Origin: Microbacterium oleivorans
GTDB lineage: Bacteria; Actinomycetota; Actinomycetes; Actinomycetales; Microbacteriaceae
Length of the DNA: 64,000 nucleotides
Assembly (NCBI RefSeq): GCF_013389665.1
Contig: NZ_CP058316.1
Span: 1,240,001-1,304,000, forward strand
Direction of reading: 5' to 3'
The stretch's first letter is position 1; every line of letters begins with the position of its first letter. Of this stretch, positions 1 to 64,000 are shown one piece after another. The notes under the pieces were generated by a model. That model searched no databases and was not told the DNA's origin. It saw only the letters and a program-made list of their open reading frames with translations. The position numbers and the translations under genes are program-made.

Positions 1-52
1 TTCGAACGGCACGCCCGAGCCCAGACGACTTCACCTCGCGCCCACCGCGAGC

Positions 53-694
53 ATGGTCCGCCTGCACGACGCGATCTCCCCTGAGGAGCTTCGAAGCCTG
101 CCCGTCCGCGTTTCCCACACCACCAGTCAGCTCGGAGTCCAGACGTACAAGGTCGGCGCGCACGACTCCTACCGGGAAGCATGGGGGCTTCGCGTCAACC
201 TCGACCCGCGACACCGCGCGATCATCATCGTGCTCGCTCACGGCGCCACGACCGGCGACCTGCAACGTGCTCGGGAAGCGGCCCGGCTCATCCGTGACGG
301 ACAGAAGTCGGACGGCTGGGAAGAGGTCAGTCTGCCTCGGGAAGGACGCGCCCTCGTGTACAAGCTCACCCTCGAGTCTGGCGACGTCGCGACAATCGAC
401 CCCGACCCGGTGCAGCCCTGCACCGAGGAGGGCTGCGCTGAGGTGTGGCACGGCATCCACGACCGCCACATCATCGCTCAGGCACATCGCTCGTTCGGCG
501 ACCTCAGCACCTACCAGATGGAGGTCTCGAAGCCCGTCATGGACGACGACGAGGAGGGGTACCGTCTCGTCGTCTACATCGACGACTTCGCCGGCGACCA
601 GGTCGCTGCGGCCGCTCTCATCGCCGATCTGCAGCGCATGGGAGAGAAGCTGAACCAGGCGCGCGCGGCGGGTCGGCTGAGCGGCGCGGCATGA
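53..694 (+). CDS. Hypothetical element protein, resembles DUF6907
   Basis: 213-residue protein of unknown function. The centre holds a Cys/His cluster (CTEEGCAEVWHG, about residues 123-134, plus a following HDRH), and the C-terminal half is a beta-rich stretch ending in a helix. A C-x4-C-x3-H cluster followed by a beta domain recalls the actinobacterial/phage family DUF6907, but I cannot confirm membership. It is the first complete gene in the window. It overlaps the next gene by ATGA, so it heads a co-translated string of small element proteins. No clear Shine-Dalgarno precedes the ATG, and only 52 bases lie upstream, so the true operon start may be outside the window. Confidence 0.75.
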   Translation: MVRLHDAISPEELRSLPVRVSHTTSQLGVQTYKVGAHDSYREAWGLRVNLDPRHRAIIIVLAHGATTGDLQRAREAARLIRDGQKSDGWEEVSLPREGRALVYKLTLESGDVATIDPDPVQPCTEEGCAEVWHGIHDRHIIAQAHRSFGDLSTYQMEVSKPVMDDDEEGYRLVVYIDDFAGDQVAAAALIADLQRMGEKLNQARAAGRLSGAA

Positions 695-1170
695 CTCACG
701 TCGGCGCTGAGCTCCTGTGGCTGCGCTCCCGCGCCCGCCTGACACTCGAGGAGGCCGCACGGGCAGCAGGCGTGACTCCGGGTCGCCTCGCTGCGGTAGA
801 GAGCGGCGTGGAAGCAATCACGCCCGCCAGCGCGGTCCGGTTAGCCGGCTCGCTTGTCGAAGTCATCCGAGCACGCTTCGAAGCCGCACAGCCCGCCCCC
901 TCCCTTCCCCCTGCCGACCTCGCCGCGATCCTGTTCGTGCTCCGTGAGAACGGACCCAGCACGCACAACGAGATCTACGCCGCCTACGTCCAAACGACCG
1001 CGCACCCCCGCCTCGCCGAGGACTGGGTGCGATGGGCCGTCAGCCACCTCCACCAGGCCGGCTACGTGACGTACGACTCCATCGCCGGCCGCGGCCCTCA
1101 CGGGCGACGAGCACGCCGATGGATGCTCATCACACCCGCCTCCCCCGACCCGATCGATGCGACGGCATGA
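691..1170 (+). CDS. XRE-like helix-turn-helix protein with C-terminal winged-helix-like part
   Basis: 159 residues. The N-terminal 60 residues read as an XRE-type helix-turn-helix (LTLEEAARAAGVTPGRLAAVESG). Residues about 75-150 (ILFVLRENGPSTHNEIYAAY...WVRWAVSHLHQAGYV) look like a winged-helix domain. The ATG lies in an ATGA overlap with the upstream stop, which fixes the start. It precedes the replication-initiator-like gene and could control copy number or element transcription; that role is inferred from position only. Its stop overlaps the start of a possible 26-codon gene, again by ATGA. Confidence 0.8.
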   Translation: MTHVGAELLWLRSRARLTLEEAARAAGVTPGRLAAVESGVEAITPASAVRLAGSLVEVIRARFEAAQPAPSLPPADLAAILFVLRENGPSTHNEIYAAYVQTTAHPRLAEDWVRWAVSHLHQAGYVTYDSIAGRGPHGRRARRWMLITPASPDPIDATA

Positions 1171-1247
1171 CGAACAGACACATCCCCTCGGCGAGCGCAC
1201 GAGCGAACGCTGCGCTCGCCGAGGTCTGCACGCCGGAGGAGTCATGA
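1167..1247 (+). CDS. Possible 26-residue coupled small protein
   Basis: A 26-codon reading frame (MTNRHIPSASARANAALAEV...) lies exactly between the HTH gene and the initiator gene. Its ATG overlaps the upstream stop as ATGA, and its own TGA overlaps the downstream ATG as ATGA. Two exact junctions suggest translational relay from one gene to the next. It has no recognisable domain and could simply be a coupling leader. The GGAGGA at 1235-1240, inside its 3' end, serves the next gene. Confidence 0.4.
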   Translation: MTNRHIPSASARANAALAEVCTPEES

Positions 1248-2041
1248 TGGGCGCAGGTCTCGCGCTACAGGCGTTCGCCGTCGCCGATCGCGTCGGCCTC
1301 GGGCACCCTGCCACCCGCCTCTACGTCTACATGGCGACGGTGGCGATCGACAGCGATGCTGCGCCCGCTTTCTGGGGCGGGCGCGATGCCCTCGCCCAGG
1401 CGATCGGTAAGAGCGGCGGCGCCGGCCATTCTGCGGTGAAGCGAGCCATCCAGGAGCTCACGACGGCCGAGCTCATCACCGCTGACAACCAGGCCCACCG
1501 AGGCATGTCCGCGAGGTACCTCATGCGCGACGGTGCAGGCAGCTCACTCACCCCCAAAGGGGACCGCTCAACGACCCCCTTGTTATCCACACTGGGGACC
1601 GCTGAGCGGTCCCCTTCCTCCGAGAAAGGGGACCGCTCAGCGACAGAAAGGGGACCGCTCACCGGTCCAAAGGGGACCGCTCACCGGTCCCCCGAGGAGG
1701 AAGAGGAAAAAGAGGAGGAGCTACGCGCACGCGCGACCCCCACCCTTCCCCTCGATGGCCTCGACTCCCCCGCTTATCCGACGCAGTGCGAGAAGCACCA
1801 GAACGGACCGAACTCGTCACCGTGCTTCGCGTGCGGTGAGGCACGCAAAGACCACGCGCGCCGTGACGGCGCCGCCCGTCGACGCGCACGCCCCGCCGCA
1901 CTCAAGCACCGCATCATCGACGGCCGCCGCGTCTGCGACAACCGCCCCCACGTCCCCACCCGTGACGGCAGTTGCATCAACTGCGAGATCCGACCCGACG
2001 ACCTCACCCTCACCCTCACCCCCGAGGTGCTGACCGCATGA
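1244..2041 (+). CDS. Replication-initiator-like winged-helix/zinc-finger protein
   Basis: 265 residues. Residues 10-95 look like a replication-initiator winged helix (ATRLYVYMATVAIDSD...GGAGHSAVKRAIQEL). A low-complexity hinge rich in KGDRS/KGTAHRS and EEEEEKEEE follows at about residues 105-160. Two Cys clusters end the protein (CEKHQ...CFACG and CDNRP...CINC). The hinge is encoded by iterons and a DnaA box in the DNA, as in phage O-type initiators whose origin lies inside the gene. GGAGGA at 1235-1240 sits 3 bases from this ATG and 6 bases from a second ATG at 1247; either may be used. The next gene overlaps by ATGA. Replication initiation is inferred from architecture and origin, not from a named family match. 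Confidence 0.65.
   Translation: MMGAGLALQAFAVADRVGLGHPATRLYVYMATVAIDSDAAPAFWGGRDALAQAIGKSGGAGHSAVKRAIQELTTAELITADNQAHRGMSARYLMRDGAGSSLTPKGDRSTTPLLSTLGTAERSPSSEKGDRSATERGPLTGPKGTAHRSPEEEEEKEEELRARATPTLPLDGLDSPAYPTQCEKHQNGPNSSPCFACGEARKDHARRDGAARRRARPAALKHRIIDGRRVCDNRPHVPTRDGSCINCEIRPDDLTLTLTPEVLTA
1556..1683 (+). other. Putative replication origin: iteron array inside the initiator gene
   Basis: Four identical copies of AAAGGGGACCGCTCA start at 1556, 1625, 1647 and 1669. A fifth core, GGGGACCGCT, lies at 1594-1603 and faces an inverted copy at 1605-1614, forming a dyad. The last three direct copies are 22 bp apart, about two helical turns. The four exact copies fall in all three codon phases of the gene, so selection acts on DNA rather than protein. 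A purine-rich stretch (about 1693-1722) follows. This is the layout of an iteron origin placed within its initiator gene. Confidence 0.75.
1583..1591 (+). promoter_or_regulatory. DnaA box within putative origin
   Basis: TTATCCACA is an exact match to the classical DnaA box (TTATNCACA). It lies between the first iteron and the dyad copy, and supports use of host DnaA at this origin. Confidence 0.7.
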
Positions 2042-2199
2042 CCATCACCGACCCTCAGGAGCCGCCACCGTACGACTGCCGCGCTCGCCGACACAAAGTC
2101 ATCACCGCGGACCGGATATGCGTCCTGTGCGGCGCACGCGGCGTCACCGACGCCCTCCGGACCACCACACCCCCGCTCGACCTCAATGACCAGCCCTAA
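2038..2199 (+). CDS. Small Cys-pair protein
   Basis: 53 residues, coupled to the initiator gene by an ATGA overlap. It contains one CxxC pair (ICVLCGARG, about residues 28-36), the signature of half a zinc ribbon, and no other recognisable feature. Function unknown. It is one of three neighbouring element proteins carrying short zinc-ribbon-like motifs. Confidence 0.6.
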   Translation: MTITDPQEPPPYDCRARRHKVITADRICVLCGARGVTDALRTTTPPLDLNDQP

Positions 2200-2245
2200 C
2201 CACCCATGGCGCTCGCCGAGGGTGTCCGACCCCGAGAGAAGAATC

Positions 2246-2542
2246 ATGACCGAACCGACCGAGTTCCTCGCCCACACCGCGGACGACTGTGCCGCGGACC
2301 GTGTGGACGTGACCGAACACGAAGAGCAGGACATCACCACCCTGCATTGCGTCGACTGCGGCGCACACGCCGCGTACAAGCCTGACGGCACACAGCTTGC
2401 CCAGCCCGATCAGGGCGGGGCGATGACCGGCGTCAAGCAGGGCGCCGCATACGACGGGATCGGGTTCACCATCCCCACCGGCAACGAGGGCTCCAACGCA
2501 CAGCGCGAGTGGAAGAACCTTCTCAAGAAGAACGGACACTGA
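2246..2542 (+). CDS. Hypothetical protein with zinc-ribbon-like motif
   Basis: 98 residues. A CVDCGAHAAYKPDG motif lies near residues 34-47, and a basic C-terminus (AQREWKNLLKKNGH) follows. GAGAGAAG just upstream of the ATG is a reasonable ribosome site. An earlier in-frame ATG at 2186 would overlap the previous gene and has no such site. The function is unknown; it belongs to the same string of element genes. Confidence 0.65.
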   Translation: MTEPTEFLAHTADDCAADRVDVTEHEEQDITTLHCVDCGAHAAYKPDGTQLAQPDQGGAMTGVKQGAAYDGIGFTIPTGNEGSNAQREWKNLLKKNGH

Positions 2543-2544
2543 CC

Positions 2545-2850
2545 ATGCCTCAGCACGGCGAATATCGAGCCGGAGTCGGCTTCTACGACAGCACGATCAA
2601 GGGCTGGGTCAAAGACCCTGCCAAGCTCCCTGAGGTCATCGGCGACCGCACCAAGCTGCCGACCAGCGTGCCCGACTGGGTGAGCGGGAAGGCGAGAAGT
2701 TTCAAGGAGAATCCGCAGATGGAGCGCCTGATCCAGTTGCGGGACTCAGACAAGGCCGACGACCGGGCGAAATATGAAGCCGTGGCGAAGGGCAACCTCC
2801 GCATGGCAGTCGGCAACTACGAGCAGGCCAAGACGGCAGCGGCCGAGTGA
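2545..2850 (+). CDS. Hypothetical element protein
   Basis: 101 residues, starting 2 bases after the previous stop. It is mostly charged and helical towards the C-terminus (MERLIQLRDSDKADDRAKYEAVAKGNLRMAVGNYEQAKTAA is split by no obvious domain boundary in this soluble part). There is no signal peptide or membrane segment. Function unknown. Its stop overlaps the next ATG (ATGA), so the two are probably co-translated. Confidence 0.65.
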   Translation: MPQHGEYRAGVGFYDSTIKGWVKDPAKLPEVIGDRTKLPTSVPDWVSGKARSFKENPQMERLIQLRDSDKADDRAKYEAVAKGNLRMAVGNYEQAKTAAAE

Positions 2851-3029
2851 TGGCGATCGACGCGCTCGACCCCGGCCCGAACGGCGACTACCCACACCTG
2901 GACATGACACTGCAGCCCACCGGCCTCCGCACTCAGACCGCCCCGGACGGCACGAAGGTGCGAATCGACGTCGAGGCGACCGGGCCAGACGGGCGCCGCG
3001 TGTCCGAGCTCAATCCGCAGCAGGACTGA
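2847..3029 (+). CDS. Small hypothetical protein
   Basis: 60 residues, acidic at the N-terminus and beta-like in the second half (GLRTQTAPDGTKVRIDVEATG). It begins at ATGATG in an ATGA overlap with the preceding gene. No family recognised. It ends the coupled run; a 155-bp gap with a long-range inverted repeat follows. Confidence 0.6.
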   Translation: MMAIDALDPGPNGDYPHLDMTLQPTGLRTQTAPDGTKVRIDVEATGPDGRRVSELNPQQD

Positions 3030-3041
3030 CCCCGTGAACCT

Positions 3042-3150
3042 CCACGCTGGGCGTGAACGTCACCGCCTCGTGCGCCATGAGCGAGGGCCACGGATCGAAG
3101 GCAGCGAGCGCGTTCCTTTCACCGCCACGACCCGCCTGCGCCCAGCGTGG
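3042..3150. repeat. 12-bp inverted repeat in an intergenic gap
   Basis: CCACGCTGGGCG (3042-3053) is matched by CGCCCAGCGTGG (3139-3150), 85 bp apart. The left arm overlaps a GTGAAC pair at 3034 and 3052. The repeat sits between the coupled run and the next small gene; it may be an operator pair or a residue of recombination. Confidence 0.45.
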
Positions 3151-3184
3151 ACCCCTCATCTAACCGACACCACCGGAGTGACCA

Positions 3185-3364
3185 ATGGACAACTACGAGA
3201 CATTGAAAGCCACTCTCATCGCGGCGATCCGAGCCAACGACTTCGGGTCTGCGTACACCGCGTGGACTCGTCTCCACAGCACCCCCGACGCTCCTCACGC
3301 CGGCGCCTTCGTCGACTGGATCATCGATCACGGCTCCCACGCCGTGACTGGCGGCCGCGCCTGA
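3185..3364 (+). CDS. Small hypothetical protein
   Basis: 59-residue helical protein (MDNYETLKATLIAAIRAND..., ending HAVTGGRA). A GGAG site lies about 7 bases before the ATG. Trp/His-rich helices (YTAWTRLHST, FVDWIIDHGSHA) look like a small soluble fold. Function unknown. A strong GC hairpin follows the stop directly, suggesting the end of a transcript. Confidence 0.6.
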   Translation: MDNYETLKATLIAAIRANDFGSAYTAWTRLHSTPDAPHAGAFVDWIIDHGSHAVTGGRA

Positions 3365-3373
3365 TGACCCTCC

Positions 3374-3409
3374 CCGGAGGGGTGGGGGCACCCCCTCGCG
3401 CCCCTCCGG
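3374..3409 (+). terminator. Hairpin terminator candidate
   Basis: CCGGAGGGG (3374-3382) pairs perfectly with CCCCTCCGG (3401-3409), and a GGGGG/CCCCC stem is nested inside. There is no T-run, as is common in actinobacterial terminators. It lies 10 bases after the stop of the 59-residue gene. Confidence 0.55.
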
Positions 3410-3440
3410 TCAGGACCGCCGGGGATGGCAAAAAAGCTCC

Positions 3441-3483
3441 GTACGGGTTCCCCCGTTCATGCTCTATGCCGTCAAACCCGTAC
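3441..3483. promoter_or_regulatory. 9-bp inverted repeat upstream of spike-like gene
   Basis: GTACGGGTT (3441-3449) and AACCCGTAC (3475-3483) flank a 25-bp spacer within the 207-bp gap before the beta-helix gene. It could be an operator or part of the leader. The rest of the gap shows nothing recognisable. Confidence 0.35.
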
Positions 3484-3571
3484 AGTCTCGCCGACCGCCG
3501 TCTCGAAAATCCCACCTGACCGGGGGCTCGTCCGCTACGAGCCACCGTGCACCCGAAAGGAGCCCCGCCTC

Positions 3572-4264
3572 TTGGTCAACCGCGTCAACATGAATCAGCC
3601 GGAAAAGAACGTCAGGCAGCTGTGGAACGCCATCCTCGACCTGCAGACCATGGTCTACGGACGCTCATCCTCAGTGACCCGGGGGCGCTTTCGCTTCGCC
3701 GGCAACGAATCGCTACTCGTCCAGGGATCGCAGAAGGTCGAGGGGTGGCTCGTCGTCACCGGCACCGAGCGGGTCACCGGCACGCTCGAGGTGCAGGGCC
3801 GGCTCATCGCATCGGGCGCCATCGGCCTCACCGGCCCGACGAGCATCACCGGCAGTACCACCATCGCCGGCGACGTGTCACTCAAGGGCACTATGGCCGT
3901 CGACGGCGGCGAGATCCAGGTCAAGGGCGGCGACTCCCCCGCCACCCTCCGGGACGGAGCTATGTCGTTTGCGACCGGCGGCAAGGTCGAGGCCGACGCA
4001 GCATCCGGCGGCGTCCGCCTCGCGGCCGGGTCCGGGAACAAGGTCTACGTCGGCGACGGCATCGTCGCCGTGCAGCTCGCCGGCGGCGGAACCCTGACCA
4101 TCACCGAGGGCGGGACCACCATCAACGACCCGAACGGCGTCACGGTGAGTAGCGATCTCCGCGTCACGGGCGCCACCACCGTTGATCGAACCGATACCGT
4201 GACCGGCGTCGAGTCGAACGCCTACATTGATCCGGCGACTGGCCGCATACAGCGCATCCTCTAG
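3572..4264 (+). CDS. Beta-helix/spike-like repeat protein
   Basis: 230 residues from a TTG placed 9 bases after AAAGGAG; an ATG six codons later is the alternative start. After a short helical N-terminus the chain runs in periodic Gly/Val/Thr beta repeats (VQGRLIASGAIGLTG, TSITGSTTIAGDVSLKG and similar), typical of beta-helical tail-spike or bactofilin-like folds. A short tail (NAYIDPATGRIQRIL) ends it. In a mobile element it may be a phage-derived adsorption or structural protein, which is inference. Its stop overlaps head-on with the stop of the minus-strand lipoprotein gene. Confidence 0.65.
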   Translation: MVNRVNMNQPEKNVRQLWNAILDLQTMVYGRSSSVTRGRFRFAGNESLLVQGSQKVEGWLVVTGTERVTGTLEVQGRLIASGAIGLTGPTSITGSTTIAGDVSLKGTMAVDGGEIQVKGGDSPATLRDGAMSFATGGKVEADAASGGVRLAAGSGNKVYVGDGIVAVQLAGGGTLTITEGGTTINDPNGVTVSSDLRVTGATTVDRTDTVTGVESNAYIDPATGRIQRIL

Positions 4265-4662
4265 TCGAGGTAGCAGAGCGAGTTCTCGGCGACCTTCACG
4301 AGGACTCGGTTGTTCTCGTCAGCGTCCTCACCTTCGCCGCCGAGCGGGCGCACGTCGGCGGGGTCGGCGCCCGCTGCGATTTCCTCGCACGCGGTGTAGC
4401 CAGCGGCGAGCCACTCGGTATCGTTCGGCTCGCCCCCGCCCCACCAGGTGCCCGCGAGGCTCGCGAGGTAGAACTCCTGGGCGGTCATGTCGCCCCAGTG
4501 GGCAGGGCTGTCAGTCGCGAGGGGCGACGACGCCTCAGCGGAAGGCGCCTCGGCGATCAACGGCTCCGCGCTTTCGATCGGCTCGTCAACGGCGGGAGCG
4601 GAGCACCCTCCCAGCACGGCGACCAGGACAGCGGCTGTGGCCGCGTGAGCTGCGCGCTTCAT
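4261..4662 (-). CDS. DUF732-like lipoprotein
   Basis: 133 residues. The N-terminus is a lipoprotein signal (MKRAAHAATAAVLVAVLGGC) with the lipobox Cys at residue 20. A low-complexity Ala/Glu/Pro linker follows. The C-terminal half (FYLASLAG...LLAAGYTACEEIAAG-like...VAENSLCYLD) matches the layout of DUF732, with two Cys that could form a disulfide. The membrane-anchored extracytoplasmic location follows from the lipobox; the function is unknown. It overlaps by ATGA with the ribbon-helix-helix gene, so the pair forms one transcript. Alternative: an element-encoded surface exclusion or anti-phage factor, with no direct evidence. Confidence 0.65.
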   Translation of the reverse strand: MKRAAHAATAAVLVAVLGGCSAPAVDEPIESAEPLIAEAPSAEASSPLATDSPAHWGDMTAQEFYLASLAGTWWGGGEPNDTEWLAAGYTACEEIAAGADPADVRPLGGEGEDADENNRVLVKVAENSLCYLD

Positions 4663-4793
4663 CGCTTGTTCGTCTGCGCGTAGTTGCTGAGCGCTCGCCG
4701 AATGACGTCGCTGATGTTCTCTTGATTGGCCTCTGCCGCCGCTTTGGCAGCCGCCCAGAGAGAGTCCGACACTCGGACATTGCGGGAGGTCAT
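4659..4793 (-). CDS. Ribbon-helix-helix protein
   Basis: 44 residues (MTSRNVRVSDSLWAAAKAAA...). A short beta strand followed by two helices is the ribbon-helix-helix/Arc-type DNA-binding fold. GAAGAAG precedes the ATG. A GTG five codons upstream (4806-4808) lacks a ribosome site. It is divergent from the 91-residue gene at 4872 and co-translated with the lipoprotein. It is probably an autoregulator of this small divergent locus, by analogy with antitoxin-type RHH proteins. Confidence 0.65.
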   Translation of the reverse strand: MTSRNVRVSDSLWAAAKAAAEANQENISDVIRRALSNYAQTNKR

Positions 4794-4859
4794 CGGCTTC
4801 TTCGACACAGCTGATAGCGTAACGCCAAACGTAGGTACAAACACAAGAGAACGGCACCC

Positions 4860-5147
4860 GTGGTCGGAAACATGAACTTCGAATCCCCTCAAGACCCACC
4901 ACAGGTCGAGGAAAGTCTCGCGCCCATCGCCTACGAGCTCGCGGTGATCCGCGAGCGCATCGTCAACGAGGTGGGGGCTATGAGGCCATCACCCAAGAAG
5001 ATCGAGGCAGCTTTGAACGGCATGCAAGAGGTCTTGCAGGCCGTCGTGGTCGCGATCTACAAACTCGAGACAGGCGACCGGCCTCTGCTGCAGTCCGAGA
5101 AACGTGCCTTCCGGCTGGACGACGGAGAGCCGCCGCTTCGAGACTGA
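4860..5147 (+). CDS. Hypothetical helical protein upstream of dprA-like gene
   Basis: Up to 95 residues from GTG 4860, with GAGAA 9 bases before it; ATG 4872 gives 91 residues. It is strongly helical and charged (SLAPIAYELAVIRERIVNEVG, KKIEAALNGMQEVLQAVVVAIYKLE), like a small coiled-coil or helical bundle. No family recognised. It lies 137 bp before the DprA-like gene on the same strand and may belong to that cargo, but the gap is large enough for a separate promoter. Confidence 0.55.
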   Translation: MVGNMNFESPQDPPQVEESLAPIAYELAVIRERIVNEVGAMRPSPKKIEAALNGMQEVLQAVVVAIYKLETGDRPLLQSEKRAFRLDDGEPPLRD

Positions 5148-5284
5148 GATCCTGGGGCGCCACGGCGGTCGAACGCGATGATGCCGATTCGCCCAAGAAA
5201 TGTTGGCGCGCCTCACTCCGGCACCCGCCTTGCACCACGATGATGACAACCACCAAGATCCATGTGGGTGGTCGGAGGTAACCT

Positions 5285-6199
5285 GTGATCATGCGGGCTC
5301 ACGATGACGACCTGGCGCTGCTCGCGCTGGCGATGCGCCCAGGCTTCTCTTGGGCGCAGACGCGTCTGCGGATAGAGCAGCTCGGGTCACCGCTGGCCGT
5401 CCTCGATGCGGCCTACGACGGCCAGCTTGTCGTCAGCGACCGTGAGGAAGAGCTACACGCTGCGGCAGAGCAGCTTGCCAATCTGAGTGAGCGTGGAATC
5501 CACGTCGCAGTGATCGGGGGGGACGACTACCCGGCCGCTCTGCGGACGGTTCACGATGCACCGCCCGTCCTGTACTGGCAGGGCTCGCTTTCACCTCTCG
5601 ACGCCAACGCAGTCGCCATCGTCGGGACACGGGCCCCGTCGTCAGCCGGAGCCACCTTCGCTCGAGATCTCGCATCGAACCTCGCTGCGGAGCACATACC
5701 AGTCGTGAGCGGCCTCGCCCGAGGCGTCGACACCGAAGCCATGCGCGCCTCCCTTCGCGCGGGAGGTCGCACCATCGGTGTGATCGGCACTGGCCACGGC
5801 GTCTACTACCCCCGCGAGAACACAGCACTACAGGACGAGATCGCTGCGTCCCATCTGCTCCTCTCTCAGTTCGCTCCGGGGTCATCCGCGACTAAGAAGA
5901 CCTTCCCGATGCGGAACGTCGTAATGTCCGGTTTCTCGTCCGCAACGGTCATCGCTGAGGCCGGGGAGACGTCAGGCACACGCATCCAGGCGCGGGCTGC
6001 GGTGAAGCATGGTCGGCCCCTGATTCTGAGCGAGCGCGTCGCCGACAGTGTGGCGTGGGCACGCGAGCTGATCTCCACGGGCTACGACGTCTCGGTAGCT
6101 CAGGACGCCGCAGACGCCGCACAGCTCGTTCTCCAGCTCCACAGGCGGCGAAGCGAGACTGCGGCCGGCTGGTCGCTCGGCTCCCTACTGTCAGCGTGA
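5285..6199 (+). CDS. DprA/Smf-like DNA-processing protein (mobile-element copy)
   Basis: 304 residues. The DprA Rossmann core is complete: YPAALRTVHDAPPVLYWQG (82-100), VAIVGTRAPSSAG (110-122), SGLARGVDTEA (142-152), TIGVIGTGHGVYYPREN (163-179), and FPMRNVVMSGFSSATVIAEAGETSG in two adjoining segments (207-231). The C-terminal winged helix of chromosomal DprA is missing. The usual His of the SGLAxGIDxxAH motif is replaced. GGAGG at 5274-5278 sits 6 bases before GTG 5285. Chromosomal DprA binds ssDNA and loads RecA. This version overlaps a ComF-like gene by GTGA and lies at the element's edge, which suggests a dedicated two-gene DNA-handling or defence cargo (inference). Confidence 0.85.
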   Translation: MIMRAHDDDLALLALAMRPGFSWAQTRLRIEQLGSPLAVLDAAYDGQLVVSDREEELHAAAEQLANLSERGIHVAVIGGDDYPAALRTVHDAPPVLYWQGSLSPLDANAVAIVGTRAPSSAGATFARDLASNLAAEHIPVVSGLARGVDTEAMRASLRAGGRTIGVIGTGHGVYYPRENTALQDEIAASHLLLSQFAPGSSATKKTFPMRNVVMSGFSSATVIAEAGETSGTRIQARAAVKHGRPLILSERVADSVAWARELISTGYDVSVAQDAADAAQLVLQLHRRRSETAAGWSLGSLLSA

Positions 6200-6957
6200 C
6201 GGCGCCCTTCCTCGACGACCTCGAGAGGACCATCCGAGGGGCGTACCGGAACGTCCCGCAGTTCCATCCAGGTCTCTGTCGAGACTGCACGGCTCCCACC
6301 ACCTCGCCGGACTACCTGCGATGCGTCGCATGTGACGGGCACATGGCGCAGCCATACCCGCGTGCCACCGGCGGCTCCATCGCGCTGAGCTGGGCACCGA
6401 TGGACTCCCAGGGGTACCAAGATCTACGTCAGTACAAGGAGCCCGGGGCGACGCCCGACCAGGTCGGGCGACTTCGGACGCTGTTCGGGCTCTCGCTCAC
6501 GCATCACCGCGAGTGCATCGTCCGCACGATCCCCGGGCGCCCGTTCGGTGTCGCACACGTGCCGAGCACGAGCGGCACACGTCCAGGCCCGCATCCCATT
6601 GAGACCCTGCTCCTTCCGATGCTGTCGAATGAAATCCCCCGCACAGTCCCCGTGTTCGTTGGACCGCCAGAGACAGACCGGAATGCTCGGCGGCAGATGA
6701 ATCCGGACAACTGGTCGGTGGCTCCCCCCGCCCATGGCGTCGATCGAGTGTTGGTCATCGACGACTCTTGGGTCACCGGCGGTCACGCCCACTCCGTCGC
6801 CTCGGCATTCGAACGCATCGGCGTCGCCGCGCGCATCATCGTCCTCGGGCGGGTGCTTGACCCGACCCGCAACGACCACGGACGGTACCTTCGCGAGCAC
6901 CCCGCGGAGCCCTTCGATAGCCGGCGTTGCCCCATCCACGGAGAAGTCCACGCCTGA
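6196..6957 (+). CDS. ComF-like zinc-ribbon phosphoribosyltransferase
   Basis: 253 residues. An N-terminal zinc ribbon (Cys28, Cys31, Cys43, Cys46) is followed by a phosphoribosyltransferase-type domain with the PRPP loop VLVIDDSWVTGGH (185-197). Zinc ribbon plus PRTase is the ComF/ComFC arrangement, and ComF works with DprA in natural transformation. The gene is about 20 residues longer than typical ComF and diverged between the two parts. A second Cys-His element (CPIHGEVH) closes the protein. Its GTG overlaps the dprA-like stop, so the two are produced together. Substrate and reaction are unknown. Confidence 0.75.
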   Translation: MTAPFLDDLERTIRGAYRNVPQFHPGLCRDCTAPTTSPDYLRCVACDGHMAQPYPRATGGSIALSWAPMDSQGYQDLRQYKEPGATPDQVGRLRTLFGLSLTHHRECIVRTIPGRPFGVAHVPSTSGTRPGPHPIETLLLPMLSNEIPRTVPVFVGPPETDRNARRQMNPDNWSVAPPAHGVDRVLVIDDSWVTGGHAHSVASAFERIGVAARIIVLGRVLDPTRNDHGRYLREHPAEPFDSRRCPIHGEVHA

Positions 6958-6971
6958 GCGCCGGACACACC

Positions 6972-6990
6972 GTGGCCACCACCTGGCCAC
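6972..6990 (+). terminator. Hairpin terminator candidate
   Basis: GTGGCCA (6972-6978) and TGGCCAC (6984-6990) form a 7-bp stem with a 5-base loop. It begins 14 bases after the ComF-like stop and has no T-run. Confidence 0.4.
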
Positions 6991-7084
6991 AACCGTGCCA
7001 CCCCCACCGAGATCCCACAAGTGCGTAGCACCCCCAAACTGCCCGTAATTACGCGGATACTCCGCTCAGCCCGCCTCAGCAGCT

Positions 7085-7124
7085 GGGCCAGACGGCGGGT
7101 TCGACTCCCGCCGTCGCGTCTACC
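7085..7124 (+). other. tRNA 3'-end-like segment, possible attachment site
   Basis: GGGTTCGACTCCC is a canonical tRNA T-arm core, here within a perfect 9-bp stem (7091-7099/7107-7115) around a TTCGACT loop. No D-arm or anticodon arm precedes it, so it is not a whole tRNA. It marks the junction between element genes and the chromosomal run starting at 7156. Elements that integrate into a tRNA leave such a duplicated 3' end at the far side. An ordinary terminator hairpin is the alternative. Confidence 0.45.
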
Positions 7125-7155
7125 GTGAACGCAGCGTGCATCGCCGCGCAGCGCG

Positions 7156-7470
7156 TCACCCGTCCAGCTCGTCGAGCCGGCGCAGCGCCTCGCGCGCCCG
7201 CTCGAGCCGATCGGCCTCGGGCTCGTCCCACCAGTACGGACCGCGCTCCCCCAGCCCGTGCTTGGCCAGCCCCACGCGCTCGCGCGCCGCCGCGACCGCG
7301 TCGTCGTCCCCGCGTCGCTTCGCGGCCCCGACCGCCGATCGCCCTCGGTCGAGGTGGGACGTCAGTGCCGCGACGACCTCGGCGGGCAACGACGGATCGG
7401 TGCGCCGCCACCGCCGTCCGTCGACGACGAGCCAGCGCTCGGAGTCGTCCCCGGAATCGACATCGGCCAC
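7156..7470 (-). CDS. Conserved actinobacterial small protein (often labelled biopolymer transporter Tol)
   Basis: 104 residues from GTG. The pattern ERWLVVDGRRWRRTDPSLP at the N-terminus, a helical Arg/Ala-rich middle and GERGPYWWDEP near the C-terminus belong to a short family widespread in Actinobacteria. Databases often call it biopolymer transporter Tol, but nothing in the sequence supports transport: there is no membrane segment or signal. The function is unknown. It is the first chromosomal gene after the putative attachment site. Confidence 0.7.
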   Translation of the reverse strand: MADVDSGDDSERWLVVDGRRWRRTDPSLPAEVVAALTSHLDRGRSAVGAAKRRGDDDAVAAARERVGLAKHGLGERGPYWWDEPEADRLERAREALRRLDELDG

Positions 7471-7514
7471 GCACTCAGTATGAGCGGTGGCCGATGTCGG
7501 TGGTGGGCGTTCGA

Positions 7515-8645
7515 TCAGACGGGGCGGTACTCCGCGCGCATCGGGCAGTCGAACGGATCGCGCGCGGCGAGGCCGACGCGATTGAGGTAGTCGATGACGA
7601 TCGCGTACGAGCGCCACAGGCTGGTCTCGGTGTACGGGACGTTCAGCGTGTCGCACTGCTCCTTGACGATCTCGCGTGCGCGCGCCAGCGCGGGGCGGGG
7701 CATGTTCGGGAACAGGTGGTGCTCGATCTGGTAGTTCAGTCCACCCATCAGCCAGGTGGCCCACCAGCCGCCGCCGATGTTGCGCGAGGTCCGCACCTGC
7801 TTGGTGAAGAAGTCGAGCTTGGCGTCGGGGGCGATGATCGCCATGCCCTTGTGGTTCGGGGCGAACGAGGCCCCCATGTAGAGCCCGAACACGGCTACCT
7901 GCACACCGAAGAAGGCGAATGCCATGCCGAGTGGGAGGAAGACGAACACCGGCGCGACGAAGATGGTGAAACGCGCGACGATCAGGCCGACCTCCTGCCA
8001 GCGCTTCTTGACCGTGCCACGGCTGACGAGGTGGCGCACCGACAGCGCGTGCAGGTTCAGGCCTTCGAGGAGCAGCAGGGGGAAGAAGAACCACCCTTGA
8101 CGCTGCGTGATGAATCGGCGGACGCCGCGAGCGGTGGCCGCATCCTCCTCGATGAACGAGATGGTGTCGATCTCGATGTCGGGGTCCTTGCCGACCTTGT
8201 TCGGGTTGGAGTGATGCCGGGCGTGCTTGGTGGTCCACCACGACAGGCTCATGCCCACGACGCCGACGGCGAGGATGCGGGCGAGGCGGTCGTTCGCCGG
8301 ACCCGACGCGAGCACCTGACGGTGGTCCGCCTCGTGGGCCAGGAACGCGACCTGGGTGAAGACGATGCCCAGCGCTGCGGCGATGAGCAGCTGGAACCAG
8401 CTGTCCCCGAGCAGGATGAAGCCCGTCACGCACCCGCCGAGGGCGAGCAGCAGAGCGAACCCCACCAGGCCGTAGAACCAGGGAGTGCGTCGGAGCAGGC
8501 CCGACTCGCGGACCACCCGCGACACATCGGTGAACGCTTTCGCCATCGGGGGGAACTCATCGGTTCCGGCATACGTACGGCGGATGGGGCCGAGACGCGA
8601 CTCGACGACGGTTGAAGCGATGGGAGCACCTGCTGACTCGATCAA
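7515..8645 (-). CDS. Membrane fatty acid desaturase
   Basis: 376 residues. The three histidine boxes of the membrane di-iron desaturases are intact: HEADH (104-108), HARHH (141-145) and QIEHH (306-310). Hydrophobic segments lie at about 55-80, 85-103, 185-200 and 220-260. It should introduce a double bond into fatty acyl chains in the cytoplasmic membrane; the regiospecificity cannot be read from the sequence. The assigned start is TTG at 8645 because the conserved N-terminal RRTYAGTDEFPPMAKAF lies upstream of the first ATG (8546). No convincing ribosome site is visible for either. It stands alone. Confidence 0.9.
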   Translation of the reverse strand: MIESAGAPIASTVVESRLGPIRRTYAGTDEFPPMAKAFTDVSRVVRESGLLRRTPWFYGLVGFALLLALGGCVTGFILLGDSWFQLLIAAALGIVFTQVAFLAHEADHRQVLASGPANDRLARILAVGVVGMSLSWWTTKHARHHSNPNKVGKDPDIEIDTISFIEEDAATARGVRRFITQRQGWFFFPLLLLEGLNLHALSVRHLVSRGTVKKRWQEVGLIVARFTIFVAPVFVFLPLGMAFAFFGVQVAVFGLYMGASFAPNHKGMAIIAPDAKLDFFTKQVRTSRNIGGGWWATWLMGGLNYQIEHHLFPNMPRPALARAREIVKEQCDTLNVPYTETSLWRSYAIVIDYLNRVGLAARDPFDCPMRAEYRPV

Positions 8646-8760
8646 GACCGGTGAGGTCGGGGAGCCGCGAGCGGATGCCGACGACTGAGGCTCACACTAC
8701 GGTGCGGCTCATCGCCGCTGCGGTATATGGGCGGACTCCCCGGCAACGTACGGTAACTCC

Positions 8761-9093
8761 TCAGCCCGCGTCGAAGACGCCCCCGCCGCGAGGCGTGTCG
8801 GGCGGTTCGGGCACGACGTAGAGGCCGGAGGGCGAGTTCGCCGTGTGGGTCAAAGCACCGAGCCACGCCCGGTTGAGCGAGGGCGTGCGCCCGCCGTAGT
8901 ACTTGAAGACGAGACCGCAGCCCGGATGCAGCCACACCGTGGTGCGACCGTCGCCGATGCTGACGTCGTCCTTCCAGGTGAGGGTGAAGGCCTCGCCGCG
9001 ACGCAGCTTGGTGGTGATCACCGTCTGCAAGTGGGCGAGAGTGCGATCCTCGAAATCGGCTCGGATCTGGTTCTCGTAGATGAAGCGGCCCAT
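8761..9093 (-). CDS. Small Microbacteriaceae-type protein, DUF7882-like (copy 1)
   Basis: 110 residues beginning MGRFIYENQIRADFEDRTLAHLQ. This short family (FEDRTLAHL...KLRRGE.F.L.W...GR...W..P...LVFK..G...P.LN.AWL) is frequent in Microbacteriaceae and is sometimes filed as an ATP-dependent DNA ligase, although it is far too short and lacks a ligase motif. The function is unknown. A close paralogue lies at 9661 in the opposite orientation, with a 71-residue gene between them. Confidence 0.75.
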   Translation of the reverse strand: MGRFIYENQIRADFEDRTLAHLQTVITTKLRRGEAFTLTWKDDVSIGDGRTTVWLHPGCGLVFKYYGGRTPSLNRAWLGALTHTANSPSGLYVVPEPPDTPRGGGVFDAG

Positions 9094-9228
9094 CGGAACT
9101 CCTTCCCGTCTCCCTCCCGACCCTAGTGAAGTCGGCGACCCGGGAGAACGCCCCTTGCGTCCCGGCCGAGGGTGGGTAGTCTCGGCTGGCACGGCCGGTT
9201 GTGTCGTCGGAACGAAAGGGCGGGTGCC

Positions 9229-9444
9229 GTGGCCAAACGCGTCGACGTCTTCTATGGCGGGCGTCTCTACAGTGTCGGCGGTCGCGATATCGACGACATC
9301 CGGGCCGAGATCGGCGATGCCCTGGTGCGCGGACACGGGTGGCTCACGGTCAACGACGGTGAGGGCGTCGCCCAGTCGACCGAGCTCCTCATCACGCCGG
9401 GCGTGGACATCACCCTCGCCGCCCTGCCCGGCGACGCTGCCTGA
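9229..9444 (+). CDS. Small conserved protein of unknown function
   Basis: 71 residues from GTG (VAKRVDVFYGGRLYSVGGRD...). It alternates beta strands and a helix (DIDDIRAEIGDALVRGHGWLTVNDGEG) and has no signal or membrane segment. GAAAGGG lies 9 bases upstream. It is located between two inverted DUF7882-like paralogues, which suggests a linked function. The following 216 bases to the next gene hold nothing I can recognise. Confidence 0.65.
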   Translation: MAKRVDVFYGGRLYSVGGRDIDDIRAEIGDALVRGHGWLTVNDGEGVAQSTELLITPGVDITLAALPGDAA

Positions 9445-9660
9445 GCCCCGGCCCGAGGGCGCGGGACAGGTGACGGTTCGGATCGTGGCCGCGAAAGTCA
9501 ACCCCCTCCCTCCATCCGGCTGAATCGACCGATCCTGCGATCGCACAGGAGAGCTGTGCGCGTCGCGGCCTGTGCGCGCGCGGAACGGACAGTTCCACGC
9601 GGCCCCGCGATCGGATCGCGGAAGCTTGTGGTCGCGCCGCATACGGGCGCGCAAGGAGGA

Positions 9661-9990
9661 ATGTTGGGCAGGTTCGTTTACGACGGCAGCAACCGGGTCG
9701 AGATTGAGGACCGCACCCTCGCGCACCTTCAGATGACGATCGGTGCGAAGCTCCGCCGCGGGGAGGCCTTCTTCTTCACGTGGAAGGACGACACCAGCGT
9801 CGGCAAGGGACGCACGACGGTGTGGATGCACGCCGGCGCATCCCTCGTCTTCACGTTCCACGGCAGCCGGACCCCGGCGATCAATCGAGCGTGGCTCGAG
9901 GCGCTGATGTACACGGCCAACTCGCCCACCGGACTCTACGTCGTCCCCGAGCCCGCGGAGACCCCGACCGACAAGCTGGTTATTGAGTAG
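9661..9990 (+). CDS. Small Microbacteriaceae-type protein, DUF7882-like (copy 2)
   Basis: 109 residues, clearly paralogous to the minus-strand protein at 8761: both share GRF.Y, EDRTLAHLQ, KLRRGEAF, GRTTVW, NRAWL and TANSP.GLYVVPEP. AAGGAGGA directly abuts ATG 9661. The next codon, TTG 9664, has better spacing and would align exactly with the other copy's MGRF, so TTG may be the real start. The last bases overlap the start of the AraC gene. Confidence 0.75.
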   Translation: MLGRFVYDGSNRVEIEDRTLAHLQMTIGAKLRRGEAFFFTWKDDTSVGKGRTTVWMHAGASLVFTFHGSRTPAINRAWLEALMYTANSPTGLYVVPEPAETPTDKLVIE

Positions 9991-10927
9991 CGAGCCGGCG
10001 CGCCGGGGGCTGCAGACAGACGACCCCGACCGCGCCCAGCAGTCCATGAGCTCCCTCTACGAGACGGAGCTCTCGCTCTCGGTCGACTCCGCCACGTCGT
10101 TCCGCTACGAGATGGCCGCCCTCGCGCACCCGACGGCCGCCACGGCGGCGGTGCGCTTCACCGGCACGATGCGCACCTCCACGCGGTCGTTCCCGCGGCT
10201 CATCGCCGCCCATGCCGCCCAGGGCCGGCACCGCTGGCAGATCGGGGGCGAGTCGGGGGACGGCCGGACAGCGTTCATCGTGCCCCCGGACACCGAGTTC
10301 TCGGCCGAGTTCGGACACCTGCACCTGCGCACGTTCAGTGTCACCACCGAGGTGATCGAGCACGTGCTCCGTGCGCTCTTGGGCGACGAGCCGCGACGCA
10401 TCCAGTTCTCCGGACTCAACAAGCGGGCCGGCAACCCGCGACTGGTAGCCGAGACGCTGCGCTTCCTCGAGGCGACCGCCCTGGCCGACGGCAAGGTGGC
10501 CGCCTCGCCCTTGATGCGCTCGCAGCTCATGCATCAGGCCGTCGCCTCCCTCGTCACCGCGTTCCCGCTCATCGATGCCGACGAGACCGACCAGCGGCGC
10601 CCGACAGCTCGCGCGGTGCGCCGGGCCGTGGCGTTCATGGAGGAGAACGTCGGCAACCCCATCAGCATCGGCGACATCGCCGTCGCCGCGGGCACGTCGG
10701 TGCGGGCCCTGCAGAGCGCGTTCCACAAGGCGTACGAGATCCCGCCGAGCACCTATCTGCGGCGGTTGCGCATCGAAGGCGCGCATCACGAGCTGCGCGC
10801 AGCCCACCCCGGTTCGGCCACGGTGCGCGACGTCGCGATGCGCTGGGGCTTCGCCCACACGGGCCGGTTCGCCCAGCTCTACGCCGCGATGTACGGCGAG
10901 CATCCCTCGCACACGCTGCGCCGCTGA
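9983..10927 (+). CDS. AraC-family transcriptional regulator
   Basis: 314 residues. The C-terminal 100 residues carry the double helix-turn-helix of AraC (ISIGDIAVAAGTSVRALQSAFHKAY and TVRDVAMRWGFAHTGRFAQLYAAMYGEHPS). The N-terminal domain is of the type with a TDDPDRAQQSMSSLYE helix, which favours the TTG start at 9983 over the ATG at 10046. No target operon is adjacent on the same strand. It overlaps the previous gene by 8 bases. The effector is unknown. Confidence 0.85.
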   Translation: MSSEPARRGLQTDDPDRAQQSMSSLYETELSLSVDSATSFRYEMAALAHPTAATAAVRFTGTMRTSTRSFPRLIAAHAAQGRHRWQIGGESGDGRTAFIVPPDTEFSAEFGHLHLRTFSVTTEVIEHVLRALLGDEPRRIQFSGLNKRAGNPRLVAETLRFLEATALADGKVAASPLMRSQLMHQAVASLVTAFPLIDADETDQRRPTARAVRRAVAFMEENVGNPISIGDIAVAAGTSVRALQSAFHKAYEIPPSTYLRRLRIEGAHHELRAAHPGSATVRDVAMRWGFAHTGRFAQLYAAMYGEHPSHTLRR

Positions 10928-10952
10928 CGCTCGCGCCTGATCGGCGGGGGGC

Positions 10953-12149
10953 TCAGCCGGAGCGGGGCGGCGTCTGCTCGGACTGATCGGGCAACAGGAT
11001 CCACACGCGCGCCCCGCCGGCGGGCGATTCGTCGAGTCCGATGCGTCCGCCATGGGCCTCGATCACCCGGCGGCACGTCGAGAGGCCGATGCCGAGGCCC
11101 TCGGCCTCGATGTCACCCCGCTCCATGAGAGCGAAGACCCGCTCGCGGTCGGCGACCGGCACACCCGGGCCGTTGTCGTCGACGGTGATGCGCCAGCCGC
11201 CGTGCACCGGATGCGCGACCACGGCGACCTCGGGCACCCTCCCGGCGGCGGCGGTGAACTTCAACGCGTTGGCGACGAGATTCTGCAGCACCGCGCGCAG
11301 CAGGGTCGCATCGCCGACGGGCTCGATGTCGACGTCGACGCGGACACCGGCACCCGAGCCGGCGATCGAGGCGTCGAGGTCCTCGATCACCGCGTTCACG
11401 ACGGCGGCGAGGTCGATGCGCGAGCGCTGCGGGCTCGCGCCGCCGGCCCGGGCGTAGGCGAGGATGTCCGAGATCATGTCGTTCATCCGCTCGGCGGCCG
11501 ACTCGGCGCGGGCGAGCACGCGCGCGACATCCGGGGCGTTGTCCATGTCGGGGCTGTCGATCGCGAGCTCGAGGAACCCGCTGAGCGCCGTGAGGGGGTT
11601 GCGCAGGTCGTGACTGATCTGCCCGGCGAAACGGGAGAGCTGATCGTTCGACGAGCTCAGCTGGCGGCTGATGCGGCGCAGCTCGAGCAGGTCCACGACC
11701 TGGTGGGCGAGCAGATCCAGAGCCTCGCGACGGGACTCGTCGAGGTCGCCGACGGACTCATTGAAGACGCACAGGGTTCCGATGGCGACGCCGGCCGGGG
11801 TGATGAGCGGACTCGAGGCGTAGAAGCGCACATGCGCGACCTCGCCGGTGACGAACGGGTTGGTCGCGAACCGTTCGTCGAGCCGGGCGTCGGGCACCAC
11901 GACCCGTCCGGGGCGCGCGATGACCGCCGCGCACATCGAGTCCTCGCGGGAGCAGACGGCGGGCTCGAAGCCCACGGCCGCGATCTGGTGCTGCGAGCGG
12001 TCGTCGATGATGTTGATGACGGCGGTGTCGACGCCGCACACCGTCGCAGCCAGGCGCACGATGCCCTGCAGATCGGGCGAAGGCGCCTCACCGATCACGT
12101 GGTACGCGTCGATGGCCTCGCGGCGGGTGATGTCGAGTTGAGAGACCAT
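10953..12149 (-). CDS. GAF-domain sensor histidine kinase
   Basis: 398 residues without membrane segments. A GAF domain (about 15-155, including SREDSMCAAVIARPGRVVVPDARLD in two parts) is followed by HisKA with phospho-acceptor His180 (SHDLRNPLT) and a HATPase domain with N-box LQNLVANALKF, DNGPGV and GLGIGLS. The GAF type resembles those in cyanobacterial and actinobacterial light or redox sensors. No response regulator is adjacent, so its partner is encoded elsewhere. The ATG follows TAGCGT by 7 bases, which indicates a leaderless mRNA. Confidence 0.88.
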   Translation of the reverse strand: MVSQLDITRREAIDAYHVIGEAPSPDLQGIVRLAATVCGVDTAVINIIDDRSQHQIAAVGFEPAVCSREDSMCAAVIARPGRVVVPDARLDERFATNPFVTGEVAHVRFYASSPLITPAGVAIGTLCVFNESVGDLDESRREALDLLAHQVVDLLELRRISRQLSSSNDQLSRFAGQISHDLRNPLTALSGFLELAIDSPDMDNAPDVARVLARAESAAERMNDMISDILAYARAGGASPQRSRIDLAAVVNAVIEDLDASIAGSGAGVRVDVDIEPVGDATLLRAVLQNLVANALKFTAAAGRVPEVAVVAHPVHGGWRITVDDNGPGVPVADRERVFALMERGDIEAEGLGIGLSTCRRVIEAHGGRIGLDESPAGGARVWILLPDQSEQTPPRSG

Positions 12150-12154
12150 GGCCG

Positions 12155-13246
12155 TCACGCTATCCGGGTTCCGGGCGGAAGGGCGCGTGCCGGCGTTCTC
12201 GTTCGAGACCAGGCGCCCGAGAGCAGGGCCGCCGCGATGAGCAGCTGCACCCCGAGTCCCACGAACCAGCTCGGCACGGTGGCGTCCCGGATCTCTTCGG
12301 GTGTGGGCCCGGGCCCGGGCTGCACGGCCGCGCAATCGTCGTATCCGGAGTCGAGGTCGGGCGCGAGCTGCGACCCCCGCACGCCCGTGGTGATCTGCCC
12401 GAACAGGTCGACGGGGTACCCCTGGCTGTCGTACTCCGCCGGGGTCGCGTCGGCGAGGATCACGAACGGGTTGGCGGCGAGCACCCACCACACCCGGTCG
12501 AAGCGGGGCACGGTATAGGTCGACTGCTCGGGCTCGCCGCACACCATGCGTTCCGGATCGTTCCAGCAGTCCGACGAGCCGTCGCGGCACTGGGGCGAAC
12601 CATCGGTGTTGTACTGCATCCCCCGATAGGTCGTCGTCGCCTGGCTCGACAGTGCCGTACCGCCGAGGCCGAAGGCGATCAGGGTGCCGAAGACCAGGGC
12701 CGAGACGACGAGGTAGGTCGAGGCGACCGAGAACAGCGGGCGAGCGAGGATGCCGCTGAGCCCGACGCCGATCGCCGCGATGATGCCGATCTCGACGCCG
12801 AGGACGGCGAGGGAGATGAGCACCACCACCGGGTCGACTCCGCCGGCGAAGGTCGCGATGACGAGGAAGGGAGCCGCGACGGCGGCGAAGGCCAGCCCCG
12901 TGATCCACGCGGCGAGAACCTTGCCGAGCAGGATCTCGGAGGTGCGCGCGAGCGTCACCTGCACGGGCGCGAGCGTCGCGGCATCCCGGTCGCCGTTGAG
13001 CGAGTTCCCGCTCAGCGTCGGCGAGACGAGCACGACCAGCAGGAGGGTCACCACGACGATCGTCGAGTAGATGCCCGCCCCCCGCTGGTCGCCCGCCGAG
13101 ACCATCCCGCCGAAGGACAGGAACGACAGCGCGGTCACGCCGACGAGCAGGACGGCGAAGATCCCCAGCAGCACGTACCACGACACGGTCCGCACGCGCT
13201 GGAGGAGTTCGAGGCGGGCGACGGCCCAGAGGCGAGCGGCGTTCAC
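12155..13246 (-). CDS. ABC-2 type exporter permease
   Basis: 363 residues from GTG. About six membrane segments include one near residues 25-48, several at 75-205 and a last one at about 330-350. A 110-residue extracytoplasmic loop with four Cys (QCRDGSSDCWND...VCGEP...YDDCAAV) precedes the final helix. It pairs with the ATPase gene, which it overlaps by GTGA. Together they form an ABC exporter of unknown substrate. Confidence 0.85.
   Translation of the reverse strand: MNAARLWAVARLELLQRVRTVSWYVLLGIFAVLLVGVTALSFLSFGGMVSAGDQRGAGIYSTIVVVTLLLVVLVSPTLSGNSLNGDRDAATLAPVQVTLARTSEILLGKVLAAWITGLAFAAVAAPFLVIATFAGGVDPVVVLISLAVLGVEIGIIAAIGVGLSGILARPLFSVASTYLVVSALVFGTLIAFGLGGTALSSQATTTYRGMQYNTDGSPQCRDGSSDCWNDPERMVCGEPEQSTYTVPRFDRVWWVLAANPFVILADATPAEYDSQGYPVDLFGQITTGVRGSQLAPDLDSGYDDCAAVQPGPGPTPEEIRDATVPSWFVGLGVQLLIAAALLSGAWSRTRTPARALPPGTRIA
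12157..12162 (-). promoter_or_regulatory. -10 element, leaderless GAF-kinase gene
   Basis: TAGCGT on the minus strand lies 7 bases before the kinase ATG, overlapping the stop codon of the permease gene. Confidence 0.5.
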
Positions 13247-14184
13247 GAGCGTGCTCCGTCCGATGAGCCGAGATCGAGGAAGGTGTGTTCGAGCAGCCCG
13301 GTCGCGGCCGAGAACTCGGCGACCGCGACGCCCGCGGCCACGAGGGTGTTCAGTCCCCGGGCGGCGTCGTCCTCGGAGGCGAACGGGATGAGGATGTCGC
13401 GTCGGTCGACGGGCACGCGCGCAACATCGAGCCCGAGAGCATCGGCGACCTGCATCACCGCTGCCGTGGCGTCGCGGCCGGCGACGCGAACGCGCCAGGT
13501 GCGGCTGCGGCGCGCCGCCTCGGCGACGCGCTCCGCGCTGACGGTCGCGCCGTCGATGAGGAAGACCGCGTCGTCGACGACCTCCTCGAGCTCGGAGAGG
13601 ATGTGGCTCGAGATCAGCACCGTCTTGCCTGCGGCCGCGAACCGGCGCAGCAGGCCGCGCAGGTCGATGCGCGCCTGCGGATCGAGACCCGACGCGGGTT
13701 CGTCGAGCAGGAGGACCGAGGGGTCGTGCACGAGCGCGCGGGCGAGGCCGAGACGCTGCTTCTGACCGCGCGAGAGCACGCGCGCGTGGGCGTCGGCCAG
13801 CTCGCGCAGTCCCACCTCGTCGAGCAGCTCCTCGGCGCGGCGCGCCGCGGCGGCACGATCGAGGTCGTAAAGGCGGGCGGTGATCGCGAGGGTCTCGCGC
13901 ACCGTCAGCGACGGCCATGCTCCGAGCGCGTCGGGCATCCAGCCCAGCCGGGACCGCGCCGCCGCGGGATCGGCGACGGGGTCGATGTCGGCGATGCGGA
14001 TGCTGCCGCCGTCGGGCGCCAGCAACGACGCGAGCATCAGGAGGAGCGTCGTCTTGCCCGCGCCATTGGGTCCGACGAGTCCGGTCACCGCCCCGACGGG
14101 GGCCTCGAGGGTCACGCCGCGCACGGCGTGCACACCTCCGAAGGAGCGGCGGACATCGACGGCGGTGATCCCGGCAGTGACCAT
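13243..14184 (-). CDS. ABC transporter ATP-binding protein
   Basis: 313 residues. It has Walker A GPNGAGKTT, signature LSRGQKQRLGLARAL, Walker B VLLLDEP and the H-loop SSHILSELEEV, all in the first 220 residues. A C-terminal domain of about 90 residues follows, as in CcmA/NatA-type exporters. ATG 14184 follows TAGGGT by 7 bases, indicating a leaderless transcript, so I prefer it to an ATG 11 codons upstream that would overlap the kinase gene. It is cotranscribed with the permease. Confidence 0.88.
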   Translation of the reverse strand: MVTAGITAVDVRRSFGGVHAVRGVTLEAPVGAVTGLVGPNGAGKTTLLLMLASLLAPDGGSIRIADIDPVADPAAARSRLGWMPDALGAWPSLTVRETLAITARLYDLDRAAAARRAEELLDEVGLRELADAHARVLSRGQKQRLGLARALVHDPSVLLLDEPASGLDPQARIDLRGLLRRFAAAGKTVLISSHILSELEEVVDDAVFLIDGATVSAERVAEAARRSRTWRVRVAGRDATAAVMQVADALGLDVARVPVDRRDILIPFASEDDAARGLNTLVAAGVAVAEFSAATGLLEHTFLDLGSSDGARS

Positions 14185-14191
14185 GCCCGAC

Positions 14192-14197
14192 ACCCTA
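14192..14197 (-). promoter_or_regulatory. -10 element, leaderless ABC operon
   Basis: TAGGGT on the minus strand lies 7 bases before the ATG of the ATPase gene. No clear -35 is seen. Confidence 0.5.
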
Positions 14198-15820
14198 GGC
14201 GACGCCGGTGACGTCATCGAGCCGCGTCGCCTCGGCGCCGTCGGTCGGGGCTCGGCGCAGGGTCACCCTCGCCGTCGTGCCCCGGGGTGTGCCGGGCTCC
14301 AGCACCACCTCACCGCCGTGGGCGCCCGCGAGGCTGCGCGCCAACGAGAGCCCGAGGCCGAGGCCCTGATGAGCGCTACGGCGTGCGAACACGGTGCGGT
14401 AGAAGCGGTCGAACGCCTGACGCCGTTCGGCGGAGGTCATCCCGGGGCCCTCGTCCGAGACGGTGACACGGACGGTGTCGGCCACGGCGTCGATGTCGAT
14501 CCGCACGGTCGCACCGTGCGGGGAGACCTGCCGGGCGTTGCGAAGCAGCTCCGCGATGATCGCCGCGAGATCGCCGGCGCCGATCATCGCCGCGCCCGGG
14601 TCTCCGACGACGTCGACTTCCACGTCGTCCCGCGCATCGTCCAGACCAGCGACGACGGCATCCACGACCCGTCGTACGTCCGAGCGGCCGGAGCGCGGGG
14701 CGACGTGCGCGCGACCGGTCGCGAGCATGAGCTCGACGGTGTGCTCCAGACGCTCCGCCGCGCGCTGGATCGTCTCCCACCGGTCCCGGTGCTCCGGCAT
14801 CGCGCCGGCCAGAGCGAGCTCGGCATTGCCGAGGATGACGGTCAACGGCGTGCGCAGCTCATGACCGACCGTGTCCAGGAACCGGTCGCGCACGTCGATG
14901 GCCTCGACGAGCTCGGTGATGTCCTGCGCGACGGCCATGACGCCGATGGGCTCGCCGTCGAGGACGATCGGGCGGGCGACGAAGCGGAGGGCGGTCTGCT
15001 CGTCGGGCTCCCCCACCCAGACCCGGCGCGGCTCGGCGAGTCGGCCCGCGAGGATGTCGTCATACAGCTCGGGCCCGACCGAGACCGGGGTCGTGCGGTC
15101 CTCGCCGAACACCCGAGCCCGACGGTCCTGGCGCAGCGAGATCGAGATGCCGGCGCGTTGCGACAGCGCGAGGGCGGGGGCGTTGGCCAGGAGCACGGTG
15201 CCGTCGTCACCGAGGACGACGATCGCCTCCGGACTCGTGTCGAGCAGCTCACGGAGTGCGGCATCGGCCCGATGGGACGATTCCAGCGCGGCTGCGAGCC
15301 GATGGTGGGCCCGCTGCGCGAGTGAACGGTTGCGTTGGAGATCGGCCGCGACGAACCGGCTGCCGACGGCGAACATGCCCAGGAGCGCGGGCACGGTGAT
15401 CAGCGACATCCAATCACCCGGTGTGGCGGGCACGGTCCGGGACGACGCGAGCGGCAGCAGGCCGGCGATGACGACGCCGGCCGCCGCGACCGGCGGCGGG
15501 AAGGCGAACGCGAGCCAGGCGATGGGGAAGATGACCAGCATGCCGGTGACGGGGAGCAGGTCGATGGCCGCACCGCGCACCGGCGCGCACGCGAGGATCG
15601 ACACCAGCGGCACGACGCTGACCCACACGGTGCCGCGGGTCGGCTTGTGATGCCACACGAGCGCCATCGCGACGCACGCGGCGAGGATGACGCCCACCCC
15701 GCCGAGGTAAGCGGCCGAGAGGCGCGCAGGTGCGACGATGCCCACGGTGGCGGTGATCATCGTCACCGAGCCGCCCATGAGAAACTGCGCGTACGGCTGG
15801 ATCTGGGGTCTGCTGAGCAT
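14195..15820 (-). CDS. Membrane PAS sensor histidine kinase
   Basis: 541 residues. Five or six membrane helices occupy residues 10-155, a short helical linker follows, and a PAS domain (about 190-310) precedes HisKA with His320 (GHELRTPLT). The HATPase domain ends the protein (LLRNARQVS, DEGPGM, GLGLGLSLARSL). GAGGCGAG precedes ATG 15820, which is chosen over an upstream ATG lacking such a site. There is no adjacent response regulator. It ends 10 bases before the ABC ATPase start, so readthrough into that operon is possible and would link sensing to export. Confidence 0.87.
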   Translation of the reverse strand: MLSRPQIQPYAQFLMGGSVTMITATVGIVAPARLSAAYLGGVGVILAACVAMALVWHHKPTRGTVWVSVVPLVSILACAPVRGAAIDLLPVTGMLVIFPIAWLAFAFPPPVAAAGVVIAGLLPLASSRTVPATPGDWMSLITVPALLGMFAVGSRFVAADLQRNRSLAQRAHHRLAAALESSHRADAALRELLDTSPEAIVVLGDDGTVLLANAPALALSQRAGISISLRQDRRARVFGEDRTTPVSVGPELYDDILAGRLAEPRRVWVGEPDEQTALRFVARPIVLDGEPIGVMAVAQDITELVEAIDVRDRFLDTVGHELRTPLTVILGNAELALAGAMPEHRDRWETIQRAAERLEHTVELMLATGRAHVAPRSGRSDVRRVVDAVVAGLDDARDDVEVDVVGDPGAAMIGAGDLAAIIAELLRNARQVSPHGATVRIDIDAVADTVRVTVSDEGPGMTSAERRQAFDRFYRTVFARRSAHQGLGLGLSLARSLAGAHGGEVVLEPGTPRGTTARVTLRRAPTDGAEATRLDDVTGVA

Positions 15821-15919
15821 CTCGCCTCGTCTGCGGACGTGCACCCGCCCGGTGACGATCACCCTCCCGAGGAGCACTCGCCCCTGTCAAGTCGGACGCC
15901 GACTCCGCATCGGAGTCGG

Positions 15920-16924
15920 TCAGCCGGCGAAGGCCCGCATGCCCAGATCGGGATGATCGACGAAGACCCCGTCGACGCCGGATGCCGCCAGCTCGGTCCA
16001 CTCGGCCGCGTACTCGCCCCGCGCCGCCGGGCCGCCCGGGCCGCGGTGCCGTCGGACGAGGAAGGCGTTCTCGGGTCGCGCGGTCCAGGTGAACACGTCG
16101 AGACCGCGACCGTGGGCATCGGCGACCAGCTGCGCACCACCGGCGGCGCGGCGCTCGCCTCGCGGGGCGAGGATCATGCGCTTGTCGACGCTGATGCCGT
16201 CGAAGCGCCCGCGCAGCGACGCGAGCCCCTCCGGCGTCGCCCACTGCTCGTAGGTGCGAGCTCGCCGGCCGTCCCGGACGACGAGGTCGTACGGGGCGCC
16301 CTCGGCTTCGAGGAGGAAGACCCGCCGGCCCCCGACGCCGAGCGCCCCCAGGCGGTCGAGAACGGTCGGCTCGAACGACTCGAGCCACAGCGGATGCGCG
16401 CCGCCATCCCATCCCGCGTCACGCAGCTCGTCCGCGACGCGTCCGGCGACGTCGAATCCGGCCGCCTCGAGCACCGTCGCGTGCTTGACCTCCACGACGA
16501 CGCCGATGGCGCGACCCGCGGCGGCGGCGTGGTCGTCGACCAGGGCGAAGAGGTCGCGCAGCCGCATGATCGGCTCGGTGCCGTCGTGGGCCGCGCTGTG
16601 CGGCCGCAGCTCCGGCAGGCGCTCGCGGCACCGCAGCTCCGACAGCTCATCCCAGGTGAAGTCCTCGGCGAACCATCCCGTCACCTCGGCGCCGTCGATC
16701 GCCCTGGTCGTGCGCCGGTCGGCGAAGCGGGCGTGATCGGCGACATCGGTGGTCGATCCGATCTCGTTCTCATGCCGGACGATGGCGACGCCGTCCCGAC
16801 TGAAGACCACGTCGGGCTCCACCGCGTCGACACCGCTGTCGAGGGCCAGCAGGTAGGACGAGCGCGTGTGCTCCGGCCGGTAGCCGGGCGCACCGCGATG
16901 ACCGATCACGAGGGGGCGGGACAC
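15920..16924 (-). CDS. Glycerophosphodiester phosphodiesterase family protein
   Basis: 334 residues. The GDPD TIM-barrel signature is present: IGHRGAPGYRPEHT near the N-terminus (His of HRG, Glu of PEHT), VDAVEPDV for the metal-binding Glu/Asp, VVVEVKH mid-protein, and a C-terminal VFTWTARPENAF. It hydrolyses glycerophosphodiesters to glycerol-3-phosphate and an alcohol. There is no signal peptide from GTG 16924, so it is cytoplasmic. That start is favoured because TACGCT lies exactly 6 bases upstream (leaderless). It is the likely release enzyme for phospholipid headgroups. Confidence 0.88.
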   Translation of the reverse strand: MSRPLVIGHRGAPGYRPEHTRSSYLLALDSGVDAVEPDVVFSRDGVAIVRHENEIGSTTDVADHARFADRRTTRAIDGAEVTGWFAEDFTWDELSELRCRERLPELRPHSAAHDGTEPIMRLRDLFALVDDHAAAAGRAIGVVVEVKHATVLEAAGFDVAGRVADELRDAGWDGGAHPLWLESFEPTVLDRLGALGVGGRRVFLLEAEGAPYDLVVRDGRRARTYEQWATPEGLASLRGRFDGISVDKRMILAPRGERRAAGGAQLVADAHGRGLDVFTWTARPENAFLVRRHRGPGGPAARGEYAAEWTELAASGVDGVFVDHPDLGMRAFAG

Positions 16925-16930
16925 GTCCTC

Positions 16931-16936
16931 AGCGTA
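16931..16936 (-). promoter_or_regulatory. -10 element, leaderless GDPD gene
   Basis: TACGCT on the minus strand, 6 bases before GTG 16924. Confidence 0.5.
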
Positions 16937-17019
16937 GGGCGCCGCGCACGCGGATCCGAGGCGGATTCCGCTCAGGGCGATCGCGTTCATAGCCTGCTCA
17001 CAGCGCCGAACGCTCCGGC

Positions 17020-17035
17020 GGGGAACCGGTTCCCC
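17020..17035. promoter_or_regulatory. 16-bp perfect palindrome upstream of Bax-inhibitor gene
   Basis: GGGGAACCGGTTCCCC is fully palindromic and is followed at once by TAGGCT, a -10-like hexamer. A second dyad (CGCAGC...GCTGCG, 17049-17066) lies downstream, before the GTG. The position is right for a repressor operator on this gene. Confidence 0.5.
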
Positions 17036-17095
17036 TAGGCTGGTTCAACGCAGCACGTACGCTGCGTCGACCCCTCGACTTGGAGTGTGAGAGCA

Positions 17096-17992
17096 GTGGC
17101 CCTCAATAACCCCGCATTCGAAAGCCCGGCCTTCAAGGAGCAGCGGCCGGGTCTGACGCCGCCGCCCGCCGGCACCCAGACCGCTGCGGCGCAGCACGCC
17201 GGCGTGAACGCCGCGACCCAGGCCCACCTCGAGGGCCTCTACGCCTCCCCCGCCGCCGGTGCCCAGGAGACCGACCGCATGACGGTCGAAGACACCGTCG
17301 CCAAGACGGTGGGCCTGTTCGCGATCCTCGTCGCGACGGCCGTCGCCGGTTGGATGTGGACCCTCGGCGGCGTCCTCGACCCGGCTGCGGCGCAGTCGAT
17401 GTCGATGATGCCCGTGATCCTCGGCGGCCTTGTCGGCTTCGTCCTGGCCATGGTGGTCATCTTCACCTCGCGCAAGAAGATCCGACCCGCGCTGATCTTC
17501 GGTTACGCGGCGGCTGAAGGACTCTTCATCGGCGGCATCTCGGCGGTGTTCGAGTTCCAGTGGCCCGGCATCGTGATGCAGGCCACCCTCGGAACCCTCG
17601 CCGTCGTCGGCGTGACCCTGGCGCTGTTCGCCAGCGGCAAGATCCGCGCCTCGAAGCGCGCCACCAAGATCTTCCTCGTGGCGATGGTCGGCTACCTGGT
17701 GTTCTCGCTGATCAACGTGGGCCTGATGTTCTTCGGCGGCACCGACAGCGCCTTCGGCCTCCGCACCGACATCACCATCGCCGGCATCCCGCTCGGTGTC
17801 ATCGTCGGCGTCTTCGTCGTCATCATGGCCGCCTACTCGCTCGTGCTCGACTTCGACCAGATCCAGCAGGGCGTCCGCAACGGCGCCCCCCGCCAGTTCG
17901 GCTGGATGGGCGCATTCGGCATCATGGTCACCGTCGTGTGGCTGTACGTCGAGATCCTGCGCATCCTCGCGATCCTTCGCGGCAACAACTGA
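17096..17992 (+). CDS. Bax inhibitor-1/YccA family membrane protein
   Basis: 298 residues from GTG (VALNNPAFESPAF). A Pro/Ala-rich cytosolic N-terminus of about 65 residues is followed by seven hydrophobic segments. The conserved actinobacterial BI-1-like core includes YAAAEGLFIGGISAVFE and LDFDQIQQGVRNGAP. The family is proposed to act as a pH-sensitive Ca2+ leak channel in other bacteria; its role here is unknown. An earlier GTG at 17087 adds three codons and cannot be excluded. A strong terminator follows. Confidence 0.88.
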   Translation: MALNNPAFESPAFKEQRPGLTPPPAGTQTAAAQHAGVNAATQAHLEGLYASPAAGAQETDRMTVEDTVAKTVGLFAILVATAVAGWMWTLGGVLDPAAAQSMSMMPVILGGLVGFVLAMVVIFTSRKKIRPALIFGYAAAEGLFIGGISAVFEFQWPGIVMQATLGTLAVVGVTLALFASGKIRASKRATKIFLVAMVGYLVFSLINVGLMFFGGTDSAFGLRTDITIAGIPLGVIVGVFVVIMAAYSLVLDFDQIQQGVRNGAPRQFGWMGAFGIMVTVVWLYVEILRILAILRGNN

Positions 17993-18008
17993 CGCAGCCT
18001 GCTCCGCA

Positions 18009-18040
18009 CGAAGGCCGCCCGGTCCGCCGGGCGGCCTTCG
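18009..18040 (+). terminator. Strong intrinsic terminator
   Basis: A perfect 14-bp stem (18009-18022 with 18027-18040, arms CGAAGGCCGCCCGG and its complement) closes on the tetraloop TCCG, followed by TCGTCC. It ends the Bax-inhibitor transcript. Confidence 0.8.
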
Positions 18041-18085
18041 TCGTCCCCGCCGACTCCGGGGCGTTAGGGTGCGACGGGAGGAACC

Positions 18086-19315
18086 ATGAGACGCGGCTCT
18101 AACCTGCCGGCCGTCGGCACCTACAACCAGACGCTCGTGCTCGACCTGATTCGCCGGTCCCCCGACGGGATCAGCCGCATCGAGCTCGCGGAGCAGACAG
18201 GGCTGTCGGCGCAGACGCTGAGCAACGTGGCGCGCAGACTCGTCGCCGAGGGGTGGGTCCGAGAAGGCACGCCCGTCGCCTCCGGGCCGGGCAAGCCGCG
18301 CACCCCCCTGCGGCTGGACCCGACCGCCCGATGCGCGGTCGGCATCCATCTGGACCCCGCCGTCGACACGATCGTGGTGGTCGACCTGCTCGGAGACGTC
18401 GTCGGGAACATCGAGCGCGAGCCGCGGCAGAGCGGGAGCCCGAGCGAGATCGTGGCCGACCTCGCCGACGCCGTCGAGGCCCTCCTGGCCGAGGCGGGAC
18501 GCACCCGCGCGTCGGTGCTCGGGATCGGGGTGGCCGCTCCCGGCCCCCTCGATGCCGAGCGGGGCGTTCTGTACGAACCCCCGCTGCTGCCCGCGGCCTG
18601 GCACGGCCTCGCGCTGGGGCGCCTCCTGCACGAGGCGACGGGCCTGGCCACGACCGTCGAGAAGGACGTCGTGGCGGCGATGGTGGGCGAGCTCTGGCGC
18701 GACACCGCGCAAGAGCTGCAGGACTCGATCGTCGTCTATTACGGCGCCGGGGTGGGCGCCGGTCTCGCCGTCGACGGCACCCCGATCCGCGGACGCACCG
18801 GCAACGCGGGTGACGTCGCGCATCTCGTCGTCGAACCCGGCGGTCCGCCCTGCGGCTGCGGCCAGCACGGCTGCCTCGGGGTAGCGATCTCACCGGAGCG
18901 GCTGCTCGTCGACGGGGGCATCACCGCGCCCGGGGCGCCGGTGGCCGCTCCGTCCCTCCGCGCGCACCTCCGCGAGCTGGCCGCGCAGGCGGTCTCGGGC
19001 GACGGCCGTGCGCGTGCCGCGGTGGAGCACGCCGGCGCGAATCTCGCGCGCGCCGTCGTCCAGATCAACAACCTGCTCGATGCGGATGTGGTCGTCGTCG
19101 GAGGCCCGCTGTGGGCGCTGCTGGCGCCGACGGCCGGTCCCGCTCTCGCGCGCGCCGTGGCTGCGAGCACCGAGACGGCGACGGTGCGCGGCATCCGCGT
19201 ACTGGGGAGCCGTCTCGCCACCGATGCCGCCGCCGTCGGCGCCGCGTGTCTCGTGCTCGATGCGGCCATGACGGCGCGCCCCGCCGACCTCATGATCGCG
19301 AACGTCCCGGGCTGA
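18086..19315 (+). CDS. ROK-family transcriptional repressor
   Basis: 409 residues. An N-terminal MarR-like winged helix (residues 15-65, GISRIELAEQTGLSAQTLSNVARRLV) is joined to a ROK sugar-kinase fold. The ROK zinc motif CGCGQHGC is at 256-263. The phosphate-binding DxGGT motif of true kinases is degenerate (GIHLDPAVDT), so it is a regulator rather than a kinase. GGAGGA precedes the ATG. It lies directly upstream of a sugar ABC transporter and alpha-mannosidase and probably represses them, with a mannoside or mannose as effector (inference from context). Confidence 0.88.
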   Translation: MRRGSNLPAVGTYNQTLVLDLIRRSPDGISRIELAEQTGLSAQTLSNVARRLVAEGWVREGTPVASGPGKPRTPLRLDPTARCAVGIHLDPAVDTIVVVDLLGDVVGNIEREPRQSGSPSEIVADLADAVEALLAEAGRTRASVLGIGVAAPGPLDAERGVLYEPPLLPAAWHGLALGRLLHEATGLATTVEKDVVAAMVGELWRDTAQELQDSIVVYYGAGVGAGLAVDGTPIRGRTGNAGDVAHLVVEPGGPPCGCGQHGCLGVAISPERLLVDGGITAPGAPVAAPSLRAHLRELAAQAVSGDGRARAAVEHAGANLARAVVQINNLLDADVVVVGGPLWALLAPTAGPALARAVAASTETATVRGIRVLGSRLATDAAAVGAACLVLDAAMTARPADLMIANVPG

Positions 19316-19343
19316 CCCGGAGACGAGACCGCCCCGGCGACTC

Positions 19344-19373
19344 TTGCCGTTTTATTCCATTTGGTTTATAAAA
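19344..19373 (+). promoter_or_regulatory. Promoter and AT-rich operator for mannoside operon
   Basis: TTGCCG (19344-19349), a 17-bp spacer and TATAAA (19367-19372) form a near-consensus sigma-70-type promoter. The spacer is a striking AT-rich island, with TTTTAT facing ATAAAA and an internal CCATTTGG dyad, fitting a ROK operator that overlaps the promoter. The mRNA leader carries AAAGGAG before the binding-protein ATG. Confidence 0.7.
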
Positions 19374-19421
19374 GACCTGCGCACGCACCTGCGCACCCGT
19401 CCAAGCAAAGGAGCTTCGACC

Positions 19422-20777
19422 ATGAAGAGATCCACCGCGACCCTGGCGGTCATCGGGATCACCGCGTTCTCCCTCGTCCTCACCGGCTGCGGCGCCGGGG
19501 CGGGCGATGAAGCCGCGGGCGACACGATCCGCGTCGCCTACCAGAAGACCACGTCCTTCACGGCGATGGACACCCTCGTGAAGAAGGCCAAGGAGGAGTA
19601 CGAAGCGGCGAACGACGGCATGACGGTCGAGCTCGTCCCGATCGAGGCCGAGCAGGACCAGTACTTCACGAAGCTCGCTCTGATGAACGGGTCGAAGGAC
19701 ACCGCGCCCGATGTCATCTACGAGGACACCTTCCAGATCCGATCGGATGCCGCTGCGGGATACCTTCAGCCCATCGACGACTATCTCGCCGACTGGGACG
19801 AGTGGGAGCAGTACGACGAGGGCGCCCGTCAGGCCGGCCTCGGCGACGACGGCAAGACCTACGGCGTTTCGCTGGGCACCGACACCCGCGGCATCTACAT
19901 CAACAAGGAGATCTTCGCCGCCGCCGGCCTCCCGGACGACTGGGCGCCCACGAGCTGGGAGGACATCCTCGACGCCGCCCGCACGGTGAAGGAGAGCAAC
20001 CCCGACGTCATCCCGCTGAACCTGTACGCCTCGCAGGCGCTCGGCGAGGCCACATCGATGCAGGGCTTCGAGATGCTCCTGTACGGCACCGAGGACGAGC
20101 TGCTCGACACCGACTCGAACAAGTGGATCACCGGATCGCAGGGCTTCCTCGACGCGCTCGAGTTCTACAAGACGCTCGCCGACGAGAAGCTCGGGCCCGA
20201 CCCCGCCCAGGCCCTCGACGCCGGCTGGGGCACGAAGGTGAGCACCGAGCTCATCCCCCAGGGCGGCCTCGCCATCGCGATCGACGGATCGTGGCTGCCG
20301 AGCCAATGGATAGAGGGCGAGAACGCCTGGCCGGAGTGGCAGGACACGATGGCGTTCGCCGCGATGCCGACGCAGGACGGCGGTGGCGACGGCTTCACGT
20401 CGATGTCGGGCGGCTGGACCCTCGCCATGGGCGCGAACGCGACCAACCCCGACGCCGCGTTCGACTTCATGGCCCAGGCCCTGACGTTCGAGAACGCGCT
20501 GTCGTACCACCAGGAGGCGGGTCAGATCGCCGTGCGCACGGACGTCGCCGAGAGTCAGGAGTACCTCGACTACAACCCGTCGTTCGAGTTCTTCTCCTCG
20601 CTCGTGCCGTTCACGCACTTCCGCCCCGCGACCCCGGACTACTCGCAGATCTCGTCGAACATCCCGGTGGCGACCGAGTCGGTCTTCACCGGCCAGGCCA
20701 CCCCTGCCGACGCTCAGGCCGCGTACGACACCGCACTCGTCGGCATCGTCGGCGAGGAGAACACCCAGGCCGAGTGA
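19422..20777 (+). CDS. Sugar ABC transporter substrate-binding lipoprotein
   Basis: 451 residues. The lipoprotein signal ends at LVLTGC with Cys23 as the lipidation site. The rest is a family-1 extracellular solute-binding protein of the CUT1 class (SLGTDTRGIYINKEIFAAAGLPDDWAP in adjoining segments; aromatic-rich C-terminal lobe). It captures an oligosaccharide outside the membrane and delivers it to the two permeases that follow. With the GH38 enzyme in the same operon, alpha-mannosides are the likely ligand. The ATPase is not encoded here; a shared MsiK-type ATPase elsewhere is expected. Confidence 0.9.
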   Translation: MKRSTATLAVIGITAFSLVLTGCGAGAGDEAAGDTIRVAYQKTTSFTAMDTLVKKAKEEYEAANDGMTVELVPIEAEQDQYFTKLALMNGSKDTAPDVIYEDTFQIRSDAAAGYLQPIDDYLADWDEWEQYDEGARQAGLGDDGKTYGVSLGTDTRGIYINKEIFAAAGLPDDWAPTSWEDILDAARTVKESNPDVIPLNLYASQALGEATSMQGFEMLLYGTEDELLDTDSNKWITGSQGFLDALEFYKTLADEKLGPDPAQALDAGWGTKVSTELIPQGGLAIAIDGSWLPSQWIEGENAWPEWQDTMAFAAMPTQDGGGDGFTSMSGGWTLAMGANATNPDAAFDFMAQALTFENALSYHQEAGQIAVRTDVAESQEYLDYNPSFEFFSSLVPFTHFRPATPDYSQISSNIPVATESVFTGQATPADAQAAYDTALVGIVGEENTQAE

Positions 20778-20784
20778 GCTCACG

Positions 20785-21732
20785 ATGACCGCCACCGCCA
20801 CGCTCGTCACCGGCGGTCGGCACCGCCCGGGCCGGGGGTCCACCCCTCGGCCCGGGCGGTCCACCGCCGCCCGGGCCGCCTTCCGACTGCTGCCTCTCCT
20901 TCCCGCCACGCTCCTTCTGCTTGCGTTCATGCTGGGCCCGATCGTCTACGCCCTCTACGGGTCGCTGACCGATCGGGCGATGACCGGGCCTCGCGCCGCC
21001 GACCCGCAGTTCATCGGCCTCGACAACTACGCCGCCCTGTTCGGCTCCTCGGAATTCTGGCTGTCGCTCGGGCTCACCGTCGTCTTCGTCCTCGCATCGG
21101 CGGTCGTGGGCCAGAACGTCCTCGGAATGCTGCTCGCGGTGCTCATCCGCTCCGCCGTCAAGCCCCTGAAGTCGATCGTCGGCGGACTGGTCGTCCTGGC
21201 CTGGGTGCTGCCCGAGATCGTGGCCGCCTTCGCGCTGTACGCGTTCTTTCAGACGGACGGCACGATGAACACGTTCCTCGGGTGGTTCGGTCTCGAGGGG
21301 ACGAGCTGGCTGTACTACTTCCCGATGCTCGCGGTGATCCTCGCGAACATCTGGCGCGGCACGGCCTTCTCGATGATGGTCTACAACGCCGCGCTGTCCG
21401 AGGTACCGCCCGAGCTCACCGAAGCCGCGACGATCGACGGGGCGAACGCATGGCAGCGGTTCATCCGGGTGACGATCCCCGTCATCCGCCGCTCCATCTC
21501 CACCAATCTGCTGCTGACGACTCTGCAGACCCTCGGAGTGTTCACCCTGATCTGGGTGATGACCGGCGGCGGACCGGGCACGCAGTCCTCAACGCTCCCG
21601 GTGCTGGCGTTCCAGGAGGCGTTCAAGTTCGCGCAGGTCGGGTACGGGACGGCCATCGCCGTCGTCACACTGCTGATCGGTGCCGTCTTCTCCGCGGTGT
21701 ACATCCGCATCCTCAAGCCGGAGGTCGACTGA
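20785..21732 (+). CDS. Sugar ABC transporter permease (MalF type)
   Basis: 315 residues with six membrane helices after a Pro/Arg-rich 30-residue N-terminus. The EAA loop that docks the ATPase is present (LTEAATIDGANAWQRFIRVTIP). It starts 7 bases after the binding-protein stop and ends 1 base before the next ATG. It is the first of two permease subunits of the putative mannoside importer. Confidence 0.9.
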   Translation: MTATATLVTGGRHRPGRGSTPRPGRSTAARAAFRLLPLLPATLLLLAFMLGPIVYALYGSLTDRAMTGPRAADPQFIGLDNYAALFGSSEFWLSLGLTVVFVLASAVVGQNVLGMLLAVLIRSAVKPLKSIVGGLVVLAWVLPEIVAAFALYAFFQTDGTMNTFLGWFGLEGTSWLYYFPMLAVILANIWRGTAFSMMVYNAALSEVPPELTEAATIDGANAWQRFIRVTIPVIRRSISTNLLLTTLQTLGVFTLIWVMTGGGPGTQSSTLPVLAFQEAFKFAQVGYGTAIAVVTLLIGAVFSAVYIRILKPEVD

Positions 21733-21733
21733 C

Positions 21734-22582
21734 ATGGCCGCGATCGTCTCGGTCGCCGCGCCGCGCAAGCGCGGGCAGACCGTCCTGTCCTCCCTGATCC
21801 TCGCCGGAATCGGCGTGCTGTTCCTCGTCCCCCTGCTGTGGATCGCATTCGCCTCGTTCGACGGCGAGGCGACCGTCACGATGAAGGTCCCCGAGACGTG
21901 GACGCTCGACAACTACACCCAGGTGATGACCTGGGAGCTGACATGGCAACCGCTCCTGAACTCCATCCTCATCTCGTTCGGCACCGCGGTCATCACCGTG
22001 CTGGTCGGCATCCTGGCGGCGTACCCGCTGTCGCGGTACACGATGCGGTTCCAGAAGACGTTCATGTACGGCATCCTCTTCGGCACGGGGCTGCCGATCA
22101 CCGCGATGATGGTGCCGGTCTACGCCCTCTTCGTCTCCTTCGGTCTGCTCGACTCGGTGTGGGGCGTCGTCGTCTTCATGGCGGCGACCTCGCTGCCGAT
22201 GGCGATCTGGATGCTGAAGAACTTCATGGACTCGGTGCCCATCTCGCTCGAAGAGGCGGCATGGGTGGACGGCGCCAGCTCGATGCAGGCGCTCGCGCGG
22301 ATCGTCATCCCCCTCATGCGCTCGGGGGTCGGCGTCGTCTTCATCTTCGTGTTCACCACCGCGTGGGGGAACTTCTTCGTCCCCTTCGTGCTCCTGTTCA
22401 CCTCGTCGAAGTTCCCGGCCGCGGTGTCGATCTTCAACTTCTTCGGCCAGTACGGCTCCATCGCCTACGGGCAGCTCGCCGCCTATTCGGTGCTCTACGC
22501 GGCGCCGATGGTGGTGCTGTACGTGCTCGTCCAGCGGTTCTCCGGCGGCGCGTTCGCCCTCGCCGGGTCCGTCAAGGGCTGA
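21734..22582 (+). CDS. Sugar ABC transporter permease (MalG type)
   Basis: 282 residues with six membrane helices and an EAA loop (LEEAAWVDGASSMQALARIVIP). The start is the ATG directly after the upstream stop. It forms the translocation pore with the preceding permease. Confidence 0.9.
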   Translation: MAAIVSVAAPRKRGQTVLSSLILAGIGVLFLVPLLWIAFASFDGEATVTMKVPETWTLDNYTQVMTWELTWQPLLNSILISFGTAVITVLVGILAAYPLSRYTMRFQKTFMYGILFGTGLPITAMMVPVYALFVSFGLLDSVWGVVVFMAATSLPMAIWMLKNFMDSVPISLEEAAWVDGASSMQALARIVIPLMRSGVGVVFIFVFTTAWGNFFVPFVLLFTSSKFPAAVSIFNFFGQYGSIAYGQLAAYSVLYAAPMVVLYVLVQRFSGGAFALAGSVKG

Positions 22583-22610
22583 CCTCCGCTCGATCTCGAA
22601 AGGCTCCTCC

Positions 22611-25600
22611 ATGCACGACCGCTCCGCACTCGCTCTGCTGCGCATCGACCGATTCATCCGCGAACGACTCGCGCCGGCCGTCCATCCCGACTCCCGGCCG
22701 TTGACCGTGACCCACTGGGAGGCGCCGGGGGAACCCGTGCCCTTCGCCGATGCGGCGAGCGGCGACTACCGTCCGATCACGGCCGGTGACGCCTGGGGGC
22801 GCCCCTGGGGCACGACCTGGTTCCGCGTGACGGGCGAGGCGCCACGGGCGTGGGTGGAGGTCGCCGCCACGGAGCGGGCACGACTGGAAGTGGTGGTCGA
22901 CCTGGGCTTCACCATCGGCCAGCCCGGGTTCCAATGCGAGGCGATGGTATGGTCCGCCGACGGCCGCCCGCTCCGGGGCATCGCGCCTCTGAACAACGCG
23001 GTCGCCGAGGCGGTCGCCGGCGACGGATCCGTCGACGTGTTCATCGAAGGAGCATCGAACCCCGACGTCGGGAGCCTCTTCACCTTCGAGCCGACGCCCG
23101 TCGGAGACCGCGAGACCGCAGGCGACGCCCCCGGTTACGTGCTGCGCACCGTGGACGTCCGGCTGCGCGACCTCGAGGTCACGTCGCTGCTGGCCGACAC
23201 GGCCGCGCTGCGCGGGCTCGCCGGACAGCTCGATGCCGGCTCCCCCCGGCGAGCCGACATTCTGCTCGCCCTCGAGCGGATGATCGACATCGTCGACCCC
23301 GACGACGTCGCGGGCACGGCGGCCTCGGGGCGGTCGGCTCTGGCAGACGTGCTGGCCAAGCCGGCGGCAGCCAGCGCCCACACCCTGCACGCGGTCGGAC
23401 ACGCCCACATCGACTCCGCCTGGCTCTGGCCGGTGCGCGAGACGGTCCGGAAGGTCGCCCGCACGTTCTCGAACGTCCTGTCGCTCATGGACGAGGACCC
23501 CGAGTTCGTCTTCGCCGCATCATCGGCTCAGCAGTACGCGTGGGTCAAGGAGTACTACCCCGACCTGTTCGAGCGCATCCGCGCCCGCGTCGCGGAAGGT
23601 CGCTTCGTCCCCGTGGGCAGCATGTGGGTCGAGTCCGACACCAATCTTCCCGGCGGTGAAGCGCTGGCGCGGCAGTTCGTCGCGGGCAAAGGATTCTTCC
23701 AGCGCGAGTTCGACCTCGACACCCCCGAGGTGTGGCTGCCCGATTCGTTCGGTTACACCGGCGCCCTCCCGCAGATCGCACGCGCCGCCGGGGCGCGCTG
23801 GTTCCTCACCCAGAAGACCTCGTGGAACGAGACGAACCGGATGCCGCACCACACGTTCCGGTGGGAGGGTATCGACGGCACCCGCCTGTTCACGCACTTC
23901 CCGCCCGTCGACACCTACAACTCCGTCGTGTCGGCCGCCGAGCTCGCGCACGCCGAGCGCAACTACGCCGACAAGGGACGCGGCACCGTGTCACTGCTTC
24001 CCTACGGGTTCGGCGACGGCGGCGGCGGTCCCACGCGCGAGATGACCGCGGCCATCGCCCGCGCGTCCTCGCTCGAGGGCTCGCCGCGCGTCGAGCACTC
24101 CTCGCCGCGCCGCTTCTTCGAGACCGCCGAGGCGGAGTATCCCGATCCCGAGGTGTGGGTGGGCGAGCTCTACCTCGAATTCCACCGCGGCACGTACACG
24201 AGCCAGCTCGCGACCAAGCAGGGCAACCGCCGCAGCGAGCACCTCCTCCGCGAGGCCGAGCTGTGGGCCGCCACCGCCGCCGTCCGCGTCGGGGCGGAGT
24301 ATCCGGCCGAGCGGCTGCGGCGCGCGTGGGAGACCGTGTTGCTGCAGCAGTTCCACGACATCCTCCCCGGATCCTCGATCGCGTGGGTCTACCGCGACGC
24401 CGAGCGCAACTACGCGGCGATCGCACGCGAGCTCGAGGAGGTCATCGCGGACGCCCTGTCGGCGCTCGCCGGAGCGCCGGGCACGGACGACGGGGACGAG
24501 CGGGTTCTGCGGGTGAACGCCGCACCGCACGCGCGCGACGGCGTCCCCGCACTCGGCGCGGACGCCGGGTCGCCGGCGGCGTCCGAGACCCGGCCCGAGG
24601 AGGACGCCGACGGGTGGGTGCTCGACAACGGCGTCATCCGAGTCGTCGTCGACGCCCGTGGGCTCATCACCTCGGCTCGCGACCTGCGTACGGGACGCGA
24701 GAGCGTGCCCCCGGGCGGTGCCTCGGCGCTGCTGCAGCTCCACCGCGACACCCCGACGCAATGGGACGCGTGGGACGTCGACGTCCACTACCGCAACACC
24801 GTGACCGATCTCACCGAGGTCGACCGTGTGAGCGCGACGGAGAGCGCCATCGTCGTCGAGCGCTCGTTCGGGTCGTCCCGCGTCGTGCAGCGCATCGCGC
24901 TGGCCTCAGGCTCGCGCACCGTGACGGTGGAGCTCGACCTCGATTGGCACGAGTCGCAGAAGCTGCTCAAGCTGGCCTTCCCCGTCGACGTGCACACCGA
25001 CTCGGCGACATCCGAGGTGCAGTTCGGCCATATCGAGCGAGCCACCCACACCAACACCTCGTGGGATGCCGCACGTTTCGAGACCGTCGCGCAACGCTGG
25101 GTACGCGTGGCCGAGCCCGGCTTCGGGGTGGCCGTCGTCAACGACTCGACCTATGGGCACGACATCACGCGCGCCGAGCGCTCCGTCGGCGGGGGCACGG
25201 TCTCGATCGTCCGGCTCTCACTCATCCGCTCGGCGCTCTTCCCCGACCCCGAGCAGGATCAGGGCTCGTACCGGCTGCGGGTCGGTCTCGTCGTGGGCGC
25301 GGAGGTGGCCGACGCGGTCGCCGAGGGATACCGCATCAATCTTCCCGAACGCACGGTGACCGGATCGACCAGCACGATCGAGCCGCTGATCGGGATCGCC
25401 GATCCCGGCGTCGTGATCGAAGCGGTCAAGCTCGCGGAGGACGGCTCGGGGGACGTAGTGGTGCGTCTGTACGAAGCGCTCGGCCATCGCACCGCCACGC
25501 GGCTGCGGGCTTCGTTCCGGTCGGGAGGGGCGACGCAGACCGATCTGCTGGAGCGCGAGGTCGAGGCATCTGCGCTGTCGTCGTTCACCATCGGCGACGA

Positions 25601-25664
25601 CGGGATCGATGCGGAACTCTCGCTGCGACCGTTCGAGATCGTCACCCTCCGCTTCTCGCGTTGA
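22611..25664 (+). CDS. GH38 alpha-mannosidase
   Basis: 1,017 residues, the usual length for bacterial GH38. The zinc-site motif GHAHIDSAWLWP is near residue 264. The catalytic nucleophile is Asp378 in WLPDSFGY. LTQKTSWNETNRMPHHTFRWEG and LYLEFHRGTYTSQ are further family blocks. The C-terminal beta-sandwich region starts near 650. There is no signal peptide, so it acts in the cytoplasm on imported oligosaccharides, releasing mannose from non-reducing ends. It closes the operon with the CUT1 transporter. The exact linkage specificity is not readable. Confidence 0.93.
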   Translation: MHDRSALALLRIDRFIRERLAPAVHPDSRPLTVTHWEAPGEPVPFADAASGDYRPITAGDAWGRPWGTTWFRVTGEAPRAWVEVAATERARLEVVVDLGFTIGQPGFQCEAMVWSADGRPLRGIAPLNNAVAEAVAGDGSVDVFIEGASNPDVGSLFTFEPTPVGDRETAGDAPGYVLRTVDVRLRDLEVTSLLADTAALRGLAGQLDAGSPRRADILLALERMIDIVDPDDVAGTAASGRSALADVLAKPAAASAHTLHAVGHAHIDSAWLWPVRETVRKVARTFSNVLSLMDEDPEFVFAASSAQQYAWVKEYYPDLFERIRARVAEGRFVPVGSMWVESDTNLPGGEALARQFVAGKGFFQREFDLDTPEVWLPDSFGYTGALPQIARAAGARWFLTQKTSWNETNRMPHHTFRWEGIDGTRLFTHFPPVDTYNSVVSAAELAHAERNYADKGRGTVSLLPYGFGDGGGGPTREMTAAIARASSLEGSPRVEHSSPRRFFETAEAEYPDPEVWVGELYLEFHRGTYTSQLATKQGNRRSEHLLREAELWAATAAVRVGAEYPAERLRRAWETVLLQQFHDILPGSSIAWVYRDAERNYAAIARELEEVIADALSALAGAPGTDDGDERVLRVNAAPHARDGVPALGADAGSPAASETRPEEDADGWVLDNGVIRVVVDARGLITSARDLRTGRESVPPGGASALLQLHRDTPTQWDAWDVDVHYRNTVTDLTEVDRVSATESAIVVERSFGSSRVVQRIALASGSRTVTVELDLDWHESQKLLKLAFPVDVHTDSATSEVQFGHIERATHTNTSWDAARFETVAQRWVRVAEPGFGVAVVNDSTYGHDITRAERSVGGGTVSIVRLSLIRSALFPDPEQDQGSYRLRVGLVVGAEVADAVAEGYRINLPERTVTGSTSTIEPLIGIADPGVVIEAVKLAEDGSGDVVVRLYEALGHRTATRLRASFRSGGATQTDLLEREVEASALSSFTIGDDGIDAELSLRPFEIVTLRFSR

Positions 25665-25707
25665 CGCCCCGGGCGCGGGGTTATTCCCGGCGCGTCCGGT
25701 GGAGTCA

Positions 25708-25754
25708 CCACATCATGTAGTGCCTGAATCGATTCCGCGCCCCATATCTGGGGT
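25708..25754 (+). promoter_or_regulatory. Tandem NrdR-box-like sites upstream of nrdDG
   Basis: Two 16-bp dyads, 25708-25723 (core CACATCATGTAGTG) and 25739-25754 (core CCCCATATCTGGGG), begin exactly 31 bp apart. They match the NrdR consensus (ACACWATATATWGWGT) at 11 and 10 of 16 positions. Paired boxes about three helical turns apart are the known NrdR arrangement. They lie 23 bp and more upstream of the nrdD ATG. Confidence 0.6.
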
Positions 25755-25776
25755 TCGCAATCGTGAAGGGATCCGC

Positions 25777-27597
25777 ATGACAACCTCGCCCACCGCTCCG
25801 CGCTCCATCCCCGTGGCCGCGACCGTCGATGAGTACCTGCAGCGACGCGACTGGCGCGTGAACGCCAACGCGAACCAGGGGTACAGCCTCGGCGGCCTCA
25901 TCCTCAACGCCTCCGGAAAGCTGATCGCGAACTACTGGCTCGACGAGGTCTACGCGCACGAGGCGGGCGCCGCCCACCGCGACGGCGACATCCACATCCA
26001 CGACCTCGACGTCTTCGCGGGGTACTGCGCCGGATGGTCGTTGCGAACGCTGCTCGAACAGGGGTTCAACGGGGTGCCGGGGGCGATCGCCTCGGCAGCC
26101 CCGCGGCACTTCACGAGCGCGCTGGGGCAGATCGTGAACTTCCTCGGGACCCTCCAGAACGAATGGGCGGGAGCACAGGCGTTCAGCTCGTTCGACACCT
26201 ACCTGGCGCCGTTCGTCCGGCTCGACGCGCTGGACGAGGCGGCGGTGCGTCAGGGCATCCAGGAGCTGGTCTTCAACCTCAACGTCCCGTCGCGCTGGGG
26301 GACCCAGACCCCGTTCACCAACCTCACCTTCGACTGGACGTGCCCCGACGACCTCGCCGATCAGCGGCCGCTGGTCGGCGGCCGCGTCGCCGAGTTCACG
26401 TACGGCGAGCTCGCCCCCGAGATGGCGATGATCAACCGTGCCTTCCTGTCGGTGATGACCGAGGGCGATGCCGACGGTCGCGCCTTCACCTTCCCCATCC
26501 CGACCTACAACATCACGAAGGACTTCGACTGGGATTCGGCCGAGGCCGACGCGCTCTTCGCGATGACCGCGAAGTACGGCCTCCCGTACTTCCAGAACTT
26601 CGTCAACTCCGACCTCGACCCCGGCATGATCCGCTCGATGTGCTGCCGCCTGCAGCTCGACCTGACCGAGCTGCTCAAGCGGGGCAACGGCCTGTTCGGC
26701 TCAGCCGAGCAGACCGGCTCCATCGGGGTCGTGACGATCAACTGCGCGCGGCTCGGCTTCGTGCACGCCGGCGACACGGCCGGGCTCTACGCGCAGCTCG
26801 ACCGCCTGCTCGAGATCGCCCGAGACAGTCTCGAAGCCAAGCGCGCGGTGATCGGGCACCACCTCGAGGCAGGGCTCTTCCCCTACAGCAAGCGCTACCT
26901 CGGCACCCTCGACAACCACTTCTCGACGATCGGCGTGAACGGGCTCAACGAGGCCGTGCGCAACTTCACCGCCGACGTCCACGACATCACGACCCCCGAG
27001 GGCATGCGGTGGACGGAGGCGCTGCTCGACCGCGTCCGCTCACGGATGGTGGAGTTCCAGGAGCAGACGGGGCACATGTACAACCTCGAGGCGACGCCGG
27101 CGGAGTCCGCGACCTACCGGTTCGCGCGCAGCGACATCGAGCGCTTCGGCGATCGCGGCATCCGTCACGCGGGCACCACCTCGAACCCGTACTACACCAA
27201 CTCCTCGCAGCTGCCCGTCGCCTTCACCGACGACCCGTTCGAGGCGATGGACCTGCAGGAGGGTCTGCAGCAGAAGTACACCGGCGGCACTGTGCTGCAC
27301 CTCTACATGGGGGAGGCGGCACCGTCGGCCGCGGCGTGCAAGGCGCTCGTCCGCCGATCGCTCGAGCGGTACCGCATCCCGTACATCACGATCACGCCGA
27401 CGTTCTCGATCTGCCCGGAGCACGGCTATCTGTCGGGCGATCACGCGCTGTGCCCCGAGTGCGGTGCGACCTGCGAGGTGTGGACGCGGGTCATGGGCTA
27501 CTTCCGCCCCGTCGACTCGTTCAACATCGGCAAGAAGGGCGAGGCGGCAGAACGGCTGTCGTTCTCGTACGACCGGGCGCAGCCGGCGGTCCGGTGA
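25777..27597 (+). CDS. nrdD: Anaerobic ribonucleoside-triphosphate reductase
   Basis: 606 residues. Class III ribonucleotide reductase makes dNTPs anaerobically using a glycyl radical. The C-terminus has the zinc cysteines (CPEHG...CPECGATC) and the radical site FNIGKKGE with Gly585. Active-site Cys residues lie in SMCCRLQLDL and TINCARLGF. The N-terminus starts straight into the barrel (VDEYLQRRDWRVNANANQGYS), so the ATP-cone allosteric domain of many NrdD proteins is absent. ATG 25777 is chosen because the upstream extension runs into the NrdR-like sites. The activase gene overlaps its stop. Confidence 0.93.
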   Translation: MTTSPTAPRSIPVAATVDEYLQRRDWRVNANANQGYSLGGLILNASGKLIANYWLDEVYAHEAGAAHRDGDIHIHDLDVFAGYCAGWSLRTLLEQGFNGVPGAIASAAPRHFTSALGQIVNFLGTLQNEWAGAQAFSSFDTYLAPFVRLDALDEAAVRQGIQELVFNLNVPSRWGTQTPFTNLTFDWTCPDDLADQRPLVGGRVAEFTYGELAPEMAMINRAFLSVMTEGDADGRAFTFPIPTYNITKDFDWDSAEADALFAMTAKYGLPYFQNFVNSDLDPGMIRSMCCRLQLDLTELLKRGNGLFGSAEQTGSIGVVTINCARLGFVHAGDTAGLYAQLDRLLEIARDSLEAKRAVIGHHLEAGLFPYSKRYLGTLDNHFSTIGVNGLNEAVRNFTADVHDITTPEGMRWTEALLDRVRSRMVEFQEQTGHMYNLEATPAESATYRFARSDIERFGDRGIRHAGTTSNPYYTNSSQLPVAFTDDPFEAMDLQEGLQQKYTGGTVLHLYMGEAAPSAAACKALVRRSLERYRIPYITITPTFSICPEHGYLSGDHALCPECGATCEVWTRVMGYFRPVDSFNIGKKGEAAERLSFSYDRAQPAVR

Positions 27598-28305
27598 TGC
27601 GGCGAGGCGCCATGAGCCCTCACGGGGCGGATGCGTTGCGGATCGCCGGGCTCTCGCGGTTCTCGTCGGTCGACTGGCCCGGCCGGCTCGTGGCGACGGT
27701 CTTCCTGCAGGGGTGCCCGTGGGACTGCCACTACTGCCACAACCCGGAGCTCATCGATCCGCGTGCGCCGGGTCGGATGCCGTGGTCGGAGGTCGGCGGG
27801 TTCCTCGCCGGCCGCGTGGGCATGCTCGACGGTGTGGTCTTCTCGGGCGGCGAGCCCACGTTGCAGCGGGGACTGCCCGACGCCCTCGACCGGGTGCGCG
27901 GCCTCGGCTTCGGCGCCGGACTGCACACCGGAGGCGCCTACCCCGGGCTCCTCGAACCGCTCCTGCCCCGGCTCGATGGCATCGGCCTCGACATCAAGGC
28001 GCTTCCCGACGACTACGAGACGGTGACCGGTCGCGGGCCGAGCGGAGCGGCGGCACTGCGCTCGCTCGATCTCGTGCTCGACGAGCAGCGGCGAAGGGCA
28101 GCGACGGCTCGCCCGCTCGAGGTCGAGGTGCGCACGACCGTGCACCCCGACCTCATCGACCCCGGACGACTCGGTGCCCTGGCCGACCTGTTGGCCGAAC
28201 GGGGGGTGCGCCGATGGGCGCTCCAGCGGTTCCGCGCCGCCGGCACCCGCTGCGGCCCGGCACGAGGCGCCCCGCCGAGCCTCGAGGGGCTCCCTCGCAC
28301 GCGCT

Positions 28306-28328
<23 letters not shown>
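27597..28328 (+). CDS. nrdG: Anaerobic ribonucleotide reductase activating protein
   Basis: 243 residues. A radical-SAM protein with cluster motif CPWDCHYC (Cys40, Cys44, Cys47) and the SAM-binding FSGGEPTLQ. It generates the glycyl radical on NrdD. The start overlaps the nrdD stop (TGATG); a GTG one codon earlier and an ATG at 27612 are alternatives. The last 23 bases overlap the convergent DUF2809 gene. It is somewhat longer than E. coli NrdG and closer to the pyruvate-formate-lyase-activase-like actinobacterial type. Confidence 0.92.
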
Positions 28329-28823
<495 letters not shown>

Positions 28824-28845
<22 letters not shown>

Positions 28846-29726
28846 GTCGGCGAGAGAGCCCGGGCTCCGTGAGCCTCCATGCGGCCGCGCAGCTCGCGAT
28901 CCGCCGTCACCACGCTGACGTTCTCGCCGACCGCGGCCGCCGCCTCGACCGCGCCGACCACCGCGTCGTCGCCCGAGCCTGCGGCACGCACGAGCTCGAT
29001 CCCCGCCGGATCCCCGACGGCCCGGGCCTGGCCCTCGACGACGGCGATCAGCCGCGGGAACCAGGTGTCGTGCCCTGTCCCCGTCTCGAGGCCGAGGTCG
29101 GCGGCATCCACTCCATCCGCGGCGAGGGAGGAGAGCGAGGCGAGCAGGCGATCGGCCGCACCGGCACGATCACGCCACCAGCCGTCCGGCACCGATCCCA
29201 CCACGTTCGCGACGTCGACGACGATCGTGGGGCGCACCGGCAGCAGCGCGCGCAGCCGCGGCCAGGCGGCGCCGAATCCCGGGTGCAGCGGATACGTCTC
29301 GATCTCGGCGACCGGCACCCACGCGAGCTCACGGCTCTCGGGGTCGCTGATCACCGGCTCGAAAGGGGTCGTGACGTCGGCGAGCAGCGTGCCGTAGGTC
29401 CAGACCCCGACGTCCAGCACGCTCAGCAGCCGCGGCGACACGGCCGCGGCCGGCACGCCAGCTTCCTCGGCCGATTCGCGCAACGCCCCGTCGCGCGCCG
29501 ACTCGCCCGCGTGGCGGGCGCCGCCGGGAAGACCCCAGGTGTCGCCGAAGTGACTCCACGACACCCGATGCTGCAGCAGCACGCCGCGTTCGGGGTCGAC
29601 GGCGAGCAGGCCGGCAGCCCCGAACCGACCCCAGTAGCGCTCCCCGGTCGGGGCGACCACCCAGGCGTCACCGGGATCGCGCGGACCGTGCGGAGGGCGC
29701 GGTGCTGCCGACGGATCGAGGGTCAT
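28824..29726 (-). CDS. Nudix hydrolase fused to NYN/PIN-like nuclease domain
   Basis: 300 residues. A Nudix domain fills residues 20-155 with an intact Nudix box (68-90; REs at 83-84, EE at 87-88). Residues 165-300 resemble a NYN/PIN-type RNase: PTIVVDVANVVG with Asp171, GSGDDAVVGAV with Asp253/Asp254, and SVVTADRELRGRMEAHG with Asp276, in the order of the acidic triad of YacP-like proteins. Nudix hydrolysis of a nucleotide or RNA cap coupled to RNA cleavage is plausible but unproven. The ATG follows CAGGCT by 6 bases (leaderless). Confidence 0.82.
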
Positions 29727-29732
29727 TGCTTC

Positions 29733-29738
29733 AGCCTG
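29733..29738 (-). promoter_or_regulatory. -10 element, leaderless Nudix gene
   Basis: CAGGCT on the minus strand, 6 bases before the ATG at 29726. Confidence 0.45.
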
Positions 29739-29807
29739 TCACAGCGCCGGTCCACCGTCTCGAGATTGGCATCGTGTTACCAGCCCCGGGCCGCCAGACG
29801 CTCGTCG

Positions 29808-29813
29808 CACAAT
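29808..29813 (+). promoter_or_regulatory. -10 element, leaderless GNAT gene
   Basis: CACAAT, 6 bases before GTG 29820. The position supports that GTG as the start. Confidence 0.45.
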
Positions 29814-29819
29814 GATCAG

Positions 29820-30239
29820 GTGGAGTACGAGATCGACGATTCGCCCGCCCGCATCCAGCGTGACGTGGTGTGGGGATGGCTTTCTTCGGCCGCCTACTGG
29901 GGCAGGTGGCGGGAACGCGCCGTGCTGGAGGCGCAGCTCGACGCCGCCTGGCGGGTCGTCGGCGCGTACCGCGTCGACACGGGCGAGCAGGTCGGGTTCG
30001 CGCGGGCGGCATCCGACGGCGCGAGCTTCGCCTACCTGGCGGATGTCTTCGTGCTCGAGGAGCACCAGGGCGCCGGAGTGGCACGACGGATGCTGCGCCG
30101 AATGATCGACGACGGCCCGGGGCGCGACTTCCGCTGGACTCTCTTCACACGCGATGCGCACACCCTCTACCGCGAGTTCGGTTTCGCCGCCCCCGACGCG
30201 ACGGCGATGGTGCGACCGGCGGGGCCTGCCAAGCGCTGA
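29820..30239 (+). CDS. GNAT-family acetyltransferase
   Basis: 139 residues from GTG. The acetyl-CoA loop is seen in VFVLEEHQGAGVARRMLRRM, and the C-terminal YREFGFAAP is the usual beta-bulge strand of small GNATs. The sequence resembles the YitI/YjaB-type single-domain group. The substrate is unknown. It is divergent from the Nudix gene with 93 bp between. The next 230 bp (30240-30469) are GC-rich degenerate GCGGAAGCG/GCGGGAGCG repeats with no gene. Confidence 0.85.
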   Translation: MEYEIDDSPARIQRDVVWGWLSSAAYWGRWRERAVLEAQLDAAWRVVGAYRVDTGEQVGFARAASDGASFAYLADVFVLEEHQGAGVARRMLRRMIDDGPGRDFRWTLFTRDAHTLYREFGFAAPDATAMVRPAGPAKR

Positions 30240-30463
30240 GCGCGGAAGCGCGGGCGCGGAAGCGCGAGCGCCGGGCCCGGGAGCGGGAGCGCCGGACGGA
30301 AGCGGGAGCGCGCGGGGCGTGGTGCGGTGGAGCCCGGCGTGGCAGTGCGGCGGAGTGGCGTGGGGTCCGCGCGGCGGGGTGAACGCCGGAGACCCCGCAG
30401 AAGGCCTTGCGCCCGCATGTCTGCCCGGATACCTGAGGCGATGTCGGAGGTCCGTGACATCAT

Positions 30464-30479
30464 TCGAACATGCATTCGA
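30464..30479 (+). promoter_or_regulatory. LexA/SOS box over start codon of HNH gene
   Basis: TCGAACATGCATTCGA matches the actinobacterial SOS box (TCGAACRTRTGTTYGA) at 14 of 16 positions and contains the ATG of the HNH gene. CATCAT at 30458-30463 lies 6 bases before the ATG as a leaderless -10, so LexA would cover the transcription start. Confidence 0.7.
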
Positions 30480-31894
30480 ACGTGGGGTACGGCAGCGACG
30501 CAGACGTCGCCACGCTGGCCGCGCTCGTCGGAGACGCCGAGGCCGCGAAGGATGCTGTGCGGTTCGGGCAGATCCGTGAGGTGCGGGTACTCGCCGCAGC
30601 CGGGCAGCTCGCCGAGCGGCAGACGGCGGGCGCATCGGAGCGGGTGAAGGCCCACGAGATGGCGCTCCGGTCGATCGCCGCGGAGCTGGCGGGGGTGTTC
30701 GTCGCGACCGACCGCACGCTGCAGCGGCGGATCGATGAGGCACGGGATTTGGTGGAGAACTATCCCGCGACGATGGTCGCGTGGGAGGAGGGCCTGCTCG
30801 TTCGGGGGCATGTGCTGGTGATTCAGGATGCCGGGGCGATCGTGCCGCGTGAGGTGCGGGCGGAGTTCGAACGGCAGGCCATTGACCTGTGCCAGGGTGA
30901 GACCCCGAACCGGGTGCGGGAACGCCTGCGGATGCTCGCCGAACGCCTCCACCCCCGCCCGTTCACCGAACGGCACCGGGAAGCAGCCGCGGGACGGTGC
31001 GTTCGGGTGCAGCCCGGGGCGGACGGGATGTCAGATGTGGTCGCGACTGTCCCGACGGTGATCGCTGAGGGGATCGTGGACCGCCTCACCCAGCAGGCGC
31101 GGGAGATCGTCCACGCCAGAGACCGGGCGGGTGCGACCGAGCCAATCGACCCGCCAGGCTCGTCGTTCACCGACGACGAGCGCACCATCGATCAGGTCCG
31201 TGCGGACGTGTTCTCCGACCTCCTCCTCGCCGGAACACCCAGCCTGGACCCCACCGACACCGGAGACGGCAACGGGACCCTCGGCGCCATCCGCGCGAAG
31301 GTGCAGGTGGTGGTCTCAGCGCTGACCCTGGCGGGACAGGACGAGCACCCCGCCGACCTCGTCGGCCGCTCCCCCATCGACGCCGCCACCGCACGTGCTC
31401 TCGCGGGCGAGAACACCGGGTGGGACCGGCTGCTCACCCACCCCGTCACCGGAACCGTCCTCGAATGCGACACCTACACTCCCACCGCAGCCATGAAACG
31501 GCTCCTCCGGGCACGGGACCGACACTGCCGATTCCCCGGATGCCGGCAACCCGCCATCCGCTGCGAAAACGACCACACCATCGCCGCATCCCACGGCGGA
31601 CCCACCCACCTCCACAACCTCGCCAACCTCTGCACACGACACCACCACACCAAACACCACACCCGATGGCGCGTACGACAACTCCCCGGCGGAACCCTCA
31701 CCTGGACCTCCCCCACCGGCCGCACCTACCAAGACAACGCACCACCACCCCTCGTCACCTTCACCCCACCCGGCTTCACCCCACCACGGCCGGGAGCCGA
31801 CCACTCCGAGCCACCCGGCGGTCCGATGCCGTCCGGGGAGGACGGGCCGACGTTCTCGCCGCCCAACGCGCCCTCCGCTCACCCACCCTTCTGA
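30470..31894 (+). CDS. DUF222/HNH endonuclease (13E12-type repeat family)
   Basis: 474 residues. A DUF222 region (about 15-300, helical) is followed by an HNH endonuclease motif near 345-390 (CRFPGCRQPAIRCENDHTIAAS, then CTRHHHTKHH). A Pro-rich low-complexity tail ends the protein. This is the multi-copy 13E12-like family of Actinobacteria; members in mycobacteria are under LexA control, which matches the SOS box here. The 3' half is extremely C-rich (ACC/CAC codons) compared with neighbours. The biological role is unknown; it may be mobile. Confidence 0.88.
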   Translation: MHSNVGYGSDADVATLAALVGDAEAAKDAVRFGQIREVRVLAAAGQLAERQTAGASERVKAHEMALRSIAAELAGVFVATDRTLQRRIDEARDLVENYPATMVAWEEGLLVRGHVLVIQDAGAIVPREVRAEFERQAIDLCQGETPNRVRERLRMLAERLHPRPFTERHREAAAGRCVRVQPGADGMSDVVATVPTVIAEGIVDRLTQQAREIVHARDRAGATEPIDPPGSSFTDDERTIDQVRADVFSDLLLAGTPSLDPTDTGDGNGTLGAIRAKVQVVVSALTLAGQDEHPADLVGRSPIDAATARALAGENTGWDRLLTHPVTGTVLECDTYTPTAAMKRLLRARDRHCRFPGCRQPAIRCENDHTIAASHGGPTHLHNLANLCTRHHHTKHHTRWRVRQLPGGTLTWTSPTGRTYQDNAPPPLVTFTPPGFTPPRPGADHSEPPGGPMPSGEDGPTFSPPNAPSAHPPF

Positions 31895-32059
31895 CGGGGG
31901 TCACGTGGCTCCGACGAACGACTGATCCGGTACCACCACGGTCGCGGATCCGCGTCGTCTCGCGCGCCCGCCCCGCGGGCTCGTCCGACCCCACCGGGTC
32001 ACCCGCGGCCACGGGCCCGCCTGCGCCGAGATACAGCACGGCTGTCATATCGAAGGTGC

Positions 32060-32207
32060 GCGACCGCGAAAGGCTCCGCCCGCGCCGTCCGGCCCGGCGG
32101 TCAATCGCACGGCCACGCGAGCGACCACAGAAAGGCGCAGCCCGCGGGCCATCTGCCCCGACGACCGCCCGCACGCCAGCGAGCGGCCGCAGAAGGCGCA
32201 GCCCGCG
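32060..32207. repeat. Three degenerate repeats in a 331-bp gene-free gap
   Basis: The gap 31895-32225 has no gene. Three degenerate copies of a GCGACCRC..AAAGGC..CAGCCCGCG unit lie at 32060-32084, 32120-32145 and 32181-32207, about 60 bp apart. A partial copy of the adjacent gene's 3' end (CGGCGGTCAATCGCACGG, 32095-32112) resembles the real end at 32221-32237. This looks like tandem duplication decay. Confidence 0.45.
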
Positions 32208-32225
32208 TGCGCTGCGGTCCGGCGG

Positions 32226-33284
32226 TCAGTCGTACGGACGCGCGAGAGGACGCGCGAGACCCGCGACGGTCGTCACCGGCCAATCCGCGTCGCTCGTGAC
32301 GACCTCGACACCCGTCTCCGACACGATGACGGTGTCCTCGACCTTGGCGCCCGGTGCGCTCGGATTCCAGGCGAAAGCATGTCGCGCCGACACGACGTCG
32401 CGGGTCTCGGCGGTCGCACGCGGGTCGCGGCCCGCGTATCCCGTCGGCCCACCCTGGTGGTGCCGCTCCCACTCGTCCGAGGCGAAGCCCGCTGCACCGT
32501 AGCCATCGCAGCCCGCCGCGAACACGCGGTCCAGACGCGCCCCGGGGCGCGTCGCGGCGAGGAACGCCGCCTCGACGGCGAGGATCCGCTCGTCGTCGAC
32601 GCCCGCACGCCCCACCCAGCGCGTGGCATTGGCGATGAGCCCCTGGCGCCGCCCGCACACCACGAGCATCGCGCGATCGCCCAGCGGCCCGGTCGTGGGA
32701 AGCGGATGCCGATGCGGCAGCCGGTCCACGCCGGCGACGAGCACGACCAACGGATCGATCCCCCGTTCGACGAGTCCCTGTGCCGCGATCGCCGCCGCAT
32801 TCCGCTCGCTCGTCGACGGCCGCACCTCCCGCGCCACCTCGGTGAGCACCTCGGCGACCTCGCGCCCGAGCGCGCGATAGCGGTCGACCTCGACGGGGAG
32901 CAGCTCCGCGCGCGCAGCCCGCAGCGCGTCGCCGAGCGCCGCCTCGCCTACCGCGCCCGGCGCCTCGCCGGCCATCGTGCTCACCGAACGGTGCCACGGC
33001 ACACGCACGACGCGGTCACCGTCACCGGCGGCGAACTCCTCGGCGATGAGGCGATCGGCCTCGTTGTCCGAGACGAAGAGAGTGTCGCCGTCGTGCGCGG
33101 CTCGCACGGCGAGCACCGGCGGACCCGCCAGCGACACGTGGGTCCGGACGCCGCCGAGATACCACGACAGCGCCTCGTGCGAGGAGAGCACGACGGCGTC
33201 GGCGCCGGCGCGCTCTCGGACGGCGGCGACCCGGCGCTGCTTGATCTCGCGTTCTGCCGGCATCGCCGCACCCGTCGCCGACAT
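32226..33284 (-). CDS. M24-like (creatinase-fold) protein, probable pseudo-metallopeptidase
   Basis: 352 residues. Two-domain creatinase/prolidase architecture: N-terminal domain to about 135, pita-bread domain after. The metal ligands of M24 peptidases are lost: the usual DxG...SDxTR segment reads VVCGRRQGLIANATRWV, and the Glu of the VFTIEP block is replaced in FAWNPSAPGAKVEDT. The active-site His region survives (WERHHQGGPTGY). It is either a non-metal enzyme like creatinase or a non-catalytic protein. GGGGGA precedes the ATG. It is divergent from the LacI gene and shares its operator. Confidence 0.75.
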   Translation of the reverse strand: MSATGAAMPAEREIKQRRVAAVRERAGADAVVLSSHEALSWYLGGVRTHVSLAGPPVLAVRAAHDGDTLFVSDNEADRLIAEEFAAGDGDRVVRVPWHRSVSTMAGEAPGAVGEAALGDALRAARAELLPVEVDRYRALGREVAEVLTEVAREVRPSTSERNAAAIAAQGLVERGIDPLVVLVAGVDRLPHRHPLPTTGPLGDRAMLVVCGRRQGLIANATRWVGRAGVDDERILAVEAAFLAATRPGARLDRVFAAGCDGYGAAGFASDEWERHHQGGPTGYAGRDPRATAETRDVVSARHAFAWNPSAPGAKVEDTVIVSETGVEVVTSDADWPVTTVAGLARPLARPYD

Positions 33285-33300
33285 CTTCGTCCCCCGTCGT

Positions 33301-33312
33301 AAAACGTTTCCT
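33301..33312. promoter_or_regulatory. LacI-type operator between divergent genes
   Basis: AAAACGTTTCCT lies between the M24-like gene and the LacI gene, next to overlapping -10 candidates (CATAGT/TAGTAT, 33315-33322). The same 12-mer occurs upstream of the uronate operon at 34473. It contains the AAACGTTT dyad typical of LacI-family operators. Confidence 0.65.
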
Positions 33313-33351
33313 CGCATAGTATGGCGACACGCTGAGGGGGTGGCGATCACG

Positions 33352-34359
33352 ATGGCCGGAACCAGGCAGACGACGATCACCGACGTCGCCGCGCACGCGG
33401 GTGTGTCGCTCGCGACCGTCTCGCGCGTCATGAACGGAAACGCCACCGTCGATCCCGCCCTGGCGGCGCGCGTGCGCGCCTCGGCCGCCGAGCTCGGCTA
33501 CTCCGCCAACCCGCTCGCGCGCAGTCTCGTGCTCGGACGGACCCAGACGATCTCGGTCGTCGTGCCCGACCTCGCGAACCCCACGTTCCAGGGGATGCTC
33601 CGAGGACTGAGCCGCGCCGCCGTCGCGGACGGCTACCACGTCCTGATCGCCGACTCCGACGAGCGCGTCGAGGACGAGCGCCTGCTCGCGCTCGAATCAC
33701 GTCGCCGCTCCGACGGGCTCATCCTCTGCGCGCCGCGCATGAGCGATGAGCAGCTGTCCGAGGTGGTGCGCGAGGTCGCCCCCGTCGTCCTGGTCAACCG
33801 GACCGGAGGCGCCCCGAGTGTGGCAGCCGACTACCGCACGCCGCTGCGCGCGATCGTCGACCACCTGTACGACCGAGGACACCGCAGCTTCGCCTACCTG
33901 GCGGGCGCCCCGCACAGCGCGTCCAGCGCCCAGCGCCGCCAGGCCCTCGAAGCCGCGCGCAGCGAGCTCGCAGACTGCACGATCATCGAGATCCCGGCGG
34001 GCGTCGACTTCGCCAGCGGCGCCGGCGCCCTCGACGACGTGCTCGCCTCCGGCGCCACCGCCGTGCTCGCGTTCAACGATCTGTCGGCGATGGGGCTGCT
34101 GAGCGCCGCGAGCGAACGAGGCGTCGCGGTACCCGGCCGCCTCTCGATCGCCGGGTTCGACGACATCCCGTTCGCCCGGTACACCTCGCCTGCGCTCACC
34201 ACCGCCGCGGTGCCGATGGGCGAGCTCGGCGCCCGAGCATGGGCGGCACTGCGCGACCTGCTGCAGGGACGCACCCCGGCCCCGGCTCTCGTGCTCTCGC
34301 CGGAGGTCGTCGTGCGCGGCAGCACCGGTGCGCTCGGCCCGCACGAGCCGACTCGCTGA
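33352..34359 (+). CDS. LacI-family transcriptional regulator (uronate locus)
   Basis: 335 residues. The helix-turn-helix ITDVAAHAGVSLATVSRVMNG is at residues 9-29 and the hinge helix at about 47-60 (NPLARSLVLGRT). The periplasmic-binding-like effector domain follows. ATG 33352 is used; GTG 33340 is possible but abuts the GAGGGG site. It likely represses itself, the divergent M24-like gene and the operon at 34537 through the shared 12-mer. A uronate or lactone effector is inference. Confidence 0.88.
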   Translation: MAGTRQTTITDVAAHAGVSLATVSRVMNGNATVDPALAARVRASAAELGYSANPLARSLVLGRTQTISVVVPDLANPTFQGMLRGLSRAAVADGYHVLIADSDERVEDERLLALESRRRSDGLILCAPRMSDEQLSEVVREVAPVVLVNRTGGAPSVAADYRTPLRAIVDHLYDRGHRSFAYLAGAPHSASSAQRRQALEAARSELADCTIIEIPAGVDFASGAGALDDVLASGATAVLAFNDLSAMGLLSAASERGVAVPGRLSIAGFDDIPFARYTSPALTTAAVPMGELGARAWAALRDLLQGRTPAPALVLSPEVVVRGSTGALGPHEPTR

Positions 34360-34463
34360 CGCCCGCATCCGGAGGCCCATCGGCGAAGCACCCCGCGGAC
34401 GCGGGCGACCCTGCCGGACGACGCAGGTGCGTCTGCACCCTGGTCGCCGAACAGGCCGCGTGC

Positions 34464-34484
34464 TACCGTGAGAAAACGTTTCCT
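34464..34484 (+). promoter_or_regulatory. Promoter -10 and LacI-type operator of uronate operon
   Basis: TACCGT (34464-34469) resembles a -10. The operator AAAACGTTTCCT (34473-34484), identical to the site at 33301, sits where transcription would begin. A leader of about 60 bases with GGAGGAG precedes ATG 34537. Confidence 0.6.
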
Positions 34485-34536
34485 GAGAGCGCACGACCTC
34501 ACCGACGCCTCTCGGACCCCACGCCGGAGGAGAGCC

Positions 34537-35871
34537 ATGACCCGCACGCGCTACGCCCTGGTGGGCGCAGGACACCGTGCCCAGATGTACGTCGACGCCA
34601 TCACCGGAACGTACGCCGATCGCGCCGAACTCGTCGCCATCTGCGAGCCGAACCCGGTGCGCGCCGAGCTCGCCCGCGATCGCGCCGTCGCCCGGGGATC
34701 CTCGGCCCCGACGCTGTGGGCGCCCGACGACCTCGAGACGGCGATCCGGGACGCCCGCGTGGACCGGGTCGTCATCACCGCCCGCGACGACCTGCACGCG
34801 CCGCTCATCGTCCGAGCCCTCGACGCGGGCGCCGACGTCGTCGTCGAGAAGCCGCTGACGATCGACGCCCCCAGTGCGGCCGCGATCGAGGCCGCCGTGG
34901 AACGCACCGGCGGCTCGGTCGTGCTCACCTTCAACTACCGCTACTCCCCCCGCAACAGCGCGCTGCGCCAGGTCATCCAGGACGGCCGCATCGGACGGGT
35001 CACGTCGGTGGACTTCTCGTGGATGCTCGACACGAAGCACGGCGCGGACTACTTCCGGCGGTGGCACCGCGAGAAGGAGCACTCGGGCGGCCTCCTCGTC
35101 CACAAGGCGAGCCACCACTTCGATCTCGTCAACTGGTGGCTCCGCGACGAGCCGCGTCGCGTCTTCGCCTCGGGCGGCCTGCGCTTCTACGGCGCGGAGA
35201 ACGCCCGGGCACGAGGTCTCGGCGAGCGCCCCGACCGGGGCACCCACGACGGCAGCCACGACCCGTTCGAGCTCGACCTCCGCGACGACGACCGTCTGCG
35301 CTCGCTGTACCTCGACGCCGAGCGGCACGACGGGTACCTCCGCGATCGCGACGTCTTCGGTGAGGGGATCACGATCGAGGACAACCTCGCCCTCGTGGTC
35401 GACTACGCCGGCGGCGCGACGATGTCGTACTCCCTCAACGCCCACGCACCCTGGGAGGGCTACCGGGTCGCGGTCAACGGCACCGAGGGCCGCGCCGAAC
35501 TCGACGTCGTCGAACGCGGCGCGGTGTTCGCCGACGAGGCGCTGCACCCGGTGCTCGACCCCTCGGCCGTGGCCGCCACGGGCCCCGCATCGCTGCGCCC
35601 GCAGGGCGAACGGCTGCTGGTGCAGCGCCACTGGGAGGACGCCGTCGAGGTGCCGATCGCGGGCGGCCCCGGAGGACACGGCGGCGGCGATGAGCTGCTC
35701 CTCGCCGATGTCTTCGTCGGACCCGGCGACGACCCGCTCGGCCGGCCGGCCGGCTGGCGCGACGGCATCCGGTCGATCGCCGTCGGCATCGCCGGCAACC
35801 TCTCGCTCGCCTCGGGGCTGCCGGTCGCGACCTCCGAGCTCGGAATCCGCCTGTTCGACCGCGAGCGATGA
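34537..35871 (+). CDS. Gfo/Idh/MocA-family oxidoreductase
   Basis: 444 residues. N-terminal NAD(P)-binding fold (YALVGAGHRAQMYVDAI), the EKP motif (VVVEKPLT) with catalytic-type Lys, and the C-terminal beta-sheet domain (HREKEHSGGLLVHKASHHFDLVNWW in parts). It oxidises or epimerises a sugar or sugar acid using NAD(P). First gene of a six-gene operon; the next start overlaps its stop by ATGA. The substrate is unknown; a pectin-derived glycoside or uronate is suggested by the neighbours. Confidence 0.88.
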   Translation: MTRTRYALVGAGHRAQMYVDAITGTYADRAELVAICEPNPVRAELARDRAVARGSSAPTLWAPDDLETAIRDARVDRVVITARDDLHAPLIVRALDAGADVVVEKPLTIDAPSAAAIEAAVERTGGSVVLTFNYRYSPRNSALRQVIQDGRIGRVTSVDFSWMLDTKHGADYFRRWHREKEHSGGLLVHKASHHFDLVNWWLRDEPRRVFASGGLRFYGAENARARGLGERPDRGTHDGSHDPFELDLRDDDRLRSLYLDAERHDGYLRDRDVFGEGITIEDNLALVVDYAGGATMSYSLNAHAPWEGYRVAVNGTEGRAELDVVERGAVFADEALHPVLDPSAVAATGPASLRPQGERLLVQRHWEDAVEVPIAGGPGGHGGGDELLLADVFVGPGDDPLGRPAGWRDGIRSIAVGIAGNLSLASGLPVATSELGIRLFDRER

Positions 35872-36809
35872 CCCGCATCGTCGTCACCGGCGGCGCCGGT
35901 CGACTGGGACGCAGCCTCGTCGCGGGGCTCCTCGCCGCCGGGCACCGGGTCGTGTCGTTCGACCGCGCCCTCTCGGACGCGCCCGAGCTGCGCGGAGCCG
36001 ACCAGGTCGCGATCGACCTCCTCGATGCGGAGGCGACCGTGTCGGCCCTCCGCGCCCAGCATGCGGGGGCGCTCGTGCACCTCGCGGCGATCGCGGTGCC
36101 GTTCAGCGCCCCCGAGGACGTCATCATGCGCACGAACTCCGCGCTCGCGGTGTCGGTGCTCGGGGGCGCCGTCGCCGCCGGCATCCCGAAGATCGTCGCG
36201 GCCTCCAGCCCCACGGTCCTCGGCTACGGCGCACCGCGGGGCTGGGTGCCCGATCGGTTCCCCCTCGACGAGCAGACACCGCCCGCGCCGTGGAACAGCT
36301 ATGCGCTGTCGAAGCTCGTCATCGAGCAGACGATGGGGATGCTGCACCGTCAGACCGGCGACGACGTGCGATGGGCTGCGTTCCGCCCCTGCTACGTCAT
36401 CGCACCCGAGGAGTGGGCGGGCGCCCCCACGCAGCAGGGCAACACGGTGCGCGAGCGACTGGACGACCCGAGCCTCGCCGCCCCGGCCCTGTTCAACTAC
36501 GTCGACGCCCGCGACGTCGCGTCCTTCGTCGATGCGCTGCTGACGGCGCTGCCGACGATCCCGAACGCCGAGACCTTCTTCGTCGGCGCCGACGACGCGC
36601 TCGCGCGCGAGCCGCTGGCCGCCCTCATCCCACGCTTCCACCCCGGGACGACGAGCGTCGCCGCCGTGCTCACCGGCACCGCTCCGGCGTTCTCCTCAGC
36701 CAAGGCCCGACGACTGCTGGGCTGGTCCCCTCGCCACTCGTGGCGCACCGAGCTCGCGGATGCCGCGCCGCTCTCGCCGCCCGACACCCGAAAGGACGTG
36801 CCGGCATGA
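35868..36809 (+). CDS. NAD(P)-dependent epimerase/dehydratase, likely uronate dehydrogenase
   Basis: 313 residues of the extended SDR type: TGGAGRLGRSL cofactor loop, LVHLAAIAVPF, and the catalytic YxxxK in NSYALSKLVIEQ. Uronate dehydrogenases are short extended SDRs that oxidise galacturonate or glucuronate to aldarolactones. Placement beside KdgD and an enolase-superfamily enzyme fits that role. A generic NDP-sugar epimerase is the alternative. ATGA overlaps link it on both sides. Confidence 0.75.
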   Translation: MTRIVVTGGAGRLGRSLVAGLLAAGHRVVSFDRALSDAPELRGADQVAIDLLDAEATVSALRAQHAGALVHLAAIAVPFSAPEDVIMRTNSALAVSVLGGAVAAGIPKIVAASSPTVLGYGAPRGWVPDRFPLDEQTPPAPWNSYALSKLVIEQTMGMLHRQTGDDVRWAAFRPCYVIAPEEWAGAPTQQGNTVRERLDDPSLAAPALFNYVDARDVASFVDALLTALPTIPNAETFFVGADDALAREPLAALIPRFHPGTTSVAAVLTGTAPAFSSAKARRLLGWSPRHSWRTELADAAPLSPPDTRKDVPA

Positions 36810-37705
36810 GATTCGACGGCATCCTCTTCTTCCCCGTCACCCCCTTCACGGCCACGGGATCGATCGACCACGACCTGCTGGGCGCACACGTCGCCGGCGG
36901 GGTGACCCACGGCGCCGGCGGGGTGTTCCCGGCCTGCGGGACGGGAGAGTTCCACGCGCTCTCGGCGTCCGAGGCGACGGCGGTCGTGCAGACCTCGGTC
37001 GCCGCCGTCGCCGGCCGGGTGCCGGTCGTCGCGGGCACCGGCGGCCCGCTCGGACACGCCGTGGCGACCGCACGAGGCGCCGCCGAAGCGGGTGCCGACG
37101 CGCTGCTCGTGCTGCCGCCGTACCTGGTCGGCGGGCCGCAGGCCGGGCTCGTCGCGTACGTCGAGGCCGTGGCGGCGGCATCCGACCTGCCCGTCATCGT
37201 CTACCACCGGGCGAACGCGCAGTTCACCCCGGCATCCATGCGGCACCTCGCCGAGAACCCGCGGGTCGTGGGCTTCAAGGACGGCGCCGGCGACATCGGC
37301 ACGACCCAGCTGATCGTGCGTGCGGTCACCGCGGCGGGACGAGACGACTTCGCGTTCTTCAACGGGCTGCTCACCGCCGAGCTCACGCAGGCCGCCTACC
37401 GCGGCATCGGCGTGCCGCTGTACTCGTCGGCCGCCTTCGCGATGATCCCCGAGGTCGCGGTGGCCTACTACCGGGCCTACGTCGCCGGCGACGAGGATCG
37501 CCGCCACGAGCTGCTCGACGGGTTCTACGCCCCCCTCGTCGCGCTCCGCGACGAGACCCCCGGGTTCGGGGTCTCGCTGATCAAAGCCGGGCTTCGCCTG
37601 GGCGGCACCGCCGTCGGCGGTGTGCGAGCACCGCTCGTCGACCCCACGCCCGACCAGGAGCGCCGCCTCGCCGACATCCTCGACGCCGGGCGCGCCCTGC
37701 TGTGA
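36806..37705 (+). CDS. 5-dehydro-4-deoxyglucarate dehydratase-like (KdgD)
   Basis: 299 residues of the DHDPS/NAL TIM-barrel superfamily. LFFPVTPFTATGSID starts the barrel, the Schiff-base Lys is in VVGFKDGAGDI, and the partner Tyr is in IVYHRANAQ. FPACGTGEFHALS is characteristic of KdgD. KdgD decarboxylates and dehydrates 5-keto-4-deoxyglucarate to 2-oxoglutarate semialdehyde. The preceding SDR and following enolase-type enzyme supply the upstream steps. Confidence 0.82.
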   Translation: MRFDGILFFPVTPFTATGSIDHDLLGAHVAGGVTHGAGGVFPACGTGEFHALSASEATAVVQTSVAAVAGRVPVVAGTGGPLGHAVATARGAAEAGADALLVLPPYLVGGPQAGLVAYVEAVAAASDLPVIVYHRANAQFTPASMRHLAENPRVVGFKDGAGDIGTTQLIVRAVTAAGRDDFAFFNGLLTAELTQAAYRGIGVPLYSSAAFAMIPEVAVAYYRAYVAGDEDRRHELLDGFYAPLVALRDETPGFGVSLIKAGLRLGGTAVGGVRAPLVDPTPDQERRLADILDAGRALL

Positions 37706-38823
37706 GCGCGGTCGCCGCCCTCGACGCCCGCCTCCTCCGGGTGCCGCTGTCCCGCCCCTGGGGCCCCGATGTCACCTCGGTCGGGGTGATCCAGACCCAC
37801 CTGAGGCGCGACGACGGCGCCGAGGGATGGGGGTTCGCCTGGACCCCGCAGATCGGCGCCGAGGCGGTGCTCGCGCTCCTTCGACACGACATCGCCCCCG
37901 CCGCGGTGGGACGCTCGGCCGTGCCGGGCGCCGCCTGGCAGGGCATGTGGGAGCACCTCCACGAGGCGGGCGGGGGCGGCGTGACGACGATCGCCCTCGC
38001 GGGGCTCGATCTGGCGATCTGGGATGCCGAGGCGCGCGCCGCAGCAGCTCCGGTGTCGGCACTGCTGGGGCGCACCCGCGAGAGTGTGCGGGCCTATGGC
38101 AGCGGCGTGAACCTGCACTACGACATCGATCAGCTCGTCGCGCAGACCCGGCGGTGGATCGACCGCGGGTTCGACGCCGTCAAGGTCAAGGTCGGGAGAC
38201 CGGAGGTCGCCGAGGACCTCGACCGGCTGCGGGCCGTACGCGAGCAGATCGGGCCCGACCGCGAGTTGATGATCGACGCCAACCAGCGGTGGGACCTCGA
38301 CCGCGCGACCCGGTCGCTCGAGGTCCTCGCGGCCGTGGGTCCCGCCTGGATCGAGGAGCCCCTGCGCGCCGACGACATCGCCGGCCACGTCGAGCTCGCC
38401 CGTCGGCTCGCGGGCAGCGCCCGCATCCCCATCGCCGTGGGCGAGAACCTGCACACCGAGCACCGCTTCGCGGAGGTGCTGCGCAGCGGCGCCGCGCAGA
38501 TCGTGCAGCCGAACGTCGTGCGGGTCGGCGGCATCACGCCGTTTCGACGCATCGCCGCCCTCGCCTCGGATGCCGGCGTACCGGTGCACCCGCACCTGCT
38601 GCCCGAGCTGTCGACGCAGCTCGCGCTCACGCTCACCGACCCCGCCGCCGAGCCGTGGGTCGAGGACGTCGAGGACGCCGGGTTCGGCGACCTCGGCGCG
38701 CTGCGCGACGCCTCCCCCGTCGAGATCGCCGGGGGGCGGGCACGGGAGCGCGACCACGTCGGCCTCGGCCTGCGCTTTCGAGCACCCGACGGCGAGGCAG
38801 AAAGCGCTTCCCGTAGGCTCTGA
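37702..38823 (+). CDS. Enolase-superfamily enzyme, possible aldarolactone cycloisomerase
   Basis: 373 residues of the mandelate racemase/muconate lactonising type. Acid-base lysines lie in VKVKVG, metal ligands in MIDANQRWD, WIEEPL and VGENLH, and a His in VPVHPHLLPE. In oxidative uronate pathways such an enzyme converts galactaro-1,4-lactone to 5-keto-4-deoxyglucarate; a sugar-acid dehydratase is the alternative. Its GTG overlaps the KdgD stop (GTGA). Confidence 0.78.
   Translation: MSAVAALDARLLRVPLSRPWGPDVTSVGVIQTHLRRDDGAEGWGFAWTPQIGAEAVLALLRHDIAPAAVGRSAVPGAAWQGMWEHLHEAGGGGVTTIALAGLDLAIWDAEARAAAAPVSALLGRTRESVRAYGSGVNLHYDIDQLVAQTRRWIDRGFDAVKVKVGRPEVAEDLDRLRAVREQIGPDRELMIDANQRWDLDRATRSLEVLAAVGPAWIEEPLRADDIAGHVELARRLAGSARIPIAVGENLHTEHRFAEVLRSGAAQIVQPNVVRVGGITPFRRIAALASDAGVPVHPHLLPELSTQLALTLTDPAAEPWVEDVEDAGFGDLGALRDASPVEIAGGRARERDHVGLGLRFRAPDGEAESASRRL
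38800..38819 (+). promoter_or_regulatory. Internal leaderless promoter with GCGCTTTC-type operator
   Basis: GAAAGCGCTTCC (38800-38811) precedes TAGGCT (38814-38819), which is 6 bases from ATG 38826. The reverse complement carries GCGCTTTC, also seen upstream of the lyase gene (42131) and of the second GH35 gene (47688). Confidence 0.5.
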
Positions 38824-38825
38824 GC

Positions 38826-39797
38826 ATGACGCCGACCTTCGACGCCGCCTTCGATTGGGCGCGCCGCCACGTGACCGCCGGAAACCTCCCCTCGGCCGTG
38901 CTGGGCGTCGCCGACGCCCACGGCACTCTCGCCCTCGACGCCGTCTCGGCGGACGTGCACGACCGCTACGCGCTGTTCTCGATCACGAAGGCGCTCCTGG
39001 GCATCACCGCCGCCCGAAGCGTGCAACGCGGAGAGCTCACCCCGCTCACGCCGCTGACCCGGGCACTGCCGGAGTTCGGCACCGCGCGCGACGACGTCGT
39101 CCGGCTCGCGCACCTCGTCAGCCACACCAGCGGCATCGCCGACCCGCCGCTCGACACCGCACGTCCGCTGCGGGAGGAGCTGCTGGGGCGCGGACGGGAC
39201 TTCGCGGCCGGCTCGGTCTCGCGGTACTCCACGATCGCCTTCGAGGGGGTCGCCGCCCTCGTCGAGCACGCGACGGGTCGTCCCTGGCACGAGGACGTCG
39301 CCGAGTGGGCCGGCGCGATCGGGGCCGACGGCCTCTCGCTCGATCTCGACGGCACCGCGCCCGTGGTCGACGCCGCGGACGCCGGGGTCGACATGGCGGT
39401 CTTCGCGACCCAGCGCAACCCCGGGGCGGGCCTCGCGGGCCGGGCGAGCGACCTGCTCGCCCTCGGCACCGAGTTGCTGCGCATCCACGGGGGCGCCCGC
39501 GACGGCATCCTCTCGCCCGCGACCCTGGCGATGATGCTGCGCCCGCTCACCGGCGACATCCCCCGGCTCGACCCCTACCCGGCCGAGCGCGGACAGGATT
39601 GGGGCTTCGCGTGGAACCTGCGCAGCCGCGCCCCGGGCCTCATCGCCCAGGACGCGTACGGTCACGGCGGCTGGGCGGGGACGGAGTTCTGGGTGCACCC
39701 GGACGCGGGCATCGCCTGGGTGCTGCTGACCAACCGCGCACTCCGACCCGGCGTCGACGCCGACGAACTCGACAACGCGATCATCGGCGCCCTGTGA
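38826..39797 (+). CDS. Serine hydrolase (beta-lactamase/esterase fold)
   Basis: 323 residues. The SxxK motif is FSITKALLG, the Tyr motif RYSTIAFEG, and HTSG and GHGGWAG are further family blocks, as in class C beta-lactamase-like esterases. There is no signal peptide, so a cytoplasmic esterase or lactonase acting on pectin-derived sugars is more likely than antibiotic resistance. It starts 2 bases after the previous stop and overlaps the next gene by GTGA. Confidence 0.85.
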   Translation: MTPTFDAAFDWARRHVTAGNLPSAVLGVADAHGTLALDAVSADVHDRYALFSITKALLGITAARSVQRGELTPLTPLTRALPEFGTARDDVVRLAHLVSHTSGIADPPLDTARPLREELLGRGRDFAAGSVSRYSTIAFEGVAALVEHATGRPWHEDVAEWAGAIGADGLSLDLDGTAPVVDAADAGVDMAVFATQRNPGAGLAGRASDLLALGTELLRIHGGARDGILSPATLAMMLRPLTGDIPRLDPYPAERGQDWGFAWNLRSRAPGLIAQDAYGHGGWAGTEFWVHPDAGIAWVLLTNRALRPGVDADELDNAIIGAL

Positions 39798-42037
39798 GCG
39801 GGGTGCACGAGGTCACCCACGTCGGCTGGCCGACGGCCGAGACCCCGGCCGCGCTGCCCGAGCCGGCGGAGCGCGCGCGGGGCATCACCGTCACCGATCG
39901 CGCGCTCTCGCGGGACGGCCGCGGCTGGGTCCCCGTCTCAGGCGAGGTGCACTACAGCCGCCTCCCCCGGCACCGCTGGGAGGAGCGGATGCGACAGCTC
40001 GCGGCCGCCGGGGTGGGCATCGCCGCGACCTACGCGTTCTGGAACCATCACGTGCCCGAGCGCGGGCGCCCGCGATTCGACGGGCACCTCGACATCGGCG
40101 CGTTCGTCGATGTCGCCGCCGCCGCCGGGCTCGACGTCGTGCTGCGGATCGGTCCCTGGGCGCACGGCGAGTCGCGCAACGGGGGCTTCCCCGACTGGGT
40201 GCAGGCCGCCCCGGTCGCGCACCGCACCGACGACCCCGCGTACCTGACGCTCGTTCGCGAATGGTTCGCGCAACTCGGGTCCGCCCTCGACGGACGCGCG
40301 CGCCCGGGCGGCCCGGTCATCGGCATCCAGCTCGAGAACGAGCTGTACGACCGGCCCGAGCACCTCCGCACCCTCAAGCGCCTGGCGCGCGAGGCCGGGA
40401 TGTCGGCGCCGCTGTGGACGGCGACCGCCTGGGGCGGCGCCGAGCTGCCCGACGGCGAGGTGCTCCCGGTCTTCGGCGGGTACGCCGACGGATTCTGGGT
40501 CGACCCGGACGCACCGTGGGATCCGACGTTCCGCGCGCACTACTTCCCGTCGCACGACTGGGACGACCCGGGGGTGGGCGCCGACGTGCGGGCGAGCCAG
40601 GGCTTCGCGGCAGCGAGCGCCGCCGCCGACCTGCACGGCTTCCCTCCCGCCACCTGTGAGCTGGGCGGCGGGATGGCGACCGCCTACCATCGGCGCCCGG
40701 TGCTGGCGGGCCGGGATGTCGCAGCGCTCGCCCACCTGAAGATCGGCAACGGATCCGCCTGGCAGGGGTATTACATGTTCGTCGGCGGTCGCAACCCCGA
40801 GCCGGCGCTGCAGGAGAGCATCGACACGGGCTACCCCAACGACATGCCCGAGTTCGGGTACGACTTCCACGCGCCCATCGGCCAATCGGGCGACCTCGCC
40901 GAGTCCGCGCCGTTGCTGCGCGTCCAGCACGCCTTCCTCGAAGCGTTCGGCGATCGACTCGCCCGCATGACGTCGTCGTTGCCCGACGTGCGCGCGGCGT
41001 CGCTCGATGACCGGACGACCCTCCGGTGGGCGCTCCGATGCGACGGCGACGAGGGCGTCGTCGTGATCTCGCACCACCAGCCGTTCGAACAGGTCGAGGC
41101 CGTGTCCGGGGTGCAGCTGCGCGTGCGCCGCGACGGCGGCGAGACCGCCTTTCCGAGCACCCCGATCACCGTGCCGCCCGGGACCCTCGCCCGCTGGCCG
41201 GTCGGGCTCGAGATCGGCGGCGTCCGGGTCGACTGGGCGACGGCGTCGTTGGTCACTCTGCTTCGGGGTCGTGAGCGCCCGACGCTCGTCCTGCTCGAGG
41301 ATGCCGGCGTGCCGGTCGAGGTCTGCCTCGACGGCGTCGCGCGAGCGGTCGAGCCGGGGCGCGATGCGCCCGGTGGCGACCGCGGTCACCCCGATCTCGA
41401 CGTCGTCGTGATCCGCGCCGCGGATGCCGAGCGGCTGTGGGTCCGCCCCGGTGCGCGGCCCGAGCTGTGGCTCACCGACGGCGAGCTGACGTGGGATGCC
41501 GACGGCGCCCTGCTGCGGGGAGCCACCGCCGCAGACCGATACGACCCCGACGCGCGCCGGTGGACCGACCTCGGGACGGGACCTGCGGAGACCGAGCGGA
41601 TGCCCGTCGTCGTCGAGCTCGTCCGCGATGCCGGTCCGGCCGCGCGGGACTACGGCTTCGCCGGTCCGCGGCACCGCGCACCCGACCCCGGGACGCTCGA
41701 CCGCGGCGCGGCCCTGTACCGGCTGCGGATCCCCGCCGCAGCGCTCGAACCGGACGCCGACGCCGTGCTCGACCTCGACTGGGCCGGAGACGTCGGCCTG
41801 CTCCGCGTGGACGGCACGATCGCGGACGACCGCTTCTGGGACGGCACGCGCTGGTCGGTGTCGCTGCACGACGTCGGGATCGTGGATCGGACCGAGGTGT
41901 CGGTGCAGGTGCTCGCGCTCGCCCCGGAATCGACCGTCGCCCTGGCTGCAGCGGCGGCGGCCCGACGCGCCGATGCCGCGACGACGCGCCTCGAGGCGTC
42001 GGTGCGCGTGCGGGGTTCCTGGCGACGCCCGTCGTGA
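39794..42037 (+). CDS. GH35-type beta-galactosidase (747 residues)
   Basis: 747 residues. The catalytic TIM barrel covers about 35-340, with acid/base Glu183 in QLENELYD and putative nucleophile Glu289 in CELGGG. Beta-sandwich domains follow to the C-terminus. There is no signal peptide from GTG 39794. It differs from the compact GH35 enzyme at 47731 in having a longer C-terminal part. It likely removes galactose or a related residue from imported rhamnogalacturonan side chains; GH-family placement is from motifs only. Last gene of the operon. Confidence 0.8.
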   Translation: MSGVHEVTHVGWPTAETPAALPEPAERARGITVTDRALSRDGRGWVPVSGEVHYSRLPRHRWEERMRQLAAAGVGIAATYAFWNHHVPERGRPRFDGHLDIGAFVDVAAAAGLDVVLRIGPWAHGESRNGGFPDWVQAAPVAHRTDDPAYLTLVREWFAQLGSALDGRARPGGPVIGIQLENELYDRPEHLRTLKRLAREAGMSAPLWTATAWGGAELPDGEVLPVFGGYADGFWVDPDAPWDPTFRAHYFPSHDWDDPGVGADVRASQGFAAASAAADLHGFPPATCELGGGMATAYHRRPVLAGRDVAALAHLKIGNGSAWQGYYMFVGGRNPEPALQESIDTGYPNDMPEFGYDFHAPIGQSGDLAESAPLLRVQHAFLEAFGDRLARMTSSLPDVRAASLDDRTTLRWALRCDGDEGVVVISHHQPFEQVEAVSGVQLRVRRDGGETAFPSTPITVPPGTLARWPVGLEIGGVRVDWATASLVTLLRGRERPTLVLLEDAGVPVEVCLDGVARAVEPGRDAPGGDRGHPDLDVVVIRAADAERLWVRPGARPELWLTDGELTWDADGALLRGATAADRYDPDARRWTDLGTGPAETERMPVVVELVRDAGPAARDYGFAGPRHRAPDPGTLDRGAALYRLRIPAAALEPDADAVLDLDWAGDVGLLRVDGTIADDRFWDGTRWSVSLHDVGIVDRTEVSVQVLALAPESTVALAAAAAARRADAATTRLEASVRVRGSWRRPS

Positions 42038-42125
42038 GCAGCGGGCGGCGGGGTCGCCTCGACGCCCGCTGACACCGACGGTTGCCGTTTGCCCGCCGAC
42101 GTGTGATGATCGGTCCACGCGGTAC

Positions 42126-42139
42126 GGAATGCGCTTTCC
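42126..42139 (+). promoter_or_regulatory. Operator-like dyad upstream of lyase gene
   Basis: GGAATGCGCTTTCC is a palindrome with one mismatch pair and contains GCGCTTTC, the core shared with 38800 and 47688. It lies 125 bp before the lyase GTG in a 226-bp gap that is otherwise featureless. Confidence 0.45.
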
Positions 42140-42263
42140 ATCGACGGCAGCGCGATCCCCCGCCCCGTGGTCGCCTCCGGACGCCCCGGTCGCCTGTCGC
42201 CCTTCCCGCTCTCGGGAAGGTCGTCCGGCATGCCCTTCTCGCCGATGAAGTCCAGGAGGAAAC

Positions 42264-45200
42264 GTGACTGCGAGCCATCCCCCCGTCCCCGCCCGCCGAC
42301 GCTCCACCCACCGCACCCTCGCCGTCACCACGGCTGCCGTCCTCGTCAGCACGCTGCTCCCGGCCGCGGCTGCCGCCGCCGAGGAGGACGTCCCGGTCTC
42401 CGCGGCGTCGCCGCTGGTGAGCCCCCTCGCCCCCGGCGAGGCGGTCGCCTTCGACTTCGGCCCGGGCGCGGTCGCGGCGGACGCGATCGGCGTCACCTCG
42501 GGCGCGGCGTTCGACCCCGAGCAGGGCTTCGGCTTCTCGGCACCCCCGACCGCGGCGACACCCGACGTCGACCGCGGCGGCGACGATGCGCTGCGGTCGG
42601 ACTTCGTGGCCGCTCAAGGCGGCACGTTCGAGGTCGACCTCGGCGCCGGTGACTACTCCGTCGCCCTCATCGCCGGTGATGCCGGCGGCGCCACCGACAT
42701 CACCCTCACCGTCGAGGGCATCGTGAAGGTCCAGCCCACCGCCAAGCCGGCCGGCGAGTTCCTCGAGATGGCCTTCCCCATCGCTCTGGTCGACGGCCGC
42801 CTCACCGTGCAGGTCGGCGGCACCGCGGCATCCCTCGCCGCACTGACGATCACGCGCCTGGGCGAACGCCCGGCCGGATCGATCCCCACGACCTACCTGA
42901 CCGGCGACTCGACCGTGCAGACCTACGACGCCACCGCCTACGCCCCGCAAGCGGGGTGGGGGCAGATGCTCGACCGGTTCCTCGCCGACGACGTCGCCGT
43001 GACCAACCGCGCGATCGGCGGGCGCTCCTCGAAGAACTTCATCACGCAGGGCCGCCTCGACGAGGTGCTCCTCGCCATCCGCCCGGGCGACTACCTGTTC
43101 GTGCAGTTCGGCCACAACGACGCCACGCAGGGCGTCGACGACCGGTACGCCTCGCCGGCCGACTACAAGGAGTATCTGCGCGTCTACGTCGACGGCGCGC
43201 GCCAGCGCGGCGCCACCCCGGTGCTCGTCACACCCGTCTCCCGGCGCGATGTCGACCCGGCCACGGGCCTGTTCCGCGTCAGCTTCCCCGAGTACGTCGC
43301 CAAGATGACCGAGCTCGCCGCCGAGGAGGACGTGCCGCTCGTCGACCTCTCGGCCTCCAGCCGCGCGTACCTCGACGGCATCGGCGCCGAGGCCGCCAAG
43401 GCGGTCTTCCTGCACGTCGACCCGGGCGTCTTCCCCAACCGCCCGGCGGGCACGGTCGACGACACGCACTTCCAGGAGTACGGCGCGATCCAGATGGCGC
43501 GCCTCGTCGCCCAGGGCATCGCCGCACTCGACGACCCGCTCGCCGAGAAGGTCACCGACACCGATCAGCCCGACGACCTTCCCGCCGCCCCGCAGAACCT
43601 GGTCGCCGGCGCGATCAGCAACGCCGGTGCGACGCTGCAGTGGGATGCCGTGCCCACGGCCGACATCTACCGGGTCTTCCGCCAGCAGGCGGGCGACGAC
43701 CCCGACGCGTGGACGCTCGTCGGAACCGTGACCCAGCCGACGACCCTCGCGCAGGGCCTGCCCGAGGGGGCGACCGTGCGCTACCGCGTCGTCGCCGTCA
43801 ACGGTCGCGGCGAGTCCGAGCCCTCGGCGCCGGTGGAGTTCACCACCAAGCAGGCGGCGTACCGCTTCGACTTCCAGCTGCCGGGCAACCCGCTGGCCGC
43901 CGGATACACCGAGGTCACTCCGGCGCTGGGCTACACGGCCGAGCGCGGCTACGGGTTCACGAACACGCTCCCCGCCAACGCGGGACGCGACCGCGGCGCC
44001 GCCGAGGGGTCGAACGACCTCGTGCGCGACTTCGTCCTCCCCGGCGACAGCTCGACGTTCGCCCTCGACGTGCCCAACGGCACCTACTCGGTCAAGACCT
44101 TCTCGGGCGACTGGATCGGCTCCACCCGCACCAGCTTCCGGGTGGAGGGCAAGGAGGCAGGCTCCGGCAACGCCGGCCGCGGGTCGGTCGCCGCGGTGCT
44201 GCGCGGACCCTTCCTCGTCACCGACGGGCAGCTGAGCATCGAGGCCTACGGTGCGGCCGCCGGCACCCGCCTCAACGGCCTCGAGGTCACGCCCATCCTG
44301 CTCGGACCGTCGGGGCTGGTCGTGACGGGCGTCGACGCCGACCCCGCCGCTCCGACCGTCTCGCTCGCGTGGGAGCCCGAGACGGGAGTGCGGTGGAACG
44401 TCTACCGCAGCTCGGAGTTCGACCCCGCCCCCGCGCTGATCGGCTCGAGCACCGAGCCGGGCTACGTCGACCGCACCGCCCGGGTCGGCCTCGACTACGC
44501 CTACCACGTGACCGCGATCGATCAGACCGACCTCGAGTCCGTCCCGTCCGCGACGGTCGAGACGAGCCTCATCGACGCCGCCGTCGCCGCGCCCGCGGCA
44601 CCCGCCGACCTCACCGCGGAACGCATCGACAAACGCGAGATCGAACTGTCGTGGACGGTCCCCGGCGACGCCGTGGCGACGCTCGTCTTCCGCTCCGAGA
44701 CCGCCGGCGAGCGCGGGGAGCTGGTCGGGATCGTCGACGCGCCGCGCTTCGTGGACGGCGGCGTGCTGACCACCGTGCCCTACTTCTACACCGTGGTCGC
44801 CGTCAACGCGGGAGGCGCGGGCACACCGTCCGCGCAGCTCGAGACGGCGGCACCGACGGTGCTGCAGCGACAGGCGGAGTACCTCGACCGGGGTCTCGCC
44901 GCCGTCCGCACCGACGGCGGCGTGCTCGTGTCGTGGCGGCTGCTCGGAACCGACCCCGCCGATGCGGCGTTCCACGTCTACCGCGACGGCGAGCGCATCA
45001 CCGAGGCGCCGGTCACCGAGACGACGAACCTGCTCGACGCCGAGGGGACCGACGACGCGACCTACCTCGTCACCCGGCTGAGCGCCGACGGCGAGCGCGA
45101 GACGACGGAGTCGGATGCCGTCTCGGTGCAGACCGCTGCCTACCGCTCGGTCCCCCTGCAGAAGCCGGCCGACGCCTACACGAAGGACGGCCAGCCGTAC

Positions 45201-47555
45201 TCCTACTCCGCCAACGACACGACCGTCGGCGACGTCGACGGCGACGGCACCTACGAGCTCATCGTCAAGTGGTACCCCTCCAACGCCAAGGACAACTCGC
45301 AGGCGGGCTACACCGGCAACGTCTACGTCGACGCCTACCGGATGGACGGCGAGCGGCTGTGGCGCATCGATCTGGGGGTGAACATCCGCGCCGGCGCCCA
45401 CTACACCGATCTGATGGTCTACGACTTCGACGGGGACGGGCGGGCCGAGCTCATCACCCGCACGGCCGACGGCACGATCGACGGCACCGGCCGACCCATC
45501 GGCAACGCGGGCGCCGACCACCGCAACAGCTCGGGCTACGTGCTGCAGGGACCGGAGTACCTCAGCGTCTTCGACGGGCTCACCGGCGCCGCCGTCGACA
45601 CGATCGACTACGTCCCCCAGCGGGGCGACGTGGGGTCGTGGGGCGACACCTACGGCAACCGGGTCGACCGGTTCCTCGCCTCGGTGGCCTACCTCGACGG
45701 CGAGCGCCCCAGCGCGATCTTCAGCCGCGGGTACTACACCCGTGCGGTGATCGGCGCGTTCGACTTCGACGGCCAGACCCTCAGCACGCGTTGGGTCCTC
45801 GACACCGAGGACGAGGGGTCGGAGTCGGTCTACGGCCAGGGGTACCACTCGATGTCGGTGGCCGATGTCGACGGCGACGCCAAGGACGAGATCGTCTTCG
45901 GCTCGGCGACCATCGACGACGACGGCGAGGTGCTGTACTCGACCGGGCTCGGCCACGGCGACGCGCTGCACGTGTCGGACCTCGACCCCGCGCGCCCCGG
46001 CCTCGAGGTCTTCGCCGCCCACGAGACGATGTCCGCCTCGGGCAACCGCGGCGCGACGTTCCGCGATGCGGCCACCGGCGAGATCCTGTGGGACATCCCC
46101 GCCACCGTCGACACCGGACGAGCGGCGTCGGGCGACATCGATCCCCGGCATCCCGGAGCCGAGGGGTGGGCCGTCGGCGGCGACGCCGCGTGGAACTCCC
46201 GCGAGGGGCATCTGATGTCGGCCGCCGGCGAGCGCATCGGCGACAGCATCCCCGCGGCGAACTTCCTCGCCTGGTTCGACGGCGACCCGCTGCGCGAGAT
46301 CGTCGATCACTCCTGGAACGCCGCGACGTCGCAGGGAACCCCCACGGTCTCGAAGTGGAACTGGGAGGAGGGCGCCGAGGAGCTCCTGCTCTCGGACGAG
46401 GGCGCGCGCTCGAACAACGGCACGAAGGGCACGCCCAACCTGCAGGCCGACCTGTTCGGCGACTGGCGCGAAGAGATCGTGTGGCGTTCGGCCGACTCCT
46501 CGGAGCTGCGCATCTACGCCACGACCGACGAGACGGAGCTTCGCATCCCGACGCTCATGCACGACATGCAGTACCGCGTCGCGGTCGCGTGGCAGAACAC
46601 CGGGTACAACCAGCCCCCGCATCCGAGCTTCTTCATCGGCGACGGCATGGCCCCCGCTCCGATGCCGTCGATCGCGGTGACCGGCGACTCCTCGGGAGCG
46701 ACGGACGAGACGGCCCCGGTCATCTCGGGGCTCCCCGCGGACGGGCTGCTCCTGGCCGACAGCGACCGGCTGTCGTTGGCCATCACCGCAGACGACCCCG
46801 AATCGGGCGTGCGCACCCTGGATGTCGCCTGGGACGGCGAGCCCGTCGCGGCGGACGAGCTGCTCGAGCTCGCGGGCCTCACCGGTGAGCACGTGCTCAC
46901 CGTGCGGGCCGTGAACCACGACGGCCTCGTCGCCACCGCGCAGACGCGCGTGGTGGTCTTCGAGGACGACGGGGCCACTGGCGCCCCCGCCCGCGGCTCG
47001 CTGCACAACACCAGCGGCTGGGACGACGGTCTGCACGACGGCACGTTCACCGTCACCATGAATCTGTGGTGGGGCACGAACGGGTCGGTGTTCCGGCTGT
47101 ACGAGAACGGCGAGCTGATCGCGACGCGTCTGTTGTCGGCCGCCACGCCGATGGCCCAGGTGGCGTCGGTGGAGGTCGCCGGACGGTCCAACGGCACCTA
47201 CGTGTACACCGGCGAGCTCGTGAACGCCGCGGGCACGACGCAGACCGCGTCCACCACGGTCACGGTGTCCGATGCCGCCCCCGGCCGCCCCGTGGTCTCG
47301 CACGACAACCACGACCGCGACGGCGCCTACACGCTGACGACCGACCTGTGGTGGGGCACCAACGCCTCGGGCTACACGCTGTACGAGAACGGCGAGGCGA
47401 TCGACACGCAGCAGCTGACGGTCGCCTCGCCCGGGGCGCAACGGGCGCAGACCGCGGTCACCGGACGGGGCCCCGGCACCTACGAGTACGTCGCCGAGTT
47501 CACCAACGACGCGGGAGCCACCCGGTCGCGACCGGTGACCGTCGTCGTGCGCTGA
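42264..47555 (+). CDS. Secreted rhamnogalacturonan acetylesterase-rhamnogalacturonan lyase fusion
   Basis: 1,763 residues. Order: Sec signal (1-38); malectin-like sandwich (about 50-200); SGNH/CE12-type esterase (205-435) with GDS (Ser216), GHND (283-286) and DxxH (Asp399, His402); Fn3-like domain; second malectin-like sandwich (from 531); Fn3-like domains (690-865); PL11 lyase propeller (870-1470) with many calcium-type DxDxDG loops; an Ig-like segment; and two C-terminal repeats (1577-1675, 1676-1763) sharing LWWGTN.S...LYENGE. It should deacetylate and cleave rhamnogalacturonan-I outside the cell. No wall anchor. AGGAGGA precedes GTG 42264. Confidence 0.9.
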   Translation: MTASHPPVPARRRSTHRTLAVTTAAVLVSTLLPAAAAAAEEDVPVSAASPLVSPLAPGEAVAFDFGPGAVAADAIGVTSGAAFDPEQGFGFSAPPTAATPDVDRGGDDALRSDFVAAQGGTFEVDLGAGDYSVALIAGDAGGATDITLTVEGIVKVQPTAKPAGEFLEMAFPIALVDGRLTVQVGGTAASLAALTITRLGERPAGSIPTTYLTGDSTVQTYDATAYAPQAGWGQMLDRFLADDVAVTNRAIGGRSSKNFITQGRLDEVLLAIRPGDYLFVQFGHNDATQGVDDRYASPADYKEYLRVYVDGARQRGATPVLVTPVSRRDVDPATGLFRVSFPEYVAKMTELAAEEDVPLVDLSASSRAYLDGIGAEAAKAVFLHVDPGVFPNRPAGTVDDTHFQEYGAIQMARLVAQGIAALDDPLAEKVTDTDQPDDLPAAPQNLVAGAISNAGATLQWDAVPTADIYRVFRQQAGDDPDAWTLVGTVTQPTTLAQGLPEGATVRYRVVAVNGRGESEPSAPVEFTTKQAAYRFDFQLPGNPLAAGYTEVTPALGYTAERGYGFTNTLPANAGRDRGAAEGSNDLVRDFVLPGDSSTFALDVPNGTYSVKTFSGDWIGSTRTSFRVEGKEAGSGNAGRGSVAAVLRGPFLVTDGQLSIEAYGAAAGTRLNGLEVTPILLGPSGLVVTGVDADPAAPTVSLAWEPETGVRWNVYRSSEFDPAPALIGSSTEPGYVDRTARVGLDYAYHVTAIDQTDLESVPSATVETSLIDAAVAAPAAPADLTAERIDKREIELSWTVPGDAVATLVFRSETAGERGELVGIVDAPRFVDGGVLTTVPYFYTVVAVNAGGAGTPSAQLETAAPTVLQRQAEYLDRGLAAVRTDGGVLVSWRLLGTDPADAAFHVYRDGERITEAPVTETTNLLDAEGTDDATYLVTRLSADGERETTESDAVSVQTAAYRSVPLQKPADAYTKDGQPYSYSANDTTVGDVDGDGTYELIVKWYPSNAKDNSQAGYTGNVYVDAYRMDGERLWRIDLGVNIRAGAHYTDLMVYDFDGDGRAELITRTADGTIDGTGRPIGNAGADHRNSSGYVLQGPEYLSVFDGLTGAAVDTIDYVPQRGDVGSWGDTYGNRVDRFLASVAYLDGERPSAIFSRGYYTRAVIGAFDFDGQTLSTRWVLDTEDEGSESVYGQGYHSMSVADVDGDAKDEIVFGSATIDDDGEVLYSTGLGHGDALHVSDLDPARPGLEVFAAHETMSASGNRGATFRDAATGEILWDIPATVDTGRAASGDIDPRHPGAEGWAVGGDAAWNSREGHLMSAAGERIGDSIPAANFLAWFDGDPLREIVDHSWNAATSQGTPTVSKWNWEEGAEELLLSDEGARSNNGTKGTPNLQADLFGDWREEIVWRSADSSELRIYATTDETELRIPTLMHDMQYRVAVAWQNTGYNQPPHPSFFIGDGMAPAPMPSIAVTGDSSGATDETAPVISGLPADGLLLADSDRLSLAITADDPESGVRTLDVAWDGEPVAADELLELAGLTGEHVLTVRAVNHDGLVATAQTRVVVFEDDGATGAPARGSLHNTSGWDDGLHDGTFTVTMNLWWGTNGSVFRLYENGELIATRLLSAATPMAQVASVEVAGRSNGTYVYTGELVNAAGTTQTASTTVTVSDAAPGRPVVSHDNHDRDGAYTLTTDLWWGTNASGYTLYENGEAIDTQQLTVASPGAQRAQTAVTGRGPGTYEYVAEFTNDAGATRSRPVTVVVR

Positions 47556-47581
47556 CCGGCGTCGTGCGCCGACAGAGCCGG

Positions 47582-47623
47582 CCGCTGCGACCGTCGTCCC
47601 GCTCGGGGCGGCGGTCGCAGCGG
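47582..47623 (+). terminator. Terminator hairpin after lyase gene
   Basis: CCGCTGCGACCG (47582-47593) pairs with CGGTCGCAGCGG (47612-47623), with an inner CCCG/CGGG stem in the loop. It begins 27 bases after the stop. Confidence 0.65.
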
Positions 47624-47670
47624 CGATCGGCCTCAGATCGCCGGGCGGTCCGGCACCGCGCGCGCCGCCG

Positions 47671-47695
47671 TGTTAACGTCAACATACGCGCTTTC
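47671..47695 (+). promoter_or_regulatory. LacI-type operator upstream of GH35 gene
   Basis: TGTTAACGTCAACA (47671-47684) is a 14-bp dyad with one asymmetric pair. Related sites flank the galT promoter at 51522 and 51552. GCGCTTTC follows at 47688-47695, so two regulators may converge here. Confidence 0.65.
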
Positions 47696-47730
47696 ACCGC
47701 GCCCGGCCCCGGAACGAATCGAGAACCATC

Positions 47731-49500
47731 GTGACGACCTTCACCATCGGCGAGACGGACTTCCTCCTCGACGGACGCCCCCACCGCGTGATCGCCGGTG
47801 CCCTGCACTACTTCCGCATCCATCCCGATCACTGGACCGACCGCATCCGCAAGGCGCGGCTGATGGGGCTCAACACGATCGAGACCTACGTCGCCTGGAA
47901 CGCCCACGAGCCGGTGCGCGGCGAGTGGGATGCCACGGGCTGGAACGACCTCGGTCGCTTCCTCGACCTCATCGCGGCCGAGGGCATGCACGCGATCGTC
48001 CGTCCCGGTCCCTACATCTGCGCCGAGTGGCACAACGGCGGTCTGCCGGTGTGGCTCACGAGCATGCCCGGCATCGGGCTGCGCCGCTCCGAGCCCCGGT
48101 ATGTCGAGGCGGTGAGCGCCTACCTGCGCCGGGTCTACGAGATCGTCGCCCCACGACAGATCGATCGCGGCGGCAACGTCGTGCTGGTGCAGATCGAGAA
48201 CGAGTACGGTGCCTACGGGTCGGACCACGACTACCTCCGCACGCTGACCGAGCTCACCCGCGACTGCGACATCACGGTGCCGCTGACGACCGTCGACCAG
48301 CCCGAGCCGCACATGCTCGCGGCCGGCACGCTCCCCGACCTGCACACGACCGGGTCGTTCGGCTCGCGCGCGACCGCGCGCCTCGCGACGCTCCGCGAGC
48401 ACCAGCCGACCGGGCCCCTCATGTGCTCGGAGTTCTGGGACGGCTGGTTCGACTGGTGGGGCGGCGTGCACCACACCACGGATGCCGCAGCTTCGGCATC
48501 CGAGCTCGACGATCTGCTCGCCGCGGGAGCGTCGGTGAACATCTACATGCTCCACGGCGGCTCGAACTTCGGCACCACGAACGGCGCCAACGACAAGGGC
48601 CGCTACGCCCCCATCGTCACCTCGTACGACTACGACGCCCCGCTCGACGAGTCGGGACATCCGACCGAGAAATACCACGCGTTCCGCGAGGTCATCGCCC
48701 GCTACGCCGACGTGCCCGGAGAGGCTCCGCCCGCCCGCCCCGATGCCCCCGCCTTCTCGGTGCCGCTGCGACCCACCGGCGACTGGCTGGTCGAGGGGCA
48801 CGACCACGGCGACGAGGCCGCCGAGGCGGCGCCGCATCCGCCGAGCTTCGAGGAGCTCGGCCAGCTCGGACCGCTCGTGCGCTACGACGTCGAGCTGCCC
48901 GCCGATGCCTTCGGAGACGCCGATGCCGCCGTGCTGGCCTTCGGGGAGGTCCGCGATCTCGCGTGGGTCGCGGTCGACGGAGCGCCCATCGGGCGCCTGC
49001 AGCGCGCGCTGCACGAGCGATCGCTGCCGGTCCCCCGAGGATCGCGCCTGACGGTGCTCGTCGAGGACCAGGGACGCGTCAACTACGACATCCGCCTCGG
49101 CGAGAGCAAGGGCCTCATCGGTCCGGTGACCCTGGGCGGGCGCGAGCTGACCGGATGGTCGGCACACCCCGTCGAGCTGCCGCAGACGGTGACGGCGATC
49201 TCGGGCGCGGGCACGGCGGATCACGCGAGCGCCGGCCGGACCGGCCTCGTGGGCGCGTTCGAGCTCGGCGAGCCCGTCGACCTCTTCCTCGACACCGATG
49301 CCTGGGGCAAGGGATACGCGTTCGTCAACGGGTTCTTCCTCGGCCGCTACTGGCGCAACGGCCCGCAGCGCACCCTGTACGTCCCCGCACCGGCGACGCG
49401 CGCCGGGGCGAACGAGATCGTCGTCGTCGAGCTCGAGCACGTCGTCGATCCCGTCGCCGCCTTCGTCGCCGGGCCCGAGCTCGGACACCGCGAGGAGTGA
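47731..49500 (+). CDS. GH35 beta-galactosidase (589 residues)
   Basis: 589 residues, the usual length of compact bacterial GH35 enzymes. VIAGALHYFRIHPDHW and GPYICAEWHNGGLP are family blocks; the acid/base is Glu158 (IENEYGAYG) and the nucleophile Glu234 (CSEFWDGWFDWWG). The C-terminal jelly-roll ends the protein. There is no signal peptide. It releases galactose from short galactosides for the adjacent Leloir genes. GTG 47731 fits the family N-terminus. Confidence 0.92.
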   Translation: MTTFTIGETDFLLDGRPHRVIAGALHYFRIHPDHWTDRIRKARLMGLNTIETYVAWNAHEPVRGEWDATGWNDLGRFLDLIAAEGMHAIVRPGPYICAEWHNGGLPVWLTSMPGIGLRRSEPRYVEAVSAYLRRVYEIVAPRQIDRGGNVVLVQIENEYGAYGSDHDYLRTLTELTRDCDITVPLTTVDQPEPHMLAAGTLPDLHTTGSFGSRATARLATLREHQPTGPLMCSEFWDGWFDWWGGVHHTTDAAASASELDDLLAAGASVNIYMLHGGSNFGTTNGANDKGRYAPIVTSYDYDAPLDESGHPTEKYHAFREVIARYADVPGEAPPARPDAPAFSVPLRPTGDWLVEGHDHGDEAAEAAPHPPSFEELGQLGPLVRYDVELPADAFGDADAAVLAFGEVRDLAWVAVDGAPIGRLQRALHERSLPVPRGSRLTVLVEDQGRVNYDIRLGESKGLIGPVTLGGRELTGWSAHPVELPQTVTAISGAGTADHASAGRTGLVGAFELGEPVDLFLDTDAWGKGYAFVNGFFLGRYWRNGPQRTLYVPAPATRAGANEIVVVELEHVVDPVAAFVAGPELGHREE

Positions 49501-49527
49501 GCGTGATCGGCCGACGCCCGCATCGGG

Positions 49528-49533
49528 CAGGAT
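49528..49533 (+). promoter_or_regulatory. -10 element, leaderless galE
   Basis: CAGGAT, 7 bases before ATG 49541. It favours that ATG over the one at 49532. Confidence 0.4.
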
Positions 49534-49540
49534 GGATGCC

Positions 49541-50518
49541 ATGAGCTGGATGGTCACCGGTGGTGCCGGATACATCGGCGCGCATGTCGTGCGCGCCCTC
49601 GCATCGGCGGGTCTGGCACCCGTCGTCCTCGACGATCTGTCGAGCGGACACGCGGGCTTCGTGCCCGAGGGCGTGCCGTTCATCCGCGGCTCGATCCTCG
49701 ACCGACCCCTCGTCGAGGGCGCGCTTCGCGAGCACGGCGTCGAGGGCGTCATCCACGTCGCCGGGTACAAGTACGCGGGCGTCTCGGTGACCCGGCCCCT
49801 GCACACGTACGCGCAGAACGTGGAGGGCACCCGCATCGTCCTCGAGGCCATGTCGACGGCCGGGGTCGACAAGATCGTCTTCTCGTCGAGCGCGGCCGTC
49901 TACGGCACCCCCGACGTGCCGCTCGTGACCGAGGATCTCCCCAAGCGTCCGGCCTCGCCCTACGGCGAGTCCAAGCTCATCGGCGAATGGCTGCTGCGCG
50001 ATCAGGCCGTCGCCACCGCCGACTCCCTCGCGCCGCTGCGCCACACCTCGCTGCGCTACTTCAACGTCGTCGGCTCCGGCGACCCGTCGGTCTACGACAC
50101 GAGCCCGCACAACCTGTTCCCGATCGTCTTCGAGAAGCTCCTCGCCGGCGACATCCCGCAGATCAACGGCGACGACTACGCCACAGCCGACGGCACCAAC
50201 GTGCGCGACTACGTGCACGTCGCCGACATCGCCGCCGCGCACGTCGTGGCCGCTCAGCGCCTCGCCGCCGGCGAGAGCATCGAGCCCGCCTACAACCTCG
50301 GTTCGCAGAACGGCCTGTCGGTCCGCGAGATCATGGATGCGATGGCCCGGGTCACCGGCATCGGCTTCACCCCGCGGATCGGCCCGCGCCGCGCCGGCGA
50401 CCCGGATCGCATCGTCGCCACGGGCGAGCTGGCCGCACGCGACCTCGGGTGGGCGAACCGCTACTCGGTCGACGAGATGGTCCGCACCGGGTGGGAGGCC
50501 CGCCGGGCGAACGCCTGA
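49541..50518 (+). CDS. galE: UDP-glucose 4-epimerase
   Basis: 325 residues. The NAD-binding TGGAGYIGAHV, the SSSAAVYGTP block, the catalytic Tyr/Lys in SPYGESKLIGEW, and RYFNVVGSGDP are all present. It interconverts UDP-galactose and UDP-glucose, completing the Leloir pathway with galT and galK downstream. It is convergent with the LacI gene. Confidence 0.94.
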   Translation: MSWMVTGGAGYIGAHVVRALASAGLAPVVLDDLSSGHAGFVPEGVPFIRGSILDRPLVEGALREHGVEGVIHVAGYKYAGVSVTRPLHTYAQNVEGTRIVLEAMSTAGVDKIVFSSSAAVYGTPDVPLVTEDLPKRPASPYGESKLIGEWLLRDQAVATADSLAPLRHTSLRYFNVVGSGDPSVYDTSPHNLFPIVFEKLLAGDIPQINGDDYATADGTNVRDYVHVADIAAAHVVAAQRLAAGESIEPAYNLGSQNGLSVREIMDAMARVTGIGFTPRIGPRRAGDPDRIVATGELAARDLGWANRYSVDEMVRTGWEARRANA

Positions 50519-50533
50519 CCGGACCGCCATGCG

Positions 50534-51505
50534 TCAGCGGGTCGAGCTGGCGCGCACGACGAGCCGGGTGGGCACCGTCTGCAGCGTCGCGGCCGCCCCG
50601 CTCTCGATCATCTCGACGAGCGATTCGACCGCGCGCGTGCCGAGGACGTCGAAGTCCTGCCGGATCGTGGTGAGCGGCGGCAGGTACTCCGCGGCATCCA
50701 CCACGTCGTCGAAACCGACGACGGCCACGTCGTGCGGCACGCGTCGTCCGGCGTCGGCGAGGGCGCGCAGCAGGCCGAGGGCCATCTGATCGTTGGCGGC
50801 GAAGACGGCGGTGGCCTCGGCGAGCGCCGCCCCCGCGGCGTGCCCGGTGCGCGACGTCCAGTCCCCGCGCACGGGATGGGGCGGCGTCGCGCCCGCATCG
50901 ACGAGCGCGGCACGCCAGCCGCGCTCGCGCTCGCGCGCAGCGAACGAGGTCTCGGGGCCGGCGAGATGATGCACGGTCGCGTGGCCGGCCGCGAGCAGGT
51001 GCTCGGTCGCGAGCCGAGCCCCCGCGGCATGGTCGGTCTGGACGATCGCGAACCGGTCGTCGGGGGGCGAGTCGACCACGACGAGGTGCAGGTCGGGGGG
51101 CGGGGTCGTGTCGCGGGCGAGGCGGGTGGCCTCGTTCAGGACGACGGCGCCGTCGACGCCCTGATCGCGCAGCCGCGCGAAGGCCTCGGCGATCTCGCGT
51201 GTGCCGACCGTCACGACCGCGAGGGCGTAGTCACGGGCGCCTGCCGCCTCGGCGATGGCCTGGAGCATGCGGGAGTTGCCGACCGAGGCGAGGGTCGAGA
51301 CGACGAGGCCGATCGTGCGGGTCTGACCGGTGCGCAGGGCGCGCGCGGCACGATGCACGCGGTACCCGAGGGACGCCATCGACGCCTCGACACGCGCGCG
51401 CGTCGCGGGGTCGACCCGCGGGCTGCCGTTGGCCACCCGCGACACCGTCTGCGCCGACACCCCCGCGTGAGCCGCCACCTGACTCATCGACACCCGCATG
51501 GCCAC
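50534..51505 (-). CDS. LacI-family regulator of galactose genes
   Basis: 323 residues from GTG. Helix-turn-helix MSQVAAHAGVSAQTVSRVANG at residues 7-27, hinge AARALRTGQT, and a sugar-binding domain with FAANDQMALGLL and VGFDDVVDAAEYLPPLTTIRQD. It is divergent from galT with 53 bp between the starts. Putative operators upstream of galT and of the GH35 gene suggest it controls both; galactose or a galactoside is the likely inducer. Confidence 0.9.
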   Translation of the reverse strand: MAMRVSMSQVAAHAGVSAQTVSRVANGSPRVDPATRARVEASMASLGYRVHRAARALRTGQTRTIGLVVSTLASVGNSRMLQAIAEAAGARDYALAVVTVGTREIAEAFARLRDQGVDGAVVLNEATRLARDTTPPPDLHLVVVDSPPDDRFAIVQTDHAAGARLATEHLLAAGHATVHHLAGPETSFAARERERGWRAALVDAGATPPHPVRGDWTSRTGHAAGAALAEATAVFAANDQMALGLLRALADAGRRVPHDVAVVGFDDVVDAAEYLPPLTTIRQDFDVLGTRAVESLVEMIESGAAATLQTVPTRLVVRASSTR

Positions 51506-51521
51506 CCCTCTCCCCGCAGTG

Positions 51522-51565
51522 TGTTGACGATATCACGCGCGGAATGTAGCGTGTTATCGTGAACA
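51522..51565 (+). promoter_or_regulatory. galT leaderless promoter with two LacI-type operators
   Basis: TTGACG (51524-51529), 17-bp spacer and TAGCGT (51547-51552) place transcription start at the galT GTG (51559), 6 bases after the -10. TGTTGACGATATCA (51522-51535) covers the -35 and TGTTATCGTGAACA (51552-51565) covers the start codon. Both resemble TGTTAACGTCAACA at 47671. Confidence 0.75.
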
Positions 51566-52721
51566 TCCCCGATCCTCCCGCCGTTCCGCTCGGCGCGGGC
51601 GTCGTCAAGCGCTCCACCCGCCTCGACGACGGTCGCGAGCTCATCTACTACGACGACCCCGACACCGCGCTCGGGTCCGAACGGGCCGTCGACGCGCGCA
51701 CGCTCGACCCGCGCCCGGAGACCGCGACGATGCGTCAGGACATCCTCACCGGCGACTGGGTCTCGATCGCCGCGTCGCGGCAGAACCGCGCCTTCCTCCC
51801 GCCCGCCGAACTCGACCCGCTCGCGCCGCAGACCCCGACCAACCCGTCGGAGATCCCCTCGCGCTACGACGTCGCCGTGTTCGAGAACAGGTCGCCGTCC
51901 TTCGGCCCCGCCCTCGCCACCCCGTTCGAGGGCGCCCCGGCGGCGTCCGACCCCCCGCGCGGCATCGACGACCTCCTGCACCTCGGGCTCGGCCGTACCC
52001 GCACGAGCGTCGGACGCACCGAGGTCGTCTGCTTCTCGCCCGAGCACTCCGGCTCGTTCGGCACGCAGTCGGCGACCCGCGCGCGCACGGTCATCGAGGC
52101 ATGGGCGGATCGCACCGCAGCCCTGTCGGCGCTGCCCGGCATCGAGCAGGTCTTCCCGTTCGAGAACCGCGGCGAGGCCATCGGGGTGACGCTGGCGCAC
52201 CCGCACGGCCAGATCTACGCCTACCCCTACATCACCCCGCGCACCACGCGCCTGCTCGACGCGATCGACCGCACGGCACCCGACCTGTTCCCCCGCATCC
52301 TCGAGTTCGAGCAGGCGGGGCCGCGCGTCGTCCTCCGCGGCGAGCACTGGACCGCCTTCGTGCCGTTCGCCGCACGCTGGCCCATCGAGGTGCACCTCCT
52401 GCCGCACCGCCAGGTCGCCGACTTCGCCGAGACCTCGGCCGCCGAGCGCGACGAGCTCGCGCCGCTCTACCTGCGACTACTGCGTGGGATCGATGCCCTG
52501 TACGAGACACCGACCCCGTACATCGCCGCGTGGCACCAGGCGCCGGTGAACCATGCCCGCGAGACCGCACGCCTGCACCTGCAGCTGACGAGCCCGCGCC
52601 GAGCCGCCGACAAGCTCAAGTTCCTCGCCGGCTCCGAGGCAGCCATGGGCGCCTGGATCGGCGACATCCCCCCCGAGACCGCCGCCGCGCGCATCCGCGA
52701 CGCCGTAGAAGGAGTGACCCT

Positions 52722-52725
<4 letters not shown>
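51559..52725 (+). CDS. galT: Galactose-1-phosphate uridylyltransferase
   Basis: 388 residues. The nucleophilic His216 lies in HPHGQIYAYPY, and metal/nucleotide blocks include VFENRSPSF and WPIEVHLLPHR. It exchanges UMP between UDP-glucose and galactose-1-phosphate. The mRNA is probably leaderless, starting at the GTG, and galK is coupled by GTGA. Confidence 0.94.
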
Positions 52726-53912
<1,187 letters not shown>

Positions 53913-54011
53913 GCCGGCGCGCGACCGAGCGACCTCGTCGGGCCAGGTCGATCCCCCAAACATCGTCCTGACCCGGCGACGTCCCCGGTCGGTCGGGTGC
54001 CGGCGCGCACG

Positions 54012-54046
54012 GAACGGGGGGATGCCGCAGCGGCATCCCCCCGTTC
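54012..54046. terminator. Bidirectional terminator between galK and stress operon
   Basis: A perfect 16-bp stem (54012-54027 with 54031-54046, arms GAACGGGGGGATGCCG and its complement) closes on a CAG loop. It separates convergent galK and the CsbD-like gene. Confidence 0.8.
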
Positions 54047-54056
54047 TCGTCGCTGC

Positions 54057-54227
54057 TTACTTGAAGGTGTCCTTGACGTCCTCGCCGGTCTTCTTGGCAT
54101 CGGCCTTGACCTGGTCGGCCTTGCCCTCCGCCTGAAGCTTGTCGTTGTCGGTCGCCTTGCCGATGGCCTCCTTGGCCTTGCCGGCGATGTCCTGGGCGGC
54201 GTTCTTGATCTTGTCGTCGAGACCCAT
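54057..54227 (-). CDS. CsbD-family stress protein
   Basis: 56 residues (MGLDDKIKNAAQDIAGKAKE...). Amphipathic Lys/Ala/Asp helices with GKATDN and AEGKADQVKADAK are typical of CsbD, a general-stress protein of unknown mechanism. AGAGGAG lies 6 bases upstream of the ATG. It lies 55 bp after the membrane genes of the Asp23 operon on the same strand and may be its last member. Confidence 0.85.
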   Translation of the reverse strand: MGLDDKIKNAAQDIAGKAKEAIGKATDNDKLQAEGKADQVKADAKKTGEDVKDTFK

Positions 54228-54282
54228 GATGGGCTCCTCTCTGCGGTTGATGCCCCGGTGGGGCGGGTGGGGTGGTGCGGTC

Positions 54283-54897
54283 TCAGGACAGGCGGCGCTG
54301 GTCGTGGGCCAGCTTCGCGCGCAGTCCGGTATGGACCGAGATGTAGGCGGTCAGCTTCTGACCGGTGAGCACGCCGAGATTGGCAACGAGGCGCTCGACG
54401 GTCTCCGCGACGTGCACGGGCGAGGTGTTCTGTCGGGGTGTGACGCTGATGTGGAGCACGGGCTCGTGCCGAACGTCGTTGGCCGTCACCCGGGCGCTGA
54501 GGATCTCGTCGCGCTCGGCGAGTGCGTTCTTCAGGGCGTCCGAGGCGAACCCCTCGGTGACCGTCACGCGGCCGAGATCGCCCTCGGCGCCGCTCGCGCG
54601 CAGCGGGGTCCGACGCCGACCGTGGATGCTGCGGACGACGAGGACGATCAGCAGCACGACGAGCACGAGCAGAGCGGCGAGCACGGCCACGGCCACCCAC
54701 GTGAGGCTGGTTCCGGCGATGACCGTGGCATCCCACGCCTGCTTCGCCCAGCCCTCGGCACCCGAGCCGATGTTCGTCCACGTCTCGGCGGCCGCCGGCC
54801 AGACGGCGCTGGTGACGATGCCGCCGCCGATCGCCACGAGCACGAGACCCAGGATCAGGAGGATCGTGCGGTTGACGGCACGATTGGTGTTGTTCAT
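54283..54897 (-). CDS. AmaP-like alkaline-shock membrane anchor protein
   Basis: 204 residues. Two membrane helices (about 12-32 and 65-88) flank an extracytoplasmic loop; the C-terminal 110 residues are cytosolic and beta/alpha-like. This matches AmaP, which tethers Asp23 to the membrane in Staphylococcus. The start overlaps the previous stop (ATGA). Confidence 0.75.
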   Translation of the reverse strand: MNNTNRAVNRTILLILGLVLVAIGGGIVTSAVWPAAAETWTNIGSGAEGWAKQAWDATVIAGTSLTWVAVAVLAALLVLVVLLIVLVVRSIHGRRRTPLRASGAEGDLGRVTVTEGFASDALKNALAERDEILSARVTANDVRHEPVLHISVTPRQNTSPVHVAETVERLVANLGVLTGQKLTAYISVHTGLRAKLAHDQRRLS

Positions 54898-55478
54898 GCT
54901 TTCTCCTCCCCATCACGGGGACGCTCGACGCGCACCGAGGTGCGCTTGCGCGTGGCCAGACGGTACGACTCCAGCTCGTCGTCGACGACGCCGCGCACGC
55001 GCGCTTCGTCGAGCGGGACGCCGACGGCCGGGCTGACGGTCACATCGACCGCCCGGTGCCCGACGCCCACGCGCACCTGATCGCGCGGCAGCCCGCTGTC
55101 ATCGCTGATGCGCTGCGCGATCGCCGAGGCGATCACACCGTTGTCTGCGACGACGGCGCTCTCACCCAGCATCAGCTGCTGCTTGGACAGCCGGCCCGGG
55201 GTGACGGCCAACAGCACCAGCACGAGCCCCAGCACGGCGATGACCGCACCGATGGCGATGCTCGCGCCCACCGGCACCTCCGTCGGCAGCCCGACGACCC
55301 AGGCGAGGGAGGCGGCGGGGCCGAGCAGCAGGGCCGGCTGGCCGAGCAGGTTCAGAACGATCTCGACACCGACGTACACCAGGGCGAGGATCACGAGCAC
55401 GACCGCGACGATCATCGCGACCGTGCGCGGCGAGTGCGTCTCCCGACGCACGACGCGACGCAGCACCGGACTGCTCAT
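54894..55478 (-). CDS. DUF6286-like membrane protein
   Basis: 194 residues. Two membrane helices (about 20-45 and 70-92) precede a cytosolic domain (VADNGVIASAIAQRISDDSGLPRDQVRVGVGHRAVDVTVSP, in adjoining parts) that resembles an Asp23-like half domain. This type recurs in actinobacterial Asp23 operons as DUF6286. Overlaps both neighbours by 4 bases. Confidence 0.7.
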   Translation of the reverse strand: MSSPVLRRVVRRETHSPRTVAMIVAVVLVILALVYVGVEIVLNLLGQPALLLGPAASLAWVVGLPTEVPVGASIAIGAVIAVLGLVLVLLAVTPGRLSKQQLMLGESAVVADNGVIASAIAQRISDDSGLPRDQVRVGVGHRAVDVTVSPAVGVPLDEARVRGVVDDELESYRLATRKRTSVRVERPRDGEEKA

Positions 55479-55870
55479 CTGACTCTCCTCTTCACGGGGG
55501 TGGTGGCACCGCTCACGGTGATGTCGACGCGGGTGACCGGCTTGCCCAGCACCTGGGCGAGCTGCTCCTGCACCCGGCGCTGCATCTCGCGCACGGTGTC
55601 GATGACGGCACCGGCGGCATGGACCGCGGCGGTGTCGTCCAGCGGCGGGACGGGCATCGGCGTGTCGATGCGGACGGCCACCCCATCCCGGTAATCGGAT
55701 GCCGCGACCTTCACACGGTCGGCGTCCACTCCGATGACCTGGGATGCGATCTGTTCCGAGACCTTCCGCACCACGCGCTCGCGCACATCGACCCGTCCGG
55801 CGACACCGGACGTCGCGCCGGTGGCGGCCGTGACGCCGCCACCGGGACGGATGGCCTCTGCGACGGTCAT
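55475..55870 (-). CDS. Asp23/Gls24-like envelope-stress protein (short)
   Basis: 131 residues. VRKVSEQIASQVIGVDADRVKVAASD, a strand-rich middle and VIDTVREMQRRVQEQLAQVLGKPVTRVDITVSG give the Asp23 beta-alpha pattern. No membrane segment. It is coupled to the DUF2273 gene and the DUF6286-like gene by short overlaps; a second Asp23-type subunit is the likely role. Confidence 0.75.
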   Translation of the reverse strand: MTVAEAIRPGGGVTAATGATSGVAGRVDVRERVVRKVSEQIASQVIGVDADRVKVAASDYRDGVAVRIDTPMPVPPLDDTAAVHAAGAVIDTVREMQRRVQEQLAQVLGKPVTRVDITVSGATTPVKRRVR

Positions 55871-56058
55871 GACGAGGTGCGCCGACCTGTCAGCACGTCG
55901 GCCAGCCCGCGGACGTCGAGCTTGCCGGACGCGATGCGACCGACCGCCGCACCGATCGCCATGAAGAGGGCGACGAGGAGGAATCCCCAGAAGCCGAACA
56001 ACAGGGCGGCGGCGGCGAGGATCGCGCCGATCAGTGCACCCGAGACGGTGGCGCTCAT
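55867..56058 (-). CDS. DUF2273-like small membrane protein
   Basis: 63 residues with two helices forming a hairpin (ALIGAILAAAALLFGF, WGFLLVALFMAIGAAVG) and a basic C-terminus. Such proteins sit next to Asp23 genes and probably help anchor the complex. Confidence 0.75.
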   Translation of the reverse strand: MSATVSGALIGAILAAAALLFGFWGFLLVALFMAIGAAVGRIASGKLDVRGLADVLTGRRTSS

Positions 56059-56552
56059 GCGACTCGCGACTCCGAGTCGTTGTCGTCGTCGGCGCCGGCG
56101 ATGTGCACGTCGTTGACCTCGACGTTGACCTCGACGACCTCGAGACCGACCAGACGGCTGATCGCACCGGCGACGGCGGCGCGCACGTTGTCGGCGACCT
56201 CCTGGATGGGCGCGGGGTACTCCACGACGATCGTCAGGTCGGCAGCGGCCTGGGTCTCGCCGACCTCGACCTTGACGCCCTGCGACAGGTCGGTGGCGTT
56301 GACGGCATCGCGGATGGCGCCGAAGGCACGGGCACCGCCACCACCGAGTGCGTACACTCCGGCGACCTCACGGGCCGCGATACCGGCGACCTTGGCGACG
56401 ACACCATCGGAGATGGTCGTCTTGCCCGCGGCGTCGGTGTCGGCCGGAACCCGCGACGACGAGAACGTGCGGTCGACGCGGGACGCCTGGGCGGCGGCCG
56501 GCGACTTCGGGGTCTCGGCGGCGGCGGTCGTGTTCTTCTGGTCCTCAGCCAT
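56055..56552 (-). CDS. Asp23/Gls24 family envelope-stress protein
   Basis: 165 residues. A disordered Ala/Thr-rich N-terminus of about 40 residues precedes the full Asp23 domain (TTISDGVVAKVAGIAAREVAGVYALGG in adjoining parts; LTIVVEYPAPIQEVADNVRAAVAGAI; GLEVVEVNVEVNDVHI). It is the first gene of the minus-strand operon and the main Asp23 subunit. Confidence 0.88.
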   Translation of the reverse strand: MAEDQKNTTAAAETPKSPAAAQASRVDRTFSSSRVPADTDAAGKTTISDGVVAKVAGIAAREVAGVYALGGGGARAFGAIRDAVNATDLSQGVKVEVGETQAAADLTIVVEYPAPIQEVADNVRAAVAGAISRLVGLEVVEVNVEVNDVHIAGADDDNDSESRVA

Positions 56553-56608
56553 GATGTTTCCTTATCTGTCTGCGTGGTCCGATGCAAGCTCTCGGCTCGT
56601 CATTCGGT

Positions 56609-56626
56609 GAGCGTTTACGTTCGCTC
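56609..56626. promoter_or_regulatory. Dyad in divergent stress promoter region
   Basis: GAGCG and CGCTC flank TTTACGTT in the 145-bp region between the Asp23 operon and the sigma-factor gene. The site could bind a regulator of either side. No confident -10/-35 pair is visible. Confidence 0.35.
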
Positions 56627-56682
56627 TACAGATAAGAGGGCGGCCGGTTCGGATTCGTCACAAAAAAGTTCGACGGATTTCT

Positions 56683-56694
56683 GGGGGGGGGGGG
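56683..56694 (+). repeat. Run of 12 G before sigma-factor start
   Basis: Twelve consecutive G occupy the ribosome-site position, ending 3 bases before ATG 56698. Homopolymer slippage would change the spacing between promoter, ribosome site and start. Confidence 0.85.
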
Positions 56695-56697
56695 ACG

Positions 56698-57270
56698 ATG
56701 CGAGCCGACGACGAGGCGTCGAATGCGGACCTGCAGGCCGCCCCGGACGGCATCCTCGCCGCGCGTGCGGCCAGCGGCGACGCCGATGCGTTCGACGTGC
56801 TGCTGCACCGGCACACCCCGCTCGTCCGCGCCTTCGTCTATCGCATCGTCGGCACGCTGACCGAGACCGATGACGTCGTGCAGGATGCGTTCCTCACCGC
56901 GTGGCGCCAGCTGTCGACACTGCGCGATCACAGCGCCGTCAAGGCATGGCTCATGAAGATCGCGAGCCGTGAAGCGTATGCGCACCTGAGAAAACGACCG
57001 GCTCATGACACACTGGTCGGGTTCGACAGGGCCGCGGAGACGGGCCTCCTCCCCGAGGCCGCCGCCATCCGCAACGCACAGCTGACTGCTCTCTCCCGTG
57101 CGCTGGACGCCCTGCCGGAAGCCCAACGCCGTTGCTGGCTGCTCCGAGAGGTCGGGTCACTCAGCTATACCGAGATCGCAGAAGAGATGAATCTTCCCCT
57201 CAGCACCGTTCGCGGCAACCTGTCTCGAGCCCGCGCGAGCATCACCGTCCAGATGGCGGGGTGGCGATGA
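56698..57270 (+). CDS. ECF-type RNA polymerase sigma factor
   Basis: 190 residues. Sigma-2 region at about 28-95 (LVRAFVYRIVGTLTETDDVVQDAFLTAWRQL in parts) and sigma-4 at about 125-180 (LPEAQRRCWLLREVGSLSYTEIAEEMNLPLSTVRGNLSRAR in parts). It probably drives the Asp23 stress genes divergent from it and its own operon. The next gene overlaps the stop by ATGA and carries a zinc anti-sigma-like motif, as expected for a sigma/anti-sigma pair. Confidence 0.9.
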   Translation: MRADDEASNADLQAAPDGILAARAASGDADAFDVLLHRHTPLVRAFVYRIVGTLTETDDVVQDAFLTAWRQLSTLRDHSAVKAWLMKIASREAYAHLRKRPAHDTLVGFDRAAETGLLPEAAAIRNAQLTALSRALDALPEAQRRCWLLREVGSLSYTEIAEEMNLPLSTVRGNLSRARASITVQMAGWR

Positions 57271-57857
57271 TGGACGCCGACCACGTCACGCTGGACTGCG
57301 GGAAGACGATCGAGGAGGTCAGCGAGTACCTCGAGTCGGGCCGCTCGCCCTACGACCCCGAGATCGAGACGTGTCCGGAGTGCCTCAACGCCCTCGACGC
57401 GCTGACGCGCGCCGGACGACTCTCGCGGGAGCTCATCGCCGCCGACGCCGCGGACCTGCCCGAGCCCTCCGAGAGCTGGTTCCACGGCGTGATGACCGCG
57501 GTGCGCGCCGAACTGCGCGCCGGCCGGTCCATCCCGCTGTCGCATCCCGACCCCGCGGTGTCGATCACGGTCACCGAGGGCGCCGTGCAGGCCCTCATCC
57601 GTGCCAGCGGCGATGCCGTCGACGGGGTGTTCATCGGTCACTCCAAGATCGTCGGCGACGTCGAGGTGCCCGCGGCCCCGATCTCGATCGACGTCACGGC
57701 GTCCGTCGCCTGGGGCGAGCCGCTCCCGAGCGCCGCCGGCGCCGTCCGCCGCGCCGTCACCGATGCGCTGGCGCAGCACACCGAGCTCAACATCGTCGCC
57801 GTCGACGTCACCGTCGAGGATCTCCACCGTCCCTACCCGCCCAAGGACCCCGCATGA
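57267..57857 (+). CDS. Anti-sigma-like zinc-motif protein fused to Asp23-like domain
   Basis: 196 residues. Residues 8-45 hold Cys11 and a CPEC pair (36-39) in the helical layout of zinc-associated anti-sigma domains; the usual His four residues before the first Cys of the pair is Glu32, so metal binding may differ. Residues 95-196 are an Asp23/Gls24-like domain (SITVTEGAVQALIRAS... VAVDVTVEDL). There is no membrane segment. Cotranslated with the sigma gene, it may sense the state of the Asp23 complex and hold the sigma factor. Confidence 0.75.
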   Translation: MMDADHVTLDCGKTIEEVSEYLESGRSPYDPEIETCPECLNALDALTRAGRLSRELIAADAADLPEPSESWFHGVMTAVRAELRAGRSIPLSHPDPAVSITVTEGAVQALIRASGDAVDGVFIGHSKIVGDVEVPAAPISIDVTASVAWGEPLPSAAGAVRRAVTDALAQHTELNIVAVDVTVEDLHRPYPPKDPA

Positions 57858-58174
57858 TCGCGTCCGACCCCGTCGTCGACTCGTCCGCCCCGCGCCCCCT
57901 CGCCGAGCTTCCCGGCGTGGCCGCCGTGCACGATCCGCGCCCGCCTCTCTCGCGTGTCCTGGGCGCCGCGTCGGCCGCGCTGCGGATCGACACCATGCCC
58001 CCGTCCGACGGCGTGTTCGTCTCCTCGGATACCACCGGGACGACCGCCGCGGCGGCCGTGAGCGTCGGCGTCGCCGCGCGCACACCCGACGTGGCGCGCG
58101 CCGTGGCCGACCAGATCCGGGCGCAGCATCCCGAGGCCGACCGCATCACCGTGCAGGTGCGCCGGATCGCCTGA
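57854..58174 (+). CDS. Small Asp23-related protein
   Basis: 106 residues. After a Pro-rich N-terminus, TTAAAAVSVGVAARTPDVARAVADQIRAQHPEADRITVQV is an alpha/beta pattern like half an Asp23 domain. No membrane segment. Coupled by ATGA to the preceding fusion protein, completing a three-gene sigma operon. The assignment is from pattern and context only. Confidence 0.6.
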   Translation: MIASDPVVDSSAPRPLAELPGVAAVHDPRPPLSRVLGAASAALRIDTMPPSDGVFVSSDTTGTTAAAAVSVGVAARTPDVARAVADQIRAQHPEADRITVQVRRIA

Positions 58175-58239
58175 CCCGCGCCGGCGGCCCCCATCCGCGG
58201 ACGGGACGACATCGAGGCCCGCCGCCCGCCCGGGTGCGC

Positions 58240-58245
58240 TACCGT
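58240..58245 (+). promoter_or_regulatory. -10 element, leaderless carboxylesterase gene
   Basis: TACCGT, 6 bases before GTG 58252. Confidence 0.5.
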
Positions 58246-58251
58246 CGAGCC

Positions 58252-59745
58252 GTGAGTTCGCTCTTCCACGACGCGGGCGTCGATGCCCCGGTGGCCCGGC
58301 TCGTCTCCGGCCGGGTGCGAGGACGACGGCGCGCGGACGGCACGGTCGCCTTCCTCGGCATCCCGTACGCGCAGCCCCCGGTCGGACCTCGTCGTTTCGG
58401 GGCGCCCGAGCCCGTCACCGGGTGGGACGGCGTGCGTGACGCGCTCGAGTACGGCGCCACCCCGCAGCGCGGTGACCACGGCGCCACGCTGATCCCCGAG
58501 CCCTCGATCCCCGGCGACGACACGCTCTCGGTCAACGTGTTCGCCGCGACGGCGCCGGGGAGCGCCGCGCGACCGGTGCTGGTGTACATCCACGGCGGCG
58601 GCTTCGTGCAGGGCTCGCCGGCGAGCCCGTGGTACGACGGCGCCGCCTTCGCACGCGCGGGGATCGTCGTGGTGACCGTGTCGTACCGGTTGGGCTTCGA
58701 CGGGTTCGGGCTGATCCCGGGTGCTCCGACGAACCGCGGTGTGCGCGACTGGCTCGCCGCGCTGGAATGGGTGCGTGCGAACATCGCCGCGTTCGGCGGA
58801 GACCCCGACGACGTCACGATCGCCGGGCAGTCCGCCGGCGGCGGCGCGGTGCTGACTCTTCTCGGGATGCCGGCGGCGCAGCACCTGTTCCGCCGCGGTC
58901 TGGCGATGTCATCAGCCCTCACCGTCGTCGCCCCGGCGCGAGCCGCCGCGCTGACGACGCGCTTGGCGGACCGCCTGGGCGTCGCCCCCACCCGCGCGGG
59001 CTTCGCAGCCGTCGACGAGCTCGCGGTGCTGCACGCGCAGCAGCAGATGGCGACGGAGCGGACCGGCGGCGTCCTCTCGTGGGTGCGCGCGCGGCTGGCC
59101 GACGGCCTCTCGTGGGGTCCCGTCGTCGACGGCGACCTGGTGCCCCGCCCCACCCTCGACGCGATCGCGGGCGGTGTCGGCGCCGACAAGCAGCTGGTGC
59201 TCGGCACCACCGACGACGAGTTCACGATGATCACCGACGGCCTCGCCGACCGGCTGCGCGCAGTGCCCGCCGCCCTCGCCCTCGCGCTCCTCGGCGTCCG
59301 CCACGGCGCGCGGTGGCGCTACATCCGCGCCAACGGCGAGCAGCGGCGCCGGGGAACCGCCGCCTTCCTCGGCCGCTACGCCACCGATCGCCTGTTCCGC
59401 GAGACGGTGCCGCGCGTCGCCGACGCGCGCGGCGGATCGGCGACGTGGGCGTACCGCTTCACGTGGCCGTCGCCGACCCGGCGGTGGGCTCTGCACTGCC
59501 TCGACGTGCCGTTCTGGTGGGACCGTCTGGACGCTCCGGGCGTGGCCGCCGTCGCCGGTGAGGACCCGCCGCGATCGCTGGCCGACGACATGCACGGCGC
59601 CGCGGTGTCGTTCGTGCGCGATCACGACCCGGGCTGGCCCGCGTGGGGCGAGCGGCCCGGCGCGACCCGCATCTTCGGCGGGCCCGTGACGCCGGATCCC
59701 CTCGACGCCGACGGCTACGCGTCGGTCCGCGCGCTCATCGCCTGA
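58252..59745 (+). CDS. Type B carboxylesterase
   Basis: 497 residues. The oxyanion block VYIHGGGFVQGS and the nucleophile elbow IAGQSAGGGAV identify the esterase/lipase fold; FLGIPYAQPPVGPRRF is the N-terminal type B signature. An acid residue lies in TTDDEFT and a His near HCLDVPFWWD. No signal peptide, so cytoplasmic. The substrate is unknown (small esters). It stands alone. Confidence 0.9.
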   Translation: MSSLFHDAGVDAPVARLVSGRVRGRRRADGTVAFLGIPYAQPPVGPRRFGAPEPVTGWDGVRDALEYGATPQRGDHGATLIPEPSIPGDDTLSVNVFAATAPGSAARPVLVYIHGGGFVQGSPASPWYDGAAFARAGIVVVTVSYRLGFDGFGLIPGAPTNRGVRDWLAALEWVRANIAAFGGDPDDVTIAGQSAGGGAVLTLLGMPAAQHLFRRGLAMSSALTVVAPARAAALTTRLADRLGVAPTRAGFAAVDELAVLHAQQQMATERTGGVLSWVRARLADGLSWGPVVDGDLVPRPTLDAIAGGVGADKQLVLGTTDDEFTMITDGLADRLRAVPAALALALLGVRHGARWRYIRANGEQRRRGTAAFLGRYATDRLFRETVPRVADARGGSATWAYRFTWPSPTRRWALHCLDVPFWWDRLDAPGVAAVAGEDPPRSLADDMHGAAVSFVRDHDPGWPAWGERPGATRIFGGPVTPDPLDADGYASVRALIA

Positions 59746-59768
59746 TCGCCCGGCGGCGGGCCGCGAGC

Positions 59769-60818
59769 TCAGGGAACGCGCGTGAGCCAGGCGTCGGTGG
59801 CGAACTTCGACTCGACCAGGGCTTCGGCCTCGGCGTACTCCTCGTCGGAGATGCTCCCGGCGACGGCGCCGTATCGCTTCGAGAACACCTCGATGAACCG
59901 CTCGATGATCGCGTCGCGCGGCAGACCCGTCTGACTGCGGAGCGGGTCGACGCGCTTGGCCGCCGAGACCGTCCCCTTGTCGCTGAGCTTCTCGCGGCCG
60001 ATGCGCAGCACCTCGGTGAGCACCTGGCCGTCCATGTCGTAGCTGAGCGTCGCGTGGTGGAGGACGCCGCCGTTCGCGAGGCGCTTCTGCGCCGCGCCGC
60101 CGATCTTCCCCGAGGGCGAGGCGATGTCGTTGAGCGGCTGATACGTCGCCTCGATGCCGAGCGAGCGCAGGGCCTCGAGCACCCAGTCGTCGAGGAAGGC
60201 GTACGAGTCCGCGAAGGTCAGGCCGGCCACCAGGGACGCCGGCACGTACAGCGAGTACGTCACGATCGAATTGGCCGCCATCATCATGGCGCCGCCGCCC
60301 GAGATGCGCCGGACGACGTCGAAGCCGTGTCGAGCCGCGCCCTCGGGGTCGACCTCGTTGCGCAGCGACTGGAACGACCCGATGACGACGGCCGACTCGT
60401 TCCACTCCCAGATGCGCAGGGTGGGGTTGCGCCGCCCGTCGCCCACGCGCGTGGTGAGCACCTCGTCGAGCGCGAGGTTCATGCTCGGCGAGACGGCCCG
60501 GTCGTGCACGACCTCCCAGTCGAACTCCCGCCACCCGGGCGCGGTGATCATCGCCCGGCGCACCGCCGTGCCGACCGACTCGGGCGTGAAACCGAGCAGC
60601 TGCGCGCCGTCGGGGAGCGCCGAACGGACGGCGGCCGCGATCGCGGCGACATCCGACTCCGCGGGCAACCCGTTCACGGCCGCGTCGATGTCGGCGAGCG
60701 CGTCGTCGGGTTCGAGGAAGAAGTCGCCGGCGAGATGGAAGTCGACGATCCTGCCGTCCCGCACCTCGAGGTCGACGACGACCAGCTTGCCTCCGGGCAC
60801 CTTGTATTCGCCGTGCAT
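59769..60818 (-). CDS. lplA: Lipoate-protein ligase
   Basis: 349 residues. The LplA catalytic domain (about 105-300) has RRISGGGAMMMAANSIVTYSLYV-type binding loops and the catalytic-type Lys in GKIGGAAQKR. The lipoate-ligase accessory domain, C-terminal in E. coli LplA, is at the N-terminus here (1-85, HGEYKVPGGKLVVVDLEV). It activates and attaches lipoate to 2-oxoacid dehydrogenase and glycine-cleavage proteins. TAGGCT lies exactly 6 bases before the ATG. Confidence 0.87.
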   Translation of the reverse strand: MHGEYKVPGGKLVVVDLEVRDGRIVDFHLAGDFFLEPDDALADIDAAVNGLPAESDVAAIAAAVRSALPDGAQLLGFTPESVGTAVRRAMITAPGWREFDWEVVHDRAVSPSMNLALDEVLTTRVGDGRRNPTLRIWEWNESAVVIGSFQSLRNEVDPEGAARHGFDVVRRISGGGAMMMAANSIVTYSLYVPASLVAGLTFADSYAFLDDWVLEALRSLGIEATYQPLNDIASPSGKIGGAAQKRLANGGVLHHATLSYDMDGQVLTEVLRIGREKLSDKGTVSAAKRVDPLRSQTGLPRDAIIERFIEVFSKRYGAVAGSISDEEYAEAEALVESKFATDAWLTRVP

Positions 60819-60824
60819 GGGTCC

Positions 60825-60830
60825 AGCCTA
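60825..60830 (-). promoter_or_regulatory. -10 element, leaderless lplA
   Basis: TAGGCT on the minus strand, 6 bases before ATG 60818. Confidence 0.5.
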
Positions 60831-60942
60831 GGACCGCCGCGACGGAGCGGTACCACGGGCGGGTCGAAGATCGGTCGGGCGACGGATGCCGCTACATCCG
60901 GCGGGGGACGCCACGACCGTGACCGCCGAGAAGAGTGGGGGC

Positions 60943-61695
60943 ATGGAGATCGCCAACGCCCCCGCATCCGTCCTCGAAGCCCGCGGGCTCGTCAAGCGCT
61001 ACGGGTCGCTCACCGCCCTCGACGGTGTCGACCTCGCCGTCGGCACCGGTGAGGCGGTGGCCATCATGGGAGCCTCGGGGTCGGGCAAGACGACGCTGCT
61101 GCACTGTCTGGCCGCCATCATCTCCCCCGACGCCGGCTCGGTGCGCCTGTCGACCCCGGGCGTGCCGCCGCAGGAGCTCGTCGGGATGCCCGACGACGCC
61201 CGTTCGGCGATCCGGCGTGATCGACTCGGCTTCGTCTTCCAGGATCACCTGCTGCTTCCCGAACTCACCGCGGTCGAGAACGCCGCCCTGCCGCTGCTGC
61301 TGGTGGGCACCGCTCGCGCCGCCGCCGAGGCGCACGCCGCGGCATGGCTCGGCGCCCTCGGTCTGGCCGGCATGGAGAATCGCCGGATCGGCGAGCTGTC
61401 GGGCGGACAGGCCCAGCGCGTCGCGATCGCTCGTGCGCAGGTGACCGGGGCGCCGGTCGTGTTCGCCGACGAGCCCACCGGCGCGCTCGACACGGCGACG
61501 TCGGCGGAGGTGCTCGACGCGCTCCTGCACGCCACGACCGGGCAGGGCCGCAGCCTCGTCGTCGTCACCCACGACGCGGACGTCGCACGACGGTGCGACC
61601 GGGTGCTGCGCATGCGCGACGGGCGCATCGTCGACGGCGACCCCGCCGTCCCGCCCGGCGGGACGGGCGCGCGGGGTGCGGGTGCGGCACGATGA
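60943..61695 (+). CDS. ABC transporter ATP-binding protein (LolD/MacB type)
   Basis: 250 residues. Walker A GASGSGKTT, signature LSGGQAQRVAIARAQ, Walker B VVFADEPTGALD and H-loop VTHDADVARRCD are all intact. The EPTGALD variant is typical of ATPases that partner FtsX-like permeases. A GTG at 60919 is an alternative start. Coupled by ATGA to the permease. Confidence 0.9.
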   Translation: MEIANAPASVLEARGLVKRYGSLTALDGVDLAVGTGEAVAIMGASGSGKTTLLHCLAAIISPDAGSVRLSTPGVPPQELVGMPDDARSAIRRDRLGFVFQDHLLLPELTAVENAALPLLLVGTARAAAEAHAAAWLGALGLAGMENRRIGELSGGQAQRVAIARAQVTGAPVVFADEPTGALDTATSAEVLDALLHATTGQGRSLVVVTHDADVARRCDRVLRMRDGRIVDGDPAVPPGGTGARGAGAAR

Positions 61696-63086
61696 GCGCC
61701 GTCGCACCGCTCGCGGCTCCCCCGATCGCGGACCGCAGCGCGTCCGGCGCCGTGCGGCGTCTGGCCGCCCTCACCGTGCTGCTCGCGCGGCCCCAGGGGC
61801 AGGGCTCCGGCGCGATCGCGCTCCCGCTCGCCGCCTTCGCGGTCACGACGACGCTGATGCTCGTCGTGGCCGGAGGAACGCGCATGTTCCTCACCGACCC
61901 GCGCACCGGCGACCTGTCCCTCATGTACGGTCTGCTGAGCGTGCTGGCGCTCATCCTGCTGGCGATCCCCACCGCGACGCTCGGGGCCGCCGCAGCCCGC
62001 CTGTCGAGTCGCCGCCGAAACGATCGCCTCTCGACCCTGCGGCTGCTGGGCGCGACCAACGCCGAGGTCCGTGCGATGGCGGTCGGTGAGGCCGCGGTCG
62101 TCGCCGCTGCGGGCGCGCTCCTCGGCGCCGCCGGATACGGCCTCGCGCTGCCGCTGGTGGGACTCCTCCCCTTCTTCGGCGGCCCGGTCGGAGCGGGCGC
62201 CGTCTGGGCGGGCTGGCCGATCGTCGCCGGCGTCGTCGTGGGCGTGGCGCTGATCGCCACGCTCAGCGCGGTGGCCAGTCTGCGCCGGGTGCGGCTGACA
62301 CCGCTGGGCGTCCGCCGTCGCACGCAGGCGCCACCACGCCGCGTCAGGACGCTGGTCGTCTCGGGCGTCGGCATCGTCGCGGTGGGCATCGTCGTCGGCC
62401 AGTTCGGCAGCGTCGCCTCGCTGCTGGCACCGGCGGCCGCGCTGGTGGTGCTGCTCGCCCTGTTCGGCGGGGCGCTCGCCCTGGTGAACCTCATCGGCGC
62501 ACCGATCGTCGCCGCCCGGGGGCGGTCGATGGCTCGGCGGGCGCGGACCGCGGCGCAGCTGATCGCGGGGCGCGAGCTCGCCGCGCATGCCGCGACCGCG
62601 TGGCGCCGGGTCTCGAGCATCGCGATGATCTCGTTCATCGCGGTCGTCGGCGGCAGCGGGATCGCGATCGCCGACATGGCCGGGACGGAGCCCGGCGTGA
62701 CGCTGTTCGCCGACATCCGCACCGGCGTGCTCGTCACCCTCGGCGCCGGGTTCCTGCTGCTCGCGGCCTCGGTCGGCGTCAGTCAGGCGGCCTCGGTGCT
62801 CGATGACCGCGAGCTGATCGTCGGACTGGACCGCCTCGGCATGTCGCCCGCCGAGCTCGCCCGTGCGCGCCGCATCACCGTGATGCTGCCGCTGCGTTGG
62901 GCGGCGGCGGGGGGCGCCGTCGTCGGCGCGGCCCTGGCACTGCCGGTGGTGGGCATCAGCCTCGTCGTCGCCCCGCTCACGCTGCTGGTCATCGCCGTCA
63001 CCTTCGCCGCGGGGTTCGGCGCCGTGGCCCTGGCCCTGCTCGCCTCCGGCCCCCTCGTCGCCGCGATCCGTCGCGCCGCACGCTGA
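61692..63086 (+). CDS. FtsX-like ABC permease
   Basis: 464 residues with about eight to ten membrane helices in two FtsX-type halves (LSTLRLLGATNAEVRAMAVGEAAVV and VGLDRLGMSPAELARARRITVMLPLRWA in parts). With the preceding ATPase it forms a mechanotransmission or export complex of unknown substrate, often linked to peptide resistance in Gram-positives. Confidence 0.88.
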   Translation: MSAVAPLAAPPIADRSASGAVRRLAALTVLLARPQGQGSGAIALPLAAFAVTTTLMLVVAGGTRMFLTDPRTGDLSLMYGLLSVLALILLAIPTATLGAAAARLSSRRRNDRLSTLRLLGATNAEVRAMAVGEAAVVAAAGALLGAAGYGLALPLVGLLPFFGGPVGAGAVWAGWPIVAGVVVGVALIATLSAVASLRRVRLTPLGVRRRTQAPPRRVRTLVVSGVGIVAVGIVVGQFGSVASLLAPAAALVVLLALFGGALALVNLIGAPIVAARGRSMARRARTAAQLIAGRELAAHAATAWRRVSSIAMISFIAVVGGSGIAIADMAGTEPGVTLFADIRTGVLVTLGAGFLLLAASVGVSQAASVLDDRELIVGLDRLGMSPAELARARRITVMLPLRWAAAGGAVVGAALALPVVGISLVVAPLTLLVIAVTFAAGFGAVALALLASGPLVAAIRRAAR

Positions 63087-63150
63087 CCCCGACCCCGCCG
63101 CGGTCGTGCGTCGGCGCCGGCGATAGCGGGCCAGGGCGACGCCGACAGGC

Positions 63151-63996
63151 TCAGGCGCGGGGGAAGCGCGCGTCGAGCCAGGCGATGAGGTCGGCGTGGA
63201 CGTCGCCCCGCACGGCCTCGTTGAAGATCTCGTGGCGCGCGCCCGGATAGACCAGGGTGGTGACGTCGTGCAGCCCCGACCGCGAGCGGTAGGCGTGGGC
63301 GAGACGGTGGACGCTGCGCGGTCCGCCGACGGTGTCGTCCCTCCCCACCAGAAGGAGCACGGGAACGTCGACGCCGAGGTCGCGGCGCGGGCGTCCGAGC
63401 ATCTTCGCCGTCTCGATCGGTCCGAACAGGCGCAGCAACGGCGTGGTGGTGGTGAGCGGGTCGTCGAGGAAGTCCTGCTGCACGGCGGTGTCGGTGCTGA
63501 GCCATTCCACGCCGTTCGCGCCCGCCCCCGCCCACGGCGCGTTGAGATCGCCGGAGTTCAGCGACCCGGGCCAGCGCAGCGCCGAGCCCGAGAGCACGAC
63601 GGCGGCGTAGGCCTCCGGGCTCTCGTCGAACAGCATCTGCGCGAGGAACGAGCCCCAGGAGTGCCCGAGGAGCACGATGGGCAGTCCTGGCTGTTCCTGT
63701 TCGATGATGCGGGTCAGCCGCGCGCAGGCATCGCGCGCGGCACGCAGGCCACCGCGGCCGAGCCTGCCGAGTCGGCTCGGACCGCCGTGCTGTCGGATGC
63801 CGGTGCGGCCGTGTCCGCGGTGATCGTCGGCGTACACGGTGAAGCCGGCACGCGTGAGCACGCCGATGATCTCGAGATAGCGACCGGCGTGCTCGCCGAC
63901 GCCGTGCAGCAGCTGCACCACTCCCCGGGCCGGGCCCGGCGCCGGATGGACGTCGTAGACGATCGCGACCCCGTGCGCGTCGGTGAACTCGGGCAT
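63151..63996 (-). CDS. Alpha/beta hydrolase, monoacylglycerol-lipase-like
   Basis: 281 residues. LLHGVGEHAGRY and YADDHRGHGRTG are lid and oxyanion blocks; the nucleophile elbow is LLGHSWGSFLAQ; the acid is in LVGRDDTVGG and the His in YPGARHEIFNE. This set matches the serine aminopeptidase S33/monoacylglycerol lipase group. It starts 4 bases from the window end, so its upstream context and promoter cannot be seen; a longer N-terminus is possible. Confidence 0.88.
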   Translation of the reverse strand: MPEFTDAHGVAIVYDVHPAPGPARGVVQLLHGVGEHAGRYLEIIGVLTRAGFTVYADDHRGHGRTGIRQHGGPSRLGRLGRGGLRAARDACARLTRIIEQEQPGLPIVLLGHSWGSFLAQMLFDESPEAYAAVVLSGSALRWPGSLNSGDLNAPWAGAGANGVEWLSTDTAVQQDFLDDPLTTTTPLLRLFGPIETAKMLGRPRRDLGVDVPVLLLVGRDDTVGGPRSVHRLAHAYRSRSGLHDVTTLVYPGARHEIFNEAVRGDVHADLIAWLDARFPRA

Positions 63997-64000
63997 GTCG

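What the first reader, a model, noticed from the sequence alone, without database searches (positions are those of the whole stretch)
5285..6957. DprA-ComF-like two-gene cargo at the edge of a mobile element
A truncated DprA (no winged helix, altered SGLAxG motif) is translationally coupled to a ComF-like zinc-ribbon phosphoribosyltransferase. DprA and ComF normally serve natural transformation, but as separate chromosomal genes. A coupled, diverged pair beside a putative attachment site is where satellites and prophages carry defence cargo. It could be a nucleotide- or ssDNA-sensing immune module or an element-maintenance pair.
Basis: partly seen in the sequence, partly recalled or inferred. 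Interest (0 to 1): 0.75.

Follow-up and report, generated by a model that had tools for sequence, protein, structure and literature searches.

The report
Mobile DprA–ComF-type toxin–antitoxin-like pair
Two overlapping genes at the end of a small integrating DNA element, one like the DNA-uptake protein DprA without its last domain and one like the enzyme ComF, look like an actinobacterial variant of the known ShosTA phage-defence toxin–antitoxin pair, but this has not been tested in cells.

Summary
The pair is real. The DprA-like gene 5285–6199 lacks the winged helix; a zinc-ribbon phosphoribosyltransferase (PRTase), 6196–6957, overlaps it by 4 bases. They end a 9.4-kb element bounded by an exact 26-bp repeat of a tRNA-Met 3' end, with a tyrosine integrase beside the tRNA, left of the window. 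The 'altered SGLAxG motif' is wrong: SGLARGVD is canonical. The host keeps another DprA and a ComF-like gene elsewhere. Of 26 distinct PRTase loci traced, window included, 22 have the DprA gene directly upstream: Microbacteriaceae, Streptomyces, mycobacteria, four plasmids, two Gordonia phages. It is patchy: 7 of 366 genus genomes have the PRTase, 6 of them with DprA. The 22 partner DprAs form one clade, apart from core DprA and sister to three PRTase-paired phage DprAs. Best reading: a ShosTA-like toxin–antitoxin or abortive-infection module. It differs from E. coli ShosTA: no N-terminal extra domain, a ComF-type zinc ribbon, no PADLOC hit for the window PRTase. Toxicity, antitoxin action and defence are inferred. 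New variant of a known kind.

The parts
5285..6199 (+). DprA-like gene without winged helix (304 aa), proposed antitoxin and sensor
6196..6957 (+). zinc-ribbon PRTase (253 aa), proposed toxin; GTG start overlaps the DprA stop by 4 bases
5708..5731 (+). DprA motif SGLARGVD (canonical)
   Evidence: alignments A3 and A4
6277..6333 (+). zinc-ribbon cysteines C28, C31, C43, C46
   Evidence: all four in 21 of 22 pair members; zinc binding itself inferred
6745..6783 (+). PRPP-loop motif RVLVIDDSWVTGG
   Evidence: acidic pair D/E-D in 22 of 22
7095..7120 (+). right attachment repeat, 26 bp identical to the 3' end of tRNA-Met at G000:C1:1237669-1237694
1..7094 (.). part of the element inside the window (about 9.4 kb in all; integrase at G000:C1:1237773-1239002, left of the window)
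   Evidence: integrase phrog_1 4.5e-67
1157..2041 (+). element gene with a weak replication-initiator match (3.3e-5)
   Evidence: start codon uncertain

Best explanation
A ShosTA-like two-gene toxin-antitoxin / abortive-infection module carried by a tRNA-Met integrative element. The ComF-type PRTase is the likely toxin: it would bind PRPP and disturb the nucleotide pool, or act at DNA. The winged-helix-less DprA is the likely antitoxin and sensor: it would bind single-stranded DNA, hold the PRTase in check, and let it go when phage replication or recombination makes unusual ssDNA or protein-DNA complexes. Shown here: gene pair, overlap, co-inheritance, domain content, conserved motifs, mobile setting, a clade apart from core DprA. 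Inferred: toxicity, neutralisation, trigger and defence.
For: 22 of 26 loci keep DprA directly upstream of the PRTase; correlated distances, r 0.864; one DprA clade (99/97), sister (100/97) to DprAs of phages Mana, Riah and phiOH2, each followed by a PRTase gene; the Mana and Riah PRTases match PADLOC ShosT at 1.2e-41 and 1.5e-44; ShosT is among the best structural rows and ShosA fits the DprA model over 273 residues; PRPP acidic pair in 22 of 22; carried by temperate phages, plasmids and repeat-bounded segments; a DprA-PRTase pair of a P2-like phage hotspot protects against T7 and lambda (PMC9122126 passage); mutating the acidic PRTase motif of RqlH removes its toxicity (PMC4670107 passage).
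Against: No experiment. PADLOC ShosT does not match the window PRTase, and its profile is unspecific: 384 of 396 genomes match. The ShosA profile also hits the host core DprA at 1.2e-52. By sequence the nearest solved DprA is that of S. pneumoniae (5.4e-36), ShosA only 4.9e-20 and 5.3e-20. The E. coli P2-type and Pf ShosA do not fall in the same DprA clade. 4 of 26 loci lack the DprA gene.
Confidence: 0.55

Rival explanations
1. Element addiction: the same toxin-antitoxin chemistry, but its job is to keep the element or plasmid by killing cells that lose it; defence is incidental.
For: Found on plasmids, phages and an integrative element; toxin-antitoxin names of the relatives (PMC9122126 passage).
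Against: Cannot be separated from defence by sequence. A genus relative holds AbiEi/AbiEii in a repeat-bounded segment at the same tRNA-Met, which fits defence cargo but AbiE is itself a toxin-antitoxin system.
Confidence: 0.25
2. DNA-handling helper: DprA and a ComF-type protein aid entry, recombination or establishment of the element or of incoming DNA, with no toxin.
For: DprA and ComF folds; ComFC binds ssDNA and PRPP (PMC9005727 passages); profile similarity to ComF over the ribbon.
Against: The host's other DprA and ComF-like genes lie elsewhere; the partner DprAs are a separate clade whose phage sisters pair with ShosT-like PRTases.
Confidence: 0.15
3. Chance neighbours: a salvage PRTase beside a stray DprA copy.
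For: PRTases are common; weak adenine-PRTase similarity (0.0053).
Against: Order kept in 22 of 26 loci of several families, with correlated divergence.
Confidence: 0.03

Closest known systems
ShosTA (ShosT PRTase toxin, ShosA DprA-like antitoxin)
   Different: ShosT aligns only by residues 149-414, so its N-terminal part (HAD in the annotation of the Pf phage homologue) is absent here; the PRTase has a ComF-type zinc ribbon and no PADLOC ShosT match; DprA clade differs from the E. coli P2-type and Pf ShosA
Compact DprA-PRTase pairs of phages Mana, Riah and phiOH2
   Same: DprA gene followed by a PRTase gene; sister DprA clade
   Different: Mana and Riah PRTases match PADLOC ShosT strongly and lack the ribbon cysteines in alignment A2; phiOH2's is 401 aa and matches PsyrT best
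ComF/ComFC
   Different: not in a competence locus; no TIGR00201 match for the window gene at E <= 1e-5 (one search found one place in the host, at 2730984); partner DprA instead of ComFA
RqlHI / PsyrTA
   Same: a PRTase domain restrained by a DprA-like protein (PMC4670107 passages); window DprA matches PsyrA at 1.3e-36
   Different: the PRTase there is fused to a RecQ-like helicase; no helicase domain here

Membership tests
ShosTA | DprA-like gene adjacent to a PRTase gene | tested here: met
   22 of 26 loci
ShosTA | PADLOC ShosA profile match | tested here: inconclusive
   5.2e-67, but the host core DprA also matches at 1.2e-52
ShosTA | PADLOC ShosT profile match | tested here: not met
   none at E <= 1 for the window PRTase; none at E <= 0.1 for L003, L030, L090; more distant relatives 8.2e-8 to 0.024 or none
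ShosTA | N-terminal extra (HAD-type) domain of E. coli ShosT | tested here: not met
   253 aa; ShosT aligned by its residues 149-414 only. The compact ShosT-like proteins lack it too, so it does not define the whole group
ShosTA | PRTase toxic, DprA neutralising, phage protection | not testable with these tools
   needs experiments
Competence DprA | C-terminal winged helix | tested here: not met
   no DprA_WH; 98 aa after the FxxRN motif versus 147-174 in 21 of 27 core rows. That some true DprAs lack the domain is recalled
Competence DprA | NCBIfam TIGR00732 cut-off (191.15 bits) | tested here: not met
   171.2 and 172 bits; the host's other DprA reaches 205.3
ComF | zinc ribbon plus PRTase domain | tested here: met
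   four cysteines, fold, profile alignment
ComF | TIGR00201 match | tested here: not met
   host search at E <= 1e-5 lists only 2730984-2731412; no match in that call, in 38 genomes, exceeded the curated cut-off, so the model suits this clade poorly

The most novel reading that the evidence does not exclude
A competence-derived immune module: mobile elements of actinobacteria joined a DprA-clade ssDNA sensor to a ComF-type zinc-ribbon PRTase, a separately built branch of DprA-PRTase immunity in which the zinc ribbon contacts DNA in place of the extra domain of ShosT. Related PRTases may also be steered by another SLOG sensor (the convergent SIR2-STALD gene in L036 and L037).
Probability: 0.3. 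Interest if true: 0.65.

Novelty: new variant of a known kind. Interest (0 to 1): 0.45.

Why it matters
ShosTA-type systems are known from E. coli and Pseudomonas phages and, by automated annotation, from actinobacterial prophages (PMC10023795 passage). This clade is a ComF-type version whose PRTase PADLOC's models miss or hit only weakly, so it is probably undercounted. It ties two competence proteins, DprA and ComF, to a mobile toxin–antitoxin-like pair and can be tested in harmless laboratory hosts.

Tried and rejected
Core-competence reading: rejected, since the host's other DprA and ComF-like genes lie elsewhere and the DprA clade differs. PADLOC ShosT as a genome-wide marker: abandoned as unspecific (384 of 396). 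Viral contigs: 41 stretches matched a pattern, none encoded a relative. Empty-site proof by shared flanks: failed; both flanks have matches in most of 59 genus genomes, but in the rows listed I saw none side by side (lists capped), so the element rests on repeat, tRNA and integrase. Conserved operator upstream of dprA: none seen by eye in five loci beyond the ribosome site. The narrow PRTase profile (24 rows) was uninformative: probability 19 versus ComF, 18 versus compact ShosT, 9 versus HAD-type ShosT, 90 versus adenine PRTase over 45 columns. The ComF profile is also sticky: it matches compact ShosT (96.8), HAD-type ShosT (95.6) and adenine PRTase (96.4) well. PDB sequence search with the PRTase: nothing meaningful. 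PMC9503650: passages gave nothing useful.

The four of 26 loci without DprA are L035 (short frame beside a transposase-like ORF, read by eye), L036 and L037 (convergent with a SIR2–STALD gene) and L091 (partial match at a contig end). L013 and L014 are near-identical and both counted. In the tree 27 of 29 core loci gave an ORF with the motif; two of these (L172, L174) are second copies that fall beside the E. coli and Pf ShosA rows. The motif search misplaced or missed 3 of 22 pair rows and several core rows when tails were measured. The ComF set holds 24 of 30 loci. P0024, DprA and PRTase parts in one frame, looks frame-shifted and was not used in alignments. Repeats in L006 (31 bp), L093 (20 bp) and L034 (19 bp) were not counted as element ends.

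Full report
What is there. The window is bases 1240001–1304000 of a 3.35-Mb one-contig genome. The genus is probably Microbacterium: a same-genus genome (G884) has a contig of the same length, 3618786, as the one listed for M. foliorum; this name is an inference. At 5285–6199 lies a DprA-like gene (304 aa). Its stop codon overlaps the GTG start of a 253-aa PRTase, 6196–6957. The DprA has the Rossmann domain (Pfam 7e-59) and no DprA_WH match. The host's other DprA, at about 52.9 kb, has that domain and stands between comM-like and xerC-like ORFs (read by eye).

The element. Bases 7095–7120 repeat exactly part of the 3' end of a tRNA-Met(CAT) gene at G000:C1:1237621–1237696. Between the repeats lie about 9.4 kb with a tyrosine integrase next to the tRNA (phrog_1, 4.5e-67), an excisionase-like HTH protein (phrog_66, 7.5e-5; Pfam HTH_17, 4.2e-8) and a weak replication-initiator match (3.3e-5). 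The pair is the last cargo before the right end. No capsid or terminase family appeared among the 10 proteins scanned with PHROGs, which are only part of the element. The same tRNA-Met 3' end is repeated nearby in two other genus genomes (L081, 26 bp; L082, 30 bp), and the L082 segment holds an AbiEi/AbiEii pair (PADLOC 3e-84 and 3.9e-101).

Distribution. The PRTase family was found in 7 of 366 genomes of the genus, 6 of them with an adjacent DprA, and in 10 of 398 of the family, 7 of them with an adjacent DprA; the host is in both counts. So it is accessory. A pattern scan of genome contigs gave 6 loci, plasmids 5 records, phages 4 records of 2 phages. Of 26 distinct loci, the window included, 22 have a DprA gene directly upstream on the same strand. 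Eleven of the 22 overlap by 4 bases when longest-ORF starts are used. Two are Gordonia phages, Vasanti and Bosnia, each with an integrase gene within about 4 kb; four are plasmids (two Rhodococcus, Pseudonocardia, Mycobacterium branderi); three (the window, L032 and L094) lie within direct repeats at or beside a tRNA or RNase P RNA gene. L094 also has an integrase-domain ORF beside rnpB (1.4e-13); in L032 my three integrase queries found none. That makes 9 of 22 in recognisably mobile settings. The other 13 were screened only for exact repeats of 19 bases or more and for relatives of three integrases, so no enrichment figure is claimed.

Do the two genes belong together? Pairwise distances of the two proteins over 22 pairs correlate at r 0.864; none of 5000 permutations reached it (highest 0.427). 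Shared ancestry of hosts can raise such a value. A maximum-likelihood tree puts all 22 partner DprAs in one clade (99/97), with the DprAs of phages Mana, Riah and phiOH2 as sister (25 rows together, 100/97), apart from 25 of the 27 core actinobacterial rows. The E. coli P2-like and Pf ShosA rows fall elsewhere on long branches, with two second-copy 'core' rows. The tree holds no core DprA from outside the actinobacteria, so a wider sample could change the picture. In the 19 of 22 pair rows that the motif search placed correctly, 89–98 residues follow the FxxRN motif; in 21 of 27 core rows 147–174. Those pair rows read RNxxMS where most core rows read RNRxIxxL/M. The Mana, Riah and phiOH2 DprAs are each followed by a PRTase gene.

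How it probably works. A DprA+PRTase pair from a P2-like phage hotspot protects E. coli against T7 and lambda, and DprA homologues are antitoxins in shosTA and rqlHI (PMC9122126, passages). A review states that ShosT disturbs purine metabolism, that ShosA binds DNA, and that a T7 protein triggers the system (PMC12593503, passage; the primary paper, Pu et al. 2025, was not held). Hachiman and ShosTA are suggested to respond to protein–DNA complexes of phage replication or recombination (PMC10732053, passages). RqlH's PRTase domain is genotoxic and depends on its acidic motif (PMC4670107, passages). ComFC has the same zinc-finger and PRT domains and binds ssDNA and PRPP (PMC9005727, passages). 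A 2017 analysis had already discussed mobile-element PRTases beside ComFC and DprA-coupled systems (PMC5512222, passages). By analogy the window PRTase is the toxin and the DprA its restraint and sensor. Toxicity, restraint, trigger and defence are inferences.

Novelty. The kind is known. A description of this variant (ComF-type ribbon, no extra N-terminal domain, actinobacterial mobile elements, own DprA clade) did not turn up in searches, of which I saw listings only except for the passages named; they cover openly licensed papers. A survey reports ShosTA in actinobacterial prophages (PMC10023795, passage), and some of those may be this clade.

Noticed in passing
L036:9630-11864 and L037:9443-11711: Related PRTases without DprA lie convergent to a SIR2-STALD (ThsA-like) gene (SIR2_2 and STALD in Pfam, ThsA 2.1e-64 and 1.8e-65 in PADLOC): perhaps a PRTase paired with another SLOG-domain sensor.
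   Followed up: partly
L082:1376-7487: In another genome of the genus the same tRNA-Met 3' end bounds (30-bp repeat) a segment with an AbiEi/AbiEii pair: this tRNA may be a hotspot for such cargo.
   Followed up: partly
L032:7434-13590: A 34-bp direct repeat beside tRNA-Leu bounds a segment with the DprA-PRTase pair and an ORF that by eye looks like a Ser/Thr protein kinase, 10508-11362 (kinase motifs recalled).
   Followed up: no
L094:7202-14357: The pair lies in a segment bounded by a 33-bp repeat of the 3' end of the RNase P RNA gene, with an integrase-domain ORF beside it: a second kind of attachment site.
   Followed up: partly
L004:11531-12550: A second DprA-like gene on the other strand next to the pair, near a tRNA-Pro (Pfam 1.2e-29, PADLOC ShosA 1.2e-17).
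   Followed up: no
PADLOC models PDLC03961 (ShosA) and PDLC03962 (ShosT): Both are unspecific on their own: ShosA hits a core DprA at 1.2e-52, ShosT has matches in 384 of 396 actinobacterial genomes at E <= 0.001.
   Followed up: yes
L006:8904-10826: A 31-bp exact direct repeat tightly brackets the pair (8904-8934 and 10796-10826), as if the two genes had moved as a cassette.
   Followed up: no
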